Below, in pieces: positions 1 to 64,000 of a DNA stretch of 64,000 bases (positions are counted from its first letter, which is position 1; each line of letters starts with the position of its first letter). A program made the translations under genes and the position numbers. Source of the DNA: an uncultured Clostridia bacterium (GTDB lineage Bacteria > Bacillota > Clostridia > Oscillospirales > Ruminococcaceae); contig CANQXS010000007.1 in assembly GCA_947627875.1 (NCBI GenBank), positions 1-64,000 of the forward strand, given 5' to 3'. The notes below the pieces were generated by a model. The model saw only the letters and a list, made by a program, of their open reading frames with translations, was not told the DNA's origin and searched no databases.

Positions 1-32
1 CGCAATCCCCCTCTCGGGCGTGTCTTTTCGCG

Positions 33-60
33 TCACTTTTCTGCACGAGCAGAAAAGTGA
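33..60. repeat. Perfect 12-bp inverted repeat (hairpin)
   Basis: Two 12-base arms (TCACTTTTCTGC and its complement) flank a 4-base ACGA loop. A second GC-rich palindrome follows at about 66-90 (C-run, TTA, G-run). No gene is visible from 1 to 247, so these hairpins sit in an intergenic stretch ahead of the LOG gene; they may terminate a gene lying left of the window or belong to a dispersed intergenic element. Confidence 0.6.
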
Positions 61-187
61 TGGAGCCCTCCCCCCTTAGGGGGAGGGAGGAGAGGGAGGG
101 GGGCAATCAGCAGCGAGGTAAACAAAAATGATTCCGCCCAAATCTCCGAAACTCTGCAATTCGTGTTCGTCTTTTTTCCCTCAGCCC

Positions 188-216
188 TTGAATTGCGCAG
201 AAAAATGTGGTATGAT
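188..216 (+). promoter_or_regulatory. Sigma-A promoter for the LOG-family gene
   Basis: TTGAAT (188-193), 17-bp spacer, TATGAT (211-216), about 30 bp ahead of the start codon at 248. Confidence 0.65.
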
Positions 217-247
217 ATACTCAGATAATTTTTTGCGGAGGTAACCT

Positions 248-829
248 ATGAGAATTTGCGTATTCGGGGCAGCGTCGCCGACTATCGACGCGAAGTATAT
301 CACAGAGGTTGAAAAGCTCGGAGCCGAAATGGCCCGGCGGGGGCATACGCTTGTGTTCGGCGGCGGCGGAAACGGTCTTATGGGCGCCGCTGCAAGGGGA
401 GTGCGCTCCGAAGGCGGAAAGATAATCGGGGTGATCCCGAGCTTTTTTAACGACGAGCATGTAGAAGCGATCTGCGACTTCTGCGACGAGCTCATCTATA
501 CCGAGACAATGCGCGAGCGCAAGCAGATAATGGAAGACCGCGCCGACGCCTTTATCGTTGTTCCCGGCGGAATAGGGACCTTTGAGGAGTTCTTCGAGGT
601 ACTGACCTTAAAGCAGCTCTGCCGCCACAACAAGCCCATCGCGCTCTACAATATCAACGGTTATTACGACGAGCTCAACGCAGTTATGGAGCAGGCGATA
701 AAGAAGAACTTTATCCGCGAGAACTGCACTCGGCTCTACGAGCTTTCCGAGGACCCCGACGCGATACTGAAATACGTCGAAACGCCGGTCGGCGAAAACC
801 GCACCGTAAGAGAGCTCAAGGACGGATAA
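248..829 (+). CDS. LOG-family nucleoside 5'-monophosphate phosphoribohydrolase
   Basis: 193 aa, Rossmann-like fold of the TIGR00730/LOG family. Known members cleave the N-glycosidic bond of (cytokinin) nucleoside 5'-monophosphates in the cytosol, releasing base and ribose-5-phosphate. The two family signatures are present: TMRERK at residues 87-92 and PGGIGTFEE at 106-114, which supply the catalytic Arg and Glu and bind phosphate. An N-terminal glycine-rich strand (FGGGGNGLMG, 37-46) completes the nucleotide site. The length is normal. The start is fixed by GGAGGT 7 bases upstream of ATG. It has its own promoter and ends at a bidirectional terminator, so it is probably monocistronic. The physiological substrate in bacteria is uncertain. 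Confidence 0.9.
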   Translation: MRICVFGAASPTIDAKYITEVEKLGAEMARRGHTLVFGGGGNGLMGAAARGVRSEGGKIIGVIPSFFNDEHVEAICDFCDELIYTETMRERKQIMEDRADAFIVVPGGIGTFEEFFEVLTLKQLCRHNKPIALYNINGYYDELNAVMEQAIKKNFIRENCTRLYELSEDPDAILKYVETPVGENRTVRELKDG

Positions 830-841
830 AAACAAAACATA

Positions 842-870
842 AAAAGAGGGGAAAATTCCCCTCTTTTTTT
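842..870. terminator. Bidirectional intrinsic terminator between convergent genes
   Basis: AAAAGAGGGGAA / TTCCCCTCTTTT stem with A-runs and T-runs on both sides, lying between the convergent LOG and DUF3737 genes. Confidence 0.85.
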
Positions 871-876
871 CTGCCG

Positions 877-1731
877 CTATACCGCGGGAGATCTTATTAT
901 AACTTCTCCGACGCATTCCATAACCGGGTCGTCGGTCACCGTTTCTCCTACGCTGTCGGCGACTATCCTTCCCGAACGCGGATTCTTCACCGAAACGATA
1001 TGCCCCTTTATGTCGGCGCTTACGTCGGAATATTCAAAGGCAAGGTCGCAGTCCTCGGTCTCGCAGTTTATCAGCGTGAGGTTCTTGCAGTAGCAGAGCG
1101 GTTGAGTGCCGATAATTTTGCAGTTGATGAGAGTAAGCCCGTCGGAAAACCAGCCGAGGTATTCTCCTTTTACGACGGTGTCTTTGACCGTCACGTTTTT
1201 CGAGTGCCAGAAGGCGTCCTTTGTGTCGAGGTCCGAGCTCTCGATAACGAGATTCTCGACGTATTGGAAGGAATATTTTCCCTTCATTTTTACATTTTCG
1301 AGGCGGATGTTGCGGCTGTCCAAAAATAGATATTCACTCGTAACGGCGGTGTTTTTAAGGGCGATTCCGTCGGACTTCCAGCCGAATTCTTCGGAAACTA
1401 TATCGGAATCGGCGATTTCGATGTCATAGCATTCGCGCACCGCCTTTATTCCGCAGAGGCGGCTCGAGGTGATTTTTCCGTGACCGCTGTACCATATCGC
1501 CGCGCGGGTGAGTTCGTCCATATCCGAGCGGTCGAGAGTGAAGCCGTCGGTGTGCCACATCGGGTAGCGGAGCGAGAAGCTGCACCGCGTTACGTTGATG
1601 TCGCGCGACTCCTTTAATACCGACTCGCCGTCGGCGGGACCGGCAAAAACGCAGTCGGTTATGTCGGCGTGCTGAGAGTGATATAAAGCGCGCTCCTCGT
1701 CGAACCGCTCGTTTGAGATAATTTTTCGCAT
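877..1731 (-). CDS. DUF3737-family right-handed beta-helix protein
   Basis: About 284 aa, cytosolic (no signal peptide or TM). It is built of short strand repeats such as DIEIADSDI, NIRLENVKM, NLVIESSDL, NVTVKDTVV and NLTLINCKI, the ladder pattern of a right-handed parallel beta-helix with Asn/Asp turns. It matches my recollection of DUF3737, widespread in gut Firmicutes and Bacteroidetes and without a known function. I chose ATG at 1731 because AAGGAGGG lies 7 bases upstream; a TTG one codon earlier is the alternative. A good sigma-A promoter precedes it, and it shares its terminator with the convergent LOG gene. No catalytic residues can be assigned. Confidence 0.8.
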   Translation of the reverse strand: MRKIISNERFDEERALYHSQHADITDCVFAGPADGESVLKESRDINVTRCSFSLRYPMWHTDGFTLDRSDMDELTRAAIWYSGHGKITSSRLCGIKAVRECYDIEIADSDIVSEEFGWKSDGIALKNTAVTSEYLFLDSRNIRLENVKMKGKYSFQYVENLVIESSDLDTKDAFWHSKNVTVKDTVVKGEYLGWFSDGLTLINCKIIGTQPLCYCKNLTLINCETEDCDLAFEYSDVSADIKGHIVSVKNPRSGRIVADSVGETVTDDPVMECVGEVIIRSPAV

Positions 1732-1760
1732 CAATAAGCCCTCCTTAGCTTTGCGGAAAC

Positions 1761-1789
1761 ATTATACACCATTTTCGGAGAGTTGGCAA
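1761..1789 (-). promoter_or_regulatory. Sigma-A promoter for the DUF3737 gene
   Basis: On the minus strand TTGCCA (1789-1784), 17-bp spacer, perfect TATAAT (1766-1761). Confidence 0.75.
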
Positions 1790-1821
1790 GGGGTAAGCGT
1801 CTGAGCGATGTTACTTCGCGG

Positions 1822-1850
1822 TTGATTTTATCTCCCCAATATGTTATAAT
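1822..1850 (+). promoter_or_regulatory. Sigma-A promoter for the CPBP protease gene
   Basis: TTGATT (1822-1827), 17-bp spacer, perfect TATAAT (1845-1850), 33 bp before the ATG at 1883. Confidence 0.8.
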
Positions 1851-1882
1851 TATCCTCAGCAAATCGCCGAGGAAGTGGTATT

Positions 1883-2545
1883 ATGAGCAGGAAAAAATAT
1901 GCCGTTATAATACTCGTCGCCGTCTGCTGCGCGGTTATGGCTGCGGTCGAAACGCTCATCGAGCCCGCTTATGCCGTTAAATCCGCAGTAAAAGCGGTCG
2001 TTTTCCTTGTCCTCCCGCTCATTGTCCTTAAGGCTTTTAAGATAAAGCTCTTCGGCGGCTCGTTTTCCTTCGGCGTAAAGCGGCTTTTAAGGCTTTTGGC
2101 TCTCGGCGCGGCGATATATCTTATAGTGATGTCGGGTTACGCGCTCACAAAAGGGCTGTTCGATTATTCCGCGCTCGTAGAATCGCTCTCGAAGGACCAG
2201 AACGTCGACGGCGGAAGCTTTATATGGGTGGCGCTCTATATCTCATTCGGCAACTCGTTTTTGGAGGAATTTTTGTTCCGCCAGACAGCCTTTATCGGGC
2301 TTTCCGAGCTTGCCTCCAAAAAGACAGCCTATATATTCAGCTCGCTGATGTTTGCATTATATCACGTTGCGATGATAGGGCAGTCCTTCCCGCCGCAGCT
2401 TTTGCTCGCGGCTCTTTTGGGGCTCGCCGTCGGGGGATTTGTGTTCGATTGGGTCGACGAAAAGAGCGGGAATTTTCTCGGCTCATGGTTTATACATATG
2501 TTTGCGGATTTCGCGCTTATGACAATATGGTATATCCATATCTGA
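1883..2545 (+). CDS. CPBP-family intramembrane glutamic protease (Abi/Rce1-like)
   Basis: 220 aa, strongly hydrophobic with about six predicted membrane spans. All CPBP signatures are present: EEFLFR at residues 128-133 (motif 1, EExxxR), FALYH ending at His161 (motif 2) and HMFAD at 205-209 (motif 3, where Asn is more usual than Asp). Family members are intramembrane proteases; in Firmicutes some give bacteriocin self-immunity, others process membrane proteins. No bacteriocin gene is seen nearby. Its stop is 22 bases from the start of the next membrane-protein gene, so the two are probably co-transcribed from the promoter at 1822-1850. Confidence 0.88.
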   Translation: MSRKKYAVIILVAVCCAVMAAVETLIEPAYAVKSAVKAVVFLVLPLIVLKAFKIKLFGGSFSFGVKRLLRLLALGAAIYLIVMSGYALTKGLFDYSALVESLSKDQNVDGGSFIWVALYISFGNSFLEEFLFRQTAFIGLSELASKKTAYIFSSLMFALYHVAMIGQSFPPQLLLAALLGLAVGGFVFDWVDEKSGNFLGSWFIHMFADFALMTIWYIHI

Positions 2546-2567
2546 ACGGTTCGGAGGGAAAACTGCA

Positions 2568-3509
2568 ATGCTTAAAACCGCCCTGAAAAGAATATTCAAC
2601 CCTCCGCCGCTGCAAACGCTTATCCTTGCCGCGATAGGCTATGCGGCTGTTTTAGCCGTGCCGATATTCAAAATAGAGCTCCCCGCATACCGCTATATTG
2701 CCTATCTGCTCTCGGCTTACGCCCTCGTGATAACCGTAACAGGGCTGAAATATCTCGGACCCGCCTTTGCGTCGTTCAAAAGAAGATTTTTAGAGAGCAG
2801 ACCGATAAAAAAGCTCCGCTCGACCAAAATCGGCGAAAGGTATTTCAACGACGTCCGTTTCCGCGCCGGAGTCGCGCTTTATTTCGGGCTTGCGGTGAAC
2901 GTCTGCTATATCGCGCTCAAGCTCTGGGCGGGGATAAAATACCGCTCGGCTTGGTTTTGCTCGCTCGCTGTCTATTATGTCCTCCTCGCGCTTATGCGGC
3001 TTCTCCTCGCGGGAAAAACCTCTCTGAACGAGCGCAGCGCCGAGGTCAGGCTTTACAGAGCCTGCGGGATAATCCTTCTTTTGATGAATCAGGCGCTCGC
3101 CGGAATAGTTATATTTATTGTTCATCAGGACCGCGCCTTCGATTACCCCGGCAACCTTATCTATGCGATGGCGTTCTATTCATTCTATGCCGTGATAACG
3201 GCGTCGGTGGGAATAGTCAGGACCCGCAGGCACCAAAGCCCCGTTCTTTCGGCGGCAAAGGCTGTAAATTTAGTCGCGGCGCTGGTGTCGCTCCTCTCGC
3301 TCACTACCGCCCTGCTCGCGCGCTTCGGCGGAAACGACGCCCCCGAGTTCCGAAAGGCGATGACCGCCTCGGTCGGCGGGGGAGTCTGCACCGTTGTGAT
3401 CGTTATGGCGGCGTATATGATAATCAGGTCGACAGGGGAGCTTAAGGGGATAGGAAAAGCGGCCGAAAAAACCGCCGATAATACCCGAGTCAAAAGCAGT
3501 CGGCAGTAA
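2568..3509 (+). CDS. Polytopic membrane protein of unknown function
   Basis: 313 aa with roughly seven to eight hydrophobic segments (about 17-36, 41-62, 101-121, 127-148, 165-186, 192-213, 229-250, 265-287). A basic cytosolic loop lies at about 70-95 and the C-terminal tail is basic. I recognise no transporter or enzyme motif. It follows the CPBP protease by 22 bases with its own GGAGGG ribosome site, which suggests a shared transcript; it might be a substrate or partner of that protease, but nothing in the sequence proves this. Confidence 0.75.
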   Translation: MLKTALKRIFNPPPLQTLILAAIGYAAVLAVPIFKIELPAYRYIAYLLSAYALVITVTGLKYLGPAFASFKRRFLESRPIKKLRSTKIGERYFNDVRFRAGVALYFGLAVNVCYIALKLWAGIKYRSAWFCSLAVYYVLLALMRLLLAGKTSLNERSAEVRLYRACGIILLLMNQALAGIVIFIVHQDRAFDYPGNLIYAMAFYSFYAVITASVGIVRTRRHQSPVLSAAKAVNLVAALVSLLSLTTALLARFGGNDAPEFRKAMTASVGGGVCTVVIVMAAYMIIRSTGELKGIGKAAEKTADNTRVKSSRQ

Positions 3510-3574
3510 TAACGGTCGCCGATAGGCTCGGCGCCGCTTAAAAGATAGAAATCAACAATTCGGGAGGCGATTAT

Positions 3575-4564
3575 ATGTACAACGCAAGCGATAAAAGATA
3601 CGAAAAAATGCCCTATCGGCGCTGCGGAAAGAGCGGCTTAAAGCTTCCGGCGGTGTCGTTGGGACTTTGGCAGAATTTCGGCTTCAAGGGCGTTTACGCC
3701 AACATGGAGGCAATGATACATACCGCCTTTGATCTCGGCGTCACCCATTTCGACCTTGCGAATAACTACGGCAGCCCGTATAACGGCAGCGCCGAGGAGA
3801 ATTTCGGCAGAATTTTGCGGGATATGCGGCATTACCGCGACGAGATGATAATTTCTACAAAGGCGGGCTACGAGATGTGGGAAGGACCTTACGGCGACCG
3901 CAACGGCAGCAGAAAATACCTGACCGCCTCGCTCGACCAGAGCCTCAGGCGAATGGGGCTTGAATATGTCGACATCTATTACCACCACGTTTTTGACCCG
4001 AACACGCCACCTGAAGAGACCGCGCTCGCGCTTGACAATGCCGTCAGGCAGGGCAAGGCGCTCTACGTCGGAATATCGAATTACAACAAAGAGCAGACTG
4101 CGGAAATACTCAAAATCTTCAAAGAGCTGCGGACGCCTTTCGTCCTGAATCAGCCGAGCTATTCGATGCTGAACAGGTGGATAGAGGGCGACGGGCTCGA
4201 CAGGTTCTGCCTCGAAAACGGCATCGGGCTGGCGGTGTTTTCTCCGCTCTATCAGGGATTACTGACGAATAAATATCTCAACGGTGTTCCGCAGGATTCG
4301 CGTATCGGTCGAGGGGAAACGTGGATAGGCGGTCAGCTCAACGAGAGGATGGTTGCGCGGCTCAACCGGCTGAACGAGATTGCAAAAAGCCGCGGGCAGA
4401 CTCTCTCGCAGATGGCGCTGGCGTGGATTCTGCACAACGAAGCTGTCACAACGGTGCTTGTCGGCGCGAGCAGACCCGAGCAGATAGTCGAGAATGTCGG
4501 GTGCATCGGTCATCTCGATTTTACCGAGGACGAGCTCAAAGACATCGAAGAAATATTGAAATAA
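3575..4564 (+). CDS. Aldo/keto reductase, YghZ/Gpr-like
   Basis: 329 aa (beta/alpha)8-barrel NADPH-dependent oxidoreductase. The N-terminus (YRRCGKSGLKLPAVSLGLW) is typical of the YghZ/Kv-beta-like branch, whose E. coli member reduces L-glyceraldehyde 3-phosphate and methylglyoxal. The catalytic tetrad is visible: Asp60, Tyr65, Lys96 (STKAGY) and His138 (DIYYHH). The C-terminal coenzyme-binding segment VLVGASRPEQIVEN is intact. The start has GGGAGG 8 bases upstream. It appears monocistronic, ending at a strong hairpin terminator. The exact aldehyde substrate cannot be read from sequence. Confidence 0.9.
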   Translation: MYNASDKRYEKMPYRRCGKSGLKLPAVSLGLWQNFGFKGVYANMEAMIHTAFDLGVTHFDLANNYGSPYNGSAEENFGRILRDMRHYRDEMIISTKAGYEMWEGPYGDRNGSRKYLTASLDQSLRRMGLEYVDIYYHHVFDPNTPPEETALALDNAVRQGKALYVGISNYNKEQTAEILKIFKELRTPFVLNQPSYSMLNRWIEGDGLDRFCLENGIGLAVFSPLYQGLLTNKYLNGVPQDSRIGRGETWIGGQLNERMVARLNRLNEIAKSRGQTLSQMALAWILHNEAVTTVLVGASRPEQIVENVGCIGHLDFTEDELKDIEEILK

Positions 4565-4576
4565 CGGCATAAAACG

Positions 4577-4606
4577 AAAGGAAGCCCGATTTGAAGGCTT
4601 CCTTTT
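4577..4606 (+). terminator. Intrinsic terminator after the aldo/keto reductase
   Basis: AAAGGAAGCC, 9-base loop, GGCTTCCTTTT. Confidence 0.8.
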
Positions 4607-4693
4607 ATGTGCTCCGATTTTTTCTTTGAATCCCAACCTTTTTCGCTCCGAAAATGTCTTATTAACGAAAGCTTTCAGGAAAGGACGAATAAA

Positions 4694-7600
4694 ATGCCTC
4701 ATCTCACTTGTTCGGACGCCTCTTTGGTGCTTCTGACGCTCTCGGGCGACCCCACCGCTTATGACGAGCTCGTAAGGCGGCACGAAAAGAGAACCCGCGC
4801 CTCGGCGTATTCGGTAATACATAACGCTCATATCGCCGAAGACGCGGCTCAGGACGCTTTTTTGGCGGCGTGGCTCAAGCTTGACCGGCTTCGCGAACCG
4901 GAAAAGTTCGGAATATGGGTATCGCGTATCGCCAAGAACTGCGCAAAAAATATGGCGATCCGCTTCAGAAACTATCTGAGCCTCGACGACGTCGAGAACA
5001 TCGAATATATCCGCTCGGAAGATTCCGACCCCGAACAGATGCTTTTGACCGAGGAAGAGGCGGAACTTATGCGCCGCGGGCTGCGAAAGCTCCCCGAACG
5101 CTCTCAGCAGGTTGTTTATCTCCATTATTACGAGGACATGAGCGCCGAGGAGATTGCCAAGCTGATGGGAATATCGGTCGGGACGGTAAAATCGCAGCTC
5201 CACGACGGCAGAAAGAAAATGCGAAAGGAGCTATGCTCAATGGATGAAAAATTAAATGATACTCTGCTCACAAAAATCAGAAAGAAGATAGAAGAAGTAA
5301 AGAGCTGGCAGTTCAGAAACTCGAAGAAGGGCTTCGACAAGGTATATAAGGACGTTCTGAAGGACATCGACACGATGCCAGAATGCCGCGAGAAGTACCA
5401 CGCTCTCGCCGACGTTTTGATGCGCGGCTACTGGTGGCTCCCCGGCGAAAAGAACGATAAGCTGCTCGAAAGGATAAAGGAAGCCGCGCTCCTCGGCAAA
5501 AACAACGAGGTGATGTATTCCGTCTTATACCGCGAGTCGCTGAAATACTGGGACGACGGCAGGCGCAACCACATCAAAAACGTTCAGATACCCTCGCTCG
5601 ACCCCGCTGATTTTCGGCTCACGATAGCCGAACTCTGGCGCTGTTATGCCGACAGCACCAAGCCCGAAAAAAAGGACGAGGCGCTTGAGGCTTACGACAC
5701 CGCGCTCAAGCTCTTAAAGCCCGACGAGCCGCTCTATTATGCGGTAGTCAGCTCTAAGGAAAACTATGAAAAAGCGGCGACGGAGGAGTTTATAAGCGAC
5801 GATCAGAACCGCCTTCTCCTGGGCGGGGTGTTCGAGCTCGGGCTTTCGGGCGGAGTCAGACTCGGGGACAGCCGCTACAACGGCTTCGGCGAGCTTTATT
5901 CCTACAACCGCAACAACGGCTATATATTGGATAAGCTTTTTGCGTGCGACAACCTGATGACCGCCGACATAAAGCCCGGCGAGAGCTTTACCGCCTCCGA
6001 CGGCTCGACGCTGACCTTTGAATCCGACTGCGAAACGGTAGAGGTCCCCGCCGGAAAATTCATCGGCTGCGAGGTCTGGACCTCACGGCTCAGGACCAGC
6101 GGCGTTACCTGCCGAAGCTGGCTCAAGAGCGGCGTAGGCGCAGTGAAGCAGGAGATAATCTCGGAGGGCGCAGCCGAGGTTAAGCTGCTGAAATCATATA
6201 AGACAGTCGGCGGCGACGGGCTGCTGCCTATCCACAGGGGCAATTTCTGGGAATACGAAACCGACGGCAACCCCGAGACATACGCCGCTTCCTGGAGGAT
6301 AGACATTCCCTATTGCGAGGGCGAAAATGCGGTCGCCGTTGTAAACGTTGAAGCCGTCAGGAAAAAATACGACGAAGACTCCTGGTTCGATATGATTTTA
6401 AAGACTCGCGCCGACTACTGCACCTGCAGATCCGCCGATGAGTCGAAGATACAGGACGTACGCCCATATGCCAAGCGCGCGATAGAGCTTGCAAAAACGC
6501 CCTATGAAAAGGCTTACGCCGAGACCGCCTATTCGGTCGTGAAGAGGATAATCGAGACTGATCCTGTATTCGATCCCGACTGCGAGGCGACAGGCTTATG
6601 GAACTTCTTCAACCGCTACGAGATCAGCACCGACGACGGAAAGACGTCGCTTTTGAAGAGCTCCTCAAGATTCAGCTTTGAATGGAAGAGATACGACGGC
6701 ACCGCCCTTTGCGACCGCCTGTGCTCTAACCACATCTACTCGATACTGAGCGACGTCGCCGGCTGCCTCTTCGACGAGCAGTGGAAGCCCGGCTACAGCT
6801 CCGAGGAAGCAAGGGATTATTATTTCGACGACGCTCTCAAGGTAAAAATAAGCTGCGAGAGCGCGGGGACCGTCGAGGTAAAGGCGGGAAGCTTTGAAAA
6901 CTGCCTCTCGGTGGATACCGTATGCGAAGGCTTACCATACGGTCAGGAATACCGCGGCGGCAGAAGGACTTATTACTTCGCGCCGGGAGTCGGGCTCGTA
7001 AAGGTCGAGATATACACCAAAATGGGCTTTAAGAGCGCCTACGAGCTGACCTCTTACGAGGGGACCGGCGAGGGCTATATGCCGATCAAAGAGGGAATCA
7101 GGCGGCGCTATGAAGACTTAGGTCTGACGGACGGCTACGTCGGCGCGGCGGAATATATTTACGCCAAGGACTGCGAGGGCAAGACCGTTGTCTTCAGCGA
7201 CGCCACCGGAATAAGGCATATGCCTCGGAAGATAACCCGCTATGATTCCATAATGGGCGAACAGGAGGAAGAACGCCTTGCCGACGGGGAAAAATACAAC
7301 GAGGCGAATTTAGAGGGCTGCTGCAACGCGATAAATATCCTTCTTTACCAGATGACCAAGGGCTTCCACCACTTCTGGGATCCGATAAGAAAGGCAAAGA
7401 GGTTCTTATATAACTACCGCCTTATGGAAGCTGCCGGAAACGGAGAAATCGCGTCGGCGTTTTATGCGAGGGCTTCAAGGACGTGTCTTTTAGCTGCGGT
7501 TGCTTTCATCGGCGGCGGGCAGAAGGACGAGGGCTATAAGTATTTAGAGCTTGCGCTCGACTATGCCGAGGAGTGGAAGGCTATCCCCGAGGGCGAAAAG

Positions 7601-7846
7601 CTCAGCTTCGGCGACGAAGCCGTATTCGGGAACATCTTTTACATCAAGGGGCAGTCGGTGATAGAGCTTCCCGACGGTTCGAGGCGCCAAATCGACGCCG
7701 ACGGCTCGATAGACGGCTGGCTTTCCGACAGCGGAATGATCTATTACGCCATGACCGCCCCGAGGGGCTGGGAATGGTTCGACCCCGCAAGAAACGATGA
7801 AAGATATAAGGCTTTGACCGAGCGCGCGAAAAAGCTCGCCGAATAG
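4694..7846 (+). CDS. ECF-type sigma-70 factor fused to a very large C-terminal region
   Basis: 1050 aa from ATG 4694 (AGGAAAGGA upstream); an in-frame ATG at 4607 has no ribosome site. Residues about 23-92 form sigma region 2 (DAAQDAFLAAW core) and 126-180 region 4 (LPERSQQVVYLHYYEDMSAEEIA, then SVGTVKSQLHDGRKKM as the -35 helix-turn-helix). The remaining 870 residues match no family I recognise: a helical stretch to about 365, then a beta-rich module present twice (core 445-522 and 717-808, marked by VEVPAGKFIGC and VEVKAGSFENC and ending MPI/LPI...YE). No TM or signal peptide is seen, so the whole should be cytosolic. Ordinary ECF factors are near 180 aa. An in-frame start with a good ribosome site lies at the junction. 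It may sense a ligand and drive its own regulon; this is inference. Confidence 0.85.
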   Translation: MPHLTCSDASLVLLTLSGDPTAYDELVRRHEKRTRASAYSVIHNAHIAEDAAQDAFLAAWLKLDRLREPEKFGIWVSRIAKNCAKNMAIRFRNYLSLDDVENIEYIRSEDSDPEQMLLTEEEAELMRRGLRKLPERSQQVVYLHYYEDMSAEEIAKLMGISVGTVKSQLHDGRKKMRKELCSMDEKLNDTLLTKIRKKIEEVKSWQFRNSKKGFDKVYKDVLKDIDTMPECREKYHALADVLMRGYWWLPGEKNDKLLERIKEAALLGKNNEVMYSVLYRESLKYWDDGRRNHIKNVQIPSLDPADFRLTIAELWRCYADSTKPEKKDEALEAYDTALKLLKPDEPLYYAVVSSKENYEKAATEEFISDDQNRLLLGGVFELGLSGGVRLGDSRYNGFGELYSYNRNNGYILDKLFACDNLMTADIKPGESFTASDGSTLTFESDCETVEVPAGKFIGCEVWTSRLRTSGVTCRSWLKSGVGAVKQEIISEGAAEVKLLKSYKTVGGDGLLPIHRGNFWEYETDGNPETYAASWRIDIPYCEGENAVAVVNVEAVRKKYDEDSWFDMILKTRADYCTCRSADESKIQDVRPYAKRAIELAKTPYEKAYAETAYSVVKRIIETDPVFDPDCEATGLWNFFNRYEISTDDGKTSLLKSSSRFSFEWKRYDGTALCDRLCSNHIYSILSDVAGCLFDEQWKPGYSSEEARDYYFDDALKVKISCESAGTVEVKAGSFENCLSVDTVCEGLPYGQEYRGGRRTYYFAPGVGLVKVEIYTKMGFKSAYELTSYEGTGEGYMPIKEGIRRRYEDLGLTDGYVGAAEYIYAKDCEGKTVVFSDATGIRHMPRKITRYDSIMGEQEEERLADGEKYNEANLEGCCNAINILLYQMTKGFHHFWDPIRKAKRFLYNYRLMEAAGNGEIASAFYARASRTCLLAAVAFIGGGQKDEGYKYLELALDYAEEWKAIPEGEKLSFGDEAVFGNIFYIKGQSVIELPDGSRRQIDADGSIDGWLSDSGMIYYAMTAPRGWEWFDPARNDERYKALTERAKKLAE
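5224..5242 (+). promoter_or_regulatory. Internal ribosome binding site and in-frame ATG at the sigma/C-terminal junction
   Basis: AAAGGAG (5224-5230) is followed 9 bases later by ATG 5240, in frame with the sigma fusion (Met183). Translation from here would release the 868-residue C-terminal part without the DNA-binding sigma domains. This is exactly where a separate downstream gene would start in an ordinary sigma/anti-sigma pair. Confidence 0.5.
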
Positions 7847-7866
7847 CTCGGCTCAAAATCAATACT

Positions 7867-7909
7867 GCGGCGCGGCTGCTCCCCAATTTGAGCGGCTGCG
7901 CCGCTTTTA
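7867..7909 (+). terminator. GC-rich terminator hairpin after the sigma fusion
   Basis: Long imperfect stem (GCGGCGCGGCTGCTC against GAGCGGCTGCGCCGC) followed by TTTT. The rest of 7910-8046 shows no gene. Confidence 0.75.
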
Positions 7910-8046
7910 TGCCCGAAAAAAGCCCACCGTTCCCTATAAAATGAACATTTTCGCAACAATCCTGCAAAAATAAGCGCCGAAAGCCCGCTCAAATCGTTCA
8001 AAACGCCAAAGTATGAATAATCGCGGATAAATTTATGCAAAATCGG

Positions 8047-8076
8047 TTGACACCCGAGCTCCGGCTGTGTTAAAAT
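8047..8076 (+). promoter_or_regulatory. Sigma-A promoter for citrate synthase
   Basis: Perfect TTGACA (8047-8052), 18-bp spacer, TAAAAT (8071-8076). Confidence 0.75.
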
Positions 8077-8120
8077 ATAATTGATTCACCAAATTCCGTA
8101 TTTTGACGAAGGGAGCTGCA

Positions 8121-9476
8121 ATGATACTTAAAATCGACGAACAGACAAAGAAAACTTTGAGCGACAGAATATACGACAGCAACCGCATCGACCCGAAATA
8201 TTACCACCGCTACGACGTAAAGCGCGGACTCAGAAACGCCGACGGAACGGGCGTAGTCGCGGGGATAACGAATATCTGCAACGTCCACGGCTACGTTATG
8301 AACGAGGGCGAAAAGCAGAATATCGAGGGCGAGCTTTACTACCGCGGCTACAGCATCAACGACATAGTTGATTCCGTCGAGGCAGACGACCGCTTCGGCT
8401 TTGAAGAGGTCGCCTATCTGCTGCTTATGGGCGTTTTGCCGACTGCCGAGCAGCTCAGGAGCTTCAACAACGCTCTCTCCTTCAACCGCGAGCTGCCCGA
8501 CGGCTTCTTTGAGGATATGATGCTCAAGGCGCCTTCAAGAGATATAATGAACAAAATGGCAAGGTCGATACTTGCGCTCTATTCCTATGACGAATCCCCC
8601 GAAACCAAAACTCCGGAGGACGAGCTTATGACGGCTATCTCGATAATCGCGAAGCTGCCGGTAATAGTCGCTTCGGCTTATCAGGTAAAGCGCCGCTGCT
8701 ACGACGGCAAGACTATGTATATGCATCAGGTCCGCCCCGAGGAGAACGCCGCCGAAACGCTCCTTTCGCTCTTAAGGTTCGACCGCAATTTCACCTATGA
8801 GGAAGCCAAGCTTTTGGACCTTATGCTTATGCTCCACGCCGAGCACGGCGGCGGCAACAACTCCGCCTTCGCCTGCCGTGTCCTCACCTCTTCGGGGACC
8901 GACCCATATTCGGCGTATTCCGCGGCGATAGGCTCACTTAAAGGACCCCGCCACGGCGGCGCGAATATAAAGGTCCTCGAACAGCTCGACTATTTAAAGG
9001 CGAATATCCGCGACTGGAGCGATGAGGGCGAAATAAGGGATATGCTCAGAAAGATACTCCTTAAAGAGGCGGGAGACCGCACCGGGCTTATCCACGGTAT
9101 GGGTCACGCGGTATATACCTTATCCGACCCGCGCGCGGTGATACTCAAGCGCGAGGCAAGAAAGCTCGCCGAGGGGACCCCTTACGAGGACGAGTTGAAG
9201 CTTCTTGAAGCCGTAGAGCGCAACACAGGCGAGATCTTCGCCGAGGTCACAGGCAACGAAAAGACCCTCTGCGCGAACGTCGATATGTATTCCGGAATCT
9301 GCTACAGAATGCTCAGGATACCCGACGAGCTCGCGACGGCGCTGTTCGCAACCGCGAGGATAGCCGGCTGGTCGGCTCACAGGATCGAGGAGCGCCTGAC
9401 CGGAGCGAGGATAATCCGTCCGGCTTATAAATCGGTCGGAAAGCCGAGAAAATACACCCCCCTTTCGGAAAGATAA
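8121..9476 (+). CDS. gltA: Citrate synthase
   Basis: 451 aa from ATG 8121, chosen because AAGGGAG lies 5 bases upstream; an in-frame ATG at 8103 lacks one. It condenses acetyl-CoA and oxaloacetate to citrate in the cytosol. The catalytic triad of the family is present: His242 (HAEHGGGN), His278 (GPRHGGAN) and Asp336 (LSDPRA). Length and motif spelling fit the clostridial type-II-like group. It stands alone between a promoter and a terminator, with no aconitase or isocitrate dehydrogenase beside it, so it probably serves glutamate synthesis through a partial TCA route. Methylcitrate synthase is less likely but cannot be excluded. Confidence 0.92.
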   Translation: MILKIDEQTKKTLSDRIYDSNRIDPKYYHRYDVKRGLRNADGTGVVAGITNICNVHGYVMNEGEKQNIEGELYYRGYSINDIVDSVEADDRFGFEEVAYLLLMGVLPTAEQLRSFNNALSFNRELPDGFFEDMMLKAPSRDIMNKMARSILALYSYDESPETKTPEDELMTAISIIAKLPVIVASAYQVKRRCYDGKTMYMHQVRPEENAAETLLSLLRFDRNFTYEEAKLLDLMLMLHAEHGGGNNSAFACRVLTSSGTDPYSAYSAAIGSLKGPRHGGANIKVLEQLDYLKANIRDWSDEGEIRDMLRKILLKEAGDRTGLIHGMGHAVYTLSDPRAVILKREARKLAEGTPYEDELKLLEAVERNTGEIFAEVTGNEKTLCANVDMYSGICYRMLRIPDELATALFATARIAGWSAHRIEERLTGARIIRPAYKSVGKPRKYTPLSER

Positions 9477-9480
9477 TTTA

Positions 9481-9509
9481 AAAGCACCGTCATAAGACGG
9501 TGCTTTTTT
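9481..9509. terminator. Bidirectional terminator (gltA / GH97)
   Basis: AAAGCACCGTC, ATAA loop, GACGGTGCTTTTTT between convergent genes. Confidence 0.88.
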
Positions 9510-9510
9510 A

Positions 9511-11961
9511 CTATTTATTCTTGGTGTCTTTCACCGCTATCCTGTCGAGGTCGGGGGAATAGCCCGAGCCGAGGGTCAGTTTAACGGTGTTCTTGCCCTT
9601 TTTGAGCTCGGCTTTGAGGCTCGCCTCGGCGGGGATATCAAAGCCCGGGCTCGAAAGCCCCGAGAGCTTAACGGTCTCGCCGTTTATTATAACGTCGAGG
9701 TCTCTTTTTTCGCCCGTGCAGAAGTAGATCAGCATTTCATACTCGCCGTCTTCGGGGGCGTTCACTGTTATCTCGACCGAGTTGAAGCTGCCGTTCCCGA
9801 CGTATCCGACCTTTTTGCCGCCCGAGCACATCGAGCCGTCCGAAATATTCGCCGCACCCGAGAGCTTGCCGTCCTCGCATTCGTAATAGGTGTAGCCCTC
9901 CTTTTCGGAGTCGGGAGAGCCCGCGACTTCGGTGTCTACGGTATCTTTCGTTATCATCACCGCCGCGCCGCCTATGTCGGGCATATCGAGCCTGAGCTTA
10001 TCCTTTGAGGTCACGGTTTTGGTCTCAAGGGCGAGCTTTCCGCCGTCGTCATAGTAGATATATGCGTTATATGAGCCTTCGCCGAGAAAATCGAGCTTTA
10101 TATCCGTAGAGCGCTTTTTCAGGGTCATCGAGCCGATATAGAAGTCGTCGCCCGACTGCCTAAGATAGGTTATGAAGTCGCCGGGGTAGCCCTCGAGGAC
10201 CGTCGAGGAATCCCACGCGCAGGGTATCCTGTTGAGCAGCGGAAGTCCCAAGAAGCTCGGGAAGGCGTAGGCAGAGCTTGCGAAATGCTGCAAAGCCGAC
10301 TCGTAAACAACGGCTTTTGCAAGGCTGAACCCAGCGCTTTCGCCGGTTTTGGTTATCGCGATGCAGGCGGGAGTGTAGTCCATTGAACCGACAACGTTGC
10401 GGGTAAACGGGTACATCAGGCAGTTTTTCGGCGAGGGCGCTTCGCTCCACTTTCTGAATTCCTCGCCGAGAACTGCTTCGCTCGTCATTATGTTCGGATA
10501 GGTCCTCGTTTCGCCGCAGGGGTGAATACAGCCATGGTAATATATCATCAGGTGGTGCTTAGCGCCTATCTCAGCGCAGTTTTTCATAACCTCGAGCACG
10601 TCTACGTCGTCGCTCTCGAAGTAGTCGGTCTTAACGCCGGCAACGCCCCATTTTTCCCACTGAGCGAAGGTTTTTTCTATCTCCTCGGGGGTCTTGAGGT
10701 GGAGATAGTTGACCCAGAGGATAATCCCGACGTTCTTTTTAGCGGCGTAGTCACAGAGCTCCTTTATCCTGTCCTCAAAAACGGGCCAGCCAGCGTCGAG
10801 GCAGCAGTATTCCCAGCCGTTTTCGGCGGAGAAGTCGACGTGGTCCACCTGAACGTCGTAGTTATGCTGATCTCCGCCCGACCACCACGACCATGAGACC
10901 TTGCCCGGCTTTATCCAGCTTGTGTCTTTAAAGAGCTTTGCGTCGGGGTCGGGGCAGAGGGAATCTATCATATCCGAGCCGAGGAGCCCGTTGAGGTCGT
11001 CGGCGATTATGACTGCGCGCCAAGGCGTCTCGAAGCCGTTTTCGACCGAAAATTCGGTTATTCTCACATGCCCGGGGCTGAGAAGGTCGTCGGTGACTTC
11101 GTTGAAGGGGTCGCGCTTGAAGCCGAAGCCCCATTTGAGCTTTGCGCTGCCGCTCTCGGTCTCAAGAACGCTCTTGACGTAGCTTATGTCGTTCGCATAA
11201 ACGTCGGATTCCGAAACGAGCGCCCATTTGTCGCCGATTTTTGCGGTCAGCGGGGTGTTGAATACGCCCGCGTGGTTTTTGAGGTCGCCGTATTTTCGCT
11301 CGACATAGTCGAATTCATAGGTAGCGCTGTAGCCGCCCGCAAAGGTGACCGTCCCGTCGGGGAAGCATATTTCGGTGTTTTCGGCGGTTACATAAGCCTT
11401 TTTGCCGGTCCCCGCGTTTACGTCGGAATACCTGAAAGCGAAGCCGTCGTCATAGAGCCTTATTTTAAGGGTGCAGCTCCCGCCCTCTTTTTTCAGGAAT
11501 ATCTCCCGCTCCATACAGTGGTCGGTGAGGCTCTTTTCGAGGCTCAGGGTCAGCGCGGTCTCGTAGCTGTCGTTTATCTCGTCGGCTCTGTCGTAGGCGG
11601 TTATCTCCTCTATTCCGTAGGAAAGGCTGCAGCCCGACGCCGTGATCCCGAGCTTTGAAATCTCGATGATACCGTCCTTCCCGCTCTCAACGCTGTAATA
11701 GACCCAGCCGTTGTCATCCTGCCAGAAGCGCGCGGTTATCTTTCCCGAGGGCGATGAGGTCGTGAGCTCCTCGAGCGGATAAACCTTCGTGCCGTCGGGG
11801 GCGGTCTTTTTGGCGGAGCCTTTTGTTACGGTTATAAGCTCCTTCGGCTCGCCCCGGGGCTTCTTCGGGGCTCCGCCAGAGTCGGAACACCCGCTGAGGC
11901 AGGAGGTTACCGCCGTGATTATAACTGCCGCGGCGATGATGAACGCTGATTTTCTTTTCAT
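9511..11961 (-). CDS. GH97 glycoside hydrolase lipoprotein with C-terminal CBM
   Basis: 816 aa. The signal peptide ends in a lipobox LSGC (Cys25), so it should be anchored on the outer face of the membrane. Residues about 60-330 are the GH97 N-terminal beta-sandwich, 350-600 the catalytic barrel (WSWWSGGDQHNYDVQ), then a C-terminal sandwich. From about 690 a CBM6/35-like module begins (YECEDGKL...VGYVGNGSF). Asp446 in VKTDYFESDD sits where retaining GH97 enzymes carry the nucleophile, and Glu495 (TSEAVLGEE) is a likely acid/base; this favours a retaining, alpha-galactosidase-like enzyme over inverting SusB-type alpha-glucosidase. GH97 is mostly known from Bacteroidetes, so transfer is possible. 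It lies 54 bases after the 2-TM gene and may share its transcript. Confidence 0.88.
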   Translation of the reverse strand: MKRKSAFIIAAAVIITAVTSCLSGCSDSGGAPKKPRGEPKELITVTKGSAKKTAPDGTKVYPLEELTTSSPSGKITARFWQDDNGWVYYSVESGKDGIIEISKLGITASGCSLSYGIEEITAYDRADEINDSYETALTLSLEKSLTDHCMEREIFLKKEGGSCTLKIRLYDDGFAFRYSDVNAGTGKKAYVTAENTEICFPDGTVTFAGGYSATYEFDYVERKYGDLKNHAGVFNTPLTAKIGDKWALVSESDVYANDISYVKSVLETESGSAKLKWGFGFKRDPFNEVTDDLLSPGHVRITEFSVENGFETPWRAVIIADDLNGLLGSDMIDSLCPDPDAKLFKDTSWIKPGKVSWSWWSGGDQHNYDVQVDHVDFSAENGWEYCCLDAGWPVFEDRIKELCDYAAKKNVGIILWVNYLHLKTPEEIEKTFAQWEKWGVAGVKTDYFESDDVDVLEVMKNCAEIGAKHHLMIYYHGCIHPCGETRTYPNIMTSEAVLGEEFRKWSEAPSPKNCLMYPFTRNVVGSMDYTPACIAITKTGESAGFSLAKAVVYESALQHFASSAYAFPSFLGLPLLNRIPCAWDSSTVLEGYPGDFITYLRQSGDDFYIGSMTLKKRSTDIKLDFLGEGSYNAYIYYDDGGKLALETKTVTSKDKLRLDMPDIGGAAVMITKDTVDTEVAGSPDSEKEGYTYYECEDGKLSGAANISDGSMCSGGKKVGYVGNGSFNSVEITVNAPEDGEYEMLIYFCTGEKRDLDVIINGETVKLSGLSSPGFDIPAEASLKAELKKGKNTVKLTLGSGYSPDLDRIAVKDTKNK

Positions 11962-12015
11962 AATGCTTCTCCTTATAATATAATGTTCCTGTATGTATCG
12001 CGGGAAGATAAAAGC

Positions 12016-13098
12016 TTACTCCTCCCGCATTGTGTTTATCGCAAAAACGACTCCGCTCATCGGGTATATCCACCTGTTTTGCAGGTTGAATTCAAAGGAG
12101 TCCATATTGTGAGTCGCCTTTTCGAGCGAGCTGTCCTCGCAGTCGTTGAGGAAGGAAAACGCCTTTACCTCCATCTCGTTATCGGGGTAGGAGAGCTCGA
12201 TGTCGGGCGCATAAGTCGGCTCGGAAATTGAAACCATAAAGTCGTTCACTCCGCGCTTCTGGGGCATCGAAAAGCTTATGTCGACGTCATGCTCCTTCAG
12301 CGAAACGTCGTGCTCCGAAGAGAAGTTTACGGTTATAAGATTCTCGCCGAAAACGATATCCTCGAGCGCTGCGTGCTTGCCGTCTATGTAGATCGAGAGG
12401 TGGAGCTCCTTTTCGATAAACTCCCGCTGCTGCTCTTGGGTCATATCCAGAAGCGCCTGAAGCTCGGGAGGGTTGATAACGAGCTTTTCCTGGAAGATAT
12501 ATGTGCGGTTCCTTAAAGCGTCGTCGAGGGCGCTGTCGCTCATTATATACGCCACGCTGAATTTGCTCGGCAAAAACGAGCCGCCGGAATAGTTCTTGCG
12601 ATATTTTAAGCTCTCGTTTATCCTGAAATAGTCGGCGTCGGCAAAGAGCTCGCTTTTTGCGCTGCTTCTTAAGGTTATTTTATATCTGAACATCGACCTG
12701 CTGTTGTATTTTCCGGTGATATAGGGCTCCATCACGGCGTAGACCATACCGTAGGATTCCTCCCCGACAAGGTGCTTTACGGTGTTCTTTACAAAGCGTA
12801 TCTTGTCCTCGTCTTTAAAGGCGCTTATCGCCTCGGATTCCCCCATAAGGGTCTGGGTTATCTTCTCGCTTATATCCCCTGCGATGTTGTCGCGGGTGAT
12901 ATATTCGAGCCCGAAGTCGAATATAAGCAGCGGCGGGATTATACCTATCATATTCGAGACTATGTCGTCGATAACGTTTTTGCCGTCGGCGCCCCAGAAG
13001 TGGAGCTTAACAAGAAACAGCAGCGCCCATATCAGAAGCGTTATCGCAAAGAGCAGGAATGTCTTGATCTTCATATCCTGTTTGTTTTTCCTATTCAT
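12016..13098 (-). CDS. Two-TM protein of unknown function coupled to the VanX-like gene
   Basis: 360 aa. Two hydrophobic segments near the N-terminus (about 12-33 and 47-64) are followed by a roughly 290-residue soluble domain that is mixed alpha/beta, with no Cys-rich, nuclease or ATPase motif I can name. With both termini inside, the large domain would face the cytosol. Its ATG overlaps the stop of the VanX-like gene (ATGA, 13095-13098), a sign of translational coupling. The 2-TM plus C-terminal domain layout resembles that of several membrane effectors and sensors, but no family is recognised and I assign no function. Confidence 0.7.
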   Translation of the reverse strand: MNRKNKQDMKIKTFLLFAITLLIWALLFLVKLHFWGADGKNVIDDIVSNMIGIIPPLLIFDFGLEYITRDNIAGDISEKITQTLMGESEAISAFKDEDKIRFVKNTVKHLVGEESYGMVYAVMEPYITGKYNSRSMFRYKITLRSSAKSELFADADYFRINESLKYRKNYSGGSFLPSKFSVAYIMSDSALDDALRNRTYIFQEKLVINPPELQALLDMTQEQQREFIEKELHLSIYIDGKHAALEDIVFGENLITVNFSSEHDVSLKEHDVDISFSMPQKRGVNDFMVSISEPTYAPDIELSYPDNEMEVKAFSFLNDCEDSSLEKATHNMDSFEFNLQNRWIYPMSGVVFAINTMREE

Positions 13099-13778
13099 TT
13101 TTCAGTCTCCTTTATGATACCTCTGTATATAGCCGGTCTGCCTGTGTAATAGCTCCAAAAGTTGTCGCCGTAATCGTAGTGCCACCATTCGAGCGGGTAA
13201 TTCGTAAATCCCGCCTCGGTCATAACGCGGTATAAAAGCCTGCGGTTGTCCCTTACAACGGCGCTGCCCGAGTTTTCAAAATGAGCCGTGAGCGATTTTT
13301 CGGTGAAGTCGTCGAAGCCGGTCCCCATATCGAGCTCCCTGCCGCTTTCGGTTTCGATTATCGTAAGGTCTATCGCCCCGCCGGAATTATGGACAGAGGG
13401 GCGGTCGGGGTCTAAAGAGGGGAGTGAGACAAATCTTTTTGTTTCTGTTCTGAGCCTGTTTTCGTCCCAAGATGGGTTTTGCTCTTTCAGAAGCCCGTAG
13501 AACTGTTCAAACAGAGCAGTCTGGACCTCTGCGGGTCTCCAGGCGTCAAAGACCTTGAAGGTCAGCCCCTTCGGCAGGCGGGAGAGCGCGTCTTCAAGGA
13601 GAGCGACCGCCGACTTCCTGAGCAGGCAGCAGTCGACCGCCCCGGGAATGCCCCGAAGGAAATACTGCGGAGAAATCGCTATCCTGCCGCCGAAATGCTC
13701 CGAAAGCGATATAAGCGGCTCGTCGGTAAAGCTGACGCCCGCGCGGTCCTGCGGCGGTTCCTTATTCGGTATAAACAT
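13095..13778 (-). CDS. D-Ala-D-Ala dipeptidase, VanX-type peptidase M15D
   Basis: 227 aa from ATG 13778 (AGGGTGAT upstream); a longer in-frame reading to 13847 lacks a ribosome site. The zinc ligands are in place: His130 and Asp137 in SVHNSGGAID, His200 in EWWHYDYGD, with Glu197 as catalytic base and Arg81 (DAWRP) matching VanX Arg71. The family hydrolyses D-Ala-D-Ala, either in glycopeptide resistance or in peptidoglycan turnover/recycling. No signal peptide is seen, so it is cytosolic. No vanH or vanA-type ligase is nearby, so this is probably a housekeeping or scavenging enzyme. It is translationally coupled to the downstream 2-TM gene. Confidence 0.88.
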   Translation of the reverse strand: MFIPNKEPPQDRAGVSFTDEPLISLSEHFGGRIAISPQYFLRGIPGAVDCCLLRKSAVALLEDALSRLPKGLTFKVFDAWRPAEVQTALFEQFYGLLKEQNPSWDENRLRTETKRFVSLPSLDPDRPSVHNSGGAIDLTIIETESGRELDMGTGFDDFTEKSLTAHFENSGSAVVRDNRRLLYRVMTEAGFTNYPLEWWHYDYGDNFWSYYTGRPAIYRGIIKETEK

Positions 13779-13865
13779 AACATCACCCTGCAAAGTAGTT
13801 GATATAATTCGCCATCTTTTGCGGTTCCCGACGAAGTCGTGGAGCAAAAGGGCGACTAAAGCAAA

Positions 13866-13894
13866 TCGCGGCGAGCCAAAAGGGCTCGCCGCGA
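13866..13894 (-). terminator. Hairpin downstream of tRNA-Ser
   Basis: TCGCGGCGAGCC / GGCTCGCCGCGA stem with a 5-base loop, just past the CCA end of the tRNA on the minus strand; only a weak T-run follows. Confidence 0.6.
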
Positions 13895-13896
13895 CG

Positions 13897-13988
13897 TGGC
13901 GGAGCGGGAGGGATTCGAACCCTCGGTCCCGATTAAGGGATTACTCGATTTCGAGTCGAGCCCGTTATGACCTCTTCGATACCGCTCC
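13897..13988 (-). tRNA. tRNA-Ser(CGA)
   Basis: 92 nt with encoded CCA. Acceptor GGAGCGG pairs with CCGCTCC, discriminator G. The anticodon stem/loop reads CTCGA-CTCGAAA-TCGAG, giving anticodon CGA (UCG codons). A long variable arm (class II) and the T-arm GTTCGAATC are present. It is transcribed opposite to the str operon that starts about 180 bp away. Confidence 0.95.
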
Positions 13989-14169
13989 GAATCAACAATC
14001 GCTATTGTATCATATATTTTCGCGGATTGCAAGGGGTAAAGCCGAAAAAATTATTGTTTTTTCCGAGAACCTGTGCTATAATTATGTCCTTGCCGCGGAA
14101 ATCTGCAAAATAACCCAAAAAATTTTCTGCAAAAGCCTTATTTTCGGCGTTTTTTAGTGAAAAATATTC

Positions 14170-14198
14170 TTGACAAATTTTCGTTCAGCCTGTATAAT
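14170..14198 (+). promoter_or_regulatory. Consensus sigma-A promoter of the str operon
   Basis: Perfect TTGACA (14170-14175), 17-bp spacer, perfect TATAAT (14193-14198). The leader to the rpsL start is about 75-80 nt. It supports strong independent expression of rpsL. Confidence 0.9.
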
Positions 14199-14282
14199 AA
14201 CGTAGTATGCACAACTATGGAAAGGCGCGGTTTTAAGCGCTTCTCCGCGTGAGCATAAATTTTTGAAGAAAGGAGAGAAACT

Positions 14283-14699
14283 ATGCCGACGTTTAACCAG
14301 TTGGTTCGCAAGGGAAGAAGCCCTTTGGCGGATAAGTCGAAGTCGCCGGCCCTTCAGGTGAGCTACAACTCCAAGAAGAAAGCCGTTATCGACCAGAGCT
14401 GCCCGCAGAAGCGCGGCGTTTGCACCGCCGTCAAGACCCAGACCCCTAAGAAGCCTAACTCCGCAATGAGAAAGATAGCGAGGGTAAGACTTACTAACGG
14501 CACCGAGGTCACCTGCTATATTCCCGGCATCGGACACAACCTTCAGGAGCACAGCGTTGTTCTCATTCGCGGCGGAAGAGTCAAGGACCTCCCGGGTGTG
14601 CGTTACCACATCATCAGAGGAACCCTCGATGCTCAGGGCGTTGCAAAGAGAATGCAGGGCAGGTCTAAATACGGCGCAAAGAGACCGAAGACCAAATAA
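14283..14699 (+). CDS. rpsL: 30S ribosomal protein uS12
   Basis: 138 aa, the usual Gram-positive length, with about 13 extra residues after the N-terminus compared with E. coli. It sits at the decoding centre of the 30S subunit and helps proofreading. The conserved [10 protein letters not shown] loop (55-64) and [11 protein letters not shown] (99-109) are intact; the lysine that mutates in streptomycin resistance (E. coli K43) is wild type here (Lys56). Ribosome site GAAAGGAG precedes ATG. It is the first gene of rpsL-rpsG-fusA-tuf. Confidence 0.98.
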
Positions 14700-14857
14700 G
14701 TCCCGAAAATGCCTTAAGAAATTCCGCCACAGTGCGTGGAGTTTATCATATACATTTTAAGTATAGGGTTTCTCCGAGCGCGCTGACGAGGTCGCCCGAA
14801 AATTTTTCGGGTGAAAACGAGTACCAATGATATCATTCTATGAAGGAGGGAAGTAAA

Positions 14858-15328
14858 GTGCCAAGGAGAGGTAATATTGCAAAGCGCGATGTTTTGCAGG
14901 ACCCTATCTACAATTCCAAGCTCGTCACCAGACTTATCAACAACATTATGCTTGACGGTAAGAAGGGCGTAGCTCAGAAAATTGTTTACGGTGCATTTGA
15001 AATCGTTGAGCAGAAGTCGGGCAAACCGGCTCTCGAAGCCTTTGAACAGGCTATGGAGAACGTTATGCCTAACCTCGAGGTAAAGGCCCGCCGAGTCGGC
15101 GGCGCCACCTATCAGGTCCCTATGGAAGTAAGACCCGAAAGACGTCAGACCTTAGGGCTCAGATGGCTCACCACCTATTCTCGCTCCCGCAACGAAAAGA
15201 CTATGAAGGAAAGACTTGCAGGAGAAATCTTAGACGCTCTCAACGGAACCGGCGGAGCTGTCAAGAAGCGCGAGGATACCCACAAAATGGCAGACGCCAA
15301 CAAGGCGTTCGCGCACTTCCGCTGGTGA
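14858..15328 (+). CDS. rpsG: 30S ribosomal protein uS7
   Basis: 156 aa from GTG 14858. GAAGGAGG lies 8 bases upstream of this GTG; the ATG at 14840 overlaps that ribosome site and would add six residues absent from S7 proteins, so GTG is the start. It binds the 3' major domain of 16S rRNA and starts head assembly. The core matches S7 throughout ([28 protein letters not shown]). The 158-base gap from rpsL holds a CCCGAAAA/TTTTCGGG hairpin (about 14794-14814) that could be an S7 autoregulatory site by analogy with the E. coli str operon. Confidence 0.97.
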
Positions 15329-15436
15329 CCGGAATGAAGTCCGGAGCTTCGGCTCCGCTCTTCGCTCACCTATATTGATACTGATACTGCGGGGCGGGCA
15401 GCGAGTCGCCGAGCCCCGTAAGAAATGGAGATTATT

Positions 15437-17521
15437 ATGGCAAGAGACGTATCTTTGTCAATGACTCGAAACATTGGTATTATGGCCCATATCGACGCGG
15501 GAAAGACCACCACCACCGAGCGTATTCTTTTCTACACCGGTATTAACCACAAAATGGGCGAGACCCACGACGGTTCCGCCACTATGGACTGGATGGAGCA
15601 GGAGCAGGAGAGAGGTATAACCATCACCTCCGCCGCCACCACCGCCTATTGGAAGGGTCACAGGATCAATATCATTGACACCCCCGGCCACGTTGACTTT
15701 ACCGTTGAGGTCGAGCGCTCGTTAAGAGTTCTCGACGGCGCGGTTACCGTCCTCTGTGCAAAGGGAGGCGTTGAGCCCCAGACCGAGACCGTATGGAGAC
15801 AGGGCGATAAATATAACGTCCCGAGAATGATCTACGTCAATAAGATGGACATTATGGGCGCTGATTTCTACCATGTTCTCGATATGATCCACCACCGTCT
15901 GAAATGCAACGCAGTCCCGATACAGCTTCCTATCGGAAGCGAGACCTTCTTCAAGGGCATAGTCGACCTTCTCGAAATGAAGGCGTATATGTACTATGAT
16001 GACCTCGGAAAGGACATCAGGGTTGAAGAAATTCCGGAAAATATGGTTGAGGATGCCGAAAAATACCGCTCGCAGCTTGTAGAATCCGTTGCCGAGCTCG
16101 ACGACGAGCTTATGGAGAAATACCTCGGCGGCGAAGAGCTCACCATTGAGGAGCTCAAGGCGGGTATCCGCAAGGCGACGATAAATAACCGGATGGTTCC
16201 CGTTACCTGCGGCACCTCCTACAAGAACAAGGGCGTTCAGAAGCTTCTCGACGCGGTCGTGGACTATATGCCCGCTCCGACCGACATCGAAGACATCAAG
16301 GGCATCAACCCCGACACGGGCAAGGAGGAGACCCGTCCTTCCGACGACAACGCTCCCTTTGCCGCTCTCGCATTCAAAATCGCAACAGACCCGTTCGTCG
16401 GCAAGCTCTGCTTCTTCAGAGTTTACTCCGGCACCCTTAACGCAGGCGAGACCGTTCTCAACTGCACCAAGGACGTCAACGAGCGTATGGGACGTGTTCT
16501 TCAGATGCACTCCAACCACCGCAAGGATATCGAGACCTGCTATGCGGGAGATATTTACGCGGTAGTAGGCGTTAAGAACACCACCACCGGCGACACTCTC
16601 TGCGACCCCAAGCATCCGATAATCCTCGAATCTATGGAGTTCCCGGAGCCGGTCATCAATCTCGCTATCGAGCCCAAGACCAAAGCAGGTCAGGAAAAAA
16701 TGGCTATTGCCCTTTCCAAGCTCGCCGAGGAAGACCCGACCTTCAGGACCTGGACCGACGAGGAGACCGGTCAGACCATTATCGCCGGTATGGGCGAGCT
16801 TCACCTTGAAATAATCGTAGACAGAATGCTCCGCGAATTCAAGGTCGAGGCAAACGTCGGCGCACCTCAGGTAGCCTATAAGGAGACCGTAAGAAGGCTT
16901 GCCGACGTTGAGTGCAAATACGCGCGTCAGTCGGGCGGTAAAGGTCAGTACGGACACGTCAAGATCAAGCTCGAACCGAACGAATCCGGCAAGGGCTACG
17001 AGTTCATCAACAACATCGTCGGCGGCGCTATTCCGAAGGAATATATCCCCGCTGTCGATAAGGGTATTCAGGGCGCTATGAAATCCGGCGTTTTGGCGGG
17101 TTATCCCGTAGTCGACGTAAAGGTGACTCTTTACGACGGCTCCTACCACGAGGTCGACTCCTCCGAAATGGCGTTCTCGATTGCCGGCTCTATGGCTTTC
17201 AAAGACGCTATGAAGAAGGCGGACCCGGTTATACTCGAGCCTATCATGAAGGTAGCCTGCATCGTCCCCGAGGAGTATATGGGAACCGCTATCGGCGACC
17301 TCAACTCCCGCCGCGGTCAGATCCTCGGTCAGGAGACCAACAACGGCGTCGCTCAGGTCGACGCTCTGGTCCCGCTCTCCGAGATGTTCGGATATTCCAA
17401 CGACCTGCGCTCCAAGACCCAGGGCAGAGGGCAGTATACTATGGAGCCCCACAGCTATACCGAGGTCCCGAAGTCCGTTGCCGAGGGCATTATGAGCGCC
17501 CGCAGGAAGAACGACGACTGA
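15437..17521 (+). CDS. fusA: Translation elongation factor G
   Basis: 694 aa from ATG 15437 (GGAG 6 bases upstream); an in-frame ATG four codons earlier overlaps the ribosome site. It is the GTPase that translocates tRNA and mRNA. G1 [16 protein letters not shown]2 region around [12 protein letters not shown]3 DTPGHVDF and G4 NKMD are all present, followed by domains II-V of normal length. It lies 108 bases after rpsG in the same direction, with a GGAGC-TTCG-GCTCC hairpin between them that is not followed by a T-run. Fusidic-acid sensitivity cannot be read here. Confidence 0.98.
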
Positions 17522-17577
17522 TTTTGATGCCGACAAGCGCTTTTGCGCAAAAAAATTCAAAAATGTTTGCATAACGC

Positions 17578-17606
17578 TTGCATTTTTATCAGAAATCTGT
17601 TAAAAT
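17578..17606 (+). promoter_or_regulatory. Separate sigma-A promoter for tuf
   Basis: TTGCAT (17578-17583), 17-bp spacer, TAAAAT (17601-17606), within the 121-bp fusA-tuf gap. It would allow tuf expression above the level of the operon. Confidence 0.65.
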
Positions 17607-17642
17607 CAATTTATCAAATGTTACTAAAGGGAGGAAATTCCA

Positions 17643-18845
17643 ATGGCAAAGCAGAAATTTGAAAGAACAAAACCCCATGTAAACATCGGAACCATCGGGC
17701 ACGTTGACCACGGCAAGACCACTCTTACCGCTGCCATCACCAAGGTTCTCGCTATGAAGGGACAGGCCAAGTTCGAGGCATACGACATGATCGATAAGGC
17801 CCCCGAGGAAAGAGAGCGCGGCATCACCATCAACACCGCCCACGTTGAGTATGAGACCGACAAGCGTCACTATGCTCACGTTGACTGCCCCGGTCACGCC
17901 GACTATGTAAAGAACATGATCACCGGCGCGGCTCAGATGGACGGCGCTATCCTCGTTGTCGCCGCTTCCGACGGTCCTATGGCTCAGACCCGTGAGCATA
18001 TCCTGCTCGCCCGTCAGGTCGGCGTTCCTGCCATCGTTGTTTATATGAACAAGGTCGACCAGGTCGACGACGAAGAGCTCCTCGAGCTCGTAGAGATGGA
18101 CATCCGTGACCTTCTCTCCAAGTATGAGTTCCCCGGCGACGATATCCCGATCATCAAGGGCTCTGCTCTCCAGGCTCTCGAGTCCACCTCCACCGACCCC
18201 AACGCTCCCGAGTATGCTTCCATCCTCGCGCTTATGGACGCTGTCGACGAGTATATTCCTACTCCTGACCGTAAGTCCGATCTGCCGTTCCTTATGCCTG
18301 TTGAAGACACTATGACCATCACCGGACGCGGCACCGTCGCCACCGGTCGTGTTGAGAGAGGACAGCTCAAGCTCGGCGACGAAGTTGAGATCATCGGTCT
18401 CACCGAAGAGAGAGCAAAGACCGTCGTTACCGGTATCGAGATGTTCCGCAAGACCCTCGACTATGCCGAGGCGGGCGACAACATCGGCGCTCTTCTCCGC
18501 GGCGTTCAGAGAAAAGACATCGAAAGAGGTCAGGTTCTCTGCAAGCCCGGCTCCATTCACCCCCACACCAAGTTCAAGGGTCAGGTTTACGTTCTTAAGA
18601 AGGAAGAGGGCGGACGCCACACTCCCTTCATGACCAACTACAGACCTCAGTTCTACTTCAGAACTACCGACGTTACCGGCGTCATCACCCTTCCCGAGGG
18701 CGTTGAAATGTGCATGCCCGGCGATAACGTTGAGATGAGCGTTGAGCTTATCACTCCTATCGCTATCGAAGAGGGTCTCCGCTTCGCTATCCGTGAAGGC
18801 GGCAGAACCGTCGGTTCCGGCGTTGTCACCGCTATCAATGCTTAA
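17643..18845 (+). CDS. tuf: Translation elongation factor Tu
   Basis: 400 aa. It delivers aminoacyl-tRNA to the ribosome as the GTP complex. G1 GHVDHGKTT (19-27), effector loop [14 protein letters not shown]3 DCPGHADY and G4 NKVD are perfect; domains II and III follow ([23 protein letters not shown]). Codon use is strikingly restricted, as expected of a highly expressed gene. AAAGGGAGG precedes ATG. A strong terminator closes the str operon, so the S10 operon does not follow directly as it does in many Firmicutes. Confidence 0.98.
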
Positions 18846-18860
18846 TTGAGCGCTTGACGC

Positions 18861-18899
18861 AAAAAAAATCTCCTCCGAGTGATCGGAGGAGATTTTTTG
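18861..18899. terminator. Bidirectional terminator (tuf / repeat protein)
   Basis: AAAAATCTCCTCCGA, GTGA loop, TCGGAGGAGATTTTTT between convergent genes. Confidence 0.9.
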
Positions 18900-18908
18900 T
18901 TTTCGGGA

Positions 18909-19484
18909 TCACTTCTGATAGCTCGAACCGCGCTGCTGACCTGTGAGATAGCCGTAGCCCGAGGTATCCTGAGTGCGTTCTGAGTCGTCGCCCTGACGGT
19001 AAGACGAGCCCCTCGACTGACCTGCAACATAGCCGTAGTTTGCCGCCGCCTCTTCGGAATAGGGAGTTTCACCGATGCCGTTTTCTGCGAGGAAAGCGTC
19101 CTGCTCATCTTCGGGAAGGGTTTCGGCTTCGGCATATAAATCGTTGCGGCGAGAGCTGCTGTCCTGCCCTGCAAGATAGCTGTAGCCTGTCTTGTCGGCG
19201 CCGTCGGTTTCATACAGCGAGCCGTTCGCCTGACCGGTCACAAAGCTGTAGCCCGCCGCCGCTTCCTCGGAGTAGGGAGTTTCACCGATGCCGTTTTCTG
19301 CGAGGAAAGCGTCCTGCTCGTCTTCGGGGAGGGTCTCGGCTTCGGCATAAACGCTGTTGCGCGCCGCGCTGCGCTGCTGCCCTGTAAGGTAGCCGAAAGC
19401 TTCGGAGTCAGCCGCAAAAACGGTCACACAGCCTAAAACCGCGACGGCAAGAAGCGCCGACATAATTGATACGAATTTTTTCAT
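18909..19484 (-). CDS. Small secreted protein built from internal repeats, function unknown
   Basis: 191 aa from ATG 19484 (a longer reading to 19547 lacks a ribosome site). Signal peptide 1-25 with an AA cleavage site after VFAA. The mature part alternates two elements: an aromatic GQ motif seen five times (GYLTGQ, YSFVTGQ, YSYLAGQ, YGYVAGQ, YGYLTGQ) and an acidic 32-residue block that is identical at 46-77 and 117-148 (period 71 aa). The block reads as a short helix (LPEDEQDAFLAENGIG) plus a turn. No anchor or Cys is seen. I do not recognise a family; related acidic EEERDAFL-type segments occur in small exported proteins of gut Clostridia. A promoter with an approximately 95-nt leader precedes it. 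Confidence 0.75.
   Translation of the reverse strand: MKKFVSIMSALLAVAVLGCVTVFAADSEAFGYLTGQQRSAARNSVYAEAETLPEDEQDAFLAENGIGETPYSEEAAAGYSFVTGQANGSLYETDGADKTGYSYLAGQDSSSRRNDLYAEAETLPEDEQDAFLAENGIGETPYSEEAAANYGYVAGQSRGSSYRQGDDSERTQDTSGYGYLTGQQRGSSYQK
19060..19136. repeat. Direct repeat copy 1 inside the secreted repeat-protein gene
   Basis: About 77 bp, nearly identical to 19273-19349 with only a few substitutions; period 213 bp, in frame. Confidence 0.9.
19273..19349. repeat. Direct repeat copy 2 inside the secreted repeat-protein gene
   Basis: Partner of 19060-19136. The few differences are synonymous, since the encoded 32-residue block is identical in both copies. Confidence 0.9.
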
Positions 19485-19585
19485 AGGATATACCTGCCTT
19501 TCGTTTGAACGCCGGCATTTGCACAGGAGAGCTGCAGGTCTGCGCAAACCCGACTTTCGGATTCTTGACCTCGGTCAGTGTCTTT

Positions 19586-19613
19586 AGTATATCCTGCGAT
19601 TCTGAAATATCAA
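19586..19613 (-). promoter_or_regulatory. Likely promoter of the repeat-protein gene
   Basis: Minus strand TTGATA (19613-19608), 16-bp spacer, TATACT (19591-19586). Confidence 0.55.
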
Positions 19614-19687
19614 TGAATTGAATTTGAAATGTCAATGGGAATAAATTGGAATTTCGGTGAGTCGAATATGTAATTGCGGTGATACGC

Positions 19688-19858
19688 TCACATCCCGCCT
19701 CTGCGCCCTTTGAACAGCCCTGCCGCCAGCAGCACTATCGCAACGGCATACGCGATGATATATACCGCATTCGGTATCCGACCGCTTTTGTCAAACAGAA
19801 ATTTTATTACGAACGTTACCGCAGTCAGCATCATTCCGAGCATTGTTAAAATATTCAT
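19688..19858 (-). CDS. 56-aa membrane protein coupled to the XRE regulator
   Basis: Begins MNILTMLGMMLTAVTFVIKF and ends GLFKGRRGGM. Two hydrophobic segments (about 4-22 and 31-49) are separated by a short polar turn (DKSGRIP), with a basic C-terminus. Its ATG overlaps the stop of the XRE gene (ATGA, 19855-19858), so it should be translated with it. I do not recognise a family. Coupling to a membrane-tethered regulator suggests it could be its partner or signal; this is inference. Confidence 0.6.
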   Translation of the reverse strand: MNILTMLGMMLTAVTFVIKFLFDKSGRIPNAVYIIAYAVAIVLLAAGLFKGRRGGM

Positions 19859-20379
19859 TTGTTCACCTTCCTACCCTTGATTTTATTCAGCAGTTTAAGT
19901 TTTGCCGCCCTCAGCTTTGCGCCGTAACGGCTCGTGAAAATAAGCGCCAAGATAATCGTGCCGAAATTGACCCCGCCTGAGAAGCCCTCTAAAAAGCCCG
20001 CCAATCTGCCCTCTATCTCGAAATAATTCAGCAAAAGCGCCGTCACAGACATAATAAGCGCCACTATAAGTAAAACGCGCAGTATTTTCGTCAGGCGCAT
20101 TTTTTCCTCGTTTGCATAATCCGCGACCTTTTCAATAGTTTCAGTGGTCTGTTCGTCAATACGCGTCTCCTTTCTCTTTCCGTCCAAAATTTCATCGACC
20201 CCTACGCCGTAAACGTCCGCGATTTCCATCAGCAGCGAGAGGTCGGGCATATTGTTGCCGTTCTCCCAGCGCGAGACCGAGCGGTTCGTCACCCCTAAAA
20301 GCTCGGCGAGCTTTTCCTGCGTAAGATTCTTTTCGACGCGGAGCTCTTTCAGAAACATGCCGATTTTTTGCTGATCCAT
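19855..20379 (-). CDS. XRE-family regulator with C-terminal membrane segments
   Basis: 174 aa. Residues about 6-60 are a helix-turn-helix of the Cro/C1 type (LTQEKLAELLGVTNRSVSRWE). A linker follows, then two hydrophobic segments (about 96-116 and 128-149), so the DNA-binding domain is probably tethered to the membrane. This layout is common in Firmicutes, often next to DUF2975-like or other small membrane proteins. Ribosome site AAAGGAGG lies upstream of ATG and a TATAAT (20408-20403, minus) precedes it. Its target is unknown; its own two-gene operon is the first candidate. Confidence 0.88.
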   Translation of the reverse strand: MDQQKIGMFLKELRVEKNLTQEKLAELLGVTNRSVSRWENGNNMPDLSLLMEIADVYGVGVDEILDGKRKETRIDEQTTETIEKVADYANEEKMRLTKILRVLLIVALIMSVTALLLNYFEIEGRLAGFLEGFSGGVNFGTIILALIFTSRYGAKLRAAKLKLLNKIKGRKVNK

Positions 20380-20425
20380 TTTTTGCCCTCCTTTCGGCGA
20401 TAATTATACCATAGCACGATAAAAA

Positions 20426-20459
20426 TAACAGGACACGGCGCGGGAACCGCCGTATCCTG
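20426..20459 (-). terminator. Terminator after the MGMT-like gene
   Basis: Minus strand AGGATACGGCG, 7-base loop, CGCCGTGTCCT with TATTTTT shortly after. Confidence 0.7.
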
Positions 20460-20467
20460 CTTAAAAT

Positions 20468-20773
20468 TCAGGGCTTCCACCGGTATTTTTCCATCACGAC
20501 TCTGCCGTCGGGGGTGAATTCAACGCCGTCGCGCTCCAAAAGCTCGCGCTGAACGTTTATCCCGCCGAAAGCGAACGCCTCCGAGAGACCGCCGTTTTTG
20601 GTGACGACCCTGTAGCAGGGTATCCCCTCGGGGTCGGGGTTGACGTGGAGCGCGTAGCCCACTACCCGCGACCAGCGGGGGTTTCCGGCGAGCGCCGCGA
20701 CCTGCCCGTAGCTCGCGACCCGCCCGCGCGGTATCTGCCTTACGACCGAGTAGATAATTTCAAAAGTGTTCAT
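20468..20773 (-). CDS. MGMT-family methyltransferase-like DNA repair protein
   Basis: 101 aa, matching only the C-terminal DNA-binding/active-site domain of O6-alkylguanine-DNA alkyltransferase. The helix-turn-helix (VASYGQVAALAG) and Asn-hinge region are present. The active-site motif reads PCYR with Cys53, where the classic enzyme has PCHR. It keeps the cysteine, so it is not a typical Cys-less ATL protein, but the His-to-Tyr change breaks the usual Cys-His relay, so methyl transfer is uncertain. PCYR variants are frequent in short clostridial members as far as I recall. It follows the GH31 gene by 50 bases on the same strand. Confidence 0.8.
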   Translation of the reverse strand: MNTFEIIYSVVRQIPRGRVASYGQVAALAGNPRWSRVVGYALHVNPDPEGIPCYRVVTKNGGLSEAFAFGGINVQRELLERDGVEFTPDGRVVMEKYRWKP

Positions 20774-20823
20774 ATTTTCTCCGAATATTGTTCTGCGGCA
20801 GGTTTCCCCGCCGCAGTTATTAT

Positions 20824-23160
20824 TTACAGCTCAACCGTTACCGATTCGGTGCCGGCTTCTGCTTTTACGGTCTTGCCGAACGCATTGACGTAAAAGTCGC
20901 AGCCTACCTTGTTGTAGCTCACGGTTATCCTGTTGCCGTTTCTTTCTGCCTTAAGGGTGAGGACCGGCTTTGCCTCGGTGTCGTAAACCGTAGTCTCGGC
21001 GGTATGACCGTCTTCAAGGCAGGTGATGAGCGCCGTCGCTCCCGAAACGTAGTCGTATTCAAAGTCGCGCTTGAAGTCGCCGAAGACTACTATCGAGTCG
21101 GGTTTTGCGAGGAGCGGTATCTCGAAGTAGCTGCAATTTTCCTTATACCATTTTCCGCCTTCGTAGACCTTCTTTGTGATGAGGTCTATCCAGCAGCCGC
21201 CCTCGGGAACGTAGAACTCTGCCTCGCTGCGGTCGTTGAATATCGGCGCGACGAGAAGGCTGTCGCCGAGCATATACTGGGTGTCGAGAGCGCGGCAGGT
21301 GCGGTCGCCGGCGAAGTCGATGACCATAGCTCTCATCATCGGAACGCCCTTTGTGTGGGTCTTTATCGCCTGGGCGAAGAGATAGGGCATCAGCCTGCCC
21401 TTGAGCTTAGTGAAGAAGCTCAGAACCTCGCAGGCCTCGTCGTCGAAGAGCCAAGGAACGCGGTAGGAGGAATTTCCGTGGAGGCGGGAATGGGTCGAAA
21501 GAAGCCCGAACGCGCACCAGCGCTTATAGAGGTCGGGAGTGGCGGTAGCTTCAAAGCCCGAGATGTCGTGGCTGAAGAAGCCGAAGCCCGATATCGAGAG
21601 CGAGAGCCCTCCGCGCAGAGTTTCCGCCATCGAGGAGTATTCCGACGAGCAGTCGCCGCCCCAGTGGACGGGGAACTGCTGCCCGCCGACAGTCGCGCTC
21701 CTTGCAAAGAGGCAGGCTCTGTTTTCGCCGTAATACTGCTTGAGAACGTCGAAAACGGTCTTGTTGTAGAGATATGTATAGTAGTTATGCATTTTCACGG
21801 GGTCGGCTCCGTTGTAATAAACAACGTCGGTCGGGATCCTCTCGCCGAAGTCGGTCTTAAAGCAGTCTACCCCCATTTCGCAGAGGACCTTAAGCTTCGA
21901 GGCGTACCATTCGCGGGCGTCGGGGTTGGTGAAGTCGACAATAGCCATTCCGGGCTGCCACATATCGCACTGGAACACCGAGCCGTCCTTATTAAGGATA
22001 AAGTAGTCGTTTTCGACGCCTTCGTCGAACAGCTTAGAGCGCTGACCGATATAGGGGTTTATCCAGACGCAGGTCTTGAGCCCCTTCTGCATATGGAGCC
22101 TTCCGAGCATTTCGGCGGGCTTCGGGAACTGCCTTAAATCCCACTCGAAGTTGCACCACTCGAATTCGCGCATCCAGAAGCAGTCGAAGTGGAATACCTG
22201 AAGCGGAATGTCGTGCTCCGCCATTCCGTCGATGAAGGAGTTTATGGTCTCCTCGTCGTATTTGGTCGTGAACGAGGTCGTGAGCCAGAGACCGAAGGTG
22301 TAGGCGGGCGGGAGAGCGGGCTTGCCGGTGAGCGAGGTGTAGTTTGAAAGAACCGCTTCGAGGTTTTCGCCGCCGATGATGAAGTATTCGAGGCTCTCGC
22401 CGGGAACGGTGAACGATACCTTTGAAACGGTATCCGAAGCTATTTCAAAGCTCACGTTTCCCGAGTCGTTGACGAAAACGCCGTAGCCGTTAGAGGTGAC
22501 GTAAAACGGTATGGATTTATAGCTCTGGTCGCAGCAGGTGCCGCCGTCGGCGTTCCATATTTCGACGTGCTGCCCGTTTTTAACGAAGGGGGTGAATTTT
22601 TCGCCGAAGCCGTAGACGTATTCCCCTACGTCGAGCGTGAGCTGCTCGCGGATAAACGAGGTCGAGGTCTCGGCGGGGTAAGCCCAGAAGCGGTCGTCGT
22701 CATGGAGGGCGGCGCGGGCTTTCGCGTGCGACTTTTCCTCTTCGATATAGCTCAGGGCGCGGTAGCTTCCGCCTGTGAGGTGCCTGCCGCCGTAGTAATA
22801 CTCAACGCCCCACTGCCCCTTTGAGATGCGGACGCTCGTTTTGCCCGAAACAAGCTCGGTATAGTCCTTGGTGTCGTTTATCTCGGGAACAAAATCAGGG
22901 TCTTCCGCAAGCTCGAAATGAGGTCCGCAGTCGCAGGAGCCCTTATAATGGCAGACCGAGACCTTTATCACATCGGGCATAGGGGAGCTGAATTTCAGCT
23001 CGAGGTTGGGACCGCCGAGCGTCTGCCCGCGGTTCCAGATGTGAGAGGGCGTAGCCAGGACCGAGACCGATTTATTGTCGGTCGCAATATCGTAAGCCTG
23101 CGAAGCATAGCTTACGGTGTAGCCCTTCTGATTGAGCCAGTAGCCGTCCGCAAATTTCAT
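20824..23160 (-). CDS. yicI: GH31 alpha-xylosidase, YicI-like
   Basis: 778 aa, cytosolic. It matches E. coli YicI from the N-terminus onward (KFADGYWLNQKGY, WNRGQTLGGPNLELKF). The nucleophile is Asp437 (VDCFKTDFGE) and the acid/base Asp503 (HWGGDCSSEY); their 66-residue spacing equals that of YicI. The family removes alpha-1,6-linked xylose from isoprimeverose and xyloglucan oligosaccharides inside the cell. It starts 21 bases after the CapA-like gene and is probably on its transcript. No matching MFS or ABC sugar importer is seen next to it. Confidence 0.93.
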   Translation of the reverse strand: MKFADGYWLNQKGYTVSYASQAYDIATDNKSVSVLATPSHIWNRGQTLGGPNLELKFSSPMPDVIKVSVCHYKGSCDCGPHFELAEDPDFVPEINDTKDYTELVSGKTSVRISKGQWGVEYYYGGRHLTGGSYRALSYIEEEKSHAKARAALHDDDRFWAYPAETSTSFIREQLTLDVGEYVYGFGEKFTPFVKNGQHVEIWNADGGTCCDQSYKSIPFYVTSNGYGVFVNDSGNVSFEIASDTVSKVSFTVPGESLEYFIIGGENLEAVLSNYTSLTGKPALPPAYTFGLWLTTSFTTKYDEETINSFIDGMAEHDIPLQVFHFDCFWMREFEWCNFEWDLRQFPKPAEMLGRLHMQKGLKTCVWINPYIGQRSKLFDEGVENDYFILNKDGSVFQCDMWQPGMAIVDFTNPDAREWYASKLKVLCEMGVDCFKTDFGERIPTDVVYYNGADPVKMHNYYTYLYNKTVFDVLKQYYGENRACLFARSATVGGQQFPVHWGGDCSSEYSSMAETLRGGLSLSISGFGFFSHDISGFEATATPDLYKRWCAFGLLSTHSRLHGNSSYRVPWLFDDEACEVLSFFTKLKGRLMPYLFAQAIKTHTKGVPMMRAMVIDFAGDRTCRALDTQYMLGDSLLVAPIFNDRSEAEFYVPEGGCWIDLITKKVYEGGKWYKENCSYFEIPLLAKPDSIVVFGDFKRDFEYDYVSGATALITCLEDGHTAETTVYDTEAKPVLTLKAERNGNRITVSYNKVGCDFYVNAFGKTVKAEAGTESVTVEL

Positions 23161-23181
23161 AATATCTGTCCTTTCCGCAGT

Positions 23182-24438
23182 TTATTCTATCCTGAGGTAT
23201 TCCTCGGGAATGTTGCTTAAAACCTTGTCGAGGGTCTTGCGCGAGAAATCCTTTGAGCCGTGGGAATTGAGCTCCTCGTCGGTGTATTCGCAGTAGGGGA
23301 CGATGTGGACCTGATAGTAATTAGCACCGTACTGCGTTATTATCGGAATGGCGCCGGGGTCGTCGAGCGAGATCTCGCCGGTGAGCGAGTTTTTGGTGAC
23401 GGTGAGCTCGCCGAGCATTCCGACCATAGCTTTATAATTCTCCTGAGCCGAGACGAAATTTCCGAGGCAGTAGAAGCAAAATGCCTTCGTTCCGTCTTCG
23501 CGCTCGATGTATTCCATAGTCTGGACGGTGTGGGGCTGGGTGCCGATGATGATATCCGCTCCCCAATCGACCAAAAGCCGCGCGATGTTCTTCTGGCTCT
23601 CGGTGACCTCGTTCGATATCTCCTTGCCGAAGTGGGGCGAAACGACTACTACGTCGGCTATTTCGTCCGCCCGACGGACCTGCTCCTCTATAACGTCGAG
23701 CTCTTTAAGGTAGGTTATCTTGCAGGGGGAATCCTCCTTGAGCTTTAAGCCGTTGGTATGCTCCATATAGCCCAAAAACGCAAAGGTTATGCCGTTCACC
23801 TCGAGGGTGCGGATATTGTTCATATCCTCCTCGTCGCGGTAGGCTCCGTAGCGGACTATCCCCTCGTGAGAATCCCAGAACCGAAGCGTCGCCAAAAGCC
23901 CCTCCTCGCCCCTGTCCAGAACATGGTTGTTCGACATAGAAAAAACGTCGAACCCGATGTCGATCATATGCTCGCCGAGGTCGGCGGGGGAGCAGAACCT
24001 CGGGTAGTCAGAGGGCTCTAACTCGTCGGTTACTATCGTCTCCTGATTTAAAATTGCGAGGTCGGCGTCTTTAATATAGTGCTCGACCCGCTCGTAGACA
24101 TAACCGAAATCGTAGCCCTCTTCGCCGTTGGCGGCCGCGCGGCGCTTCGCCTGATTGTAGATAGAGGAATGTATCAGATTGTCTCCCGCGCAGATAAGGT
24201 GAACGGTGTAATACTCCGGCTCGGGCGGAAGAGTTGTAGTGGCTTCGGTAACCGTCGTCGGGGGAGCGGTCGTGGTTGCCGCCGTAGTCTCGGCGGCGGT
24301 CTCGTGCAAGGCTGTTTCTGCGGGCTCGGTCGGCGGCGGGGTGACCGGTTCGGAGGGAACAACGCCCCTTCCCGCGCAGCCCGAAAGCAGCATGATCAGC
24401 GAAACCGCAAGTGCAAATAATCTTCCTGTTGTTTTCAT
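23182..24438 (-). CDS. CapA-family metallophosphatase-like lipoprotein
   Basis: 418 aa from ATG 24438 (a longer in-frame reading has no ribosome site). Lipobox LLSGC with Cys21, then a Thr/Pro-rich linker to about residue 75, so the enzyme domain stands off the outer membrane face. The PGA_cap core is complete: ICAGDNLIH, ILNQETIV, MSNNHVLDRGEEG, SPHFGKEI and GTQPHTVQ supply the metal ligands of this calcineurin-like fold. Family members include poly-gamma-glutamate factor CapA, but no capBC or ligase is nearby, so a capsule role is not supported. A good promoter precedes it and alpha-xylosidase follows. Confidence 0.87.
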   Translation of the reverse strand: MKTTGRLFALAVSLIMLLSGCAGRGVVPSEPVTPPPTEPAETALHETAAETTAATTTAPPTTVTEATTTLPPEPEYYTVHLICAGDNLIHSSIYNQAKRRAAANGEEGYDFGYVYERVEHYIKDADLAILNQETIVTDELEPSDYPRFCSPADLGEHMIDIGFDVFSMSNNHVLDRGEEGLLATLRFWDSHEGIVRYGAYRDEEDMNNIRTLEVNGITFAFLGYMEHTNGLKLKEDSPCKITYLKELDVIEEQVRRADEIADVVVVSPHFGKEISNEVTESQKNIARLLVDWGADIIIGTQPHTVQTMEYIEREDGTKAFCFYCLGNFVSAQENYKAMVGMLGELTVTKNSLTGEISLDDPGAIPIITQYGANYYQVHIVPYCEYTDEELNSHGSKDFSRKTLDKVLSNIPEEYLRIE

Positions 24439-24475
24439 ATTTTCCACTTCCCATATCCGTAATTTCCTAATGCTT

Positions 24476-24504
24476 ATTATAGCAAGCCGACGACGTTTTG
24501 GCAA
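24476..24504 (-). promoter_or_regulatory. Sigma-A promoter for capA-like / GH31 unit
   Basis: Minus strand TTGCCA (24504-24499), 17-bp spacer, perfect TATAAT (24481-24476). Confidence 0.75.
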
Positions 24505-24536
24505 TATGATTTTTTGAATATAAAGTATAAAATTCT

Positions 24537-24569
24537 GCAAAAATACCCGCACCGAAAGCTGCGGTGCGG
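24537..24569 (-). terminator. Terminator of the uxuA-uxuB unit
   Basis: Minus strand CCGCACCG, 7-base loop, CGGTGCGG followed by GTATTTTT. A second GC hairpin without a T-run lies at 24623-24647. Confidence 0.65.
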
Positions 24570-24655
24570 TTGAGACATTTATATCCGAGCGCATCGTTCA
24601 TAATTATCACCCGTCAGCAGCAGCCCCTGCGTTTTCGGCGCAGGGGCAGTGTCGT

Positions 24656-24961
24656 TTATTTGCTCTTAATGTATTTTATCAGCCGCGATATTCCCCATAC
24701 CGCCCAGCCGACTCCGCAGGCGGCGAGAAGAATTGCCGCCCACAGCGTAAGAATAAGATAGCCTAACGAGTCCCAGCCGTTCGAGATAAGCGTTGCGATA
24801 AGCAGCAGGGCGGTTATTAACGCTAAAATCAATGCGGGCAGAAGCCTTATTATCAGCGGCTTCACCTTGAAGCAGAGGAGTAGCTGAACCAACAGCAGAA
24901 GCGGAATAAGTATCAGAAAAACCGTGCCGAGGTCGAGCCCGCCTGCGTGAATGTCGAACAT
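24656..24961 (-). CDS. Small three-TM membrane protein of unknown function
   Basis: 101 aa, very hydrophobic, with three segments (about 11-31, 37-60, 67-92) and a basic C-terminus. It begins 13 bases after uxuB on the same strand, so it is probably the last gene of the uxuA-uxuB transcript. No transporter motif is recognised and it is too small to be a hexuronate permease on its own. Confidence 0.7.
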   Translation of the reverse strand: MFDIHAGGLDLGTVFLILIPLLLLVQLLLCFKVKPLIIRLLPALILALITALLLIATLISNGWDSLGYLILTLWAAILLAACGVGWAVWGISRLIKYIKSK

Positions 24962-24974
24962 AATTATTCTCCCT

Positions 24975-26579
24975 TTAGGAAAGGTGCTTTTTGAGCGTTG
25001 CCCTCACGGCGCCCTTTCCGGCGATGAGCTCTTTAAAGTAACCCTCTATCTTCTCGGCAAGCCCCGCTTTAACGAGGTCTGAACCGAATACGGTCTCGTT
25101 TTCGAGTATCGGTCTGAGCTTTTCGCCGACGCTCTCGGGCTTTCCTATCTCGATCCCCGCGAGCTTAGCCTGTAGCTCGTCTTTGAGCGGGTCGGAGGAG
25201 ACTTCTATCGGCTCGAGATTATCGTCTACCGCCAGGAGATACCTCAGCCAGCCTGCTATTGCGAGCGGAATGGCGCTCAGCTCGCCGGCTTTTCCGAGGG
25301 CGGAATAGCTCTTTATCGTTTCGCCGAAGCGGATACCCACCTTTTGCGAGGTGTCGGTCGCTATCCTCTGGGGCGCGTCGGGCATAAAGGGATTGGGCAG
25401 GCGTTCGTTCACTACCTCGTCGATAAACGCGCGCGGGCTGATTATCCCGGGGTCGGTGACTACGGGCAAGCCCTCGTCGTAGCCGAGCTTTTTGATTAGC
25501 TTCGTGAGTTCGGAGTCCTTCATCTCCTCGCATATCAGCGTGTAGCCGAGCATGCAGCCGTAGACTGCGAGCGCGGTGTGAAGCGGGTTGAGGCAGGTCG
25601 TGACCTTCATTCTCTCGGTCTTGTTGACGGTGTCGCGGTCGGTAAGATAAACTCCCGCCTTTTCGAGCGGCGGTCTGCCGTTGGGGAATAGGTCTTCTAT
25701 AACGAGATACTGCGGTCTTTCGGCGTTGACGAACGGCGCGATATAGGTGTTCTTTGAGGTGATTATCGGGGACATGTCCTCAATTCCCGCCTTTGCGAGC
25801 GCCTCCTCGACGGATTTTGCCGGACGGGGGGTTATCTTGTCTATCATCGACCAGGGGAAGCCGACCGAATCGCTTTCGAGATAATCGAGGAATTCCTTCG
25901 GGGCGAGGCCGTTTTCGACCCAAGCCGAGGCGACTGCGGTAACCGAGCTTTTAAGCTTTTCGCCGTTGTGGCTGCAGTTGTCCATGCTCACAACTGCTAT
26001 CGGGAGCCTTCCGGCGTTGAATCTTTCAAGGAGCATCGCCGCCACGAACGACATGGCGTGCCTCGCCTTTGAAGGACCCTCCGCGATGTCGGCTTTAACG
26101 ACGGGCAGAAGCTCGCCCGAGGTGTTTTTGATTGCGTAGCCCTTTTCGGTTATCGTGAAGCTTATCATCTGTAGCGAAGGCGAGCGGAATATCCGCTTAA
26201 ATTCCTTCATTTCAGCTTCGTCGGAGCTGTCGGCTTTAAGCGCGCCGACAACCGAGGCTATAACCTCGTAATCCGAGCTGCCGTCGGGGTTGAGGCTGAC
26301 GTTGAGGGTGAGATTGTCAAACGGCTTATAGATTTTGTCGATAATTTCATAGTCGAAGGTGTCGGCTGCGATGATACCGCAGTCGGAAAGACCTTCGTTC
26401 AGAAGCCTCTGCTGCAGCGAGGCGATGAATCCGCGGAAGATATTTCCCGCGCCGAAGTGGAGCCAGACGGGGGCTTCGGCGGTCTTTTCGGAGACTGCCT
26501 TTACGTCATACTGCGGGAGGGCTACTTTTGCCGCCTCCCAGGATTTTTTATCCGAAAGAGAATTGAGGTTCAGTTTCAT
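24975..26579 (-). CDS. uxuB: Fructuronate reductase (mannitol dehydrogenase family)
   Basis: 534 aa. It interconverts D-fructuronate and D-mannonate with NAD(H). The N-terminal Rossmann domain carries [11 protein letters not shown] (about 41-51) and the C-terminal domain the long-chain polyol dehydrogenase signature around [17 protein letters not shown], whose Asn/His belong to the active site. Length fits the Firmicutes UxuB/UxaB branch. Its ATG overlaps the uxuA stop (ATGA, 26576-26579). Tagaturonate reductase (UxaB) is the main alternative, but coupling to mannonate dehydratase favours UxuB. Confidence 0.9.
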
Positions 26580-27661
26580 TTTTTATTTCCCTCCGCTTTG
26601 CAGATAGCTTCCCAAAGACCGTTTAAGTAGCAGGCGCCGAGCGCGCGGTCATAGAGACCGTAGCCGGGGCGCCCGACCTCTCCCCATATCATTCTGCCGT
26701 GGTCGGGGCGGATATAGGTGTCGGGGCAGACGTCGTAAACGGCCTTCATTATCTCATACATATCGAGATCGCCCTCGCTCGAAAGGTGAGCCGATTCGCA
26801 GAAGCAGCGGTCGTTGCCTATATGCTTAAGGTTCCTGACGTGAAGGCAGCCTATCCTGTTCATCTTTCCGAAGTGGCGGATAACGCTCACGACGTCGTTA
26901 TTTACGTTCGAGCCGAACGAGCCGGTGCAGAGGCAGACGGTGTTGGCGGGGCTGTCGTGGAGCTTTATTATCTTGTCGTAGCCCTCCTGGTCGTGGGCGA
27001 GGCGGGGCAGACCGAAGATCTTCCAGCCCGGATCGTCGGGGTGGCAGGCCATAACAACGCCGCATTCCTCGCAGGTGGGAATGATACCGTCGAGGAAATA
27101 CTTGTAGTTTTCAAGGAGCTTTTCCTCGTTGATGTCTTTATACAAATTGAGAACGCGCTCGAGGTCGGCAAGGCGCTCGGGCTCCCAGCCGGGGAGCGAG
27201 AAGCCGTTGGAGTTTTCGGCGGTGCGCTTTACTATGTCGATAGGCGAGAGGGTGCCGAGCTCGGCTTCGTCGTAGAACATCGAGGTAGAGCCGTCGGGAT
27301 TCGGGCGGGCAAGGTCGGTCCTGAGCCAGTCGAGGACAGGCATAAAGTTGTAAACGATAACCTTTACGCCGTATTTTGCAAGGTTGCGGATAGTGATGCA
27401 ATAGTTTTCGATGTATTTGTCGCGGGTGGGGAGACCGAGCTTTATGTCCTCGTGGACGTTCACGCTCTCTATGACCTCACATTCGAGCCCCGCGGCGTGA
27501 ACCTCGTCGATATAGCTCTTTATCTCCTCTTCGGTCCAGACCTCTCCCGCGGCCTTATAGTCCAGAAAGCCCATAACTCCGCTCATTCCGGGGATCTGCC
27601 TTATCTGCTCAAGGGTAACGCTGTCGCTTTTTGAGCCGAACCAGCGAAATGTCATTTTCAT
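26576..27661 (-). CDS. uxuA: Mannonate dehydratase
   Basis: 361 aa from ATG 27661 (AAAGGACG upstream). It dehydrates D-mannonate to 2-keto-3-deoxygluconate using Mn2+/Fe2+ in a TIM barrel. Family landmarks: MTFRWFG at the N-terminus, [10 protein letters not shown] (substrate/metal His), [19 protein letters not shown] and the C-terminal [11 protein letters not shown]. It is the first gene of a leftward unit with uxuB. It diverges from the acetyltransferase-eda-kdgK unit that holds the next two steps of the pathway. Confidence 0.95.
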
Positions 27662-27698
27662 ATAAAATCGTCCTTTCTTATTGAATTTTACCAATTTG

Positions 27699-27727
27699 AT
27701 GATAACACTTCCAAAAGCTTTTATCAA
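27699..27727 (-). promoter_or_regulatory. Promoter of uxuA
   Basis: Minus strand TTGATA (27727-27722), 17-bp spacer, TATCAT (27704-27699). Confidence 0.7.
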
Positions 27728-27779
27728 GACATATTTTCAGTTTTTTCTTGCATTTTGGCAATTTCGGCGCGCGGTTTTG

Positions 27780-27807
27780 TTGACTTTGCCGCCAAAAGGC
27801 GTATAAT
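27780..27807 (+). promoter_or_regulatory. Promoter of the acetyltransferase-eda-kdgK unit
   Basis: TTGACT (27780-27785), 16-bp spacer, perfect TATAAT (27802-27807). It diverges from the uxuA promoter; the 52 bp between the two -35 boxes is where a shared regulator would bind, but I see no clear palindrome. Confidence 0.7.
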
Positions 27808-27835
27808 GTAAACTGAGAAGATTCGGAGGTGTGAA

Positions 27836-28453
27836 ATGACAGAAAGAGAACGAATGGAAAAGGGTCTTGTATACGACCCGACCGACGACTCACTTAAGGG
27901 CGAGCAGGCGGAGCTTTTGGAGCTTCAGTATGACTATAACCGCACCCGCCCGAGCGAACAGCAAAAGCGCGCCGGGCTTCTGAAAGAGATGCTCGGCTCG
28001 GTCGGCGAGGGGTGTTATGTCGAGCCGCCGTTTTACGCCAACTGGGCGGGCAAAAACGTTTATTTCGGCAGCCATGTATATGCAAACTTCGGGCTGACGC
28101 TTGTCGACGACGCGAAGATAACCGTCGGCGACTGTGTTATGTTCGCGCCGCATGTCACCCTTGCGACCGCCAACCACACTATCTGCCCCGAGCTTCGCAA
28201 AAATGGTATGCAGTATGTCAGAGAGATAAAAATCGGCAACAACGTCTGGATCGGCGCGGGAGCGGTTGTTCTCCCGGGCGTCACTATCGGCGAAAACTCG
28301 GTTATCGGCGCGGGCAGCGTCGTAACCCGCGACATTCCCGCAAACGTCGTAGCGGTCGGCAACCCCTGCCGCGTGATGAGAGAGATTTCCGAGCACGACC
28401 GCGAATATTTCTACCGAAACGAGAAGATCGACTGGGAAAACATCAGGCTTTAG
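27836..28453 (+). CDS. Maltose/galactoside O-acetyltransferase-type hexapeptide enzyme
   Basis: 205 aa, left-handed beta-helix acetyl-CoA transferase of the Maa/LacA/NodL group. The N-terminal Mac domain (ERERMEKGLVYDPTDDSL) and hexapeptide turns (IKIGNNVWIGAGAVVLPGV, IGENSVIGAGSVVTRDI) are clear. Catalytic His114 lies in LATANHTICPE. It probably acetylates the 6-OH of non-metabolisable sugars. GGAGGT precedes ATG. It is the first gene rightward from the hexuronate divergon; the link to that pathway is positional only. Confidence 0.92.
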   Translation: MTERERMEKGLVYDPTDDSLKGEQAELLELQYDYNRTRPSEQQKRAGLLKEMLGSVGEGCYVEPPFYANWAGKNVYFGSHVYANFGLTLVDDAKITVGDCVMFAPHVTLATANHTICPELRKNGMQYVREIKIGNNVWIGAGAVVLPGVTIGENSVIGAGSVVTRDIPANVVAVGNPCRVMREISEHDREYFYRNEKIDWENIRL

Positions 28454-28537
28454 GCGAGCTTCAGACTACGGTTTTCTGCGAGCTTTTGCCCGAAAATTTC
28501 GTCAGCTATATCAAATGAAATATACGGAGGAAAAGAA

Positions 28538-29299
28538 ATGACAAAAAGAGAAGAAATAGTAAAAAGAATAGAGGCGCTCGGCGTCGTTCCGGTAATAGCG
28601 ATAAACGACGTTGAAAACGCCGTTCCGCTCGCGAAAGCGCTCGTTAAGGGCGGGCTGCCGGCTGCCGAGATAACCTTCAGGACCGACTGCGCGGCAGAGG
28701 TCATCCGCCGCATACGCACCGAAGTCCCCGAGATGCTCGTCGGCGCGGGTACCGTTCTCACCGAAGCACAGGTCGACGGCGCTCTCGAGGCGGGCTCGGA
28801 GTTTATCGTCACCCCCGGCTTCAACCCCGCGATAGTTAAATACGCGCTTTCAAAGGGCGCGGTAATAATGCCCGGGACCGCCACCCCCGGCGAAATGGAG
28901 CAGGCTATGAGCCTCGGGCTCGACATAGTAAAGTTCTTCCCCGCCGAGCAGAACGGCGGCGTAGCTAAGCTAAAAGCGGTATCGGCGCCCTATTCGAAGC
29001 TCCGCTTTATGCCGACGGGCGGCGTAAACGAAAAGAACATTTCGGGCTACTTGAGCTTCGATAAAATCATCGCCTGCGGCGGAACCTGGATGGTCAAGAA
29101 GGACCTTATCGACCGCAAGGACTGGGAGGGCATAGAAAAGCTCACCCGCGAGGCGGTCATGGCGGCTCAGGGATTTGAGGTAAGGGCGTTCTCCCCCGAG
29201 GGGATAACTCTTGCCTGCAACAATGTCGGGCGCGCCGAAGCCTATATAAAGAACGCTATGGGCGAGGTATGCCCCAAAATCAAGCTCATAAAGAAATAA
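28538..29299 (+). CDS. eda: KDPG / 4-hydroxy-2-oxoglutarate aldolase
   Basis: 253 aa TIM-barrel class I aldolase that splits 2-keto-3-deoxy-6-phosphogluconate into pyruvate and glyceraldehyde-3-phosphate. Glu44 and Arg48 (EITFRT), GAGTV (70-74), Schiff-base Lys132 (VKFFPAE) and GGVNEKN are all in place. It is about 40 residues longer than E. coli Eda, with a C-terminal extension from about 205 (EVRAFSPEGITL...) that I cannot assign; many clostridial copies are longer too. GGAGG lies upstream. kdgK follows 13 bases later. Confidence 0.93.
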   Translation: MTKREEIVKRIEALGVVPVIAINDVENAVPLAKALVKGGLPAAEITFRTDCAAEVIRRIRTEVPEMLVGAGTVLTEAQVDGALEAGSEFIVTPGFNPAIVKYALSKGAVIMPGTATPGEMEQAMSLGLDIVKFFPAEQNGGVAKLKAVSAPYSKLRFMPTGGVNEKNISGYLSFDKIIACGGTWMVKKDLIDRKDWEGIEKLTREAVMAAQGFEVRAFSPEGITLACNNVGRAEAYIKNAMGEVCPKIKLIKK

Positions 29300-29312
29300 C
29301 AGGAGGATAAAA

Positions 29313-30335
29313 ATGAAAAGGATAATCACATTCGGAGAAATAATGCTCAGGCTCAACCCCGAGGGGTATCTGAGATTCGTTCAGGCGGATAAGCTCGAAG
29401 CCACTTACGGCGGCGGTGAGGCTAACGTTGCGGTGTCGCTCGCAAACTACGGAATGGACGCCGCTTTCGTCTCAAAGGTCCCCGCCCACGAAATAGGTCA
29501 GTGCGCAGTAAACGAGCTCCGCAGATACGGGGTCGATATCTCAAAAATGGTCCGCGGCGGCGACAGGCTCGGGATCTACTTTGCCGAAAAGGGCGCCTCT
29601 CAGCGCGCCTCTAAGGTCATCTATGACCGCGCCGGAAGCTCTATCGCTATGGCTAAAAAGTCGGACTTCAACTGGGACGAGATTTTTGAAGGAGCCGATT
29701 GGTTCCACTTCACCGGAATAACTCCCGCCCTCGGCGGAGAGCTCCCCGAGATCTGCCTTGAGGCCTGCAAAGCCGCAAAAAAGCGCGGAGTTATGATCTC
29801 CTGCGACCTCAACTACCGCAAGAAGCTCTGGACCCGCGAGCAGGCGGGCGAAACTATGGCGAAGCTCGTTCCTTATGTAGACCTCTGCATCGCAAACGAG
29901 GAGGACGCGAAGGATGTTTTCGGAATAGAAGCCGAGAACACCGACATAACCTCGGGCAAGCTCAGCCACGACGGATATATCAGCGTCGCGAAGAAGCTTT
30001 CGGAGCGCTTCGGCTGCAAATATGTCGCGATAACGCTGCGCTCCTCGATCTCCGCCAACGACAACGATTGGGCGGGTATGCTCTATACCGACGGCAAGGC
30101 GCATTTCTCGAAGCAGTATCATATGCATATCGTTGACCGCGTAGGCGGCGGCGACAGCTTCGGCGGAGGGCTTATTTACGCGCTCCTCAGCGGCTACGAA
30201 CCCGAGCAGGCTATCAACTTCGCGGTCGCGGCTTCCTGCCTCAAGCATTCTATCGAGCACGACTTCAACCTCTGCTCCGTTGCCGAGGTTCAGGCTCTTG
30301 CGGGCGGCGACGGCTCGGGAAGGGTCCAGAGATAA
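29313..30335 (+). CDS. kdgK: 2-dehydro-3-deoxygluconokinase (PfkB family)
   Basis: 340 aa ribokinase-fold sugar kinase. It phosphorylates KDG at O6 to feed Eda. N-terminal ITFGEIMLRLNPEG and TYGGGEANVA bind substrate; the C-terminal anion hole and catalytic base are in VGGGDSFGGGL (Asp near residue 280). Placement between eda and the mannonate dehydratase divergon supports KDG as substrate over other PfkB substrates. Its TAA is followed immediately by the ATG of the next gene. Confidence 0.92.
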   Translation: MKRIITFGEIMLRLNPEGYLRFVQADKLEATYGGGEANVAVSLANYGMDAAFVSKVPAHEIGQCAVNELRRYGVDISKMVRGGDRLGIYFAEKGASQRASKVIYDRAGSSIAMAKKSDFNWDEIFEGADWFHFTGITPALGGELPEICLEACKAAKKRGVMISCDLNYRKKLWTREQAGETMAKLVPYVDLCIANEEDAKDVFGIEAENTDITSGKLSHDGYISVAKKLSERFGCKYVAITLRSSISANDNDWAGMLYTDGKAHFSKQYHMHIVDRVGGGDSFGGGLIYALLSGYEPEQAINFAVAASCLKHSIEHDFNLCSVAEVQALAGGDGSGRVQR

Positions 30336-30806
30336 ATGCGCCGCTCCGACAGAGAGGTAAAAGGCTTCGCCGAAATAACCGCGATAATGCAAAAATGCGA
30401 CGTCTGCCGCATAGCGCTCAATAACAGGGATTACCCCTATATCCTGCCGCTCAACTTCGGGTTGAAGATAACCGGCGAAAAGGTCGAGCTGTATTTTCAC
30501 GGCGCCGAAGAGGGGACTAAGTATGACCTGATTGCGAAGGACCCGCGCGCCGGCTTCGAGATGGACTGCGCCCACCGCCTTGTCTCGGATCCCGAAAGCG
30601 GAAGCTGCACGATGGAATATATGAGCGTAGTCGGCAGAGGGAGAATTGAGATACTCCCCGAAAGCGAGAAGCGCGAGGCGCTCGGAATACTTATGAGCCA
30701 CTACCACGGCAGCGATTTTAAGCTCAACGAAGCCGCGATTCCGAAAACCAAGGTTTTTAAACTCACGGTCGAAGAAATGACCGGCAAAAAGAGAATAAAA
30801 GGATAA
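30336..30806 (+). CDS. NimA-like pyridoxamine 5'-phosphate oxidase-family flavoprotein
   Basis: 156 aa split beta-barrel FMN-binding fold. The pattern MRRSDREV, CRIALNNRDYPYILPLNFG, YFHGAEEGTKYDLI and SVVGRGRIEIL is that of the NimA/Pyridox_ox_2 group. Relatives of NimA can reduce nitroimidazoles, but most are uncharacterised, so resistance should not be assumed. Its ATG abuts the kdgK stop (TAAATG), so it is co-translated with the hexuronate genes; I see no metabolic reason for this. Confidence 0.85.
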   Translation: MRRSDREVKGFAEITAIMQKCDVCRIALNNRDYPYILPLNFGLKITGEKVELYFHGAEEGTKYDLIAKDPRAGFEMDCAHRLVSDPESGSCTMEYMSVVGRGRIEILPESEKREALGILMSHYHGSDFKLNEAAIPKTKVFKLTVEEMTGKKRIKG

Positions 30807-30834
30807 AAAAGACCCTCCGCGAGGAGGGTCTTTT
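30805..30834. terminator. Bidirectional terminator (NimA-like / GH31)
   Basis: AAAAAAGACCCTCC, GCGA loop, GGAGGGTCTTTT between convergent genes. Confidence 0.88.
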
Positions 30835-30839
30835 GCCGT

Positions 30840-32807
30840 TCAGAACACCTTTATTACCTCTGCTCCGTCTCTTACGAATGCGATGAATTCGTTGAGCTCG
30901 GCTTTGCAGGTTACGGTCTTTCCGCCTTCTATGGCGGTCTTGTCCGAAGTCCTTATCCATTTTCCTTCGGGCAGGTAAACCTCGCGCTCAGTAGCGCCCT
31001 GGTCGAGGATGGGCGCAAATAGAATGTCGGACCCGAACATATACTGGTCGCCGAGCCTGTAGCAGTTTTCGTCGGCGGGGAAGTCGAAGAACATCGGGCG
31101 CATTATCGGCTCGCCGGTCTTCGAAGTCCGCTTTGCGCATTCGAGAATGTAAGGCTTGAGGCGGTATCTGAGCTCGATTATATCCTTGATGATGCCGTAG
31201 TCGCGGTCGCCGAAATGCCATATCTCGTTGAAGCCGCCGCCGTCGCAGATTATTCCGGGGTAGCGGTCTTTGTAGTCGGACTGCTTAAGCCTCGTTCCGT
31301 GGAGCCTCATAACCGGACAGAACAGCCCGAACTGGAACCAGCGTACGATAAGCTCGCGGAAATAGTCGCTTTCGGTGTTGCCGTTGAAGAACCCGCCGAT
31401 GTCGGAATTCCACCACGGTATCCCGCACATCGCCATTGAGAGCCCCGAGACAACGCTGTTTCTGAGCTGCCCGAAGTCGGAATTTATATCTCCGTTCCAG
31501 ACGAGCGCGCCGAACTTCTGCGAGCCGGGGTATGCCGCCCTTGTGAGGAGAACTATCTCGTCCTCGCCCTCGGATTTGAGCCCGTCGTGGAAGCACTTCG
31601 AGTAGTAATAAGGGTATAGCAGCCCCGTTTCGGACATGTTTCCGAGGTGGGTCTTAAGGTTGCTCCACTGCTGCGGGTGGACCTCGGGCTCGGCTTCGTC
31701 GAGCCAGAAGGTGCGTATGCCGTATTTAATGTAGGTCTTCTTTATCTGCTCCCATACATATTCCCGCGCTTCGGGGTTGGTCATATCGACGTAGGTCTGA
31801 TGCCCCCAGAAGTCGAAGGTGCCGTACATTCCGTTTTCGGTGCGGATAAGAAGATTGCGGTCGTTCATCTCGCGCCAGTTGCGGCTGTTGGGGTTTATCG
31901 TCGGCCAGTATGAGACCACGGGGCGCATACCGAGCTCTTTGAGCTCCTTTATCATTCCTTCGGGGTCATACCAATATTTCGGGTCGAAGTCGCAGTTGCC
32001 CTGTTCGGTCCAATGGAAGTAGTCGATAACTATCGCGTCGACGGGTATTCCGCGCTTATGGTACTCCCGCGCGACCTCCAAAAGCTCGTCCTGAGATTCA
32101 TAGCGGCATTTCGACTGCCAGAATCCCGCCGCCCATTGCGGCATTTCGGGCGCGAAGCCTGTGAGCCTGCAATAGGTGTTTAAGACTTCCGCGGGGGTAT
32201 CTCCGACAAATACGAGATAGTCCGCCTGATAGCAGCAGTCCGCGGTCCAGACGGTATGGTTCAGCCCGAATTCCACCCGCCCGGGCGAAGGGTTGTTCCA
32301 GAGAAAGCCGTAGCCGAGTGAGGAATATATCACAGGCAGAGTAGACTTTGTGTTCCAATGCGCAAGGTCGTAGGTGCAGCCCTTGCGGTCGAAGAAGCCC
32401 TGCTGCTCCTGCCCGAGACCGTAGATATGTTCGTCGCGGGCGTCGAAGTTTACGCGGGTGCGGTATTTTTCGCCCGCTATGTGCTGATACCTCGTTACGG
32501 GGTCGCCCTCCTCGTGGGTCGCGAGGACTGTTTTGCCGTTCTTTTTGAAGGATATCCGGCAGCCCGACCAAGAGCGCTCGACCGTTACGGTGAGCTTGCC
32601 GTTTTCGATTATGCCGCGCCTGTCCTCATCGAGCCTCGCCGAAGCGTTGCAGCTTTCGGGCGGAAGAAGGGTAAAGCGCTCGTCCGAAAGGCGGGTGTTG
32701 CGCGAAGAGCGGACCCTTGCGCAGTTTTCGCCGTAGGGCTCGACGAAAACGACCTCGTCGCGGGTGGTGAATAAAATGCCGCCGTTTTTCAGGGAAATTT
32801 TGCTCAT
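30840..32807 (-). CDS. GH31 glycoside hydrolase (alpha-xylosidase/alpha-glucosidase-like)
   Basis: 655 aa, no signal peptide. N-terminal beta-sandwich to about 215, catalytic barrel about 225-560, C-terminal strands after that. Nucleophile Asp370 (IRTFWLDEAEPE) and acid/base Asp440 (LVWNGDINSDF) are present; their 70-residue spacing is normal for GH31. It is shorter and clearly distinct from the YicI-like copy at 20.8-23.2 kb. The WLDEAEPE and WNGDI spellings resemble the xyloglucan-active bacterial branch, but specificity is not certain. It starts 11 bases after the unknown 350-aa membrane protein on the same transcript. Confidence 0.88.
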   Translation of the reverse strand: MSKISLKNGGILFTTRDEVVFVEPYGENCARVRSSRNTRLSDERFTLLPPESCNASARLDEDRRGIIENGKLTVTVERSWSGCRISFKKNGKTVLATHEEGDPVTRYQHIAGEKYRTRVNFDARDEHIYGLGQEQQGFFDRKGCTYDLAHWNTKSTLPVIYSSLGYGFLWNNPSPGRVEFGLNHTVWTADCCYQADYLVFVGDTPAEVLNTYCRLTGFAPEMPQWAAGFWQSKCRYESQDELLEVAREYHKRGIPVDAIVIDYFHWTEQGNCDFDPKYWYDPEGMIKELKELGMRPVVSYWPTINPNSRNWREMNDRNLLIRTENGMYGTFDFWGHQTYVDMTNPEAREYVWEQIKKTYIKYGIRTFWLDEAEPEVHPQQWSNLKTHLGNMSETGLLYPYYYSKCFHDGLKSEGEDEIVLLTRAAYPGSQKFGALVWNGDINSDFGQLRNSVVSGLSMAMCGIPWWNSDIGGFFNGNTESDYFRELIVRWFQFGLFCPVMRLHGTRLKQSDYKDRYPGIICDGGGFNEIWHFGDRDYGIIKDIIELRYRLKPYILECAKRTSKTGEPIMRPMFFDFPADENCYRLGDQYMFGSDILFAPILDQGATEREVYLPEGKWIRTSDKTAIEGGKTVTCKAELNEFIAFVRDGAEVIKVF

Positions 32808-32818
32808 AAATTACCTCC

Positions 32819-33871
32819 TTATTTTAACAGCTTTAACAGTCTGCGTTTGTGTTTGGAACTGAGCGGTTGTATGTAGCCGACTTTTACAAGCCATTTGAAC
32901 CATTCCTGATGCCATTTAAGGGCGAAGGACTCATAAACGTTTGCCTCGACCTTATACTCCTTCATAAGCTTTTTGAATTCCTTGCTCTTTATATGGCGGA
33001 AATATTCCTTTTTGGCTTTATGATAGTTTTTTGAGTTATTATACAGCCGCTTTGTCTCGGCGAATAAGACTCCCGCAACAAGAAGGCAGGCTCCCGCGAG
33101 CAGAGCGGAGCAGAACACCGCCGCCCTTGTAACGTCTATTTCGCCGAAGATCCCGAATATAAGCGAATGGATGATATAGGGCAGGTCGAGCACGGTCCCG
33201 AGCCCGGGGAATTTCTCAAAGAACGGGTCGATAAACCTGCCGATGTGGAATATAAGGTCGCCGAGAACGGTCAGCGCGCCTATGGAAAGATAAAGTCCTC
33301 CGGCGGTGAGAAGAGCAGCCAAAAAGCCTTTTTCCTCGTTTTTTGCTTTCCGATATTTATCGTAAAGCTCGTCTTCCGTTCTTTTCGCGTGCCGATAATT
33401 AAAAGTCCCGGGATAGACATACCAGTCGTGTACATTTTTCTGAGTCGGCGGATAAAAATCGGAGAAATAACTGAAATGGTGAGCTCTTTTGCCTGTTGAG
33501 TGGTTTGTATATAAAGTGTCTACGGGGTTGAACCAAGAATCTATAACGCCGTTGTGTTCGATTATATAGTCCTGCATCGACTCCGCCATGCCTTCTTTCA
33601 CTTTATCGAACAACCGCCCTATTTCCTTTGCCATATTAAATTCTTCATCTACCTTATCGCGGAAATAGTCAGCGGTTATCGTGGTGGTGTATTTAAATTC
33701 CTTGCCGGATAAACTCTCGGAAGCTTCCCCGTCGAATTTGTGTGCAAATGTGCCTGATCTGAGGATGTCAATTTCCGAATTTTCTCGGCTGTAGTCTGCC
33801 GGCGGAAACTTAAGCTCGGGCAGCTCTGTTTCGCCGCTCGACTTATACGTTCTTTTGCTCTCGGAAGCCAT
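32819..33871 (-). CDS. Unknown membrane protein upstream of GH31
   Basis: 350 aa. A 180-residue polar N-terminal region (no signal peptide) precedes two clear membrane segments (about 183-209 and 249-271) with a weaker hydrophobic stretch at 228-243. A highly basic C-terminal tail follows (Lys/Arg/His-rich from 273, ending KHKRRLLKLLK). I recognise no domain. It has its own promoter (33922-33950) and AAAGGACG ribosome site, and ends 11 bases before the GH31 start, so the two should be co-transcribed. A role with that enzyme is possible only by position. Confidence 0.7.
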   Translation of the reverse strand: MASESKRTYKSSGETELPELKFPPADYSRENSEIDILRSGTFAHKFDGEASESLSGKEFKYTTTITADYFRDKVDEEFNMAKEIGRLFDKVKEGMAESMQDYIIEHNGVIDSWFNPVDTLYTNHSTGKRAHHFSYFSDFYPPTQKNVHDWYVYPGTFNYRHAKRTEDELYDKYRKAKNEEKGFLAALLTAGGLYLSIGALTVLGDLIFHIGRFIDPFFEKFPGLGTVLDLPYIIHSLIFGIFGEIDVTRAAVFCSALLAGACLLVAGVLFAETKRLYNNSKNYHKAKKEYFRHIKSKEFKKLMKEYKVEANVYESFALKWHQEWFKWLVKVGYIQPLSSKHKRRLLKLLK

Positions 33872-33921
33872 AGTTCAACGTCCTTTCTCTGCGGCGCTCA
33901 TAACGCCGCCTTACTGCCAAA

Positions 33922-33950
33922 ATTGTAGCACCCGCGCCCGAGAAAGTCAA
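33922..33950 (-). promoter_or_regulatory. Promoter of the unknown/GH31 unit
   Basis: Minus strand TTGACT (33950-33945), 17-bp spacer, TACAAT (33927-33922). Confidence 0.75.
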
Positions 33951-33994
33951 TACTTTTTGAAGAGCTGTTTGCCTCGCTCACCGTTCAACAAACA

Positions 33995-34085
33995 GGGGAC
34001 CCCCGGCGAGGGTAATGCGGCGCCCAAATTTGCGCAAGCCGTACTGCCTGCACGCCGCATATGTCGTTCGCTTCGCTCTCGACCC
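33995..34085. repeat. Dispersed intergenic repeat, copy A
   Basis: About 90 bp matching 41718-41809 in inverted orientation, with a 22-base exact core (34039-34060 against 41743-41764) and a second exact stretch GAGGGTAATGCGGC (34008-34021). It lies in a non-coding gap. Confidence 0.75.
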
Positions 34086-34099
34086 GGATTTTTTGCTTC

Positions 34100-34215
34100 C
34101 ATACCCCCTGACCCCCCTCTCCCTCAGGAGAGGAAGAGGGGGGCATCACCCTACCCCCTGGTCGTTCACCGTTCGGCGAACGACACGACCCCTCCCCTCA
34201 AGGGGAGGGGTATCC
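34100..34215. repeat. Palindrome-rich intergenic DNA
   Basis: Part of the 33872-34368 gene-free gap. It holds a near-perfect GTCGTTC...GAACGAC hairpin (34161-34184) and a perfect 10-bp CCCCTCCCCT/AGGGGAGGGG palindrome (34189-34210). Composition resembles the C-run/G-run palindrome at the window start (about 66-90). No credible ORF. Confidence 0.6.
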
Positions 34216-34305
34216 GGCTCCCCGAAAATCATTTCGAGGGCGGGAAACCTGTATTGCTCTTTCGGGCTCGAATGCACAAAGCGGCACGGCGTTTTGCCGT
34301 TTCGA

Positions 34306-34334
34306 TTGACACCGACAGCGAATAATGCTATACT
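34306..34334 (+). promoter_or_regulatory. Promoter of smpB
   Basis: Perfect TTGACA (34306-34311), 17-bp spacer, TATACT (34329-34334). Confidence 0.8.
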
Positions 34335-34368
34335 TTTAAGGAAGAAACGGACAGAGGAGGCGCCGAAA

Positions 34369-34833
34369 TTGTCAGAAAAAAACACGAGAGTTATAGCCGA
34401 AAACCGCACCGCGCGGCATAATTATTTCGTCCTCGAAGCCTTTGAGACGGGAATAGAGCTCAAGGGGACCGAGGTAAAGTCGATACGCTGCGGAGGCGTG
34501 AATTTAAAGGACAGCTGGTGCGAGATAAAAGACCTCGAGCTGTTCGTAAACGGTATGCACATAAGCCCTTACGAAAAGGGGAACATCTTCAACCGCGACC
34601 CGAGAAGGGTGCGGCGGCTTTTAATGCACAAAAAGGAGATACGCCGCCTTTTCGATAAGGTCAGGCAGGAGGGGCTCACGCTCATTCCGCTGAGGCTCTA
34701 TTATAAAGACTCCCGCGTTAAAATGGAGCTCGGGCTCTGCAAGGGCAAAAAGCTCTACGATAAGCGGGACGATATGGCAAAGAAGCAGTCGTTAAGAGAC
34801 ATCGAGCGCGCATTAAAAGACAGGCAGCGCTGA
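34369..34833 (+). CDS. smpB: SsrA-binding protein SmpB
   Basis: 154 aa from TTG 34369, fixed by AGAGGAGG 8 bases upstream; the open frame continues 350 bases further left through repeat DNA but has no ribosome site and lies before the promoter. The OB-fold protein binds tmRNA and mimics part of tRNA to rescue stalled ribosomes. Core motifs [30 protein letters not shown] and the C-terminal basic tail ([16 protein letters not shown]) are standard. Its RNA partner ssrA is encoded at 37812-38163. Note the rare start codon. Confidence 0.96.
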
Positions 34834-34847
34834 AAGGAGACAAAACT

Positions 34848-35834
34848 ATGGAACTTCAGAAGGCATTGGAATCAAGAAGAAGCACCCGCGCTTTTACCGA
34901 GCGCAAGCTCACCCGCGCGGAGACAGAGGAGCTTCTGAGGGCGGCGACCCTCGCTCCGAGCGCCTGCAATATGCAGTCGTGGTATTTTTATGTCGTCGCA
35001 GACGAAGCCGAGCGCGCAAAGCTCAAGGGGATCTGCGCCGACTGGATAGCTTCGGCGCCGGTCGTATTCATCGTATGCACCGACGGGGACGGCATAGTCT
35101 CCCGCTTCGGGCGCCACGCCGAGAAATTCCCTGTTCAGGATACCGCGCTCGCTATGGAGAATCTCCTTTTAAAGGCTGCGGATATGGGTCTCGGCGGCTG
35201 CATCATCGGGGCATATAAGCAGGAGGCCTGCGCAAAGGCGTTCAATATCCCCGAGAAGCATAAGATCGTCGCCCTGCTGCCCGTCGGCGAGCCGGCAAAG
35301 GCTGTTCCCGCGACCTCGCGCAAGCCCGTTTCGGAGGTCTCGAGCTATATAGGAGCGCTCCCCGAGGAAGGAGAGGCAAAGCCCGATGAAAAGCCGTTTG
35401 AGCTTCGCCACGCCTGCCTTGAAAACGCCGTGTTTGAGGACCTTGATCTCTCCGGCGCAAGCTTCGGCTGCTGCGAAAAATGCGAGAGCGAGGGAAAATA
35501 CTGCGTCGAGATGAAAAAATCGGTATTCGACAGCGTAGATATGACCCGCTCTCAGCTCAACCACTGCGCCCTCGAGGAATCTATCCTGACCGACGTTAAA
35601 ATGGCGGGCGCGAAGCTCTACGACATCGACCTCGACGGCGGCGATCTCTCGGGCGTGAATATGGTCGGCTCGAGAATACAGTGCTCCAACCTCTACGGCG
35701 CGTCGTTCAAAAACTGCTGCTTTGCCGAGGCGAGCCTCGAAAACTGCGATATAAGCGGTCTGACGGTTGACGGCGTAAACGTGAAAGAAGCGATAGAGGC
35801 ATACCGCCAAAAGCAGGGGGAGCCGAAAATATGA
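34848..35834 (+). CDS. Nitroreductase fused to a pentapeptide-repeat domain
   Basis: 328 aa. Residues 1-170 are an FMN-dependent nitroreductase-fold oxidoreductase (SRRSTRAFTERKL and APSACNMQSWYFYVV at the flavin site; LGGCIIGAY near the C-terminal arm). Residues about 185-315 form a pentapeptide-repeat solenoid with the A(D/N)LxX-type ladder (LENAVFEDLDLSGASF, MVGSRIQCSNLYGASF, FAEASLENCDISGL). The nitroreductase part alone is of normal length. The repeat part has an unusual number of Cys (for example CCEKCESEGKYC). The fusion is rare in my experience. The stop overlaps the next ATG. Confidence 0.85.
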   Translation: MELQKALESRRSTRAFTERKLTRAETEELLRAATLAPSACNMQSWYFYVVADEAERAKLKGICADWIASAPVVFIVCTDGDGIVSRFGRHAEKFPVQDTALAMENLLLKAADMGLGGCIIGAYKQEACAKAFNIPEKHKIVALLPVGEPAKAVPATSRKPVSEVSSYIGALPEEGEAKPDEKPFELRHACLENAVFEDLDLSGASFGCCEKCESEGKYCVEMKKSVFDSVDMTRSQLNHCALEESILTDVKMAGAKLYDIDLDGGDLSGVNMVGSRIQCSNLYGASFKNCCFAEASLENCDISGLTVDGVNVKEAIEAYRQKQGEPKI

Positions 35835-36211
35835 CCCTGCGGAACGAAGTCTTCGTTTATTGCCGCGAGCATTTCGGCACCGAGCCGGAATATCTCTGGC
35901 AGACCGACCCGAATTTCGCTGTGCTTCGGCGCGCGGAGAACAAAAAATGGTACGGCATAATAATGGACATACCCCGCCAAAAGTTAGGGCTCGAGGGCGG
36001 CGAAAAGGTAGATATCCTCAATATAAAATGCCCCGAGCAGCTTTTGGGCTCGTTTTTGGGGCAGGAGGGCTTCCACCCGGCGTATCATATGAACAAAAGC
36101 CGGTGGCTCACCGTCAGGCTCGACGGCAGCGTGAGCCCCGATCAGATATTCGGGCTTTTAGAGATGAGCTTTGAGCTTACTAAGGGCGGGAAGGGCAGAG
36201 CTCGGGCTTGA
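35831..36211 (+). CDS. MmcQ/YjbR-family protein
   Basis: 126 aa, matching the MmcQ/YjbR fold (double-wing DNA-binding-like). The usual sequence landmarks are present: the N-terminal EVFVYCREHFGTEPEYLW, FAVLRRAENKKWYGIIMDI and HPAYHMNKSRWLTVRLDG. The function in the cell is not established. Its ATG overlaps the nitroreductase stop (ATGA, 35831-35834), so the pair is translationally coupled. A promoter for the next gene starts inside its 3' end. Confidence 0.88.
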   Translation: MTLRNEVFVYCREHFGTEPEYLWQTDPNFAVLRRAENKKWYGIIMDIPRQKLGLEGGEKVDILNIKCPEQLLGSFLGQEGFHPAYHMNKSRWLTVRLDGSVSPDQIFGLLEMSFELTKGGKGRARA

Positions 36212-36236
36212 CACCCGCCGATAAAGGGTATATAAT
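36208..36236 (+). promoter_or_regulatory. Promoter of the dockerin-like secreted protein
   Basis: Perfect TTGACA (36208-36213), 17-bp spacer, perfect TATAAT (36231-36236). Confidence 0.82.
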
Positions 36237-36279
36237 GGAAAAAACGCCATATTTTGGCGAAAAGAAAGGATAATCGGAA

Positions 36280-37746
36280 ATGAGCAAAAGAATTTTCACT
36301 GTAATTCTGGCATTGGTGCTTAGCCTTACGGCGCTGTCCTTCGGGGCGGAGGCGGAATGGACGGGCGCTCAGCTCGTCTATGACGAGTCAAGTCGGGTGC
36401 TCACTCTTGGGTGGGATGCCTGCGAGGGCGCTAATAGATATGTTGCAACGATATATAACAGTTACAATAGTGTGGTAAAAACGGAAACGTTTGCTGCAAC
36501 CGGAGCCAAAAGTCTTTACGCTGCCGTAAACGGCGGAACATATTACGGTGAGGTTGCGGCTTATAATGAAAGCGGCGCAAAAATCGCCACAAGCACCACA
36601 GAGAAAATCACATTGCCGATGATAACCACGAGCGGGAGTTTAACGCTTAAGCGCGACGGCGACGGCACAGTCACATTATCTTGGAAGGAAGTTACAAAGG
36701 CTGAGTCATACGTTGTCGATGTTGTTTACCGGAACGACGAAAACGTTATTCAGAACAGCTCGGTAAACGTCGGGCTGGCTTCGTCATACGTTATTACGGA
36801 AGCGCCGTATGAGAAACTCAATCAATTAACTGTGAGTTACCTTGATATTGATAATACGAAGACGACTGTTGGGATGATGACTTTATCGAGCGCCGGCTCC
36901 GGTTATTATCCCGGGACAACAAACACCCCTACAACGTATATAACGGTTACGGTCAGCGGTTCTACGGCGACTGCGGATTGGTCTGCCTATGTAACGCGTT
37001 TAGGCGCGTCTCCTTCTCAGTATCTTGTTAATTATATATTAGACGGGGAAAAGTATTCGGTGACGAAGCCTGCATCAGAAACGTCCATTGAACTTCAGTG
37101 GGCAGGTGGGTTGACTTTGGAAGTTTTGGCTTTTAATGCATTTAATAACGGCGCATATACCTATGTGGACAGTGCCGCCGTAGATAAAGACGGCACAGTA
37201 ATTTACGGCGTACGTCCGAATGAAGGTAATATATTCGGTGATAATTGCGTTATGTCGGTGGGAACATATTCCTCATCTGTGACTTGGGCGTCGGTTGAAG
37301 GAACTTCCTACTACACTGTTATTAGTACGGACAATACAACAGGTAGAGTGAGCTATTATAATACCACCTTTACATACGCTTCTATACCTTTGGGATATAG
37401 CGTGAACACCGATTTCAGTGTTCGTGTACTTGCCTATACATCTAACGGTCAGCCGAGTATAGTCGCAAGCGTTGACTATAAAGGCACCTCTTCCGGTCAA
37501 ACTCCTACCCCCACCCCCACCGTCTGCGAGCATACTTTTGAATATCAGAGCTGCACCGAGGTCCACTGGAAGCACTGCACAAAATGCGGCTATACCTGCG
37601 AGGTCGGGGAGCACAGCGCCGCAAACGGCTCCTGCTCAGTCTGCGGCAGAAGCAGCACTTCAAGCCGCTTTGACGTAAACGGCAACGGTCATGTTGACCT
37701 TCAGGACGCCGTTATGATCCTTCGCCGCCTCGCTCATCTCGACTGA
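36280..37746 (+). CDS. Secreted multi-domain protein with a C-terminal dockerin-like repeat
   Basis: 488 aa. Signal peptide 1-25 (ends FGAEA). Several fibronectin-III/Ig-like beta-sandwiches span about 27-405 (ADWSAYVTRLG, TWASVEGTSYYTV). A Pro/Thr linker follows. A Cys/His-rich segment of about 415-458 carries paired CxxC-type motifs (HCTKCGYTC, SCSVCG) typical of Firmicutes surface proteins. The last 25 residues (FDVNGNGHVDLQDAVMILRR) are one dockerin-type Ca-binding loop plus helix. True type-I dockerins have two such repeats, so cohesin binding is doubtful. Base composition is visibly more AT-rich in the middle than in neighbours, hinting at transfer or fast evolution. No enzyme domain was found. 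Confidence 0.82.
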   Translation: MSKRIFTVILALVLSLTALSFGAEAEWTGAQLVYDESSRVLTLGWDACEGANRYVATIYNSYNSVVKTETFAATGAKSLYAAVNGGTYYGEVAAYNESGAKIATSTTEKITLPMITTSGSLTLKRDGDGTVTLSWKEVTKAESYVVDVVYRNDENVIQNSSVNVGLASSYVITEAPYEKLNQLTVSYLDIDNTKTTVGMMTLSSAGSGYYPGTTNTPTTYITVTVSGSTATADWSAYVTRLGASPSQYLVNYILDGEKYSVTKPASETSIELQWAGGLTLEVLAFNAFNNGAYTYVDSAAVDKDGTVIYGVRPNEGNIFGDNCVMSVGTYSSSVTWASVEGTSYYTVISTDNTTGRVSYYNTTFTYASIPLGYSVNTDFSVRVLAYTSNGQPSIVASVDYKGTSSGQTPTPTPTVCEHTFEYQSCTEVHWKHCTKCGYTCEVGEHSAANGSCSVCGRSSTSSRFDVNGNGHVDLQDAVMILRRLAHLD

Positions 37747-37767
37747 TAAAAAAATTCCCGCCCCCTG

Positions 37768-37795
37768 TTGATTTTCCCGAAAAAAAGTGTATAAT
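37768..37795 (+). promoter_or_regulatory. Promoter of ssrA
   Basis: TTGATT (37768-37773), 16-bp spacer, perfect TATAAT (37790-37795), 17 bp ahead of the mature RNA. Confidence 0.75.
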
Positions 37796-37811
37796 AATAG
37801 GTGGAAGAAAC

Positions 37812-38163
37812 GGGGGCGTAAAGGTTTCGACGGGGATTTTGAGAAAAAATAAGCGGGTAGAGACGGCACCGTATCTCTTTAAAATGGTGTAACTTCAATT
37901 TTAAACGACAACAACAGTTTAAATCTGGCGGCTGCTTAATAGCTGCCCGTCCTGCTTAAGAGTACCACGGCTTAAGTCTGGGCGTCGCTCAGTGGTGAAC
38001 GTCGCGGAGCCATTCCCGCAGCTTCGCGATGTATTGCGGGATACCGAACGCGGAAGTCTGCTTACCGACGCCCGCGCAAGGGAATTCAAAAGATAAGCTA
38101 CACCCGTAGAAGGTTTTTAGGATGAGTTTTCGGACACGGGTTCGATTCCCGTCGCCTCCACCA
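37812..38163 (+). ncRNA. ssrA: tmRNA (10Sa RNA)
   Basis: 352 nt, one-piece form. The 5' end GGGGGCG pairs with CGCCTCC at the 3' end, followed by A and an encoded CCA. The tRNA-like D region (GTAAAGGTTTCGACGGGG) and T-arm (GGTTCGATTCC) are typical. The tag frame at 37904-37939 reads NDNNSLNLAAA and ends TAATAG; I take AAC as resume codon, giving (A)NDNNSLNLAAA. Pseudoknot-forming repeats follow. It works with SmpB, encoded 3 kb upstream, to rescue stalled ribosomes. Confidence 0.97.
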
Positions 38164-38252
38164 CGGCGTCGCAAGCTCCATATCGCTTGCGGCGCTTTTT
38201 CATGCTTTGCATTCAAAATCGCCGCTTCACTCATTCCGCTGCTCCGCCTTTT

Positions 38253-38280
38253 CCCCACAAAGTCTTACGACTTTGCGGGG
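38253..38280 (+). terminator. Terminator-like hairpin after ssrA
   Basis: CCCCACAAAGTC, TTAC loop, GACTTTGCGGGG (one mismatch). A second hairpin AGCACC-CTCG-GGTGCTTTTG with a long T-run at 38290-38316 is the better terminator. Confidence 0.65.
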
Positions 38281-38289
38281 ACCCCTTTT

Positions 38290-38316
38290 AGCACCCTCGG
38301 GTGCTTTTGTTTTTTG
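38290..38316 (+). terminator. Intrinsic terminator after ssrA
   Basis: AGCACC, CTCG loop, GGTGCT followed by TTTGTTTTTT. The rest of the 38164-38546 gap holds no credible gene; open frames there have no ribosome site. Confidence 0.75.
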
Positions 38317-38487
38317 GTGCTGTGTGTATGGGTGAGAAACCGCGTTTACGCTGGGGTTACGATTCCCGTCGCCGGTTATGCTGACCGTTCCCTTCCGGTA
38401 CATTTAAGGTGCTTTAGTATTTCATCCACGAATTATCCACGAATTTTTGCAGGTTTTTTGCCGCGCGTCGCCAAACCTCCTCAAGCC

Positions 38488-38516
38488 TTGAATCTCCCGC
38501 TTGGATATGCTATAAT
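38488..38516 (+). promoter_or_regulatory. Promoter of the HExxH gene
   Basis: TTGAAT (38488-38493), 17-bp spacer, perfect TATAAT (38511-38516). Confidence 0.78.
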
Positions 38517-38546
38517 AGCAAAAACTGTATTCGGAGTTGAGCCTGC

Positions 38547-39395
38547 TTGGAAATTATTGACACATATTTCTCCGCGCTGACCTCTTACGACGGCGCGGGA
38601 TTCTCGTTCGAGCGTTGGAAGAAATACATTGACTCTGCGCTTCCGGGGCTGTTCCCGATACTCGCCGCCGACGCGAAGAGCGTTTTGCTCGGCGGTGAAT
38701 TTTCCCCGGAAGATTACCTGTCCGTTCTGAACTGCGCGGCGCGCTGCCCCGAACGGCTCGAAGCCGCACATGCTTCTTTCCTTCGGGTGACAAAAAATCT
38801 GGAAAGCGTTATATACGAGCGCTTCGGGAAGAGCCTCGACGCTGCCGTCGTGTTTTATCTCGGGCTATGCAACGGCGCGGGGTGGGTGACGGAATACCGC
38901 GGAAAGACGGCGATTCTGCTCGGTATGGAGAAAATATCCGAGCTGAACTGGTGCGGCGTTGACGATATGAACGGGCTTATCTGCCACGAACTCGGTCACG
39001 TCTACCAAAAGCAGTACGGTGTCCTTGACCGCAAGTTTGACAGCGCCGAGGATTCGTTCCTTTGGCAGCTCTTTACCGAGGGCGCGGCGATGTGTTTTGA
39101 GCAGACCGTCGTCGGCGACGCTGAATATTATCATCAGGATAAAAACGGCTGGAAAGCGTGGTGCGACACCAATTTCGAGAAAATAAGATCCGATTTCGCG
39201 AAGGATCTGAAAACGATGTCCTTTGCCGACCAGCGCTATTTCGGCGATTGGGTCAGCTATAACGGGCGCGGCGACGTCGGCTATTACCTCGGCTGCCGCT
39301 TTGTGCGGTATATTCTTGCCGATTACGGCTTTGACGAGCTCATTTGCTTCGATATATCCAAAGTAAAAGAGCTATTTGAGCGGTTTACGGCTTGA
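38547..39395 (+). CDS. HExxH zinc-metallopeptidase-like protein, unassigned family
   Basis: 282 aa from TTG 38547, with GGAG 10 bases upstream and a good promoter at 38488. No signal peptide or TM, so cytosolic. Residues 146-155 read CHELGHVYQK, a classical HExxH zinc site (His147, Glu148, His151), and TEGAA at 177-181 supplies a Glu178 27 residues after the second His, the layout of gluzincins. DUF2268 or peptidase-MA-like families share this look. Substrate unknown. The start codon is the weakest part of the call. Confidence 0.75.
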   Translation: MEIIDTYFSALTSYDGAGFSFERWKKYIDSALPGLFPILAADAKSVLLGGEFSPEDYLSVLNCAARCPERLEAAHASFLRVTKNLESVIYERFGKSLDAAVVFYLGLCNGAGWVTEYRGKTAILLGMEKISELNWCGVDDMNGLICHELGHVYQKQYGVLDRKFDSAEDSFLWQLFTEGAAMCFEQTVVGDAEYYHQDKNGWKAWCDTNFEKIRSDFAKDLKTMSFADQRYFGDWVSYNGRGDVGYYLGCRFVRYILADYGFDELICFDISKVKELFERFTA

Positions 39396-39466
39396 AAGCG
39401 TTCCGATTCTTTTCCTCTGTTTTTGAGAAGTTATTGCTTTTGGACAAACCTCGGAGCATAAAAATA

Positions 39467-39483
39467 CGGAGGCTTCGCCTCCG
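39467..39483. repeat. Short GC hairpin
   Basis: CGGAGGC, TTC, GCCTCCG between the HExxH and GNAT genes; possible weak terminator, no T-run. Confidence 0.5.
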
Positions 39484-39491
39484 CGTGCGCC

Positions 39492-39520
39492 TTGAATTTC
39501 GCTCTACAGTGTACTATAAT
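39492..39520 (+). promoter_or_regulatory. Promoter of the GNAT gene
   Basis: TTGAAT (39492-39497), 17-bp spacer, perfect TATAAT (39515-39520). Confidence 0.78.
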
Positions 39521-39552
39521 AATAAAAATAAATCGGGATTTAGGAGGCTCTA

Positions 39553-40047
39553 ATGATGAAGTTGATTGAACCCGCAATAGAATATGACAAACAAATCCAA
39601 GCGTATCGAAAAGAGTTTCTCGATTGCGGCGATTCCATGGATGGCACTGCACATCTCAGAAGATTTGAAAATCCACAAGATTGGATCAATTATGTAAGCA
39701 GTCATAATGACTCACAGTATATGCTCGTGCGGGAAGAAGATCAAAAGATTGTTGGAATGATCCAAATCAGGCTTTTATCCAACGCTTATCTGAAACAATA
39801 TGGAGGTAATATTGGTTATTCTGTTGCCCCAAGTGAACGCCGCAAAGGATATGCAACGCAGATGCTGAAAATGGCATTAACGAAATGCAGGAAGCTGGGA
39901 ATTGATAAAGTGCTGATTACCTGCATCAGCGGCAATGAAGGCGGCAAAAAAACAATTTTGAAAAACTGCGGTACTATTGAGGCTGTTGTCTATGAACCGG
40001 ATGAAAGAGTAAATGTTGAGAGATATTGGATTGATCTTTCCGAGTGA
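39553..40047 (+). CDS. GNAT-family N-acetyltransferase
   Basis: 164 aa. The acetyl-CoA pyrophosphate loop (VAPSERRKGYATQMLKMAL, Q/RxxGxA type) and the following helix are typical; the N-terminus matches the small GNAT group that modifies amino groups of small molecules. GGAGG precedes ATGATG. Its base composition and codon use (many AAA, ATT, GAA) are more AT-rich than those of flanking genes, suggesting recent acquisition. Substrate unknown. Confidence 0.87.
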   Translation: MMKLIEPAIEYDKQIQAYRKEFLDCGDSMDGTAHLRRFENPQDWINYVSSHNDSQYMLVREEDQKIVGMIQIRLLSNAYLKQYGGNIGYSVAPSERRKGYATQMLKMALTKCRKLGIDKVLITCISGNEGGKKTILKNCGTIEAVVYEPDERVNVERYWIDLSE

Positions 40048-40143
40048 TAAATCCCCGTTTGCCGCGCAGCAGCGCAGGCGTGCGAAGCAGTCAAGGCGGC
40101 GTTTGCGGTGATGCTTCGAGGCATAAAGAGCCGGTTTTGCAAT

Positions 40144-40183
40144 AAAAAACGGCACGGTGTCGGTTAGCCGACGCTGTGCCGCT
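40144..40183 (-). terminator. Terminator of the antiporter gene
   Basis: Minus strand CGGCACAGCGTCGG, CTAA loop, CCGACACCGTGCCG followed by TTTTTTA. Confidence 0.85.
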
Positions 40184-40197
40184 TCGCATATTTTGAA

Positions 40198-41514
40198 TCA
40201 TGCGCCCTTGTCCGAATCCTTCGGCTCGCCGATATGGAATATCTTCTTTACCGGGTTGTTCGGAGTCCTCGCGCTGGTCTTTCCTTCGGGGCTGATCTCG
40301 CCTGCCGAGATGAGCGCGCGCTTTGTGAGGGCGGGTCCGACGAGCTCATATACGAGCACCGAGAAGAGAACGACGTTTCTTACCGTGCGACCGTCTGAGA
40401 GCTGCTGGGCGGTAAGAGCCATTCCGAGGGCGACGCCCGCCTGGGGCAGAAGCGTTATGCCCAGGTTGTTGCGAATGGTCTTTGAGCATTTTGTCATCGC
40501 GCAGCTCGAAAACGCGCCGAGGTATTTGCCGAGAGAGCGGGCGATTATGTAAACAACGCCTATAAGCAGAACGAGCGGATTTGAGAGTATCTTCAGGTCG
40601 AGCTCGGCTCCCGAGAGCACGAAGAAGAGCACGAACAGCGGGGCGGTCCAGCCGTCAATCCTGCCCATAAGCTCTTCGGAGAAGTCGCAGACGTTGCAGA
40701 AAAGCGTTCCGCACATCATACATACGAGCAGCAGGCTGAACCCGAAGCGGACGCCTCCTATCTCGAATTCCGCCATAGAAATTCCTATCGTTAGAAAGAC
40801 AAAGGCGATGGAAATTGAAAGGCGCTTGCTGCGGGAATGGAAGAATTTTTCTATTCCGAAGAGAATCAGCCCGACTGCCGAGCCGAGTAGAATAGACAGT
40901 ATGACCTCGATTATCGGCTCCAAAATGACCGTTATAAGGCTTACCTGACCGCTTTCGAGCACCCTCGCTATTCCGAACGAGACCGAGAACAGCACGAGCC
41001 CCACGGCGTCGTCTATCGCAACTACAAGAAGCAAAAGCTTCGTCATCGGACCGTCGGCCTTATACTGCCTTACTACCATAAGGGTGGCGGCGGGGGCGGT
41101 CGCAGAGGCTATCGCGCCGAGGGTTATGGCTGACGCCGCCGAGATGAGGTCGGGCTTGATGAAATGGAGCGTAAGCAGCCCCGCGTCGACGACCACGGTC
41201 GTGATGACTGCCTGAAGGATACCTATTACTATCGCCTTTGCACCCATCTGTTTGAGCTGTTCAACGCGGAACTCGTTGCCTATGGTGAAGGCGATGAAGC
41301 CGAGCGCCGCCTGACTGATAAGGTCGAGCGTTCCGACCTCTTCAAGAGAGTTGAAGCCCACGCCAGGGAGACCGAAAGCGCCTATGCAAAACGGTCCCAA
41401 AAGCAGACCGGCGACAAGATAGGCGGTAACGGCGGGAAGGTTGAGAAGCTTCGCAATCCTCGACATCATAAGCCCGCCGATAAGACATATTGAGATCTGA
41501 ATCAGTATCAGCAT
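40198..41514 (-). CDS. CPA2-family cation:proton antiporter
   Basis: 438 aa with about 12-13 membrane spans. It matches the Na+/H+ exchanger (KefB/NapA-like) membrane domain: LNLPAVTAYLVAGLLLGP, GFIAFTIGNEF and the two-aspartate ion site VAIDDAVGL (Asp168, Asp169), which predicts an electrogenic exchanger. There is no C-terminal RCK/TrkA-N domain, so it is the short type. The conserved LGAIASATAPAATLMV unwound-helix region is intact. It is monocistronic with its own promoter and terminator. Na+ against K+ cannot be told apart. Confidence 0.9.
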   Translation of the reverse strand: MLILIQISICLIGGLMMSRIAKLLNLPAVTAYLVAGLLLGPFCIGAFGLPGVGFNSLEEVGTLDLISQAALGFIAFTIGNEFRVEQLKQMGAKAIVIGILQAVITTVVVDAGLLTLHFIKPDLISAASAITLGAIASATAPAATLMVVRQYKADGPMTKLLLLVVAIDDAVGLVLFSVSFGIARVLESGQVSLITVILEPIIEVILSILLGSAVGLILFGIEKFFHSRSKRLSISIAFVFLTIGISMAEFEIGGVRFGFSLLLVCMMCGTLFCNVCDFSEELMGRIDGWTAPLFVLFFVLSGAELDLKILSNPLVLLIGVVYIIARSLGKYLGAFSSCAMTKCSKTIRNNLGITLLPQAGVALGMALTAQQLSDGRTVRNVVLFSVLVYELVGPALTKRALISAGEISPEGKTSARTPNNPVKKIFHIGEPKDSDKGA

Positions 41515-41561
41515 TTTTTCCTCGATTCCGCGCCCGAGGGCGCATTGAAGTTTTCCTATGC

Positions 41562-41590
41562 ATTATATACCCCTTCGCGGCAAAATTCAA
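41562..41590 (-). promoter_or_regulatory. Promoter of the antiporter gene
   Basis: Minus strand TTGAAT (41590-41585), 17-bp spacer, perfect TATAAT (41567-41562). Confidence 0.78.
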
Positions 41591-41717
41591 GAGAGGCGGG
41601 CATATTTGCACAAAATTTTTTCGGGAAAATGGGCAGATTAACGGAAAAACTTAATTTTGAACACATAAATTTTATGTCAAGCCTTTTGCAAACTGCGGTT
41701 CAAGATTCTCGGCATTT

Positions 41718-41809
41718 GGCTCGAGAGCAAAGAGAACAACAGATGCGGCGTGCAGGCAGTACGGTTTTCGCAAACTTGAAAGCCGCATTACCCTCGACAG
41801 GTGTTCCCC
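41718..41809. repeat. Dispersed intergenic repeat, copy B (inverted relative to copy A)
   Basis: Reverse complement of 33995-34085 with the 22-base exact core at 41743-41764. The rest of the 41515-41903 gap carries the antiporter promoter and the ABC-operon terminator, with no gene. Confidence 0.75.
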
Positions 41810-41844
41810 ACACTTAAAGACCGCCACCCCGCTTACAATATTCA

Positions 41845-41875
41845 AGCCCTCACCCGAGTATACCGTGTGAGGGCT
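41845..41875 (-). terminator. Terminator of the ABC exporter pair
   Basis: AGCCCTCAC, 12-base loop, GTGAGGGCT; the T-run on the minus strand is weak. Confidence 0.6.
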
Positions 41876-41903
41876 CTTTCCGACTTATACCGTCTGTCCG
41901 CCA

Positions 41904-43799
41904 TCAGTCGCCTTGTTCTGTTTCTTCCTTTTCATAATACTCCGCCTGCGCGTCCCAAAGCTGTTTATATCTTCCGCCGGCTTCGATCAGCCCGTCGTGC
42001 GTGCCGTGCTCGATTATCCCGCCGTCTTCAAAAACGAGTATCTCTTTGCAGAACCGGCAGCTCGAAAGCCTGTGGCTTATATAGATCGCGGTGCGGTCGC
42101 CGACGATTTCGTCGAAGTTTTTATATATCTCCGCCTCGGCGAGAGGGTCGAGGCTGGCGGTGGGCTCGTCGAGGACGATAAACGGGGCGTCTTTGTAGAG
42201 GGCGCGGGCGATCGCGATTTTTTGCTTTTCTCCGCCTGACGTGACTATTCCGTCCTCGTCAAAATCCTTGCCGAGCCAAGTCTCCAAGCCGTCGGGCAGC
42301 TCTTTGAGCCTGTCGCCGAAGCCCGCGTCTTCGAGGCATTTTACCGCTCGGCTTTCGTCTACGTCGCAGGAGCCCGCTACGTTCTGCCCGAGCTTATGCG
42401 ACATCAGCCAGAAGTCCTGAAAAACGACCGAGAATATCGCTATGTATTCGTCGTAGCGGTACTTTTTTATGTCCACGCCGTTTAAGAGGATTTCCCCCTC
42501 CTGTGGGTCATAGAGTCGGCATAAAAGTTTAATAAAGGTCGATTTCCCCGAGCCGTTCTCGCCTACGACCGCGAGCTTTGTCCCGACCTCGAATTTAACC
42601 GAAACGTGCCGGAGCGCCCATCTGTCGGAATTCGGATACTTAAAGCTCACGTCTTTAAACTCGACGTTGTACTTTCTGTCCCGGCGCTTTTCTGTCGTGA
42701 GGCTGCCCCGATACATCTTGTTCGGAATGTCCAAAAGCTCAAATATATCCTTCAAAAACTTTGAGTTTGTGCGCAGAATATTCAGCATAACAACGCCATT
42801 GGTGAACGCTCTGACGAAATTCGTCACCGCGCCGACATACTGCGTGACTTCGCCCAAGCCGAACGCCCCGCCGAGCGCCTTTAAGCATACAAACAGGTAT
42901 ATAACGCACATTAAAAGCTTGTTGCCAAATTGCGAGGCTATTTCCATAAGCCCTCTGCGCCCTTTATAGTATTTGTCAAAAATCCCTCCCACATACCAAG
43001 GATCGGCGTCCTTGAGCCAGCGGTAGTGCTTTATAAAGCCTTCATTCTGGTTATACATTCTGTAGTCGACCATTGCGTCGGGGTGACCGCGTACTGCGCC
43101 GAAGTGCGAAAAAAGTCTGTTGCCGAGCCTTGCCTCGTCTGCAAGGGACGCGTATTTTTCGTTCATCTTGTTAGTCACAAAGGGCGATATAGCTGCGCAG
43201 AAAATCATCAGCGCCAAAAATCCCAGAACCGCAAAGGGACTGTTGAGAAAAGCATACGGGCTGCCCTCGGGGACTTTGTTTACTATAAGCCCTACCGACA
43301 GCGCCACCGCACTGAAAACGCTGATCACATCTGAAACAAGATCCGCAAAGCACCCCTGTATCCGCGAAAAGCCCCAGCCCGTCCAGTTTCTGTTCTGCGA
43401 TATCTGATCTCTTAAGTCACGGACGCGCTGATCCTCAACGTCGCCGTAGTCCATCGACATGAGCTTTTCGTCCTCGATTCGGTTCATGTTGTTCCAGAAG
43501 TTTGTCGCCTTGACCTCATAGGCGTGAGACATCAGACCGTTTATGACTGCGAAAACCGCAGTTGAAACAATCTGAAACACCGCCCAGAATATCAGCTTTT
43601 CCAAGCGCCGCTCGCCGGCAAGCTCGCCTATAAGCCTTGCGGTCACAAACAGCGAGGCGTATGAAAATACCGTATTAAACAGAGCCTTTAGTGTGACGTA
43701 AGGAAACATCAGCTTATTTTTTGAATTTAAGAGCTTTATCGCTCTGACATTTATCTCGAACGCTTCTTTCCAGGGCATTTTATCCGATTTATTCGCCAT
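41904..43799 (-). CDS. ABC exporter half-transporter (ATP-binding/permease)
   Basis: 631 aa from ATG 43799. An N-terminal six-helix transmembrane domain (to about 345) is followed by the ATPase domain: Walker A GENGSGKST near residue 410, Q-loop VFQDFW, signature SGGEKQK near 519, Walker B FIVLDEPTASLDP and the H-loop SHRLSS. It starts one base after the stop of the companion gene, with GAGGAGG inside that gene, so the two are made together and probably form a heterodimer. The subfamily (DIRLFG-like/large extracytosolic helices) often exports peptides or lipids. Likely controlled by the LytTR pair upstream. Confidence 0.9.
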   Translation of the reverse strand: MANKSDKMPWKEAFEINVRAIKLLNSKNKLMFPYVTLKALFNTVFSYASLFVTARLIGELAGERRLEKLIFWAVFQIVSTAVFAVINGLMSHAYEVKATNFWNNMNRIEDEKLMSMDYGDVEDQRVRDLRDQISQNRNWTGWGFSRIQGCFADLVSDVISVFSAVALSVGLIVNKVPEGSPYAFLNSPFAVLGFLALMIFCAAISPFVTNKMNEKYASLADEARLGNRLFSHFGAVRGHPDAMVDYRMYNQNEGFIKHYRWLKDADPWYVGGIFDKYYKGRRGLMEIASQFGNKLLMCVIYLFVCLKALGGAFGLGEVTQYVGAVTNFVRAFTNGVVMLNILRTNSKFLKDIFELLDIPNKMYRGSLTTEKRRDRKYNVEFKDVSFKYPNSDRWALRHVSVKFEVGTKLAVVGENGSGKSTFIKLLCRLYDPQEGEILLNGVDIKKYRYDEYIAIFSVVFQDFWLMSHKLGQNVAGSCDVDESRAVKCLEDAGFGDRLKELPDGLETWLGKDFDEDGIVTSGGEKQKIAIARALYKDAPFIVLDEPTASLDPLAEAEIYKNFDEIVGDRTAIYISHRLSSCRFCKEILVFEDGGIIEHGTHDGLIEAGGRYKQLWDAQAEYYEKEETEQGD

Positions 43800-43800
43800 T

Positions 43801-45633
43801 TCAAAACGCCTCCTCTTTATTGAAATTTTCCCGATAATAGCGAGCCTGAACCTGAAACAGCTCGGCATATTCCCCGCCGCGTTTCAAGAGTGCCTCGTGA
43901 GTGCCTTCCTCGGCGATCTTGCCGTCTCTGAGATATAAAATTCTGTCGCAGAACTGAGTTGAGGCGAGCCTGTGGGAGATAAAGAGCGAAGTTTTTCCCT
44001 CCGCCATCGAGTTGTATTTTTCATACATATCCCGCTCCGCCAAGGGGTCGAGCGCCGCCGTCGGCTCGTCCAAAACGAGCACCGAGCCGTTTTTATAGAG
44101 CGCTCGCGCAAGCATCAGCCGCTGAGTCTGCCCGCCCGAGAGCACAACGCCGTCGAGATAAACTTCTCTTCCGAGGTGGGTGTTTATCCCTTCGGGAAGA
44201 TCGTCTACCGCCTTTGTCAGCCCCGCCTTTTCAAGGCAGTCGCGAACGCGCGGCAGGTCGATATCCTCCGCCGACTGCGCGACCGTTTCGGCGACGGTTA
44301 TATCGTACATATTAAAGTGCTGGAACACCGCCGAAAAGAGCTTGTAATACTCGGCGCGGTTGAATTTTTTAATATCAATTCCGTTGAGCAAAACTCTGCC
44401 CTCGTCGGGGTCCAAAAGTCCGGTGATAAGCTTTATAAGGGTCGTCTTGCCCGCTCCGTTCAGCCCGACTATCGCCACTTTTTCGCCCTGCTTTACCGTC
44501 AGATTCATTCCGTCGATGATCTTTTTGTCAGATTCGGGATAGGTGTAGCTTACGTTTTCGAGCTTTATTTCGTAAGTATAGCTGTCTGGAAGCTTCTCGC
44601 CCTCTCCGAAGTTAAACGGCTCGGGATAGTTTAAAAATTCGAGTATGCAGGAAAAATCGAGGCATTTGTTCTTAAGGTCCAAGAAGTTATTGAGAATACC
44701 GCTGAACTGCCCGTTGAAGGAGTTTACCGCCGAGAAATAGAGCATAAATTCCGCCGCGCTCATTCCGTTTTCGAGGCACATTTTCAGCAGTATGAATATC
44801 ACCGCGCCGCTGCGCAGAAATTCTATTATCATGCTCGAAAAGGTCCCGATAAGATAGAATCTGTGCTCCTTTCGGGCGTATGCCTCCTTTGCGGCAAAAG
44901 CCTTGTCGGTGAGGCGGTTTATCCAGCTTGCAAGCCCGAAAAGCCTTATGTCCTTTGCGACCGAAAGCTGTCCCGGCAGCCCCTGCAAATACCACGCCTG
45001 CCTGTCGATATGCGCCAGCTCCTCGCGGTGGCGGTAGTTATATTTGTAGACATAGCTCGAGATCGCGAAGTCCGCGACGCTTAAAACTATCGTTACCGCA
45101 AACACGAGCGGGTGAATGTAGGTCAGCATCGCCGTGAAGAAGACGAACATGACTATGTTCACGGATAAATTTTGCAGCGTGTGCCATGTCCCCTCGGCGG
45201 CGGAGATGTTGTCGCTGCAGGCTCCACCCGCGCGCTCTACCGCTCTGAGATATTTGTTGTCGAGGCAGTGGCAGTAGGAAGTCGTGGCGAGCTTGTCCGA
45301 TATCTCCTGCAAAATTTTCGAGCGCAGCTCTATCTGATAGGCGCATTTAACGCTCCCGATATAGTTTACGAGCGCATCGGAAATAAAGCACCCGCCGATG
45401 AAGAACGCCGCGGTAAGAATAAGCTCCTGCGCGGTGCTGTGGTTTTCAAGCCGCGAGAGTATCATCGGGGACATATAGAACCCGAATACCGCGCTCGAAA
45501 CGTTGAATAAGATCTGGAAAAACAGCAGTATTACGGTTTCGGGGCGGTATTTTAAAGCCCTCGAAAAGAAATAGCCGAGGCATTTGAGCATACCGTACTG
45601 CGGCTTTTCGCGGTTTTCTTTTTCTTTTGACAT
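43801..45633 (-). CDS. ABC exporter half-transporter, first of the pair
   Basis: 610 aa from ATG 45633 (AAAGGGAG upstream). Transmembrane domain to about 335 with the coupling-helix segment SVAKDIRLFGLASW. ATPase domain with Walker A GLNGAGKTT near 388, Q-loop VFQHFN, signature LSGGQTQR near 497, Walker B VLVLDEPTAALDP and H-loop SHRLAS. Both partners keep consensus catalytic residues, so neither site looks degenerate. The cargo is unknown. It lies downstream of the kinase gene and of the 84-bp tandem duplication, on the same strand. Confidence 0.9.
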   Translation of the reverse strand: MSKEKENREKPQYGMLKCLGYFFSRALKYRPETVILLFFQILFNVSSAVFGFYMSPMILSRLENHSTAQELILTAAFFIGGCFISDALVNYIGSVKCAYQIELRSKILQEISDKLATTSYCHCLDNKYLRAVERAGGACSDNISAAEGTWHTLQNLSVNIVMFVFFTAMLTYIHPLVFAVTIVLSVADFAISSYVYKYNYRHREELAHIDRQAWYLQGLPGQLSVAKDIRLFGLASWINRLTDKAFAAKEAYARKEHRFYLIGTFSSMIIEFLRSGAVIFILLKMCLENGMSAAEFMLYFSAVNSFNGQFSGILNNFLDLKNKCLDFSCILEFLNYPEPFNFGEGEKLPDSYTYEIKLENVSYTYPESDKKIIDGMNLTVKQGEKVAIVGLNGAGKTTLIKLITGLLDPDEGRVLLNGIDIKKFNRAEYYKLFSAVFQHFNMYDITVAETVAQSAEDIDLPRVRDCLEKAGLTKAVDDLPEGINTHLGREVYLDGVVLSGGQTQRLMLARALYKNGSVLVLDEPTAALDPLAERDMYEKYNSMAEGKTSLFISHRLASTQFCDRILYLRDGKIAEEGTHEALLKRGGEYAELFQVQARYYRENFNKEEAF

Positions 45634-45728
45634 TATATCACTCCCTTTTAGGTGATGACAAAAGCATATCACAAAAGTCCCCGAACTTTTCGTTTCGGGG
45701 ACGAAATGTAGCTATCGGGGGACGAAAA

Positions 45729-45812
45729 TGCAAGCTGGTTTTGTTTCTGCTCGCACTTCGCAATCGAGAACGATTGATTGCTCGTGCTTGCAGACAAAGC
45801 CCTGCGTGCATC
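45729..45812. repeat. 84-bp perfect tandem repeat, unit 1
   Basis: Identical base for base to 45813-45896 and directly adjacent. Each unit contains nested inverted repeats (TGCAAG...CTTGCA around CAATCG-AGAA-CGATTG), so each transcript copy can fold into a long hairpin. It lies between the kinase stop and the ABC operon start. Confidence 0.95.
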
Positions 45813-45896
45813 TGCAAGCTGGTTTTGTTTCTGCTCGCACTTCGCAATCGAGAACGATTGATTGCTCGTGCTTGCAGACAAAGCCCTGCGTGCATC
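45813..45896. repeat. 84-bp perfect tandem repeat, unit 2
   Basis: Second identical unit, followed at once by a small GGCGAGC-TTGC-GCTCGCC hairpin (45897-45914) that abuts the kinase stop. Confidence 0.95.
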
Positions 45897-45919
45897 GGCG
45901 AGCTTGCGCTCGCCCGCTC

Positions 45920-46582
45920 TTAATCACCTTTGATTGGCAGCAAAACTTCCGTCGTAAATGCGCCTTCCTCGGAGTTGCGGGAGATGTAGCCGCCGAGCCG
46001 CTTCACTACGTCGTCTATCCTTCCGAGACCGAGCCCGTGCTCGCCGCCCTTGGTGCTTTTGAATATATTTCCGACCTTTTTGAGCTTGCCGCCCGAGGTG
46101 AAATTCAAAAACGATATATAGAGTTGGTTTCCCTTTAAATCAATATAAACTCGAATCACCCGCCTGTCCTCGGGCAGACCCTCGCTCGCCTCTATCGCGT
46201 TGTCAAAGAGATTTCCCAGAATCGTGCAGAGATCGACCGGCGATACCGAGAGCAGAACGGGAATATGCGCGTCGACATCGACCCTAATATTTCGGTCGTT
46301 TGCAAGAGCTATCTTTGAGTTTAAAATCGCGTCGGTCATCGGGTTGCCTGTCTTTATCACAGTATCGACGGTGTAAAGGTCCTTTTCAAGATTGTCGAGA
46401 TATTCCGAAATCGCTTCGAGGTCGCCCTTGTCGGTATATGATTTTAAAACCTGAATATGGTTGCGGTAGTCGTGCCGCCAGCCGCGCATCTTGCGGTACA
46501 TATTGTCGACCTCTAAAAAATGCGTTTTCAGAAGCTCGCGCTGGTAAGCCTCAATACGCCTGTTTGCGCGCTTTCCGAGCAT
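45920..46582 (-). CDS. Soluble GHKL-type sensor kinase (AgrC-like transmitter only)
   Basis: 220 aa. It holds only the transmitter: the phospho-acceptor region GWRHDYRNHIQ (His37), the N-box LGNLFDNAIEAS and the G-box HGLGLGRIDDVVK. AgrC/ComD/VirS kinases normally carry an N-terminal six-helix sensor, which is absent: no TM segment is present. It must sense a cytosolic signal, a protein partner, or be a truncated but kept kinase. It starts 8 bases after the LytTR regulator. ATG with AGGTGG upstream. Confidence 0.88.
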   Translation of the reverse strand: MLGKRANRRIEAYQRELLKTHFLEVDNMYRKMRGWRHDYRNHIQVLKSYTDKGDLEAISEYLDNLEKDLYTVDTVIKTGNPMTDAILNSKIALANDRNIRVDVDAHIPVLLSVSPVDLCTILGNLFDNAIEASEGLPEDRRVIRVYIDLKGNQLYISFLNFTSGGKLKKVGNIFKSTKGGEHGLGLGRIDDVVKRLGGYISRNSEEGAFTTEVLLPIKGD

Positions 46583-46590
46583 AATTCCAC

Positions 46591-47286
46591 CTACCTTTTT
46601 AAATTGATTATCGCGCGGTTGACCTTTTCGTACGCTCCCCTCGGCAGCGGAACGGTTCCACCGCCCTTGAGAAAAATTTCGGACCGCGTGACTCGGGTTA
46701 TGAAATAAAGATTGACGGTATATGACCGCCCGACCCGAAGAAATCTGCCGTCGAGATCGCGCTCGATTTCTTTGAGCGGTTTTTTCAGCGTGTAATCCCG
46801 CTCGGCATGAACGGTGACGTAGTTTTTGATGACTTCAATATATTTTATATCGCATATCGGCACCAGCGCGGTCTCGTCGGGCAGCTCCAAAACAAGCTTT
46901 TTGCCGTCGTCGGCTATCCTCTCGACCGCCCTTGACAGCACAGAAAACAGCTTCTCGCGGTCGACGGGTTTCAGAAGATAATGCAGCGCCGCAACGTCGT
47001 AGCCCTCCGCAATATAGTCGGAATAGGCGGTGATAAAGACGATCTGCAAAAGCCGGTTGCCGTTCTGACGAAGCCTCTTGGCGAGCTCTACTCCCGATAG
47101 CCCCGGCATTTCGATGTCGAGGAGCAGAATGTCCGGCGGGCAGTCCGAATATGAAAACAAAAGCGCCTCGGCAGAGGGATATTCGCGTATGCTGACGCCC
47201 GCCCCCGACTTTGCGGACCAGTCGAGAACGATCTGTTTGATGAAGCCGCGCTCGTCGGCGCTGTCGTCGCAGATGAAGATGTTCAT
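46591..47286 (-). CDS. LytTR-family response regulator
   Basis: 231 aa. Receiver domain 1-120 with acidic pocket Asp7/Asp8, phospho-acceptor Asp57 (LLLDIEMPG) and Lys in LKPVD. LytTR DNA-binding domain from about 130 (CDIKYIEVIKNYVTVHAE, RVGRSYTVNLYFITRV). It should bind paired direct-repeat promoter elements as AgrA does. It is first in the unit with the kinase; the ABC exporter pair downstream is the natural target. It has its own promoter. Confidence 0.92.
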   Translation of the reverse strand: MNIFICDDSADERGFIKQIVLDWSAKSGAGVSIREYPSAEALLFSYSDCPPDILLLDIEMPGLSGVELAKRLRQNGNRLLQIVFITAYSDYIAEGYDVAALHYLLKPVDREKLFSVLSRAVERIADDGKKLVLELPDETALVPICDIKYIEVIKNYVTVHAERDYTLKKPLKEIERDLDGRFLRVGRSYTVNLYFITRVTRSEIFLKGGGTVPLPRGAYEKVNRAIINLKR

Positions 47287-47313
47287 ATCGGACTCCTTTG
47301 GCTTGATAAACTG

Positions 47314-47342
47314 ATTGTATCATATTCGGGCGGGGAAATCAA
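47314..47342 (-). promoter_or_regulatory. Promoter of the LytTR regulator/kinase unit
   Basis: Minus strand TTGATT (47342-47337), 17-bp spacer, TACAAT (47319-47314). The 47343-47568 stretch has no gene; it shows a TGCGCTTT...AAAGCGCA hairpin (about 47466-47487) and a CGCC...GGCGTTTTTT terminator-like hairpin (47503-47528). Confidence 0.72.
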
Positions 47343-47568
47343 GGGAAACGAATTCGATTTCGGAATGAGAGAAATACAGAGCAAGATTCTACCGCCGGAT
47401 AAATTCGTCGGAAAAATTGATTAAAACACAAGCCCATGTCCTTAAGCTTGTTAAACGGGGGTATTTGCGCTTTCATAGGAAAAGCGCAGTTTCAAGGATA
47501 TCTCGCCGTCTTTCGGGAGGCGTTTTTTATATTCCCCACGATAATTATTGACGGATTGTAATATGCTA

Positions 47569-47597
47569 TTGAAACCGAGCGCAAAGTGTGGTATCAT
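47569..47597 (+). promoter_or_regulatory. Promoter of the beta-helix lipoprotein
   Basis: TTGAAA (47569-47574), 17-bp spacer, TATCAT (47592-47597). Confidence 0.68.
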
Positions 47598-47656
47598 AAT
47601 TTTAACCGCATTGACGTTATCTCTTATACGCCGTCTATCTGACAAGGAGAATCATT

Positions 47657-50518
47657 ATGAAGTTTAAAAAGTATATATTCGCCGCAGTAGCCGCGCTGCT
47701 CGCGCTTTCGGTTTTCGCGGGCTGTACAAAGACCGAGGGGGAGCATTCCGTTTCAAACGCCCTCTATGTTTCCCCGTCTGGGAGCGATACCGAGGGCGAC
47801 GGCAGCGCCGAAAAGCCCTTCGCGACCCTCGGGCGCGCAAAAGGGCAGGTAAGAACGCTCGAAAAATCGGGCGGAGACATTGTCGTAGAGGTCGCCGACG
47901 GCTTCTATGCCCTCGACGATACCCTCACTTTTGACGAAAACGATTCGGGCAGCAAAAGCTGCACCGTTATCTACCGCGCCGCAGAGGGGGCGCACCCAGT
48001 TATCAGCGGCGGAAAGCTCTTTGAGGGCAGCTGGGAGGTCGCCGACGAGGTAAATTGGCTCAAAGACGGTCTCGTCGCTTATAAGGCTCACCTTGAGCGC
48101 GACGCTAAGCTCAGAGCGATTTATGTGAACGGAGTCCGCGCTTCGATGACGAGGCGCACCGGAACCCCGCTCCTTGCCGACGGCTATTACTTCATCACCG
48201 CCGGTCAGGCCGACTGGGCTTGGGTATCGAGCTCGTCGGGGCTGAAGTCGGGTAACGTCTTCCCGAAGTCGTTCGGGCTGCCTGCCGACACAAGAAATCC
48301 GCAGAACATCGAGCTCGAATCCGGCTCGACCTGGGTAAAGGCGACGGTTTGCGCCGCTTCGCTCGAGCTCACCGACAACAGCGACACAAAGGTAAGATTC
48401 CAGATGCCCTACGCCGCCATAGCTCAGAACCTCGGCTGGAACACAAATTACAACCCCTCCGGTCAGAACGACGTAGTGAACGTATTCGAGTGGCTCGAGA
48501 GCGAAGGGCAGTTCTATTTCGACCAGGAGGGCAGCACTCTCTATTACATTCCCCGCGAGGGCGAGGACATCAACAGCGCTCAGGTAGTTATCCCCGAGCT
48601 CGAAAAATTAGTCGAGATAAGCGGCAGCGAGCCGAAGAAAAAATATGCCGAACACATCACCTTCGACGGGCTGACATTTGCATATTCCGACTGGAATCTC
48701 TATGAGGTCGACGGCTCATACGGCAACGCCACCACTCAGGGCTGCACCATTTACACCAAGTTCTCGGATATATTCTGGCACAACGACCTCTACCGCGCGT
48801 TCGACGTTGCGCCCGCTGCCGTCCACGTCACGACGGCGCACGACATCAGCTTTATAAACGGCGGGTTTGAATCGACCGGCTATCTCGGAATCCATCTTGA
48901 AAACGACGTTTACGACTGCCTTGTAAACGGCAACTTTATCGGCTATACCGGCGGCGCGGGGGTAGTTATCGGGCATTTGCAGCATATCTATGAGAACGAC
49001 ACCGAAAAGCAGCGCGTCAGCGAGACGAGCGCCGGTCCGGAGCACGAAAAGTTCCCGAGGGGAACGGAGGCCGTCCCGAAAAACATAACGATAACCAACA
49101 ACTACCTCCTCGAAAACTGCTACTTCTTCCCCGGAAACTCGCCTATAACCTCGTTCTTTACCTATAACCTCAGAGTGGAGCACAACTTTGTGTATAAATG
49201 CTCCTACAGCGGAATGTCGATAGGCTGGGGCTGGTGCAACTTCGACGGAACAGAGGGCTCGCAGCTCCCCGGGCAGCCCACCACCACCTCGCGCTATAAC
49301 CACGTCAACTATAACCGCGTCGAGGAGATATGCTCGGTTTTGCAGGACGCCGGAGGAATCTATACCCTCGGTCAGCAGGGCAACGAGGATTGGTCCGAAA
49401 TGACCGAGATGACCTATAACTATATCAACTGCTTCCGCGCGCCCACTCAGGCAAACGGCTCGCGGATGGTCAACGGCTTCCACCCCGACGAGGGCAGCGC
49501 CTATATCCTCTTTGACCACAACGTTGTGACCAACACGATAAGAAACGTCTACGAGCTCAACGACTGGATGCGCAAGCACGACTGCACAGTTACGAACGGC
49601 TTCTCTAACACCGACCGCAGCGAGACAACCGCCCCCGGCTGCACCCTCGAGCAGTATGTGAACAGCGACTATATCTGGCCCGTCGAGGGCTACGAGGTGG
49701 TGCTCTATTCCGGTCTTGAGGACGAATATGTCGGAATGGTCTCAAAAGACGTTATGCCCGACGACTATTACGAGCTCGCCTCGAACGTCTCGATAACCTG
49801 CGGCGACGTTTTGCCGCGAAGAGGGCTTCTCTCTGCCGACGACACCGTTTGGCTCGCGCCCGCGGGGACTGTCGACTTTGCCGAGGGCTCGGATATGACT
49901 TCGGCTAAGGGCAACGAAAAGTCGATAAAAATTCCCGACGAAGCGGGCGAATATAAGCTTTACATCGTTTACGCCGACGGCAGCGTTTTGGGCGAAAGCA
50001 CCTTTACCGTCTACGCGGGCGAAAACGATTCGTCGGCAAACGTCCGCGACGGCGCTGAGTATACCGTTTCTTACCTCAAGCCGCTCGTCCTGAAAATAAA
50101 GGACGGCTGCACCGCCAAGCTCAACGGCGCGGAAATAGGCAGCGAAGAGCCGATACAGAGCTTCGGCGAATGGAAGCTCGAGATCAATACCGCCGACGGC
50201 AAGAAGGAAACCATAAACTTCACCACCGTCACGACCCTTGCCAACAGGCTCCTGCCATATGATACCGAAGTCTCGGAGGGCGAAAATGTGATGCTCTGGG
50301 AGGAAGTCCCCGACGGATATACCGTCTGGCTCGCGCCTTCGGGTCTCTCGGCGTTCGACGAGAACGACCCCGCGCAGTCCCGCCTCGAAGGGGATTCGGG
50401 CAACTCCAAGCCGTCGGTAAAGGCTCCCGAAGAGAAGGGCGTGTATATCCTGACCGTCGTCGACGCCGAAGGGAATATAGATTCCCAGTCCGACGCCAAG
50501 GTAACCGTCAAATACTGA
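47657..50518 (+). CDS. Lipoprotein with right-handed beta-helix, GH141/pectate-lyase-like
   Basis: 953 aa. Lipobox FAGC (Cys23) anchors it on the outer face. Residues about 36-690 form a right-handed parallel beta-helix. The opening (LYVSPSGSDTEGDGSAEKPFATLGRA) and long inserts resemble GH141 enzymes and large polysaccharide lyases, but I cannot fix catalytic residues. After it, an Ig-like module occurs twice (VWLAPAG from about 730; VWLAPSG from about 885), separated by a GH-associated strand segment. Neighbouring GH127 is convergent. Its substrate is probably a pectin or arabinoxylan side chain (inference). Monocistronic. Confidence 0.8.
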   Translation: MKFKKYIFAAVAALLALSVFAGCTKTEGEHSVSNALYVSPSGSDTEGDGSAEKPFATLGRAKGQVRTLEKSGGDIVVEVADGFYALDDTLTFDENDSGSKSCTVIYRAAEGAHPVISGGKLFEGSWEVADEVNWLKDGLVAYKAHLERDAKLRAIYVNGVRASMTRRTGTPLLADGYYFITAGQADWAWVSSSSGLKSGNVFPKSFGLPADTRNPQNIELESGSTWVKATVCAASLELTDNSDTKVRFQMPYAAIAQNLGWNTNYNPSGQNDVVNVFEWLESEGQFYFDQEGSTLYYIPREGEDINSAQVVIPELEKLVEISGSEPKKKYAEHITFDGLTFAYSDWNLYEVDGSYGNATTQGCTIYTKFSDIFWHNDLYRAFDVAPAAVHVTTAHDISFINGGFESTGYLGIHLENDVYDCLVNGNFIGYTGGAGVVIGHLQHIYENDTEKQRVSETSAGPEHEKFPRGTEAVPKNITITNNYLLENCYFFPGNSPITSFFTYNLRVEHNFVYKCSYSGMSIGWGWCNFDGTEGSQLPGQPTTTSRYNHVNYNRVEEICSVLQDAGGIYTLGQQGNEDWSEMTEMTYNYINCFRAPTQANGSRMVNGFHPDEGSAYILFDHNVVTNTIRNVYELNDWMRKHDCTVTNGFSNTDRSETTAPGCTLEQYVNSDYIWPVEGYEVVLYSGLEDEYVGMVSKDVMPDDYYELASNVSITCGDVLPRRGLLSADDTVWLAPAGTVDFAEGSDMTSAKGNEKSIKIPDEAGEYKLYIVYADGSVLGESTFTVYAGENDSSANVRDGAEYTVSYLKPLVLKIKDGCTAKLNGAEIGSEEPIQSFGEWKLEINTADGKKETINFTTVTTLANRLLPYDTEVSEGENVMLWEEVPDGYTVWLAPSGLSAFDENDPAQSRLEGDSGNSKPSVKAPEEKGVYILTVVDAEGNIDSQSDAKVTVKY

Positions 50519-50529
50519 TTAGCTGCAGT

Positions 50530-50562
50530 AAAAAAGCCTCTCCACAACGGAGAGGCTTTTTT
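50530..50562. terminator. Bidirectional terminator (beta-helix lipoprotein / GH127)
   Basis: AAAAAAGCCTCTCC, ACAAC loop, GGAGAGGCTTTTTT. Confidence 0.9.
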
Positions 50563-50565
50563 GTG

Positions 50566-52416
50566 TTATCTTCTCTTGATCTTGAAGTATATCTGATACG
50601 GCTCGTAGCCTATATCGTTTAAGCGGCGGAAGTTGATCCCCGGGTCCTGATTTTCGGTGCGGTAGAGGGTGCGGAAGGTTCCCCATTCGCGCTCGGTGTC
50701 CTGCGAAAGCTCGTCTTCGGGTCTGTCGCTCTCGATGTAAAGAATGCGCTCCTGCTCGGTTATACCCGCCAGAACGTCGGGACCGTAGCGGAATGCTCCT
50801 ATAGTCGGGTCGTCGGGCAGGGGAATGAACTTGATACCTATCGGGAGAATGACGGTAACGCTGTCGCCGTCGTTCCAGACCCTTTTAATAACGGTGAACT
50901 TATCGGTGCCCGATACCTTCTCGGGGGCTTCATCGTTTACGGTGACTGTTGCGGCTCTCGTTATCCAGTCGGGTATCCTGAGATTAAGCGAGAACTCCAC
51001 GGGGGCTTCGGTGTGAACGGTGATTATGTATTTGCGGTAATCCGGCTTGTTTGCGTGGGCGCGGGCGGTCTCGTTGACGGTCTGAAGCGCGTTGTTTTCG
51101 GAGGAGGTCATAAGGCTGCCGTTCATATAATCCTGGCGGATAGAGACCCTCATGTTCTGCCCGCACATCTCAAACGAAGCCTCGGAGCCGGTATACATCG
51201 TGATATAGAGCGAATCGCCCTCGGTGTAATAGATCCTGCGGTTCCAGGCGGCGTTTGCCTGAACCATAGTCCCGTGGCAGCAGAAGAAGCTGTCGGTCTC
51301 GCCCGACCAGTCCTTCTTGCTTCCCGCCTTCATCGGCAGGAAGTAGGTAAGAAGCCCGCCCCAGGGGCTGCCCTTGTAGGGAGGTCCCTGCCAGTAGGTC
51401 TGAGCCTTGAGCCCGTTTTCAACGTTATATTCGATATAGTGCATATAGGCGGGGTCTTTTGTCTGACGGAACAGAAATTCCGCGAGCCTTACCATATTGT
51501 AGACGGTGCAGTGCTCCTGATTCTTATCGCCGAGGCGGGCTTTGAGCTTCTGCATAGGAGTCCATATCTCGCCCTGAGTCTGTCCGCCGGTAACGAAGCA
51601 GCCCCTGTCGGTAACGGCGCATTTCCAGTAGCATTCGACTATTCTCAGCCACTTTTCCTCGCCGGTGACTTCATAAGCCCTTGCGCAGCCGAGAACTTCG
51701 GGGATAGTTGTGTTGGCGTGCATATTCGTCAGAACGTCCTTGCCCTCAAGGAGGGGCTCAAAGAGCCTGCCGCGGTAGTATCTGTCAAGGAGGGTGCGGT
51801 ATTTCGCGTCCTTCGTGATGTCGAGCAGGTCTGCCCAGACCTCGAGCATTCCGCCCGTCTCGACGTCTAAAATGTTGTCGAACTGCTCGCGAGTGTATTC
51901 GCCGCTCCACCTGAGGAACCAGTCGGCGAGCTTATCGGCAATTTCGAGGGCGTTTTTGAGCTCCATATAGCGGTAAACGTCGATAAGACCCATAAAGAGC
52001 TTATGGATATTATACTGCGGAGCCCAGATCCCCTTGCCCTTTCCTATCCAATAGAGATATTTTTCGGGTATCGGGCAGACCCATTCGCCGCCGTTGTCGC
52101 GCTGGCAGGCTTCGAGCCCCCTGAGCACGTTTTCGGTCTTTACGAGCAGCTCGCGGTCGCCGGTCTCATAGTAATTAAGCGCCGCCGCCGAGAGCCAATG
52201 ACCGAGAAAATGCCCTCTAAGCTGGCAGGTCGGGTCTTCCCAGCCGCCGAACGCCGAGGCGTCATGCCCTCTGCCCGAATATCTTCCGGCTTCGAGCTCG
52301 TAGTTTCTCAAAAGGTGTCTTGTCTGAAGCTTCATAAGGTAGTCGCGGTTGGAATGCTCTCTGCGCAGAAAGTCGCCTTCGCGCAGACGTACCGATTTTC
52401 CGTAAAGTTCTTTCAT
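50566..52416 (-). CDS. GH127-type beta-L-arabinofuranosidase
   Basis: 616 aa from ATG 52416 (GGAGG upstream). (alpha/alpha)6 barrel of the former DUF1680 family. The zinc/cysteine active site of GH127 is present: Glu301 and Cys303 (EHCTVYN) and Cys379-Cys380 (FFCCHG); spacing matches Bifidobacterium HypBA1 (E338, C340, C417, C418), in which one Cys is the nucleophile. It removes terminal beta-L-arabinofuranose from plant cell-wall glycans. No signal peptide, so it acts on imported oligosaccharides. GH146, a sister family with the same site, is the alternative. Confidence 0.9.
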   Translation of the reverse strand: MKELYGKSVRLREGDFLRREHSNRDYLMKLQTRHLLRNYELEAGRYSGRGHDASAFGGWEDPTCQLRGHFLGHWLSAAALNYYETGDRELLVKTENVLRGLEACQRDNGGEWVCPIPEKYLYWIGKGKGIWAPQYNIHKLFMGLIDVYRYMELKNALEIADKLADWFLRWSGEYTREQFDNILDVETGGMLEVWADLLDITKDAKYRTLLDRYYRGRLFEPLLEGKDVLTNMHANTTIPEVLGCARAYEVTGEEKWLRIVECYWKCAVTDRGCFVTGGQTQGEIWTPMQKLKARLGDKNQEHCTVYNMVRLAEFLFRQTKDPAYMHYIEYNVENGLKAQTYWQGPPYKGSPWGGLLTYFLPMKAGSKKDWSGETDSFFCCHGTMVQANAAWNRRIYYTEGDSLYITMYTGSEASFEMCGQNMRVSIRQDYMNGSLMTSSENNALQTVNETARAHANKPDYRKYIITVHTEAPVEFSLNLRIPDWITRAATVTVNDEAPEKVSGTDKFTVIKRVWNDGDSVTVILPIGIKFIPLPDDPTIGAFRYGPDVLAGITEQERILYIESDRPEDELSQDTEREWGTFRTLYRTENQDPGINFRRLNDIGYEPYQIYFKIKRR

Positions 52417-52446
52417 CTCAAAACCTCCTGTTATATTTCTGATGAA

Positions 52447-52475
52447 AGAATAACACATTTGAGCCCCGTTGTCAC
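52447..52475 (-). promoter_or_regulatory. Promoter of the GH127 gene
   Basis: Minus strand GTGACA (52475-52470), 17-bp spacer, TATTCT (52452-52447). Confidence 0.55.
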
Positions 52476-52521
52476 TGCTTTATCCGCAGATTTTGTTGAG
52501 CGGATTCTAACCTTTCGGCAT

Positions 52522-52550
52522 AAAAATCGGGAGCCCGAAAGCTCCCGTTT
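52522..52550 (-). terminator. Terminator of the first MATE gene
   Basis: Minus strand CGGGAGC, 6-base loop, GCTCCCG followed by ATTTTTA. Confidence 0.8.
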
Positions 52551-52557
52551 AATATTA

Positions 52558-53949
52558 TCAGAATTCAGGTATTCTTCTTTTCCATCTTCCCATAAGGTAG
52601 ACGATAATATGTATTATCATACCTACTATCCAGGATATCAGCAGCGAGAAGGGAATGCAGCGGTAATCGCCGAGGGGCAGAGCCTCGGACTTCGTTATCG
52701 CGGCAAGACCGTAAGCTACCGGCACTCTGAGAACTACGGTGGTGAAGAGAGATATCCACATCGGGGTCATCGTGTCGCCCGCGCCGCGCATAACCCCCGC
52801 GAGGGACTGGGTTACAGCCATCGCGACATATCCTACGGCTAAAATGCTCATCATTCCGTAGCTCATATCTATAAGGGCTTCGGTGTCGGTGAAGAGCCCC
52901 ATTAAGCCGTGACCGAAGATCATTATAAGCATAAGGAAAAATGCCGATACCGAGACCGCCATAACGGTCCCCTGAACCGTGCCGGATTTCAGCCTGTCGA
53001 GCTTCTTTGCGCCTACATTCTGACCGGTATACATAGTCATCGCCTGACCGAAGGAGAAATTCGGCATCATCGCAAAGCCGTCGACGCGCATAACAACAAC
53101 GTTAGCCGCCATGACTGCGTCGCCGAAGGAGTTGGTGAGCCTCTGAACGGCGAGCATCGCGAACGAGAATATTGCCTGAGTGAGCCCCGAAGGGATCCCG
53201 AGGCGGAGGGTATCCTTTGTTATCTTTGTGAGCCTGAAGTATTTCAGCTTTATGTCGAATACGTCGCGCATATGGAGCATCTTTATGTAGCAGCATATCG
53301 CCGAGACACCCTGGGAAAGAACTGTCGCGAGCGCTACGCCGAAGACCTCCATTCTGAAAACGGCTACGAAAAGAAGGTCGAGCCCGATGTTGAGCGTCGC
53401 CGAGATAAGAAGGAATCCGAGAGCCGAGACCGAATCGCCCATTCCCCTGAGAACGCCGGAGAGGATATTGTAATAAAATGTCCCGACTATGCCTAAAAAG
53501 CATACCGTCAGGTAGTCCCTGCTCCAGCGGAAGATGTCTCCCTCCGGGGTGTCGAGCGCCCTTAGGAGCGGGCTCGTAAGAGCGGTTCCGACTATCATTA
53601 TTATAACCGAGCCGATGGCGGTAAGGGTGGTGCAGTTGCCTATCGTCGCCGAGAGCATTTCGCGGTCTTTGGCTCCGAAATACTGCGAAACGAGAATTCC
53701 GACGCCGGTCGAAAGACCTATCATTAGCGCGAGCATAAGGTTGAGGACGGGGGCCGCGCCGCCGACCGCGGCAATGGCGCCGTCGCCGACGTATTTTCCG
53801 ACGACAATGGTATCGACGGTATTATAGAGCTGCTGGGCGATGTTGCCTATAAGCATCGGAATGGCGAATTCCGCTATCCTTACCGCGGGCTTTCCGACCG
53901 ACATATCCTTCGGCGAGAAAAACGTTTTCAGCGATTGCATAAAACTCAT
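52558..53949 (-). CDS. MATE-family multidrug/organic cation exporter
   Basis: 463 aa, 12 predicted membrane spans in two six-helix halves. MATE landmarks: IPMLIGNIAQQLYNTVDTIVVGKYVGDGAIAAVG in helix 1-2 and the corresponding second-half start LGIPSGLTQAIFSFAM. The family uses Na+ or H+ gradients. It belongs to the DinF/NorM-like clostridial group whose cargo is mostly unknown. It has its own promoter and terminator. The adjacent gene upstream encodes a second, divergent-in-sequence MATE on the same strand. Confidence 0.92.
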   Translation of the reverse strand: MSFMQSLKTFFSPKDMSVGKPAVRIAEFAIPMLIGNIAQQLYNTVDTIVVGKYVGDGAIAAVGGAAPVLNLMLALMIGLSTGVGILVSQYFGAKDREMLSATIGNCTTLTAIGSVIIMIVGTALTSPLLRALDTPEGDIFRWSRDYLTVCFLGIVGTFYYNILSGVLRGMGDSVSALGFLLISATLNIGLDLLFVAVFRMEVFGVALATVLSQGVSAICCYIKMLHMRDVFDIKLKYFRLTKITKDTLRLGIPSGLTQAIFSFAMLAVQRLTNSFGDAVMAANVVVMRVDGFAMMPNFSFGQAMTMYTGQNVGAKKLDRLKSGTVQGTVMAVSVSAFFLMLIMIFGHGLMGLFTDTEALIDMSYGMMSILAVGYVAMAVTQSLAGVMRGAGDTMTPMWISLFTTVVLRVPVAYGLAAITKSEALPLGDYRCIPFSLLISWIVGMIIHIIVYLMGRWKRRIPEF

Positions 53950-54028
53950 TTCATAACTTCCTTGATTATTTAAAATAATTTAATAAATTTTCTGAATGAC
54001 GCGCCGCGTTGTTTTCGGCGACTCTACT

Positions 54029-54057
54029 AATATAGCACCTTTGCGCGGCGTTGTCAA
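54029..54057 (-). promoter_or_regulatory. Promoter of the first MATE gene
   Basis: Minus strand perfect TTGACA (54057-54052), 17-bp spacer, TATATT (54034-54029). Confidence 0.78.
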
Positions 54058-54133
54058 ATACGAAAATAGCCGATATTGCGGCTGCAAACAGCGCGGATTT
54101 TGGTGAATCTTCACCATTGACGGAAAATAAGAC

Positions 54134-55540
54134 TTACTTTTTGGCGGAGGTGAGGTTGTTGACCCATATCCTCTTTTTGACGAGTATGTACCCGAGAACG
54201 CATCTTATCAGCCCCGAGAGCTGCTCGGCGAGCATTATAAGAGCAACAGGCATCGACGGCGCGAAGCGGGTCAGAACGAACACGAGCGGGTAGTTTATCG
54301 CCCAGATCGCGCCGCTGTCGAATATGAAGGTTATAAAGGTCTTGCCGCCCGAGCGGAGGGTGAAGTAGCAGGCGTTGAGGAAGGATTGGATAGGCATTCC
54401 CGCCGCGACCGCGAGTATCATCTGCGTCGCGAGATGCTTTATCTCGGGCTCGGTGTTGTAAAACTGAGGGAAAACGGGCGCTGCGGCAGCCATCACCGCG
54501 CCGGTCACAACGCTCGATATCACCGAAACGACAAGGAGCTTTCTGTCGAGGTCGACGGCTTCTTCGGCTTTGCCCGCGCCGAGCGACTGCCCGACGATTA
54601 TGGCAATCGCGTTGCCGAGCGATAGGAATACAACGTTAAAGAGGTTCATAACCGTTACGCTTATGTTGTTTGCGCTGACGACCTCGAGCCCCCTGACCGA
54701 GTAGCACTGCGCGACGGCGGCTATTCCGAAGCTCCAGAGGGTCTCGTTGAGGAGCAGGGGAGTGCCCTTCCTGACGATTGCAAAAACAACGCTTTTCGGG
54801 ATATAAAGACCGCGGAAGAGCCCCTTTGCGAACGGGTTCTTTTCGGTATGGGCGTGAGTCCATATTACGACAATGAGCATTTCAACGTATCGCGAGATGA
54901 CCGTCGCGATGGCGGCGCCCGCAGCTCCGAGGGCGGGAGCGCCGAGCTTTCCGAATATAAGCACCCAGTTGAAGAACAGGTTCACCGCGACGGCTGCAAT
55001 CCCCGCGAGCATCGGGACGACCGTCTCGTCGGTCTCGCGGAGTGTTCCGGCATAGCACTGAGTCACTGCGAAGGGTATAAGCCCGAGCATTATTATTTTA
55101 AGGTATTCCGAGCCGTAGCCGAGGGTGGCTATAGGGTCGCCGACGGCGGCGCTGTCGGAAATATAAAGCGAAATCAGCCCGCCGCGGAAGAAGCCGAATA
55201 CAAACAGCCCGAGAACGGATATAACGGTGCATATAATGAGCTTGAAGCGCATCGTGAACCTTACGCCGTCGGAATCGCGGGAGCCGTGATACTGCGAGGT
55301 AAAGATACCCGCGCCCGAGATGGCTCCGAAAACGAGTATGTTGAACACGAATATGAGCTGATTCGCTATCGAAACGCCGGTCATCGGGTCGGTGCCGGTC
55401 TTGCCGACCATTATGTTGTCCAAAAGGCTGACGAAGGTCGTTATCGCGTTCTGAACGACTATCGGAAGGGCGACGGTGAGCAGTCGGCGGTAGAACGCGC
55501 CGTCGCCTAAATATTTGTTTCTGAATTCTCTGAATCCCAT
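54134..55540 (-). CDS. Second MATE-family exporter
   Basis: 468 aa from ATG 55540 (GGAGTGA upstream). 12 membrane spans; first half LLTVALPIVVQNAITTFVSLLDNIMVGKTGTDPMTGVSIANQ, second half VFAIVRKGTPLLLNETLWSFGIAAVAQCYS. It resembles the MATE group fused neither to kinases nor to regulators. Sequence similarity to the neighbour is low apart from family motifs, so this is not a recent duplication. It has its own promoter, separate from the first MATE gene. Confidence 0.9.
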   Translation of the reverse strand: MGFREFRNKYLGDGAFYRRLLTVALPIVVQNAITTFVSLLDNIMVGKTGTDPMTGVSIANQLIFVFNILVFGAISGAGIFTSQYHGSRDSDGVRFTMRFKLIICTVISVLGLFVFGFFRGGLISLYISDSAAVGDPIATLGYGSEYLKIIMLGLIPFAVTQCYAGTLRETDETVVPMLAGIAAVAVNLFFNWVLIFGKLGAPALGAAGAAIATVISRYVEMLIVVIWTHAHTEKNPFAKGLFRGLYIPKSVVFAIVRKGTPLLLNETLWSFGIAAVAQCYSVRGLEVVSANNISVTVMNLFNVVFLSLGNAIAIIVGQSLGAGKAEEAVDLDRKLLVVSVISSVVTGAVMAAAAPVFPQFYNTEPEIKHLATQMILAVAAGMPIQSFLNACYFTLRSGGKTFITFIFDSGAIWAINYPLVFVLTRFAPSMPVALIMLAEQLSGLIRCVLGYILVKKRIWVNNLTSAKK

Positions 55541-55585
55541 AATTTCACTCCGTTGCAATATGCGCATTTTCGCGCTTTCCGAATG

Positions 55586-55614
55586 ATTATAGCCGATATT
55601 TCAAAAAAACGCAA
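55586..55614 (-). promoter_or_regulatory. Promoter of the second MATE gene
   Basis: Minus strand TTGCGT (55614-55609), 17-bp spacer, perfect TATAAT (55591-55586). Confidence 0.7.
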
Positions 55615-55698
55615 CAGCATTTTTCGGGTAAATACATCATTGTGAGTTTTGCACAAAACCGTTGAAAAAAACCTGTATAAATTCCACGGAGCGGAATA

Positions 55699-55757
55699 TT
55701 GACAAAACTAAAAAATTATTGTAAGCTTAGCTTGCTAATCATTAACAGGCTAATGTT
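55699..55757 (+). promoter_or_regulatory. Promoter and likely MarR operator of the marR-ABC operon
   Basis: TTGACA (55699-55704) with a weak -10 (TAAGCT, 55722-55727) overlapping a TTAGC-TT-GCTAA inverted repeat (55727-55738). A second palindrome, CATTAAC-AG-GCTAATG with one mismatch, lies at 55740-55755. Two adjacent palindromes over and just after the -10 are what autorepression by a MarR dimer would need. Confidence 0.6.
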
Positions 55758-55783
55758 GAAAAAATACAGAAAGGAAGATCCCA

Positions 55784-56245
55784 ATGAAAAAAGAGACAGC
55801 AAGGCAGCGCAAAATGTCATCACTCACCCATTCTTTCCTCCACGTCAACAGGCTCCGCAGAATTATGGTCGAGGAGCAGGTAAGCAGGCTCGGAATCCAT
55901 TGCAGCCAGCACCATATGCTTATGCTCATCGCCCACAACAAGAACATCTGCCAGAAGGATATCGCGCAGAAGCTCGAGATCTCCTCTGCCGCGGTCGCGG
56001 TAACTCTCAACAAGCTCGAAGCAGCCGAGCTCATCGTAAGGAACCCCTCGTTTGACGACGCAAGAATGAACTACATCACCATCACCGACAAGGGCAACGA
56101 GATCCTTAAGGCGACAAAGGAAATGTTCCGCGACATCGACGAGAAGGCTTTTGAGGGCATCACCGACGAGGATATGGAGGTTATGGACAGACTTCTCGAA
56201 AAGATGACCGAAAATCTCAAGGCAATTTCACCCAAGCGCGTGTAA
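55784..56245 (+). CDS. MarR-family transcriptional regulator
   Basis: 153 aa winged helix-turn-helix repressor. The wHTH core runs KDIAQKLEISSAAVAVTLNKLEAAELIVRNPSFDDARMNYITITDKG, where the DxR wing (DDARMN) contacts the minor groove. N- and C-terminal helices make the dimer interface. It is the first gene of an operon with two ABC half-exporters (30-bp gap), the classic arrangement for a drug- or metabolite-responsive repressor. AAGGAAGATC precedes ATG. Confidence 0.92.
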   Translation: MKKETARQRKMSSLTHSFLHVNRLRRIMVEEQVSRLGIHCSQHHMLMLIAHNKNICQKDIAQKLEISSAAVAVTLNKLEAAELIVRNPSFDDARMNYITITDKGNEILKATKEMFRDIDEKAFEGITDEDMEVMDRLLEKMTENLKAISPKRV

Positions 56246-56275
56246 TTTTCCCCGCCTCAAGGAGGTAACTTTATT

Positions 56276-58024
56276 TTGAAACACAACTGGTTCAAATACA
56301 TACGGCCCTACCTGATATTCTTCATCGTGGGTCCGCTGTGTATGATAGTCGAGGTTGTCGGCGAGGTGGTAATGCCGAAGATACTCGCGTTTATCATCGA
56401 CGGCGCGAATAACGGCACTCTCACCTGGCAGGGCAGCATCCTCGCTATGTTCGGGACCATAGGTATGGCGATCCTGATGATGGCGGGAGGAGTAGGAGGC
56501 TCGTATTTCGGCGCAAAGGCGGCGGTCAATTTCGCCGGCGACTTAAGGCGCGATATATTCACAAAGGTCCAAAGCTTCTCCTTTGCCAACATCGACAAAT
56601 TTTCGACGGGCTCGCTCGTCACAAGAATGACCAACGACGTCACTCAGCTTCAGAATTTCATAAATATGGTCCTAAGAATGGCTATTCGCGCCCCGGGAAT
56701 GCTGATAGCTGCGCTGTTTATGGCGATATCGCTCCAGCCCTCGCTCTCGGTGGTCTTTGCGGTCGCGGTTCCGGTCCTTGTCGCCGGAATAGCCACTATA
56801 ATCGTTTCGAGCTTCTCTAAATTCTCTATGGTCCAGAAAAAGGTCGACGGGCTCAACTCGGCGGTTCAGGAAAACGTGACAAACGTAAGAGTCGTTAAGT
56901 CGTTTACCCGCGAGGAATTCGAGATAGAAAAGTTCGGGCGCGCCAACACCGATTTAAGAGATACGGCTATGGGCGCTATGAAGATAGTGATATTCATGTC
57001 GCCGGTAATGACGCTCGTTATGAATATCACGGTTATGTGCGTTATATTCTTCGGAGGAAGGATAGTTTTGAACGGCGGAATGGAGGTAGGAGAGCTTTCG
57101 GCTTTCATCACCTATTCCACCCAGATACTCTCCTCTCTTATGGCGGTCTCGATGCTATTTATGGTCACCTCCCGCGCGCTCGCTTCGGCTAAGCGCATAG
57201 GCGAGGTCCTCGACGAGGTACCCGACATCTCCGACGAAAACGCCCAGAGAAAAGACCTCACCGTTAAAAACGGCGATATCGAATTCAGAAACGTAACCTT
57301 CCGCTACTACAAAAATTCCGAAGACCCTGTTCTCGACAATATAAGCCTTAAGATCCCCGCGCGCTCTATCGTCGGAATAGTCGGTTCTACGGGCTGCGGA
57401 AAGACTACCCTCGTTTCGCTTATTTCCCGCCTTTACGACGCCGACGCCGGCGAAGTCCTCGTCGACGGAGTGAACGTTAAGGATTACTCTATTTTCAATC
57501 TCCGCGAGGGCGTCGGAATGGTCCTTCAGAACAACACGCTCTTCAGCGGGACCGTTTCGGAAAACCTCCGCTGGGGCAACGAAAACGCCTCCGACGAAGA
57601 GGTGATAGCCGCGGCTTCGAGCGCTCAGGCAGATAAATTCGTAAGCTCCTTCGCCGACGGATACGACACGATGATAGACCAGGGCGGAACTAACGTCTCG
57701 GGCGGTCAGAAGCAGAGGCTCTGCATCGCGAGGGCGCTCCTTAAAAAGCCGAAGGTCCTTATCCTCGACGACTCCACCAGCGCGGTCGACACCGCCACCG
57801 AAAAGCAGATACGCGAGGCGTTCAGGAACGAGCTTGCAGATTCCACCAAGATAATAATCGCTCAGAGGATATCCTCGGTAAAAGACGCCGATATGATAGT
57901 CGTTATGAACGAGGGCAGGATAACCGGAGTGGGTACCCACGACGAGCTTCTTGCCGAAAACGAGGCTTATCAGGAGATCTACTATTCTCAGAACGACTCC
58001 GAGCGAAAGGAGGCGGGAAGATAA
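56276..58024 (+). CDS. ABC exporter half-transporter A (MarR operon)
   Basis: 582 aa from TTG 56276, supported by AAGGAGGT about 9 bases upstream. Six-helix transmembrane domain to about 320, then the ATPase domain: Walker A VGSTGCGKTT near 369, Q-loop VLQNNT, signature SGGQKQR near 472, Walker B VLILDDSTSAVD (Asp in place of the catalytic Glu). The Glu-to-Asp change marks the degenerate site typical of heterodimeric multidrug exporters. The stop overlaps the next start (TAATG). Confidence 0.9.
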   Translation: MKHNWFKYIRPYLIFFIVGPLCMIVEVVGEVVMPKILAFIIDGANNGTLTWQGSILAMFGTIGMAILMMAGGVGGSYFGAKAAVNFAGDLRRDIFTKVQSFSFANIDKFSTGSLVTRMTNDVTQLQNFINMVLRMAIRAPGMLIAALFMAISLQPSLSVVFAVAVPVLVAGIATIIVSSFSKFSMVQKKVDGLNSAVQENVTNVRVVKSFTREEFEIEKFGRANTDLRDTAMGAMKIVIFMSPVMTLVMNITVMCVIFFGGRIVLNGGMEVGELSAFITYSTQILSSLMAVSMLFMVTSRALASAKRIGEVLDEVPDISDENAQRKDLTVKNGDIEFRNVTFRYYKNSEDPVLDNISLKIPARSIVGIVGSTGCGKTTLVSLISRLYDADAGEVLVDGVNVKDYSIFNLREGVGMVLQNNTLFSGTVSENLRWGNENASDEEVIAAASSAQADKFVSSFADGYDTMIDQGGTNVSGGQKQRLCIARALLKKPKVLILDDSTSAVDTATEKQIREAFRNELADSTKIIIAQRISSVKDADMIVVMNEGRITGVGTHDELLAENEAYQEIYYSQNDSERKEAGR

Positions 58025-59976
58025 TGGCAAGATCGCTTGAACAGCTCCAGAAGCAGTATAACAAGCGCGCCACCGAGATGCGCAGGCGCGGTCCGGGCGG
58101 CGGAGGCAGAGGCGGTCCGAGGATTCAGGGCGGCGGAAAGATGAAAAATTCCCGCGCGACTATAGCGAGAATGCTGAGCTATCTTAAGCCCTACAGATTC
58201 AGGCTTGTAGCCGTGCTGATATGCATGCTCTGCTCTACGGTAACTTCGCTCTTCGGCTCTTATATGCTCGCGCCGATAATCAACCGCCTCACCGTTTTCA
58301 CGACGGGCAAAGAGATGGAGGGAATGTCGGCGACCGAGAAGCTCGCCGAGGGCGTTATCGAGAAGTTTACCGGTCCGATAGGAATGTCTGCCGGAGCAAA
58401 CGAAATACTCAGCTATATCCTCGCCGTCATATCTATCCTTGCGGTAATATACGGTCTCGGGATAATCTCGAACTATCTTCAGGCAAGGCTTATGCTCTCT
58501 ATATCTCAGGGAGCTATCTTAAAGATAAGGAGCGACCTCTTTACCAAGCTCCAGAGGCTTCCGGTAAGGTATTTCGACTCCAACCCGACGGGCGAGGTAA
58601 TGTCGCGCTTCACCAACGATATCGACAATATCGACGTTATGATAAACAACTCCTTAACGTCGCTGTTCTCTGGTACCGTTACCCTCATCGGCACCTTTAT
58701 ATTCATGATAACAACAAACTGGATACTTACCCTTATAACGGTTCTGTTTATCCCGATATTCGCCCTTGGCGGCAGCGCGATAGCAAAGCTCTCCTCGCGT
58801 TATTACAGCGGGCAGCAGGCGGCTCTCGGCGCGGTCAACGGCTATACCGAAGAAACGGTTACCGGTCAGAAGGTAATAAAGGTGTTCAACCACGAGCAGA
58901 TCTGCATCGAGGAATTCGACGAGCTCAACGACGATATGCGCGACAAGCAGTTTAAGGCTCAGTTCTGGGGCGGCGTTATGGGCCCGATAATGGGCAACAC
59001 CTCTCAGATATCCTTCGGCGTAACGATAGGCGTCGGCGGAATACTTATAGTGTTCGGCAAGCTCTCAACGGGCGCGCTCCATCTGTTCGCAAACTATTCG
59101 CGTCAGTTCTCGATGCCGATAAATATGATCTCGCAGCAGATGACGACGCTCTTTGCGGCGCTCGCCGGAGCGGAGAGAGTATTTGAGGTTATGGACACCG
59201 CTCCCGAGGCTCCCGATTCTCCCGAAGCCTGCGAGGAACCCATAAAGGGCGACGTCGTCTTTAAGGACGTCTCCTTCGGATATGTTCCCGAAAAGACCGT
59301 CCTCAAGCATATCGACCTTTACGCGCACCCGGGTCAGAAGATAGCCTTTGTCGGCTCTACCGGCGCGGGCAAGACCACCGTCACTAATCTTCTCAACCGC
59401 TTCTACGACATCGAGGAGGGCGAGATACTCATCGACGGCAGGGACGTTAAGGACTATAAGCGCGACTTCCTGCGCGACAATATCGCTATGGTATTGCAGG
59501 ATACCCACCTGTTCACCGGCACCGTAAAGGACAATATCCGCTACGGCAGGCTCGACGCCACCGACGAGGAGATCGTCGCCGCGGCAAAGACCGCGAGCGC
59601 CCACAGCTTTATTATGAGGCTTGAAAAGGGCTACGACACCGTTCTTGAAGGCGACGGCGCAAACCTCTCGCAGGGGCAGCGCCAGCTTCTCAACATCGCG
59701 AGGGCGGCGATATCTAAAGCGCCGATACTCGTTTTGGACGAAGCGACTTCATCGGTCGATACGAGGACCGAGCGGCATATCGAACACGGCATGGATAGGC
59801 TGATGAAGAACCGCACTACGTTCGTCATCGCGCACAGGCTTTCTACCGTCCGCAACTCCAGCGCGATAATGGTTTTGGAGCACGGCGAGATTATCGAGCG
59901 AGGCGACCACGACCAGCTCCTCGCTATGAAGGGCAGATATTACGAGCTCTACACCGGCGTCAAGGAGCTTGACTGA
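58024..59976 (+). CDS. ABC exporter half-transporter B (MarR operon)
   Basis: 650 aa. A 45-residue Arg/Gly-rich N-terminal extension (MRRRGPGGGGRGGPR) precedes the six-helix domain. ATPase: Walker A VGSTGAGKTT near 443, Q-loop VLQDTH, signature LSQGQRQ near 547 (Gln for the first Gly, common in one half of heterodimers), Walker B ILVLDEATSSVD with intact Glu, H-loop AHRLST. The pair therefore has one consensus and one degenerate ATP site, as in LmrCD/TM287-288. It overlaps partner A by one base. A terminator follows. Confidence 0.9.
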   Translation: MARSLEQLQKQYNKRATEMRRRGPGGGGRGGPRIQGGGKMKNSRATIARMLSYLKPYRFRLVAVLICMLCSTVTSLFGSYMLAPIINRLTVFTTGKEMEGMSATEKLAEGVIEKFTGPIGMSAGANEILSYILAVISILAVIYGLGIISNYLQARLMLSISQGAILKIRSDLFTKLQRLPVRYFDSNPTGEVMSRFTNDIDNIDVMINNSLTSLFSGTVTLIGTFIFMITTNWILTLITVLFIPIFALGGSAIAKLSSRYYSGQQAALGAVNGYTEETVTGQKVIKVFNHEQICIEEFDELNDDMRDKQFKAQFWGGVMGPIMGNTSQISFGVTIGVGGILIVFGKLSTGALHLFANYSRQFSMPINMISQQMTTLFAALAGAERVFEVMDTAPEAPDSPEACEEPIKGDVVFKDVSFGYVPEKTVLKHIDLYAHPGQKIAFVGSTGAGKTTVTNLLNRFYDIEEGEILIDGRDVKDYKRDFLRDNIAMVLQDTHLFTGTVKDNIRYGRLDATDEEIVAAAKTASAHSFIMRLEKGYDTVLEGDGANLSQGQRQLLNIARAAISKAPILVLDEATSSVDTRTERHIEHGMDRLMKNRTTFVIAHRLSTVRNSSAIMVLEHGEIIERGDHDQLLAMKGRYYELYTGVKELD

Positions 59977-59985
59977 TAAAGCATA

Positions 59986-60016
59986 AAACCGGAGGTCCCG
60001 AGACTTCCGGTTTTTT
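59986..60016 (+). terminator. Terminator of the marR-ABC operon
   Basis: AAACCGGAGGTC, CCGA loop, GACTTCCGGTTTTTT. Confidence 0.85.
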
Positions 60017-60023
60017 GTGATGC

Positions 60024-60164
60024 TTAGATTTCCGCGTTCAACGCTCTTCGCGAGCTTTTTATCTCTTTATACGGGTCCTGCGATGCCGCGATGTCCGCTC
60101 TTCCCATTCTGTCCCTCGTAACGGCGTTTTTTGCTTCAAGCAAAGGGGCGATGATCTCCGCCAT
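60024..60164 (-). CDS. 46-aa ORF, possible 3' fragment of a broken gene
   Basis: Reads MAEIIAPLLEAKNAVTRDRM... and ends SSRRALNAEI. Its amphipathic, charged composition and codon use look coding. It overlaps the end of the 60136-60402 ORF by 29 bases in another frame. Either a separate micro-protein or the C-terminal end of a single about 125-residue protein split by a frameshift near 60165. No convincing ribosome site. Confidence 0.4.
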   Translation of the reverse strand: MAEIIAPLLEAKNAVTRDRMGRADIAASQDPYKEIKSSRRALNAEI

Positions 60165-60402
60165 CTTTTAGTATAGAATTCCTCGCTGTAAACGTCAGCG
60201 TTTTGCTCTCGCCGTCGTATCGGCGTCGTATAAAAGACCTATGCCGCCATAGTACGGCAACGCTCTTAAGCTTTCCGCTTTCGGCGTCGAATTCCGAAAC
60301 GGAATACTCGGCGGCATAGGGCTCATACGACACGGGCAGCAGCTTGTTTCCCTTATAAGAACAGAAATCGCCCTGCCCGTCTGTGAATGTATATGTAAAC
60401 AC
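60136..60402 (-). pseudogene. 88-aa ORF, possible 5' part of a frameshifted gene
   Basis: GTG start at 60402, only a weak ribosome site. The product (MFTYTFTDGQGDFCSYKGN...) looks like a small beta-rich domain (YDGESKTLTFTARNS near its end), then runs out of frame into GGDHRPFA. The adjacent 46-aa ORF continues in another frame with coding-like composition. I do not recognise a family. The flanking 59977-60546 stretch has no other gene; AT-rich DNA at 60400-60500 is featureless. Confidence 0.4.
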
Positions 60403-60498
60403 TTCTTATGATATTATCAATGATAAACTTTCCGCTCCGCTCGGTCAACGGAATTTACACGAACGGTCGAAAAACCGACATAAACGGTCAAAAGAGCA

Positions 60499-60536
60499 GA
60501 AAAATCCCCTATCGGAATTCATCTCCGATAGGGGAT
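60499..60536 (-). terminator. Terminator of the second LytTR/GHKL unit
   Basis: Minus strand ATCCCCTATCGGA, 7-base loop, TCCGATAGGGGAT followed by TTTTCTG. Confidence 0.88.
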
Positions 60537-60546
60537 AACCTTTGCT

Positions 60547-61866
60547 CTATTCGCATTCTGAGAACACTATTACCGTTTCAAACCGCTTTTCGGCGTCGTT
60601 GTAATAGCTTTCCGAAGTCCCGCCGTATTTTTCTATTATCCTGCGTATGCTTTTCTGCCCTAAGCCGTGGTTTTCCTTGCCGTCCTTGCGGCTTATGAAT
60701 AAGCCTTTTTCGTCTCTTGCGGGAGGCTCTTTGCAGGAGTTGCTTATTTTGACCACCGTCAGCTTCTGCTCCGGCTTTATTTTTATATCGAGCTCAATAA
60801 ACTTCTCATCGGCGTTTTTTGCAGCCTCATAGGCGTTAGACAAAAGATTTCCGAACAGCGCGGAAATATCGGTGTCGCTTATAAAATCGACGCTCTTTCC
60901 GCGAATGTCGCATTGAAACTCTATTCCGCTCTCCGCGCATTCTCTTGCCGTCTCCGAGACGATTATGTTGAGTATGGAATTTTGGCAGTACCGCACCTGC
61001 TTTTGCAGGGCTTTGTCGTAGCCCCACTCGGTTATATATTTCTGAATTTCCGAGACGTTCCCCTCGGCGGCGAGACCGTTTATCGCCTGCATATGGTTTT
61101 TTACGTCGTGGATAAGTATTCTCTGCCGCTCATACTGCTCCTCAAGCATTTTGTAATACTCCGCGTCGTATTCCTCTTTCTGAACGGCAAGCTTGATGGC
61201 GAGATTCTCACGGCTTATTTTTTCGGAGCGGTTGTAGACCGAAACGGTGTAAATATTCGCAAAAAGCAGCGCGAACATAGACACCGCCGCCGCGATCTGC
61301 AAAACGTATGGCAATTCAATATAGGAATATACATAAATCACCAATACTGCAACGAACAGCGAAGCAACAGGCATAATGCTGAGCTTGATAAGATTTGCAG
61401 AGCTGCCACTCTTTGACTTGTGAGGCTCAAAAACGCTTGCGGATATTATGCAGAATAACATATACAGCAGCTTGCTGAGAATGCTGAGGGCGAACAGCGA
61501 TACCGGACTGTAGGTATAAGACGAAAAGCTTCCGGAAGGTATACTCAAAACAGCCGAGCCTATTACCTCGGATATAGCCATAAGCGCGGTCAGCACTGCG
61601 GAATTAAACAGTGCGGAAACGATTCCGCAGTAATATACGGCGGCGAATATCATAAAGTTTACAAGTAAATAAGCGATAATGTTCAGGATGATTTTATCCG
61701 GAAGCAGAAAGACTGTATACAGCAAGACGTATCCGACCGCATAAGCGCCGAACGCCTTGGCGCCGCCGACCCTTTTTGTGAACAGATAATCGGCATAGAT
61801 ATAATTTATCAGCATTTCGGTAAAAAGCACTGCCGCGCACGTGATCAATTCAAAATAAGCGTTCAT
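60547..61866 (-). CDS. GHKL sensor kinase with membrane sensor domain (AgrC/VirS-like)
   Basis: 439 aa. Six to seven membrane spans in residues 1-210, then a coiled linker and the transmitter: LIHDVKNHMQAINGL (His253), N-box FGNLLSNAYEAAKNA, G-box GLGQKSIRRIIEKYGG. This is the full AgrC layout that the kinase at 45920 lacks. Its ATG overlaps the stop of the LytTR regulator (61863-61866). No agrB/agrD-like peptide genes are seen beside it, so the signal is unknown. Confidence 0.9.
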   Translation of the reverse strand: MNAYFELITCAAVLFTEMLINYIYADYLFTKRVGGAKAFGAYAVGYVLLYTVFLLPDKIILNIIAYLLVNFMIFAAVYYCGIVSALFNSAVLTALMAISEVIGSAVLSIPSGSFSSYTYSPVSLFALSILSKLLYMLFCIISASVFEPHKSKSGSSANLIKLSIMPVASLFVAVLVIYVYSYIELPYVLQIAAAVSMFALLFANIYTVSVYNRSEKISRENLAIKLAVQKEEYDAEYYKMLEEQYERQRILIHDVKNHMQAINGLAAEGNVSEIQKYITEWGYDKALQKQVRYCQNSILNIIVSETARECAESGIEFQCDIRGKSVDFISDTDISALFGNLLSNAYEAAKNADEKFIELDIKIKPEQKLTVVKISNSCKEPPARDEKGLFISRKDGKENHGLGQKSIRRIIEKYGGTSESYYNDAEKRFETVIVFSECE

Positions 61867-62576
61867 TCCACCGACCTCATATAAAGCATATATGCGTCGC
61901 GGAAGACCTTGTATTTTCTCCGCGACAAATAGGCGTTTACGGTATATTCCCCGCAGGTAAGCTTAATGATCTCCTTGTTAAAAGACGATACATATTTCAT
62001 ATTTACCACAAACCCGCGGCTCGCCTCGAAGAACCCGGGAATATCCATCGATTTTGTCCAGTATTCGATCCCGAGCCGGCTGAAAAGCTTACCGCCCACG
62101 GTGTGGACCGCCGTCTGCCTTCCGTCGGATTCAAAGCAGATAATGTCCTCGGCGTCTAATGTTTTGCAGCCCTCCGAGGTCTCTATAACCACCGACTTTG
62201 AGTATGTATTTATCTGATAGAGCGCGTCCTTGAGGTTTCTGAACAGCCTCTGCTTGTCTACGGGCTTTGAAAGATACCTAAAAACGTGAAATTTCATCGC
62301 TTCGTCGAGGTAATCGGGGTAAGAGGTCACGATAATTATTTTTATACGGGGATTGAGCTTTTTCAGCCGCTCGCCGGTATGTATGCCGCTGAGCCCGTCC
62401 ATTTCAACGTCCAAAAAGGCAATCTCGCCGACCTCTCCGCTCGCCAAAAGCTCCTCGCCGCTCGAGCAGAGCACGCATTCGGGAGCGCTCAGCCCGTTAC
62501 TCTGAAAGTATTCCAAAACCGATTTATGCAGCGAGTTCATGACCGCCGCATCGTCGTCGCAGAACAAAATACGCAT
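61863..62576 (-). CDS. LytTR-family response regulator
   Basis: 237 aa from ATG 62576; a TTG three codons earlier has its ribosome site too close. Receiver domain with Asp7/Asp8, phospho-acceptor Asp56 (IAFLDVEMDG) and SKPVD lysine; LytTR domain from about 135 (EDIICFESDGRQTAVHTVGGK, FFEASRGFVVNMKYV). It heads a two-gene unit with the kinase and is divergent from the ArsP_2-like permease, whose promoter it might control. Confidence 0.92.
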   Translation of the reverse strand: MRILFCDDDAAVMNSLHKSVLEYFQSNGLSAPECVLCSSGEELLASGEVGEIAFLDVEMDGLSGIHTGERLKKLNPRIKIIIVTSYPDYLDEAMKFHVFRYLSKPVDKQRLFRNLKDALYQINTYSKSVVIETSEGCKTLDAEDIICFESDGRQTAVHTVGGKLFSRLGIEYWTKSMDIPGFFEASRGFVVNMKYVSSFNKEIIKLTCGEYTVNAYLSRRKYKVFRDAYMLYMRSVE

Positions 62577-62623
62577 AAAAACCAAAACCCCAGCTGAAAT
62601 ACATGTTGCGATTGTTTACAAAT

Positions 62624-62652
62624 ATTATATCACATATCTCCGCGGAAATCAA
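62624..62652 (-). promoter_or_regulatory. Promoter of the second LytTR/GHKL unit
   Basis: Minus strand TTGATT (62652-62647), 17-bp spacer, perfect TATAAT (62629-62624). Its -35 box lies one base from the -35 box of the divergent promoter at 62654. Confidence 0.78.
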
Positions 62653-62653
62653 C

Positions 62654-62683
62654 TTGACAAGCGGCATAAAGTCGCATTATAAT
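62654..62683 (+). promoter_or_regulatory. Promoter of the ArsP_2-like permease
   Basis: Perfect TTGACA (62654-62659), 18-bp spacer, perfect TATAAT (62678-62683). Confidence 0.8.
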
Positions 62684-62711
62684 TAGATGATGAATCTGAA
62701 AGGAAAAAATT

Positions 62712-63566
62712 ATGAAAATTTTTCTCGACGTGCTCGCTGAAACCCTCCTCGACACCGCGAAGATGCTGCCGTTTCTGTTCGGCGTCTATCTTTTAATAGA
62801 ATATTTCGAGCATAAAGCTTCCGACAGGCTGCCCAACGCCCTGCGCAGACTCGGTCCGTTCGGACCTTTGGGCGGCGCGGCGATAGGCTGTATCCCCCAG
62901 TGCGGATTTTCGGTCGCGGCTTCTAACCTCTATTCCGGCAGGCTCATAAGCCTCGGAACGCTCATCGCCGTTTTTATCGCGACCTCGGACGAAGCCGTGC
63001 CGATACTCCTTGCAAGCCCCGATGGAGCGAAGAAGATACTCCCGCTTATCGGCGCAAAGCTTATTATCGCGATAATCGCGGGGCTCTGCGTTGATCTGGT
63101 CCTTCGGGCGCTAAAAAGGCACCGCAACGAGCAGAGCGAGCCGTTTCACGACCTCTGCGAGGACTGCGGCTGCGACGAGCACGGTATCTTTTACTCCGCG
63201 CTCAGGCACACCGTTCATATAACCGTGTTCGTGTTTTTGGTGTCGCTCGCTCTCGGGCTTGCCATCGAGCTTCTCGGGGAGGACACCCTCAAAACGCTGC
63301 TTATGACCGACAGCCCGCTTCAGCCGTTTATAACCGCGCTGATAGGGCTTATCCCAAATTGCGCCGCCTCGGTCGTTCTTACCGACCTCTATGCAGCGGG
63401 TAGCCTGAGCTTCGGCTCGGTCATAGCGGGGCTTTCGACGGGCGCGGGGCTCGGTCTCGTGGTGCTCTTTAAGACCAACAAAAACCTCAAAGAGAACCTG
63501 ACCGTTGCGGGGCTGCTCTATTTTATAGGAGTTTGCGCGGGGCTTGTTACAGATATTATAGTCTGA
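62712..63566 (+). CDS. ArsP_2-type 10-TM putative heavy-metal/manganese permease
   Basis: 284 aa. Two homologous membrane halves: AAIGCIPQCGFSVAASNLYSG (about 56-76) and ALIGLIPNCAASVVLTDLYAAG (209-230), an inverted-repeat transporter layout with a conserved C/N-C pair after each Pro. The middle loop (146-157) is rich in metal ligands, HDLCEDCGCDEH. This fits PF11449 (putative 10TM heavy-metal exporter, sometimes annotated as manganese transporter). No arsR or metal riboswitch is visible upstream. AAAGGAAA precedes ATG. The metal is unknown. Confidence 0.85.
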   Translation: MKIFLDVLAETLLDTAKMLPFLFGVYLLIEYFEHKASDRLPNALRRLGPFGPLGGAAIGCIPQCGFSVAASNLYSGRLISLGTLIAVFIATSDEAVPILLASPDGAKKILPLIGAKLIIAIIAGLCVDLVLRALKRHRNEQSEPFHDLCEDCGCDEHGIFYSALRHTVHITVFVFLVSLALGLAIELLGEDTLKTLLMTDSPLQPFITALIGLIPNCAASVVLTDLYAAGSLSFGSVIAGLSTGAGLGLVVLFKTNKNLKENLTVAGLLYFIGVCAGLVTDIIV

Positions 63567-63610
63567 TTCGCTTTGCGATAAAAATTTAATGTTTTTCGAT
63601 AAAAAACTAT

Positions 63611-63639
63611 TGACAAATATAAAATAATATGATATACTC
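63611..63639 (+). promoter_or_regulatory. Promoter of the last gene
   Basis: Perfect TTGACA (63611-63616), 17-bp spacer, TATACT (63634-63639). Confidence 0.8.
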
Positions 63640-63671
63640 CGATTGTAAACAAAACGATCGGAGGAATTTTT

Positions 63672-64000
63672 ATGGAAAAGCTCGTTAAAACCGCCCGCAC
63701 GATCGACGTATTTTTGAAGATAGCCGAGGTTATGGTAATCGTCGGTGCGCTGCTGCTTATGGTGTTCGATATGCTGCTTTTGATGTTTTCCGCGCTGGGA
63801 ACGCTTGAGATATCCGACGGCACCGTCATCGGCGCGACGTTCGGGAAAACAAGGCTGATCCTGGCTACGGGCGCCGAGGGCGACGTATATGAATTCGTGA
63901 AGGCATATACCGTGATGTGCGTCGGCGCGGCAGTTATGCTCGCCGTGGGTTATGCGGGAATAAGGCTGTTCCGCAAGATTCTCGCCCCGATGAAAGAGGG
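63672..64000 (+). CDS. DUF2975-like membrane protein, cut by the window end
   Basis: At least 109 aa; no stop before 64000. ATG 63672 has GGAGGAA upstream. Two hydrophobic segments (about 16-44 and 79-98) flank a polar external loop; the last visible residues (RLFRKILAPMKEG) match the helix-end motif LRKILKxxKEG of DUF2975 four-TM proteins. These are usually followed by a small XRE regulator (YozG type) just beyond, which would lie outside the window. Family call is tentative. Confidence 0.65.
   Translation, partial: MEKLVKTARTIDVFLKIAEVMVIVGALLLMVFDMLLLMFSALGTLEISDGTVIGATFGKTRLILATGAEGDVYEFVKAYTVMCVGAAVMLAVGYAGIRLFRKILAPMKE

Follow-up and report, generated by a model that had tools for sequence, protein, structure and literature searches.

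Bacteria rely on ECF sigma factors as one of their main signalling routes. At least 26 groups of these factors carry extensions, 15 of them without a described mechanism, in the review passages on which all group descriptions below rest (PMC8999054). The SnoaL-type extensions of ECF56, ECF205, ECF294 and ECF295 are 120-150 residues long, the TPR-rich extension of ECF42 has about 200 residues, and the extensions of ECF48, ECF52 and ECF53 reach up to 400 residues (PMC8999054). Here we describe an ECF sigma factor gene from an uncultured Clostridia bacterium of the Ruminococcaceae (GCA_947627875.1, contig CANQXS010000007.1, positions 1 to 64,000; this 64,000-nucleotide stretch is called the window). 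Its open frame (4694-7846, + strand) encodes 1050 residues, about five times the usual length of a sigma factor. We found no description of such a giant ECF in the open PMC literature.

The ECF sigma part, residues 1-182 (4694..5239, + strand), is recognized by Pfam families PF04542 (E 2.6e-11) and PF08281 (E 6.6e-18), with Sigma70_r2 at residues 26-87 (43.6 bits, cut-off 24) and Sigma70_r4_2 at residues 126-176 (64.5 bits, cut-off 25.7). The NCBIfam profile sigma70-ECF TIGR02937 scores 95.4 bits against a cut-off of 42.9, and the Pfam matches comprise regions 2 and 4 without 1.1 and 3, the composition of ECF (group 4) sigma factors. A sequence-only reading of the window had proposed ECF regions 2 and 4 followed by some 870 further residues in the same frame, which the Pfam matches and the 1050-residue frame bear out. 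The earliest in-frame ATG lies at 4607 and would give a protein of 1079 aa. Translation nevertheless likely starts at ATG 4694 rather than 4607, because all 14 aligned sequences (the window counted) have the later ATG in register, because two relatives (L018, L022) have at most one open codon before it, and because a promoter-like block falls between the two positions. A ribosome-binding site read from the sequence, AAAGGA (4680..4685, + strand), precedes it and is similar in most aligned relatives. The gene looks monocistronic, since no sigma-70-like promoter was found at 4500-4694 and an intrinsic terminator candidate, a 15-pair stem followed by TTTTATG, lies at 7867..7904 (+ strand). Terminator-type sites in 4500-8150 number six against 5.2 expected by chance, and the stem of this candidate is the longest of the six (15 pairs; next 11); the DNA downstream of the gene is not conserved among relatives.

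In one protein the sigma part is followed by a helical arm, a homologous pair of DUF3108-like beta modules and a tail that is again helical. The arm, a TPR-like segment at residues 183-364 (5240..5785, + strand), is helical in the AlphaFold model from residue 211 to 368, in line with the helical stretch that had been predicted between the sigma part and the first module. Beta module 1 follows at residues 365-560 (5786..6373, + strand; AlphaFold strands 373-556), then a helical connector at residues 561-627 (6374..6574, + strand; helices 564-622), beta module 2 at residues 628-845 (6575..7228, + strand; PF21347) and, in the long form of the protein only, a C-terminal tail at residues 846-1050 (7229..7843, + strand) that is helical in the AlphaFold model. 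The claim that the beta module occurs twice is confirmed by profile-profile comparison: residues 365-560 (A4) and 628-845 (A5) align by hhalign with a probability of 96.4% (E 1.4e-9, 112 columns). Modelled separately, module 2 gives a pLDDT of 84.7 and a pTM of 0.86.

Among the described groups, ECF42 (e.g., Sven_0747) likewise joins a sigma part to a partly helical C-terminal extension and has no anti-sigma factor. The extension described here differs from the TPR-rich, roughly 200-residue one of ECF42 in its 870 residues, two beta modules and conserved own promoter; TPR appears in Pfam only at E 0.31, the helices coming from the model. Whereas ECF42 has a YCII-domain gene nearby, no YCII gene is found among the eight window neighbours scanned. 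ECF41 and ECF56 (SnoaL extension, e.g., SigJ) are also stand-alone sigma factors with a fused domain that controls them or is expected to. The modules here are instead DUF3108-like and doubled, the 870-residue extension is about six to seven times longer, and the Pfam matches up to E 1 hold none of the SnoaL-like domains of ECF41, ECF56, ECF205, ECF294 and ECF295. ECF52 (SCO4117) and other sigma/anti-sigma fusions, too, have a long extension of several domains behind the sigma part. Theirs contain a zinc finger and transmembrane helices, as in ECF48, ECF52 and ECF53, whereas here we find no zinc finger, SnoaL or anti-sigma domain among the Pfam matches up to E 1 and no transmembrane segment (the highest 19-residue Kyte-Doolittle mean in the protein is 1.2). 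That known ECF extensions are much shorter, as had been noted earlier, agrees with the lengths in the available text, at most about 400 residues against 870 here (PMC8999054). The protein might still belong to one of the defined extended groups ECF262, ECF264 or ECF288, in which case nothing would be new at group level. These groups are listed with regulatory extensions, and their listed model proteins come from Ruminococcus albus, Saccharibacillus sacchari and Blautia producta (PMC8999054). Compared by description only, the extension lengths given for ECF groups, at most about 400 residues, and for ECF288 its description as cysteine-rich speak against such an assignment (PMC8999054), which we hold to be less probable but a serious possibility.

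The beta module, which the sequence-only reading could match to no family, does have relatives: a weak PF21347 match and a set of lipoproteins. With the whole protein as query, PF21347 (DUF3108_like) is matched at residues 723-782 with 27.7 bits against a cut-off of 27, over profile positions 138-195 of 199 only; module 2 alone reaches 20.1 bits, and a six-frame genome search gives 19.8 bits, below the cut-off. NCBIfam has no match outside the sigma part up to E 1. The C-terminal half of the module is also found in exported lipoproteins of other Bacillota, the lipoprotein-like half of module 1 being about residues 420-505. Module 1 aligns with nine lipoprotein-like relatives at an hhalign probability of 98.4%, a score that is not independent of the A2 profile with which these relatives were collected. 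Of the lipoprotein domain, hhalign does not recover the N-terminal half in the sigma protein (probability <3%). Nine free relatives look like lipoproteins by their N-termini, as judged by eye. The nearest known proteins are thus DUF3108-like (PF21347) lipoproteins of Bacillota (solved structure: putative lipoprotein 4fvs); the free relatives look exported and lipid-anchored, whereas in the sigma factor the module is doubled, internal and without an export signal. The beta modules would then be relatives of exported lipoproteins put to use inside the cell.

Fold matches are weak and, among those listed, mostly of ligand-binding types (START/Bet v 1, PRELI, LolA). A PDB sequence search with the C-terminal part, module 1 and module 2 returned nothing at E <0.02, and the designed helix bundles matched by the helical arm (E 0.007-0.009) were taken as chance. 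We also set aside two whole-model fold matches with poor superposition: the two-domain aromatase/cyclase 4xrw, the sole PDB whole-model match below 0.001 (E 4.7e-4; TM 0.07/0.20), and one viral match (E 1.3e-5; TM 0.08/0.07).

The C-terminal tail is shared with XRE-type regulators, whose DNA-binding part is an HTH rather than a sigma factor and whose match to our protein is limited to the tail. It recurs in frames of 361-487 aa, and an N-terminal XRE-type HTH is visible in 11 of 14 genus loci; another locus (L057) starts inside such a domain, and the HTH region of the remaining two (L045, L054) is not covered by the reading. Pfam confirms HTH_3 in one tail protein (L012, the same protein as L059). 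Tail matches go down to E 2.5e-12 in the genus and 9.2e-24 in the order, where only the matches were recorded. Four genus genomes have a tail protein without the sigma gene, which argues that the two are not mutually dependent.

Relatives keep the fusion, which is under purifying selection. A scan of genome contigs yielded 23 relatives: 12 full-length, one cut by a contig end (L023) and ten matching over the sigma part only. The 12 full-length relatives are 47-83% identical to the window protein and lie in separate MAG bins, all from one study ('Lapin' MAGs; by name, from rabbits). In the genus, the extension profile is matched in 14 of 31 genomes, ten with the fusion protein (the window's own counted) and four with the tail alone; in the order, 55 of 394 genomes match, some by tail or module alone, and 30 loci were fetched from these. 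In the phylum sample 39 of 398 genomes match. Only the window's own genome has the whole extension there, and the other 38 match partially, almost always in the lipoprotein-like half of the beta module; no fusion is therefore seen outside the order in these samples. The protein has two forms, a long one of about 1050 residues and a short one of about 870 without the tail, and one copy (L083) has a further module pair, residues 417-841 being matched a second time. Segment by segment, dN is lower than dS in all seven segments for the window against L013 and L014; against L021 this holds in four segments, dS being saturated in the other three. Module 1 is the segment of highest dN in all three comparisons.

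In-frame stops in three order matches (G446, G493, G592) suggest that some copies are broken or misassembled, and they are what could be cited for an artefact of assembly or frame in which two genes were joined. We give this explanation practically no weight, since there are 12 full-length relatives in separate bins and the sigma part is in the same frame at every fetched locus with a long extension match. For the window gene itself, an assembly error is refuted by these full-length relatives together with dN < dS; two separate proteins in related genomes had been named beforehand as pointing to such an error, and the full-length relatives keep the fusion. A phage origin was rejected (three relatives among viral contigs, all over the sigma part only), as was a plasmid origin (269 records, of which none reaches 80% coverage of the query; best coverage 24% among the best 5 of 269).

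What the loci have in common is the promoter and the gene. When the neighbours of relatives were compared by clustering, the flanking genes proved largely unrelated on both sides in 14 loci, pairs of loci sharing one or a few at most. Beyond the family itself, eight neighbour clusters have members in two loci, and four of these belong to one close pair (L018/L019). An aldo-keto reductase gene flanks the sigma gene both in the window and at one other locus (L023), and a DUF3737 gene on the opposite side is common to the window and another locus (L022). In a quick-search tree, in which L043 forms a long branch, the window's clade also holds copies from another genus (G583) and from two other families (G607, G469). 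These three are 64-79% identical to the window protein, against 43% for a copy from the window's own genus (G313). By these sequence comparisons the copies look horizontally transferred, an appearance that wrong binning of MAG contigs could mimic. Between the window and L013, dS falls along the gene from 0.95-1.04 (first 364 residues) through 0.53-0.57 (middle) to 0.28-0.29 (module 2 and tail), which we take as a sign of recombination.

ECF promoters combine an AAC-type -35 element with a short GTC-type -10 element. This form is seen ahead of the gene itself in CCCAACC...TGTCT, part of CCCAACCTTTTTCGCTCCGAAAATGTCT (4632..4659, + strand; -35 CCCAACC, -10 TGTCT, 16 bases between CAACC and TGTC). 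The upstream block is conserved in 14 of 14 aligned sequences, the window counted, and comprises CCAACC-TTTT, TGTC, GAAAGCTTTC and the ribosome site. From its form and conservation we infer that the block at 4632-4659 is the promoter of the gene. Of 41 family members, 38 have the pattern CCCAACCTTTT-N12-TGTCT ahead of the gene, whereas 1% of dinucleotide shuffles contain it. Membership required a BLAST hit that begins no later than residue 20, so that the sigma part is present by selection, and ten loci were left out as duplicates or near-duplicates. The pattern is kept down to 34.7% identity, short forms of 35-37% included. Two of the three misses have one mismatch each (L039, L040) and the third (L042) is, by eye, a variant. 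What is new at this locus is this conserved ECF-type promoter, which implies autoregulation. As it is conserved before the gene while the flanking genes are largely unrelated, we think it very probable that this sigma factor transcribes its own gene, and the predicted promoter is testable at once.

The promoter appears to go with the gene, since matches concentrate before family genes in carriers and are few in non-carriers. Eleven close carriers contain 17 genome-wide matches with at most two mismatches (control 4), the own promoter being present in 11 of 11. In 34 further carriers, searched with at most one mismatch, 30 matches were found in 25 genomes (three for the reversed-pattern control), the other nine having none. 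By coordinate comparison, 24 of the 30 immediately precede a family gene, and one (G458:C46) stands ahead of a more divergent ECF gene with an extension that begins alike. The 21 non-carriers of the genus have five matches, all with two mismatches (control 2). The visible regulon is thus, as far as such matches can tell, mostly the gene itself, and almost no wider regulon emerges from the six further matches in 11 carriers against five in 21 non-carriers. The candidates include a methyltransferase gene (TrmH/SpoU-like by eye), which has the promoter in G311 and G316 and lacks it in G313. It occurs in three of 26 genomes (E up to 1e-25), all three of them carriers in a set in which 13 of 26 are, and its membership is suggestive only. 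Two others, named by eye, are, in G511, a gene for a solute-binding lipoprotein transcribed divergently and, in both G316 and the window's own genome, a site close to degV. The element CGAACCTTTTTGACATGG... (G000, G316) was dropped as a regulon site; it also occurs in a non-carrier (G318).

On balance, we favour a stand-alone cytoplasmic ECF sigma factor with a built-in regulator, working as a positive-feedback switch. The extension would hold the sigma part inactive, or away from RNA polymerase, and binding of a signal molecule or partner to the beta modules or to the helical arm would release it. The freed sigma part would then direct transcription from CCCAACC...TGTCT, mainly that of the sigma gene itself, and this self-transcription would make the system a positive-feedback switch, with the palindrome at the start site acting as a dyad that restrains expression. 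By analogy with ECF41, ECF42 and ECF238 as described in the available text, the extension probably does regulate sigma activity (PMC8999054). We count the module duplication together with the intact sigma regions 2 and 4 in favour of a built-in regulator, and likewise the lipoprotein-like relatives of the modules with their weak matches to ligand-binding-type folds. The earlier proposal of a one-protein sensor and sigma factor without an anti-sigma factor is supported in part, in that no neighbour is conserved across 14 loci and no transmembrane segment is found, the sensing role being putative; the accompanying view of the module as unmatched is not supported. That the signal is bound by the beta modules rather than by the helical parts is a tentative assignment, which we put somewhat short of an even chance; a module 1 that meets a varying signal would be expected to show the highest dN, as it does, and we count this for signal binding.

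Were the TPR-like arm and tail to bind a partner protein or peptide, the beta modules would be mere scaffolding; such control by protein interaction has been proposed for ECF42 in the available text (PMC8999054), and we hold it to be a less probable but serious alternative. Proteolytic control, in which a fused inhibitory extension is cut off to free an active sigma part, is known for IutY and has been proposed for ECF115, ECF48, ECF52 and ECF53 (PMC8999054, available part). Here it is improbable, with no transmembrane segment by 19-residue hydropathy, no neighbouring gene of any kind conserved in 14 loci and no anti-sigma domain among the Pfam matches up to E 1. A built-in regulator would bring sensor-like domains, promoter recognition and feedback together in one apparently transferable gene, which may combine the roles of sensor, switch and amplifier.

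At the expected transcription start lies a perfect palindrome, GAAAGCTTTC (4667..4676, + strand), identical in 14 of 14 aligned sequences, the window counted. Across the family, a perfect palindrome of at least 6 bp centred 9-14 nt after TGTCT is found in 34 of 40 members (the 41 less L042) against 10.8% in shuffles, the observed centres lying 10-13 nt after TGTCT; members of a clade have their palindrome in common by descent, so that these are not 34 independent cases. Palindromes of at least 10 bp occur in 20 of 40 members against 0.9% in shuffles, and six members (L074, L080, L081, L084, L085, L086) have none. There are 13 distinct palindrome strings, nine of them not extensions of one another, and the clade-specific forms are GAAAGCTTTC, AAGCGCTT, CAGCGCTG, CGGTACCG, CAGATGCATCTG, GAACGTTC, TCAGAAGCTTCTGA, GCAGCTGC and GAGCTC. 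Because the letters vary between clades while the symmetry mostly stays, both halves appear to change together. We examined 27 start regions, hand-picked from the 40 to remove near-duplicates, for arms of at least 4: there is no loop in 20, a loop of 2 in nine and of 4 in six, some of these loop cases being the same palindromes with a shorter arm, and a loop of 3, 5, 6, 7 or 8 in only 0-2. Since loops are rare and the arms meet at the centre, the palindrome is more probably a dyad in the DNA than a hairpin in the RNA.

Some forms of the palindrome (AAAGCGCTTT) recall catabolite-repressor operators of the LacI family, and for part of the family such operators would be the plain alternative reading. 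A more speculative one, to which we give only a small chance, is that the palindrome is read by something travelling with the gene, perhaps the sigma protein itself, made dimeric through its extension and binding its own start site; if so, one protein would sense, initiate transcription and regulate its own gene by binding the operator. The changing yet mostly palindromic start site offers a natural experiment on its recognition. In two copies that look transferred (L061 and L062, each from a different other family of the order), the flanking genes differ and the palindrome is that of the clade in which the copy is placed, not that of the other copies seen in those families.

Synonymous divergence between the sigma gene (window 4694-7846, + strand), which encodes an ECF sigma part followed by a helical arm, two beta modules and a helical tail, and its relative at L013:5001-8150 differs sharply along the gene, with dS of ~1.0 over the first 364 residues and of 0.28-0.29 in module 2 and the tail. 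This contrast suggests that the sigma gene is likely a mosaic that originated by recombination. One relative (L083, in genome G369) carries an extra pair of beta modules, seen as a second match to residues 417-841.

The ECF-type promoter motif that precedes the sigma gene (CCCAACC...TGTCT; window 4632-4659, + strand) also lies upstream of two of the three copies of a methyltransferase gene (L118 in G311, L121 in G316 and L168 in G313), which was found in 3 of 26 genomes, all three of them carriers of the sigma gene. Judged by eye from the sequence, its product looks like a TrmH/SpoU-type enzyme. Two genomes have a promoter-like motif near degV (L119, G316:C9; L122, G000:C16), and after it an apparent sigma-70 promoter; downstream, as judged by eye, L119 has a short XRE gene and L122 no clear gene. 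At L146 (G511:C58) the motif occurs twice, back to back, one copy serving the sigma gene and the second preceding a solute-binding lipoprotein-like gene. The palindrome at the likely start site (window 4667-4676) recurs at the equivalent position in 33 other members, its letters varying between clades while palindromy is kept.

Near the sigma gene, on the minus strand, lie genes for a DUF3737 protein (window 877-1734), a glycoside hydrolase 97 (window 9511-11961) and a D-Ala-D-Ala dipeptidase (window 13095-13847). The same genome encodes further ECF sigma factors (L004-L007, on contigs C1 and C21) with long open frames of 485-612 residues and differing extensions; three of these four loci share a contig, two of them near each other. 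Among the free, exported-looking module-bearing lipoproteins of other Bacillota, three (L155, L159 and L161) combine the beta module with an additional C-terminal domain, which we take to resemble GerMN.
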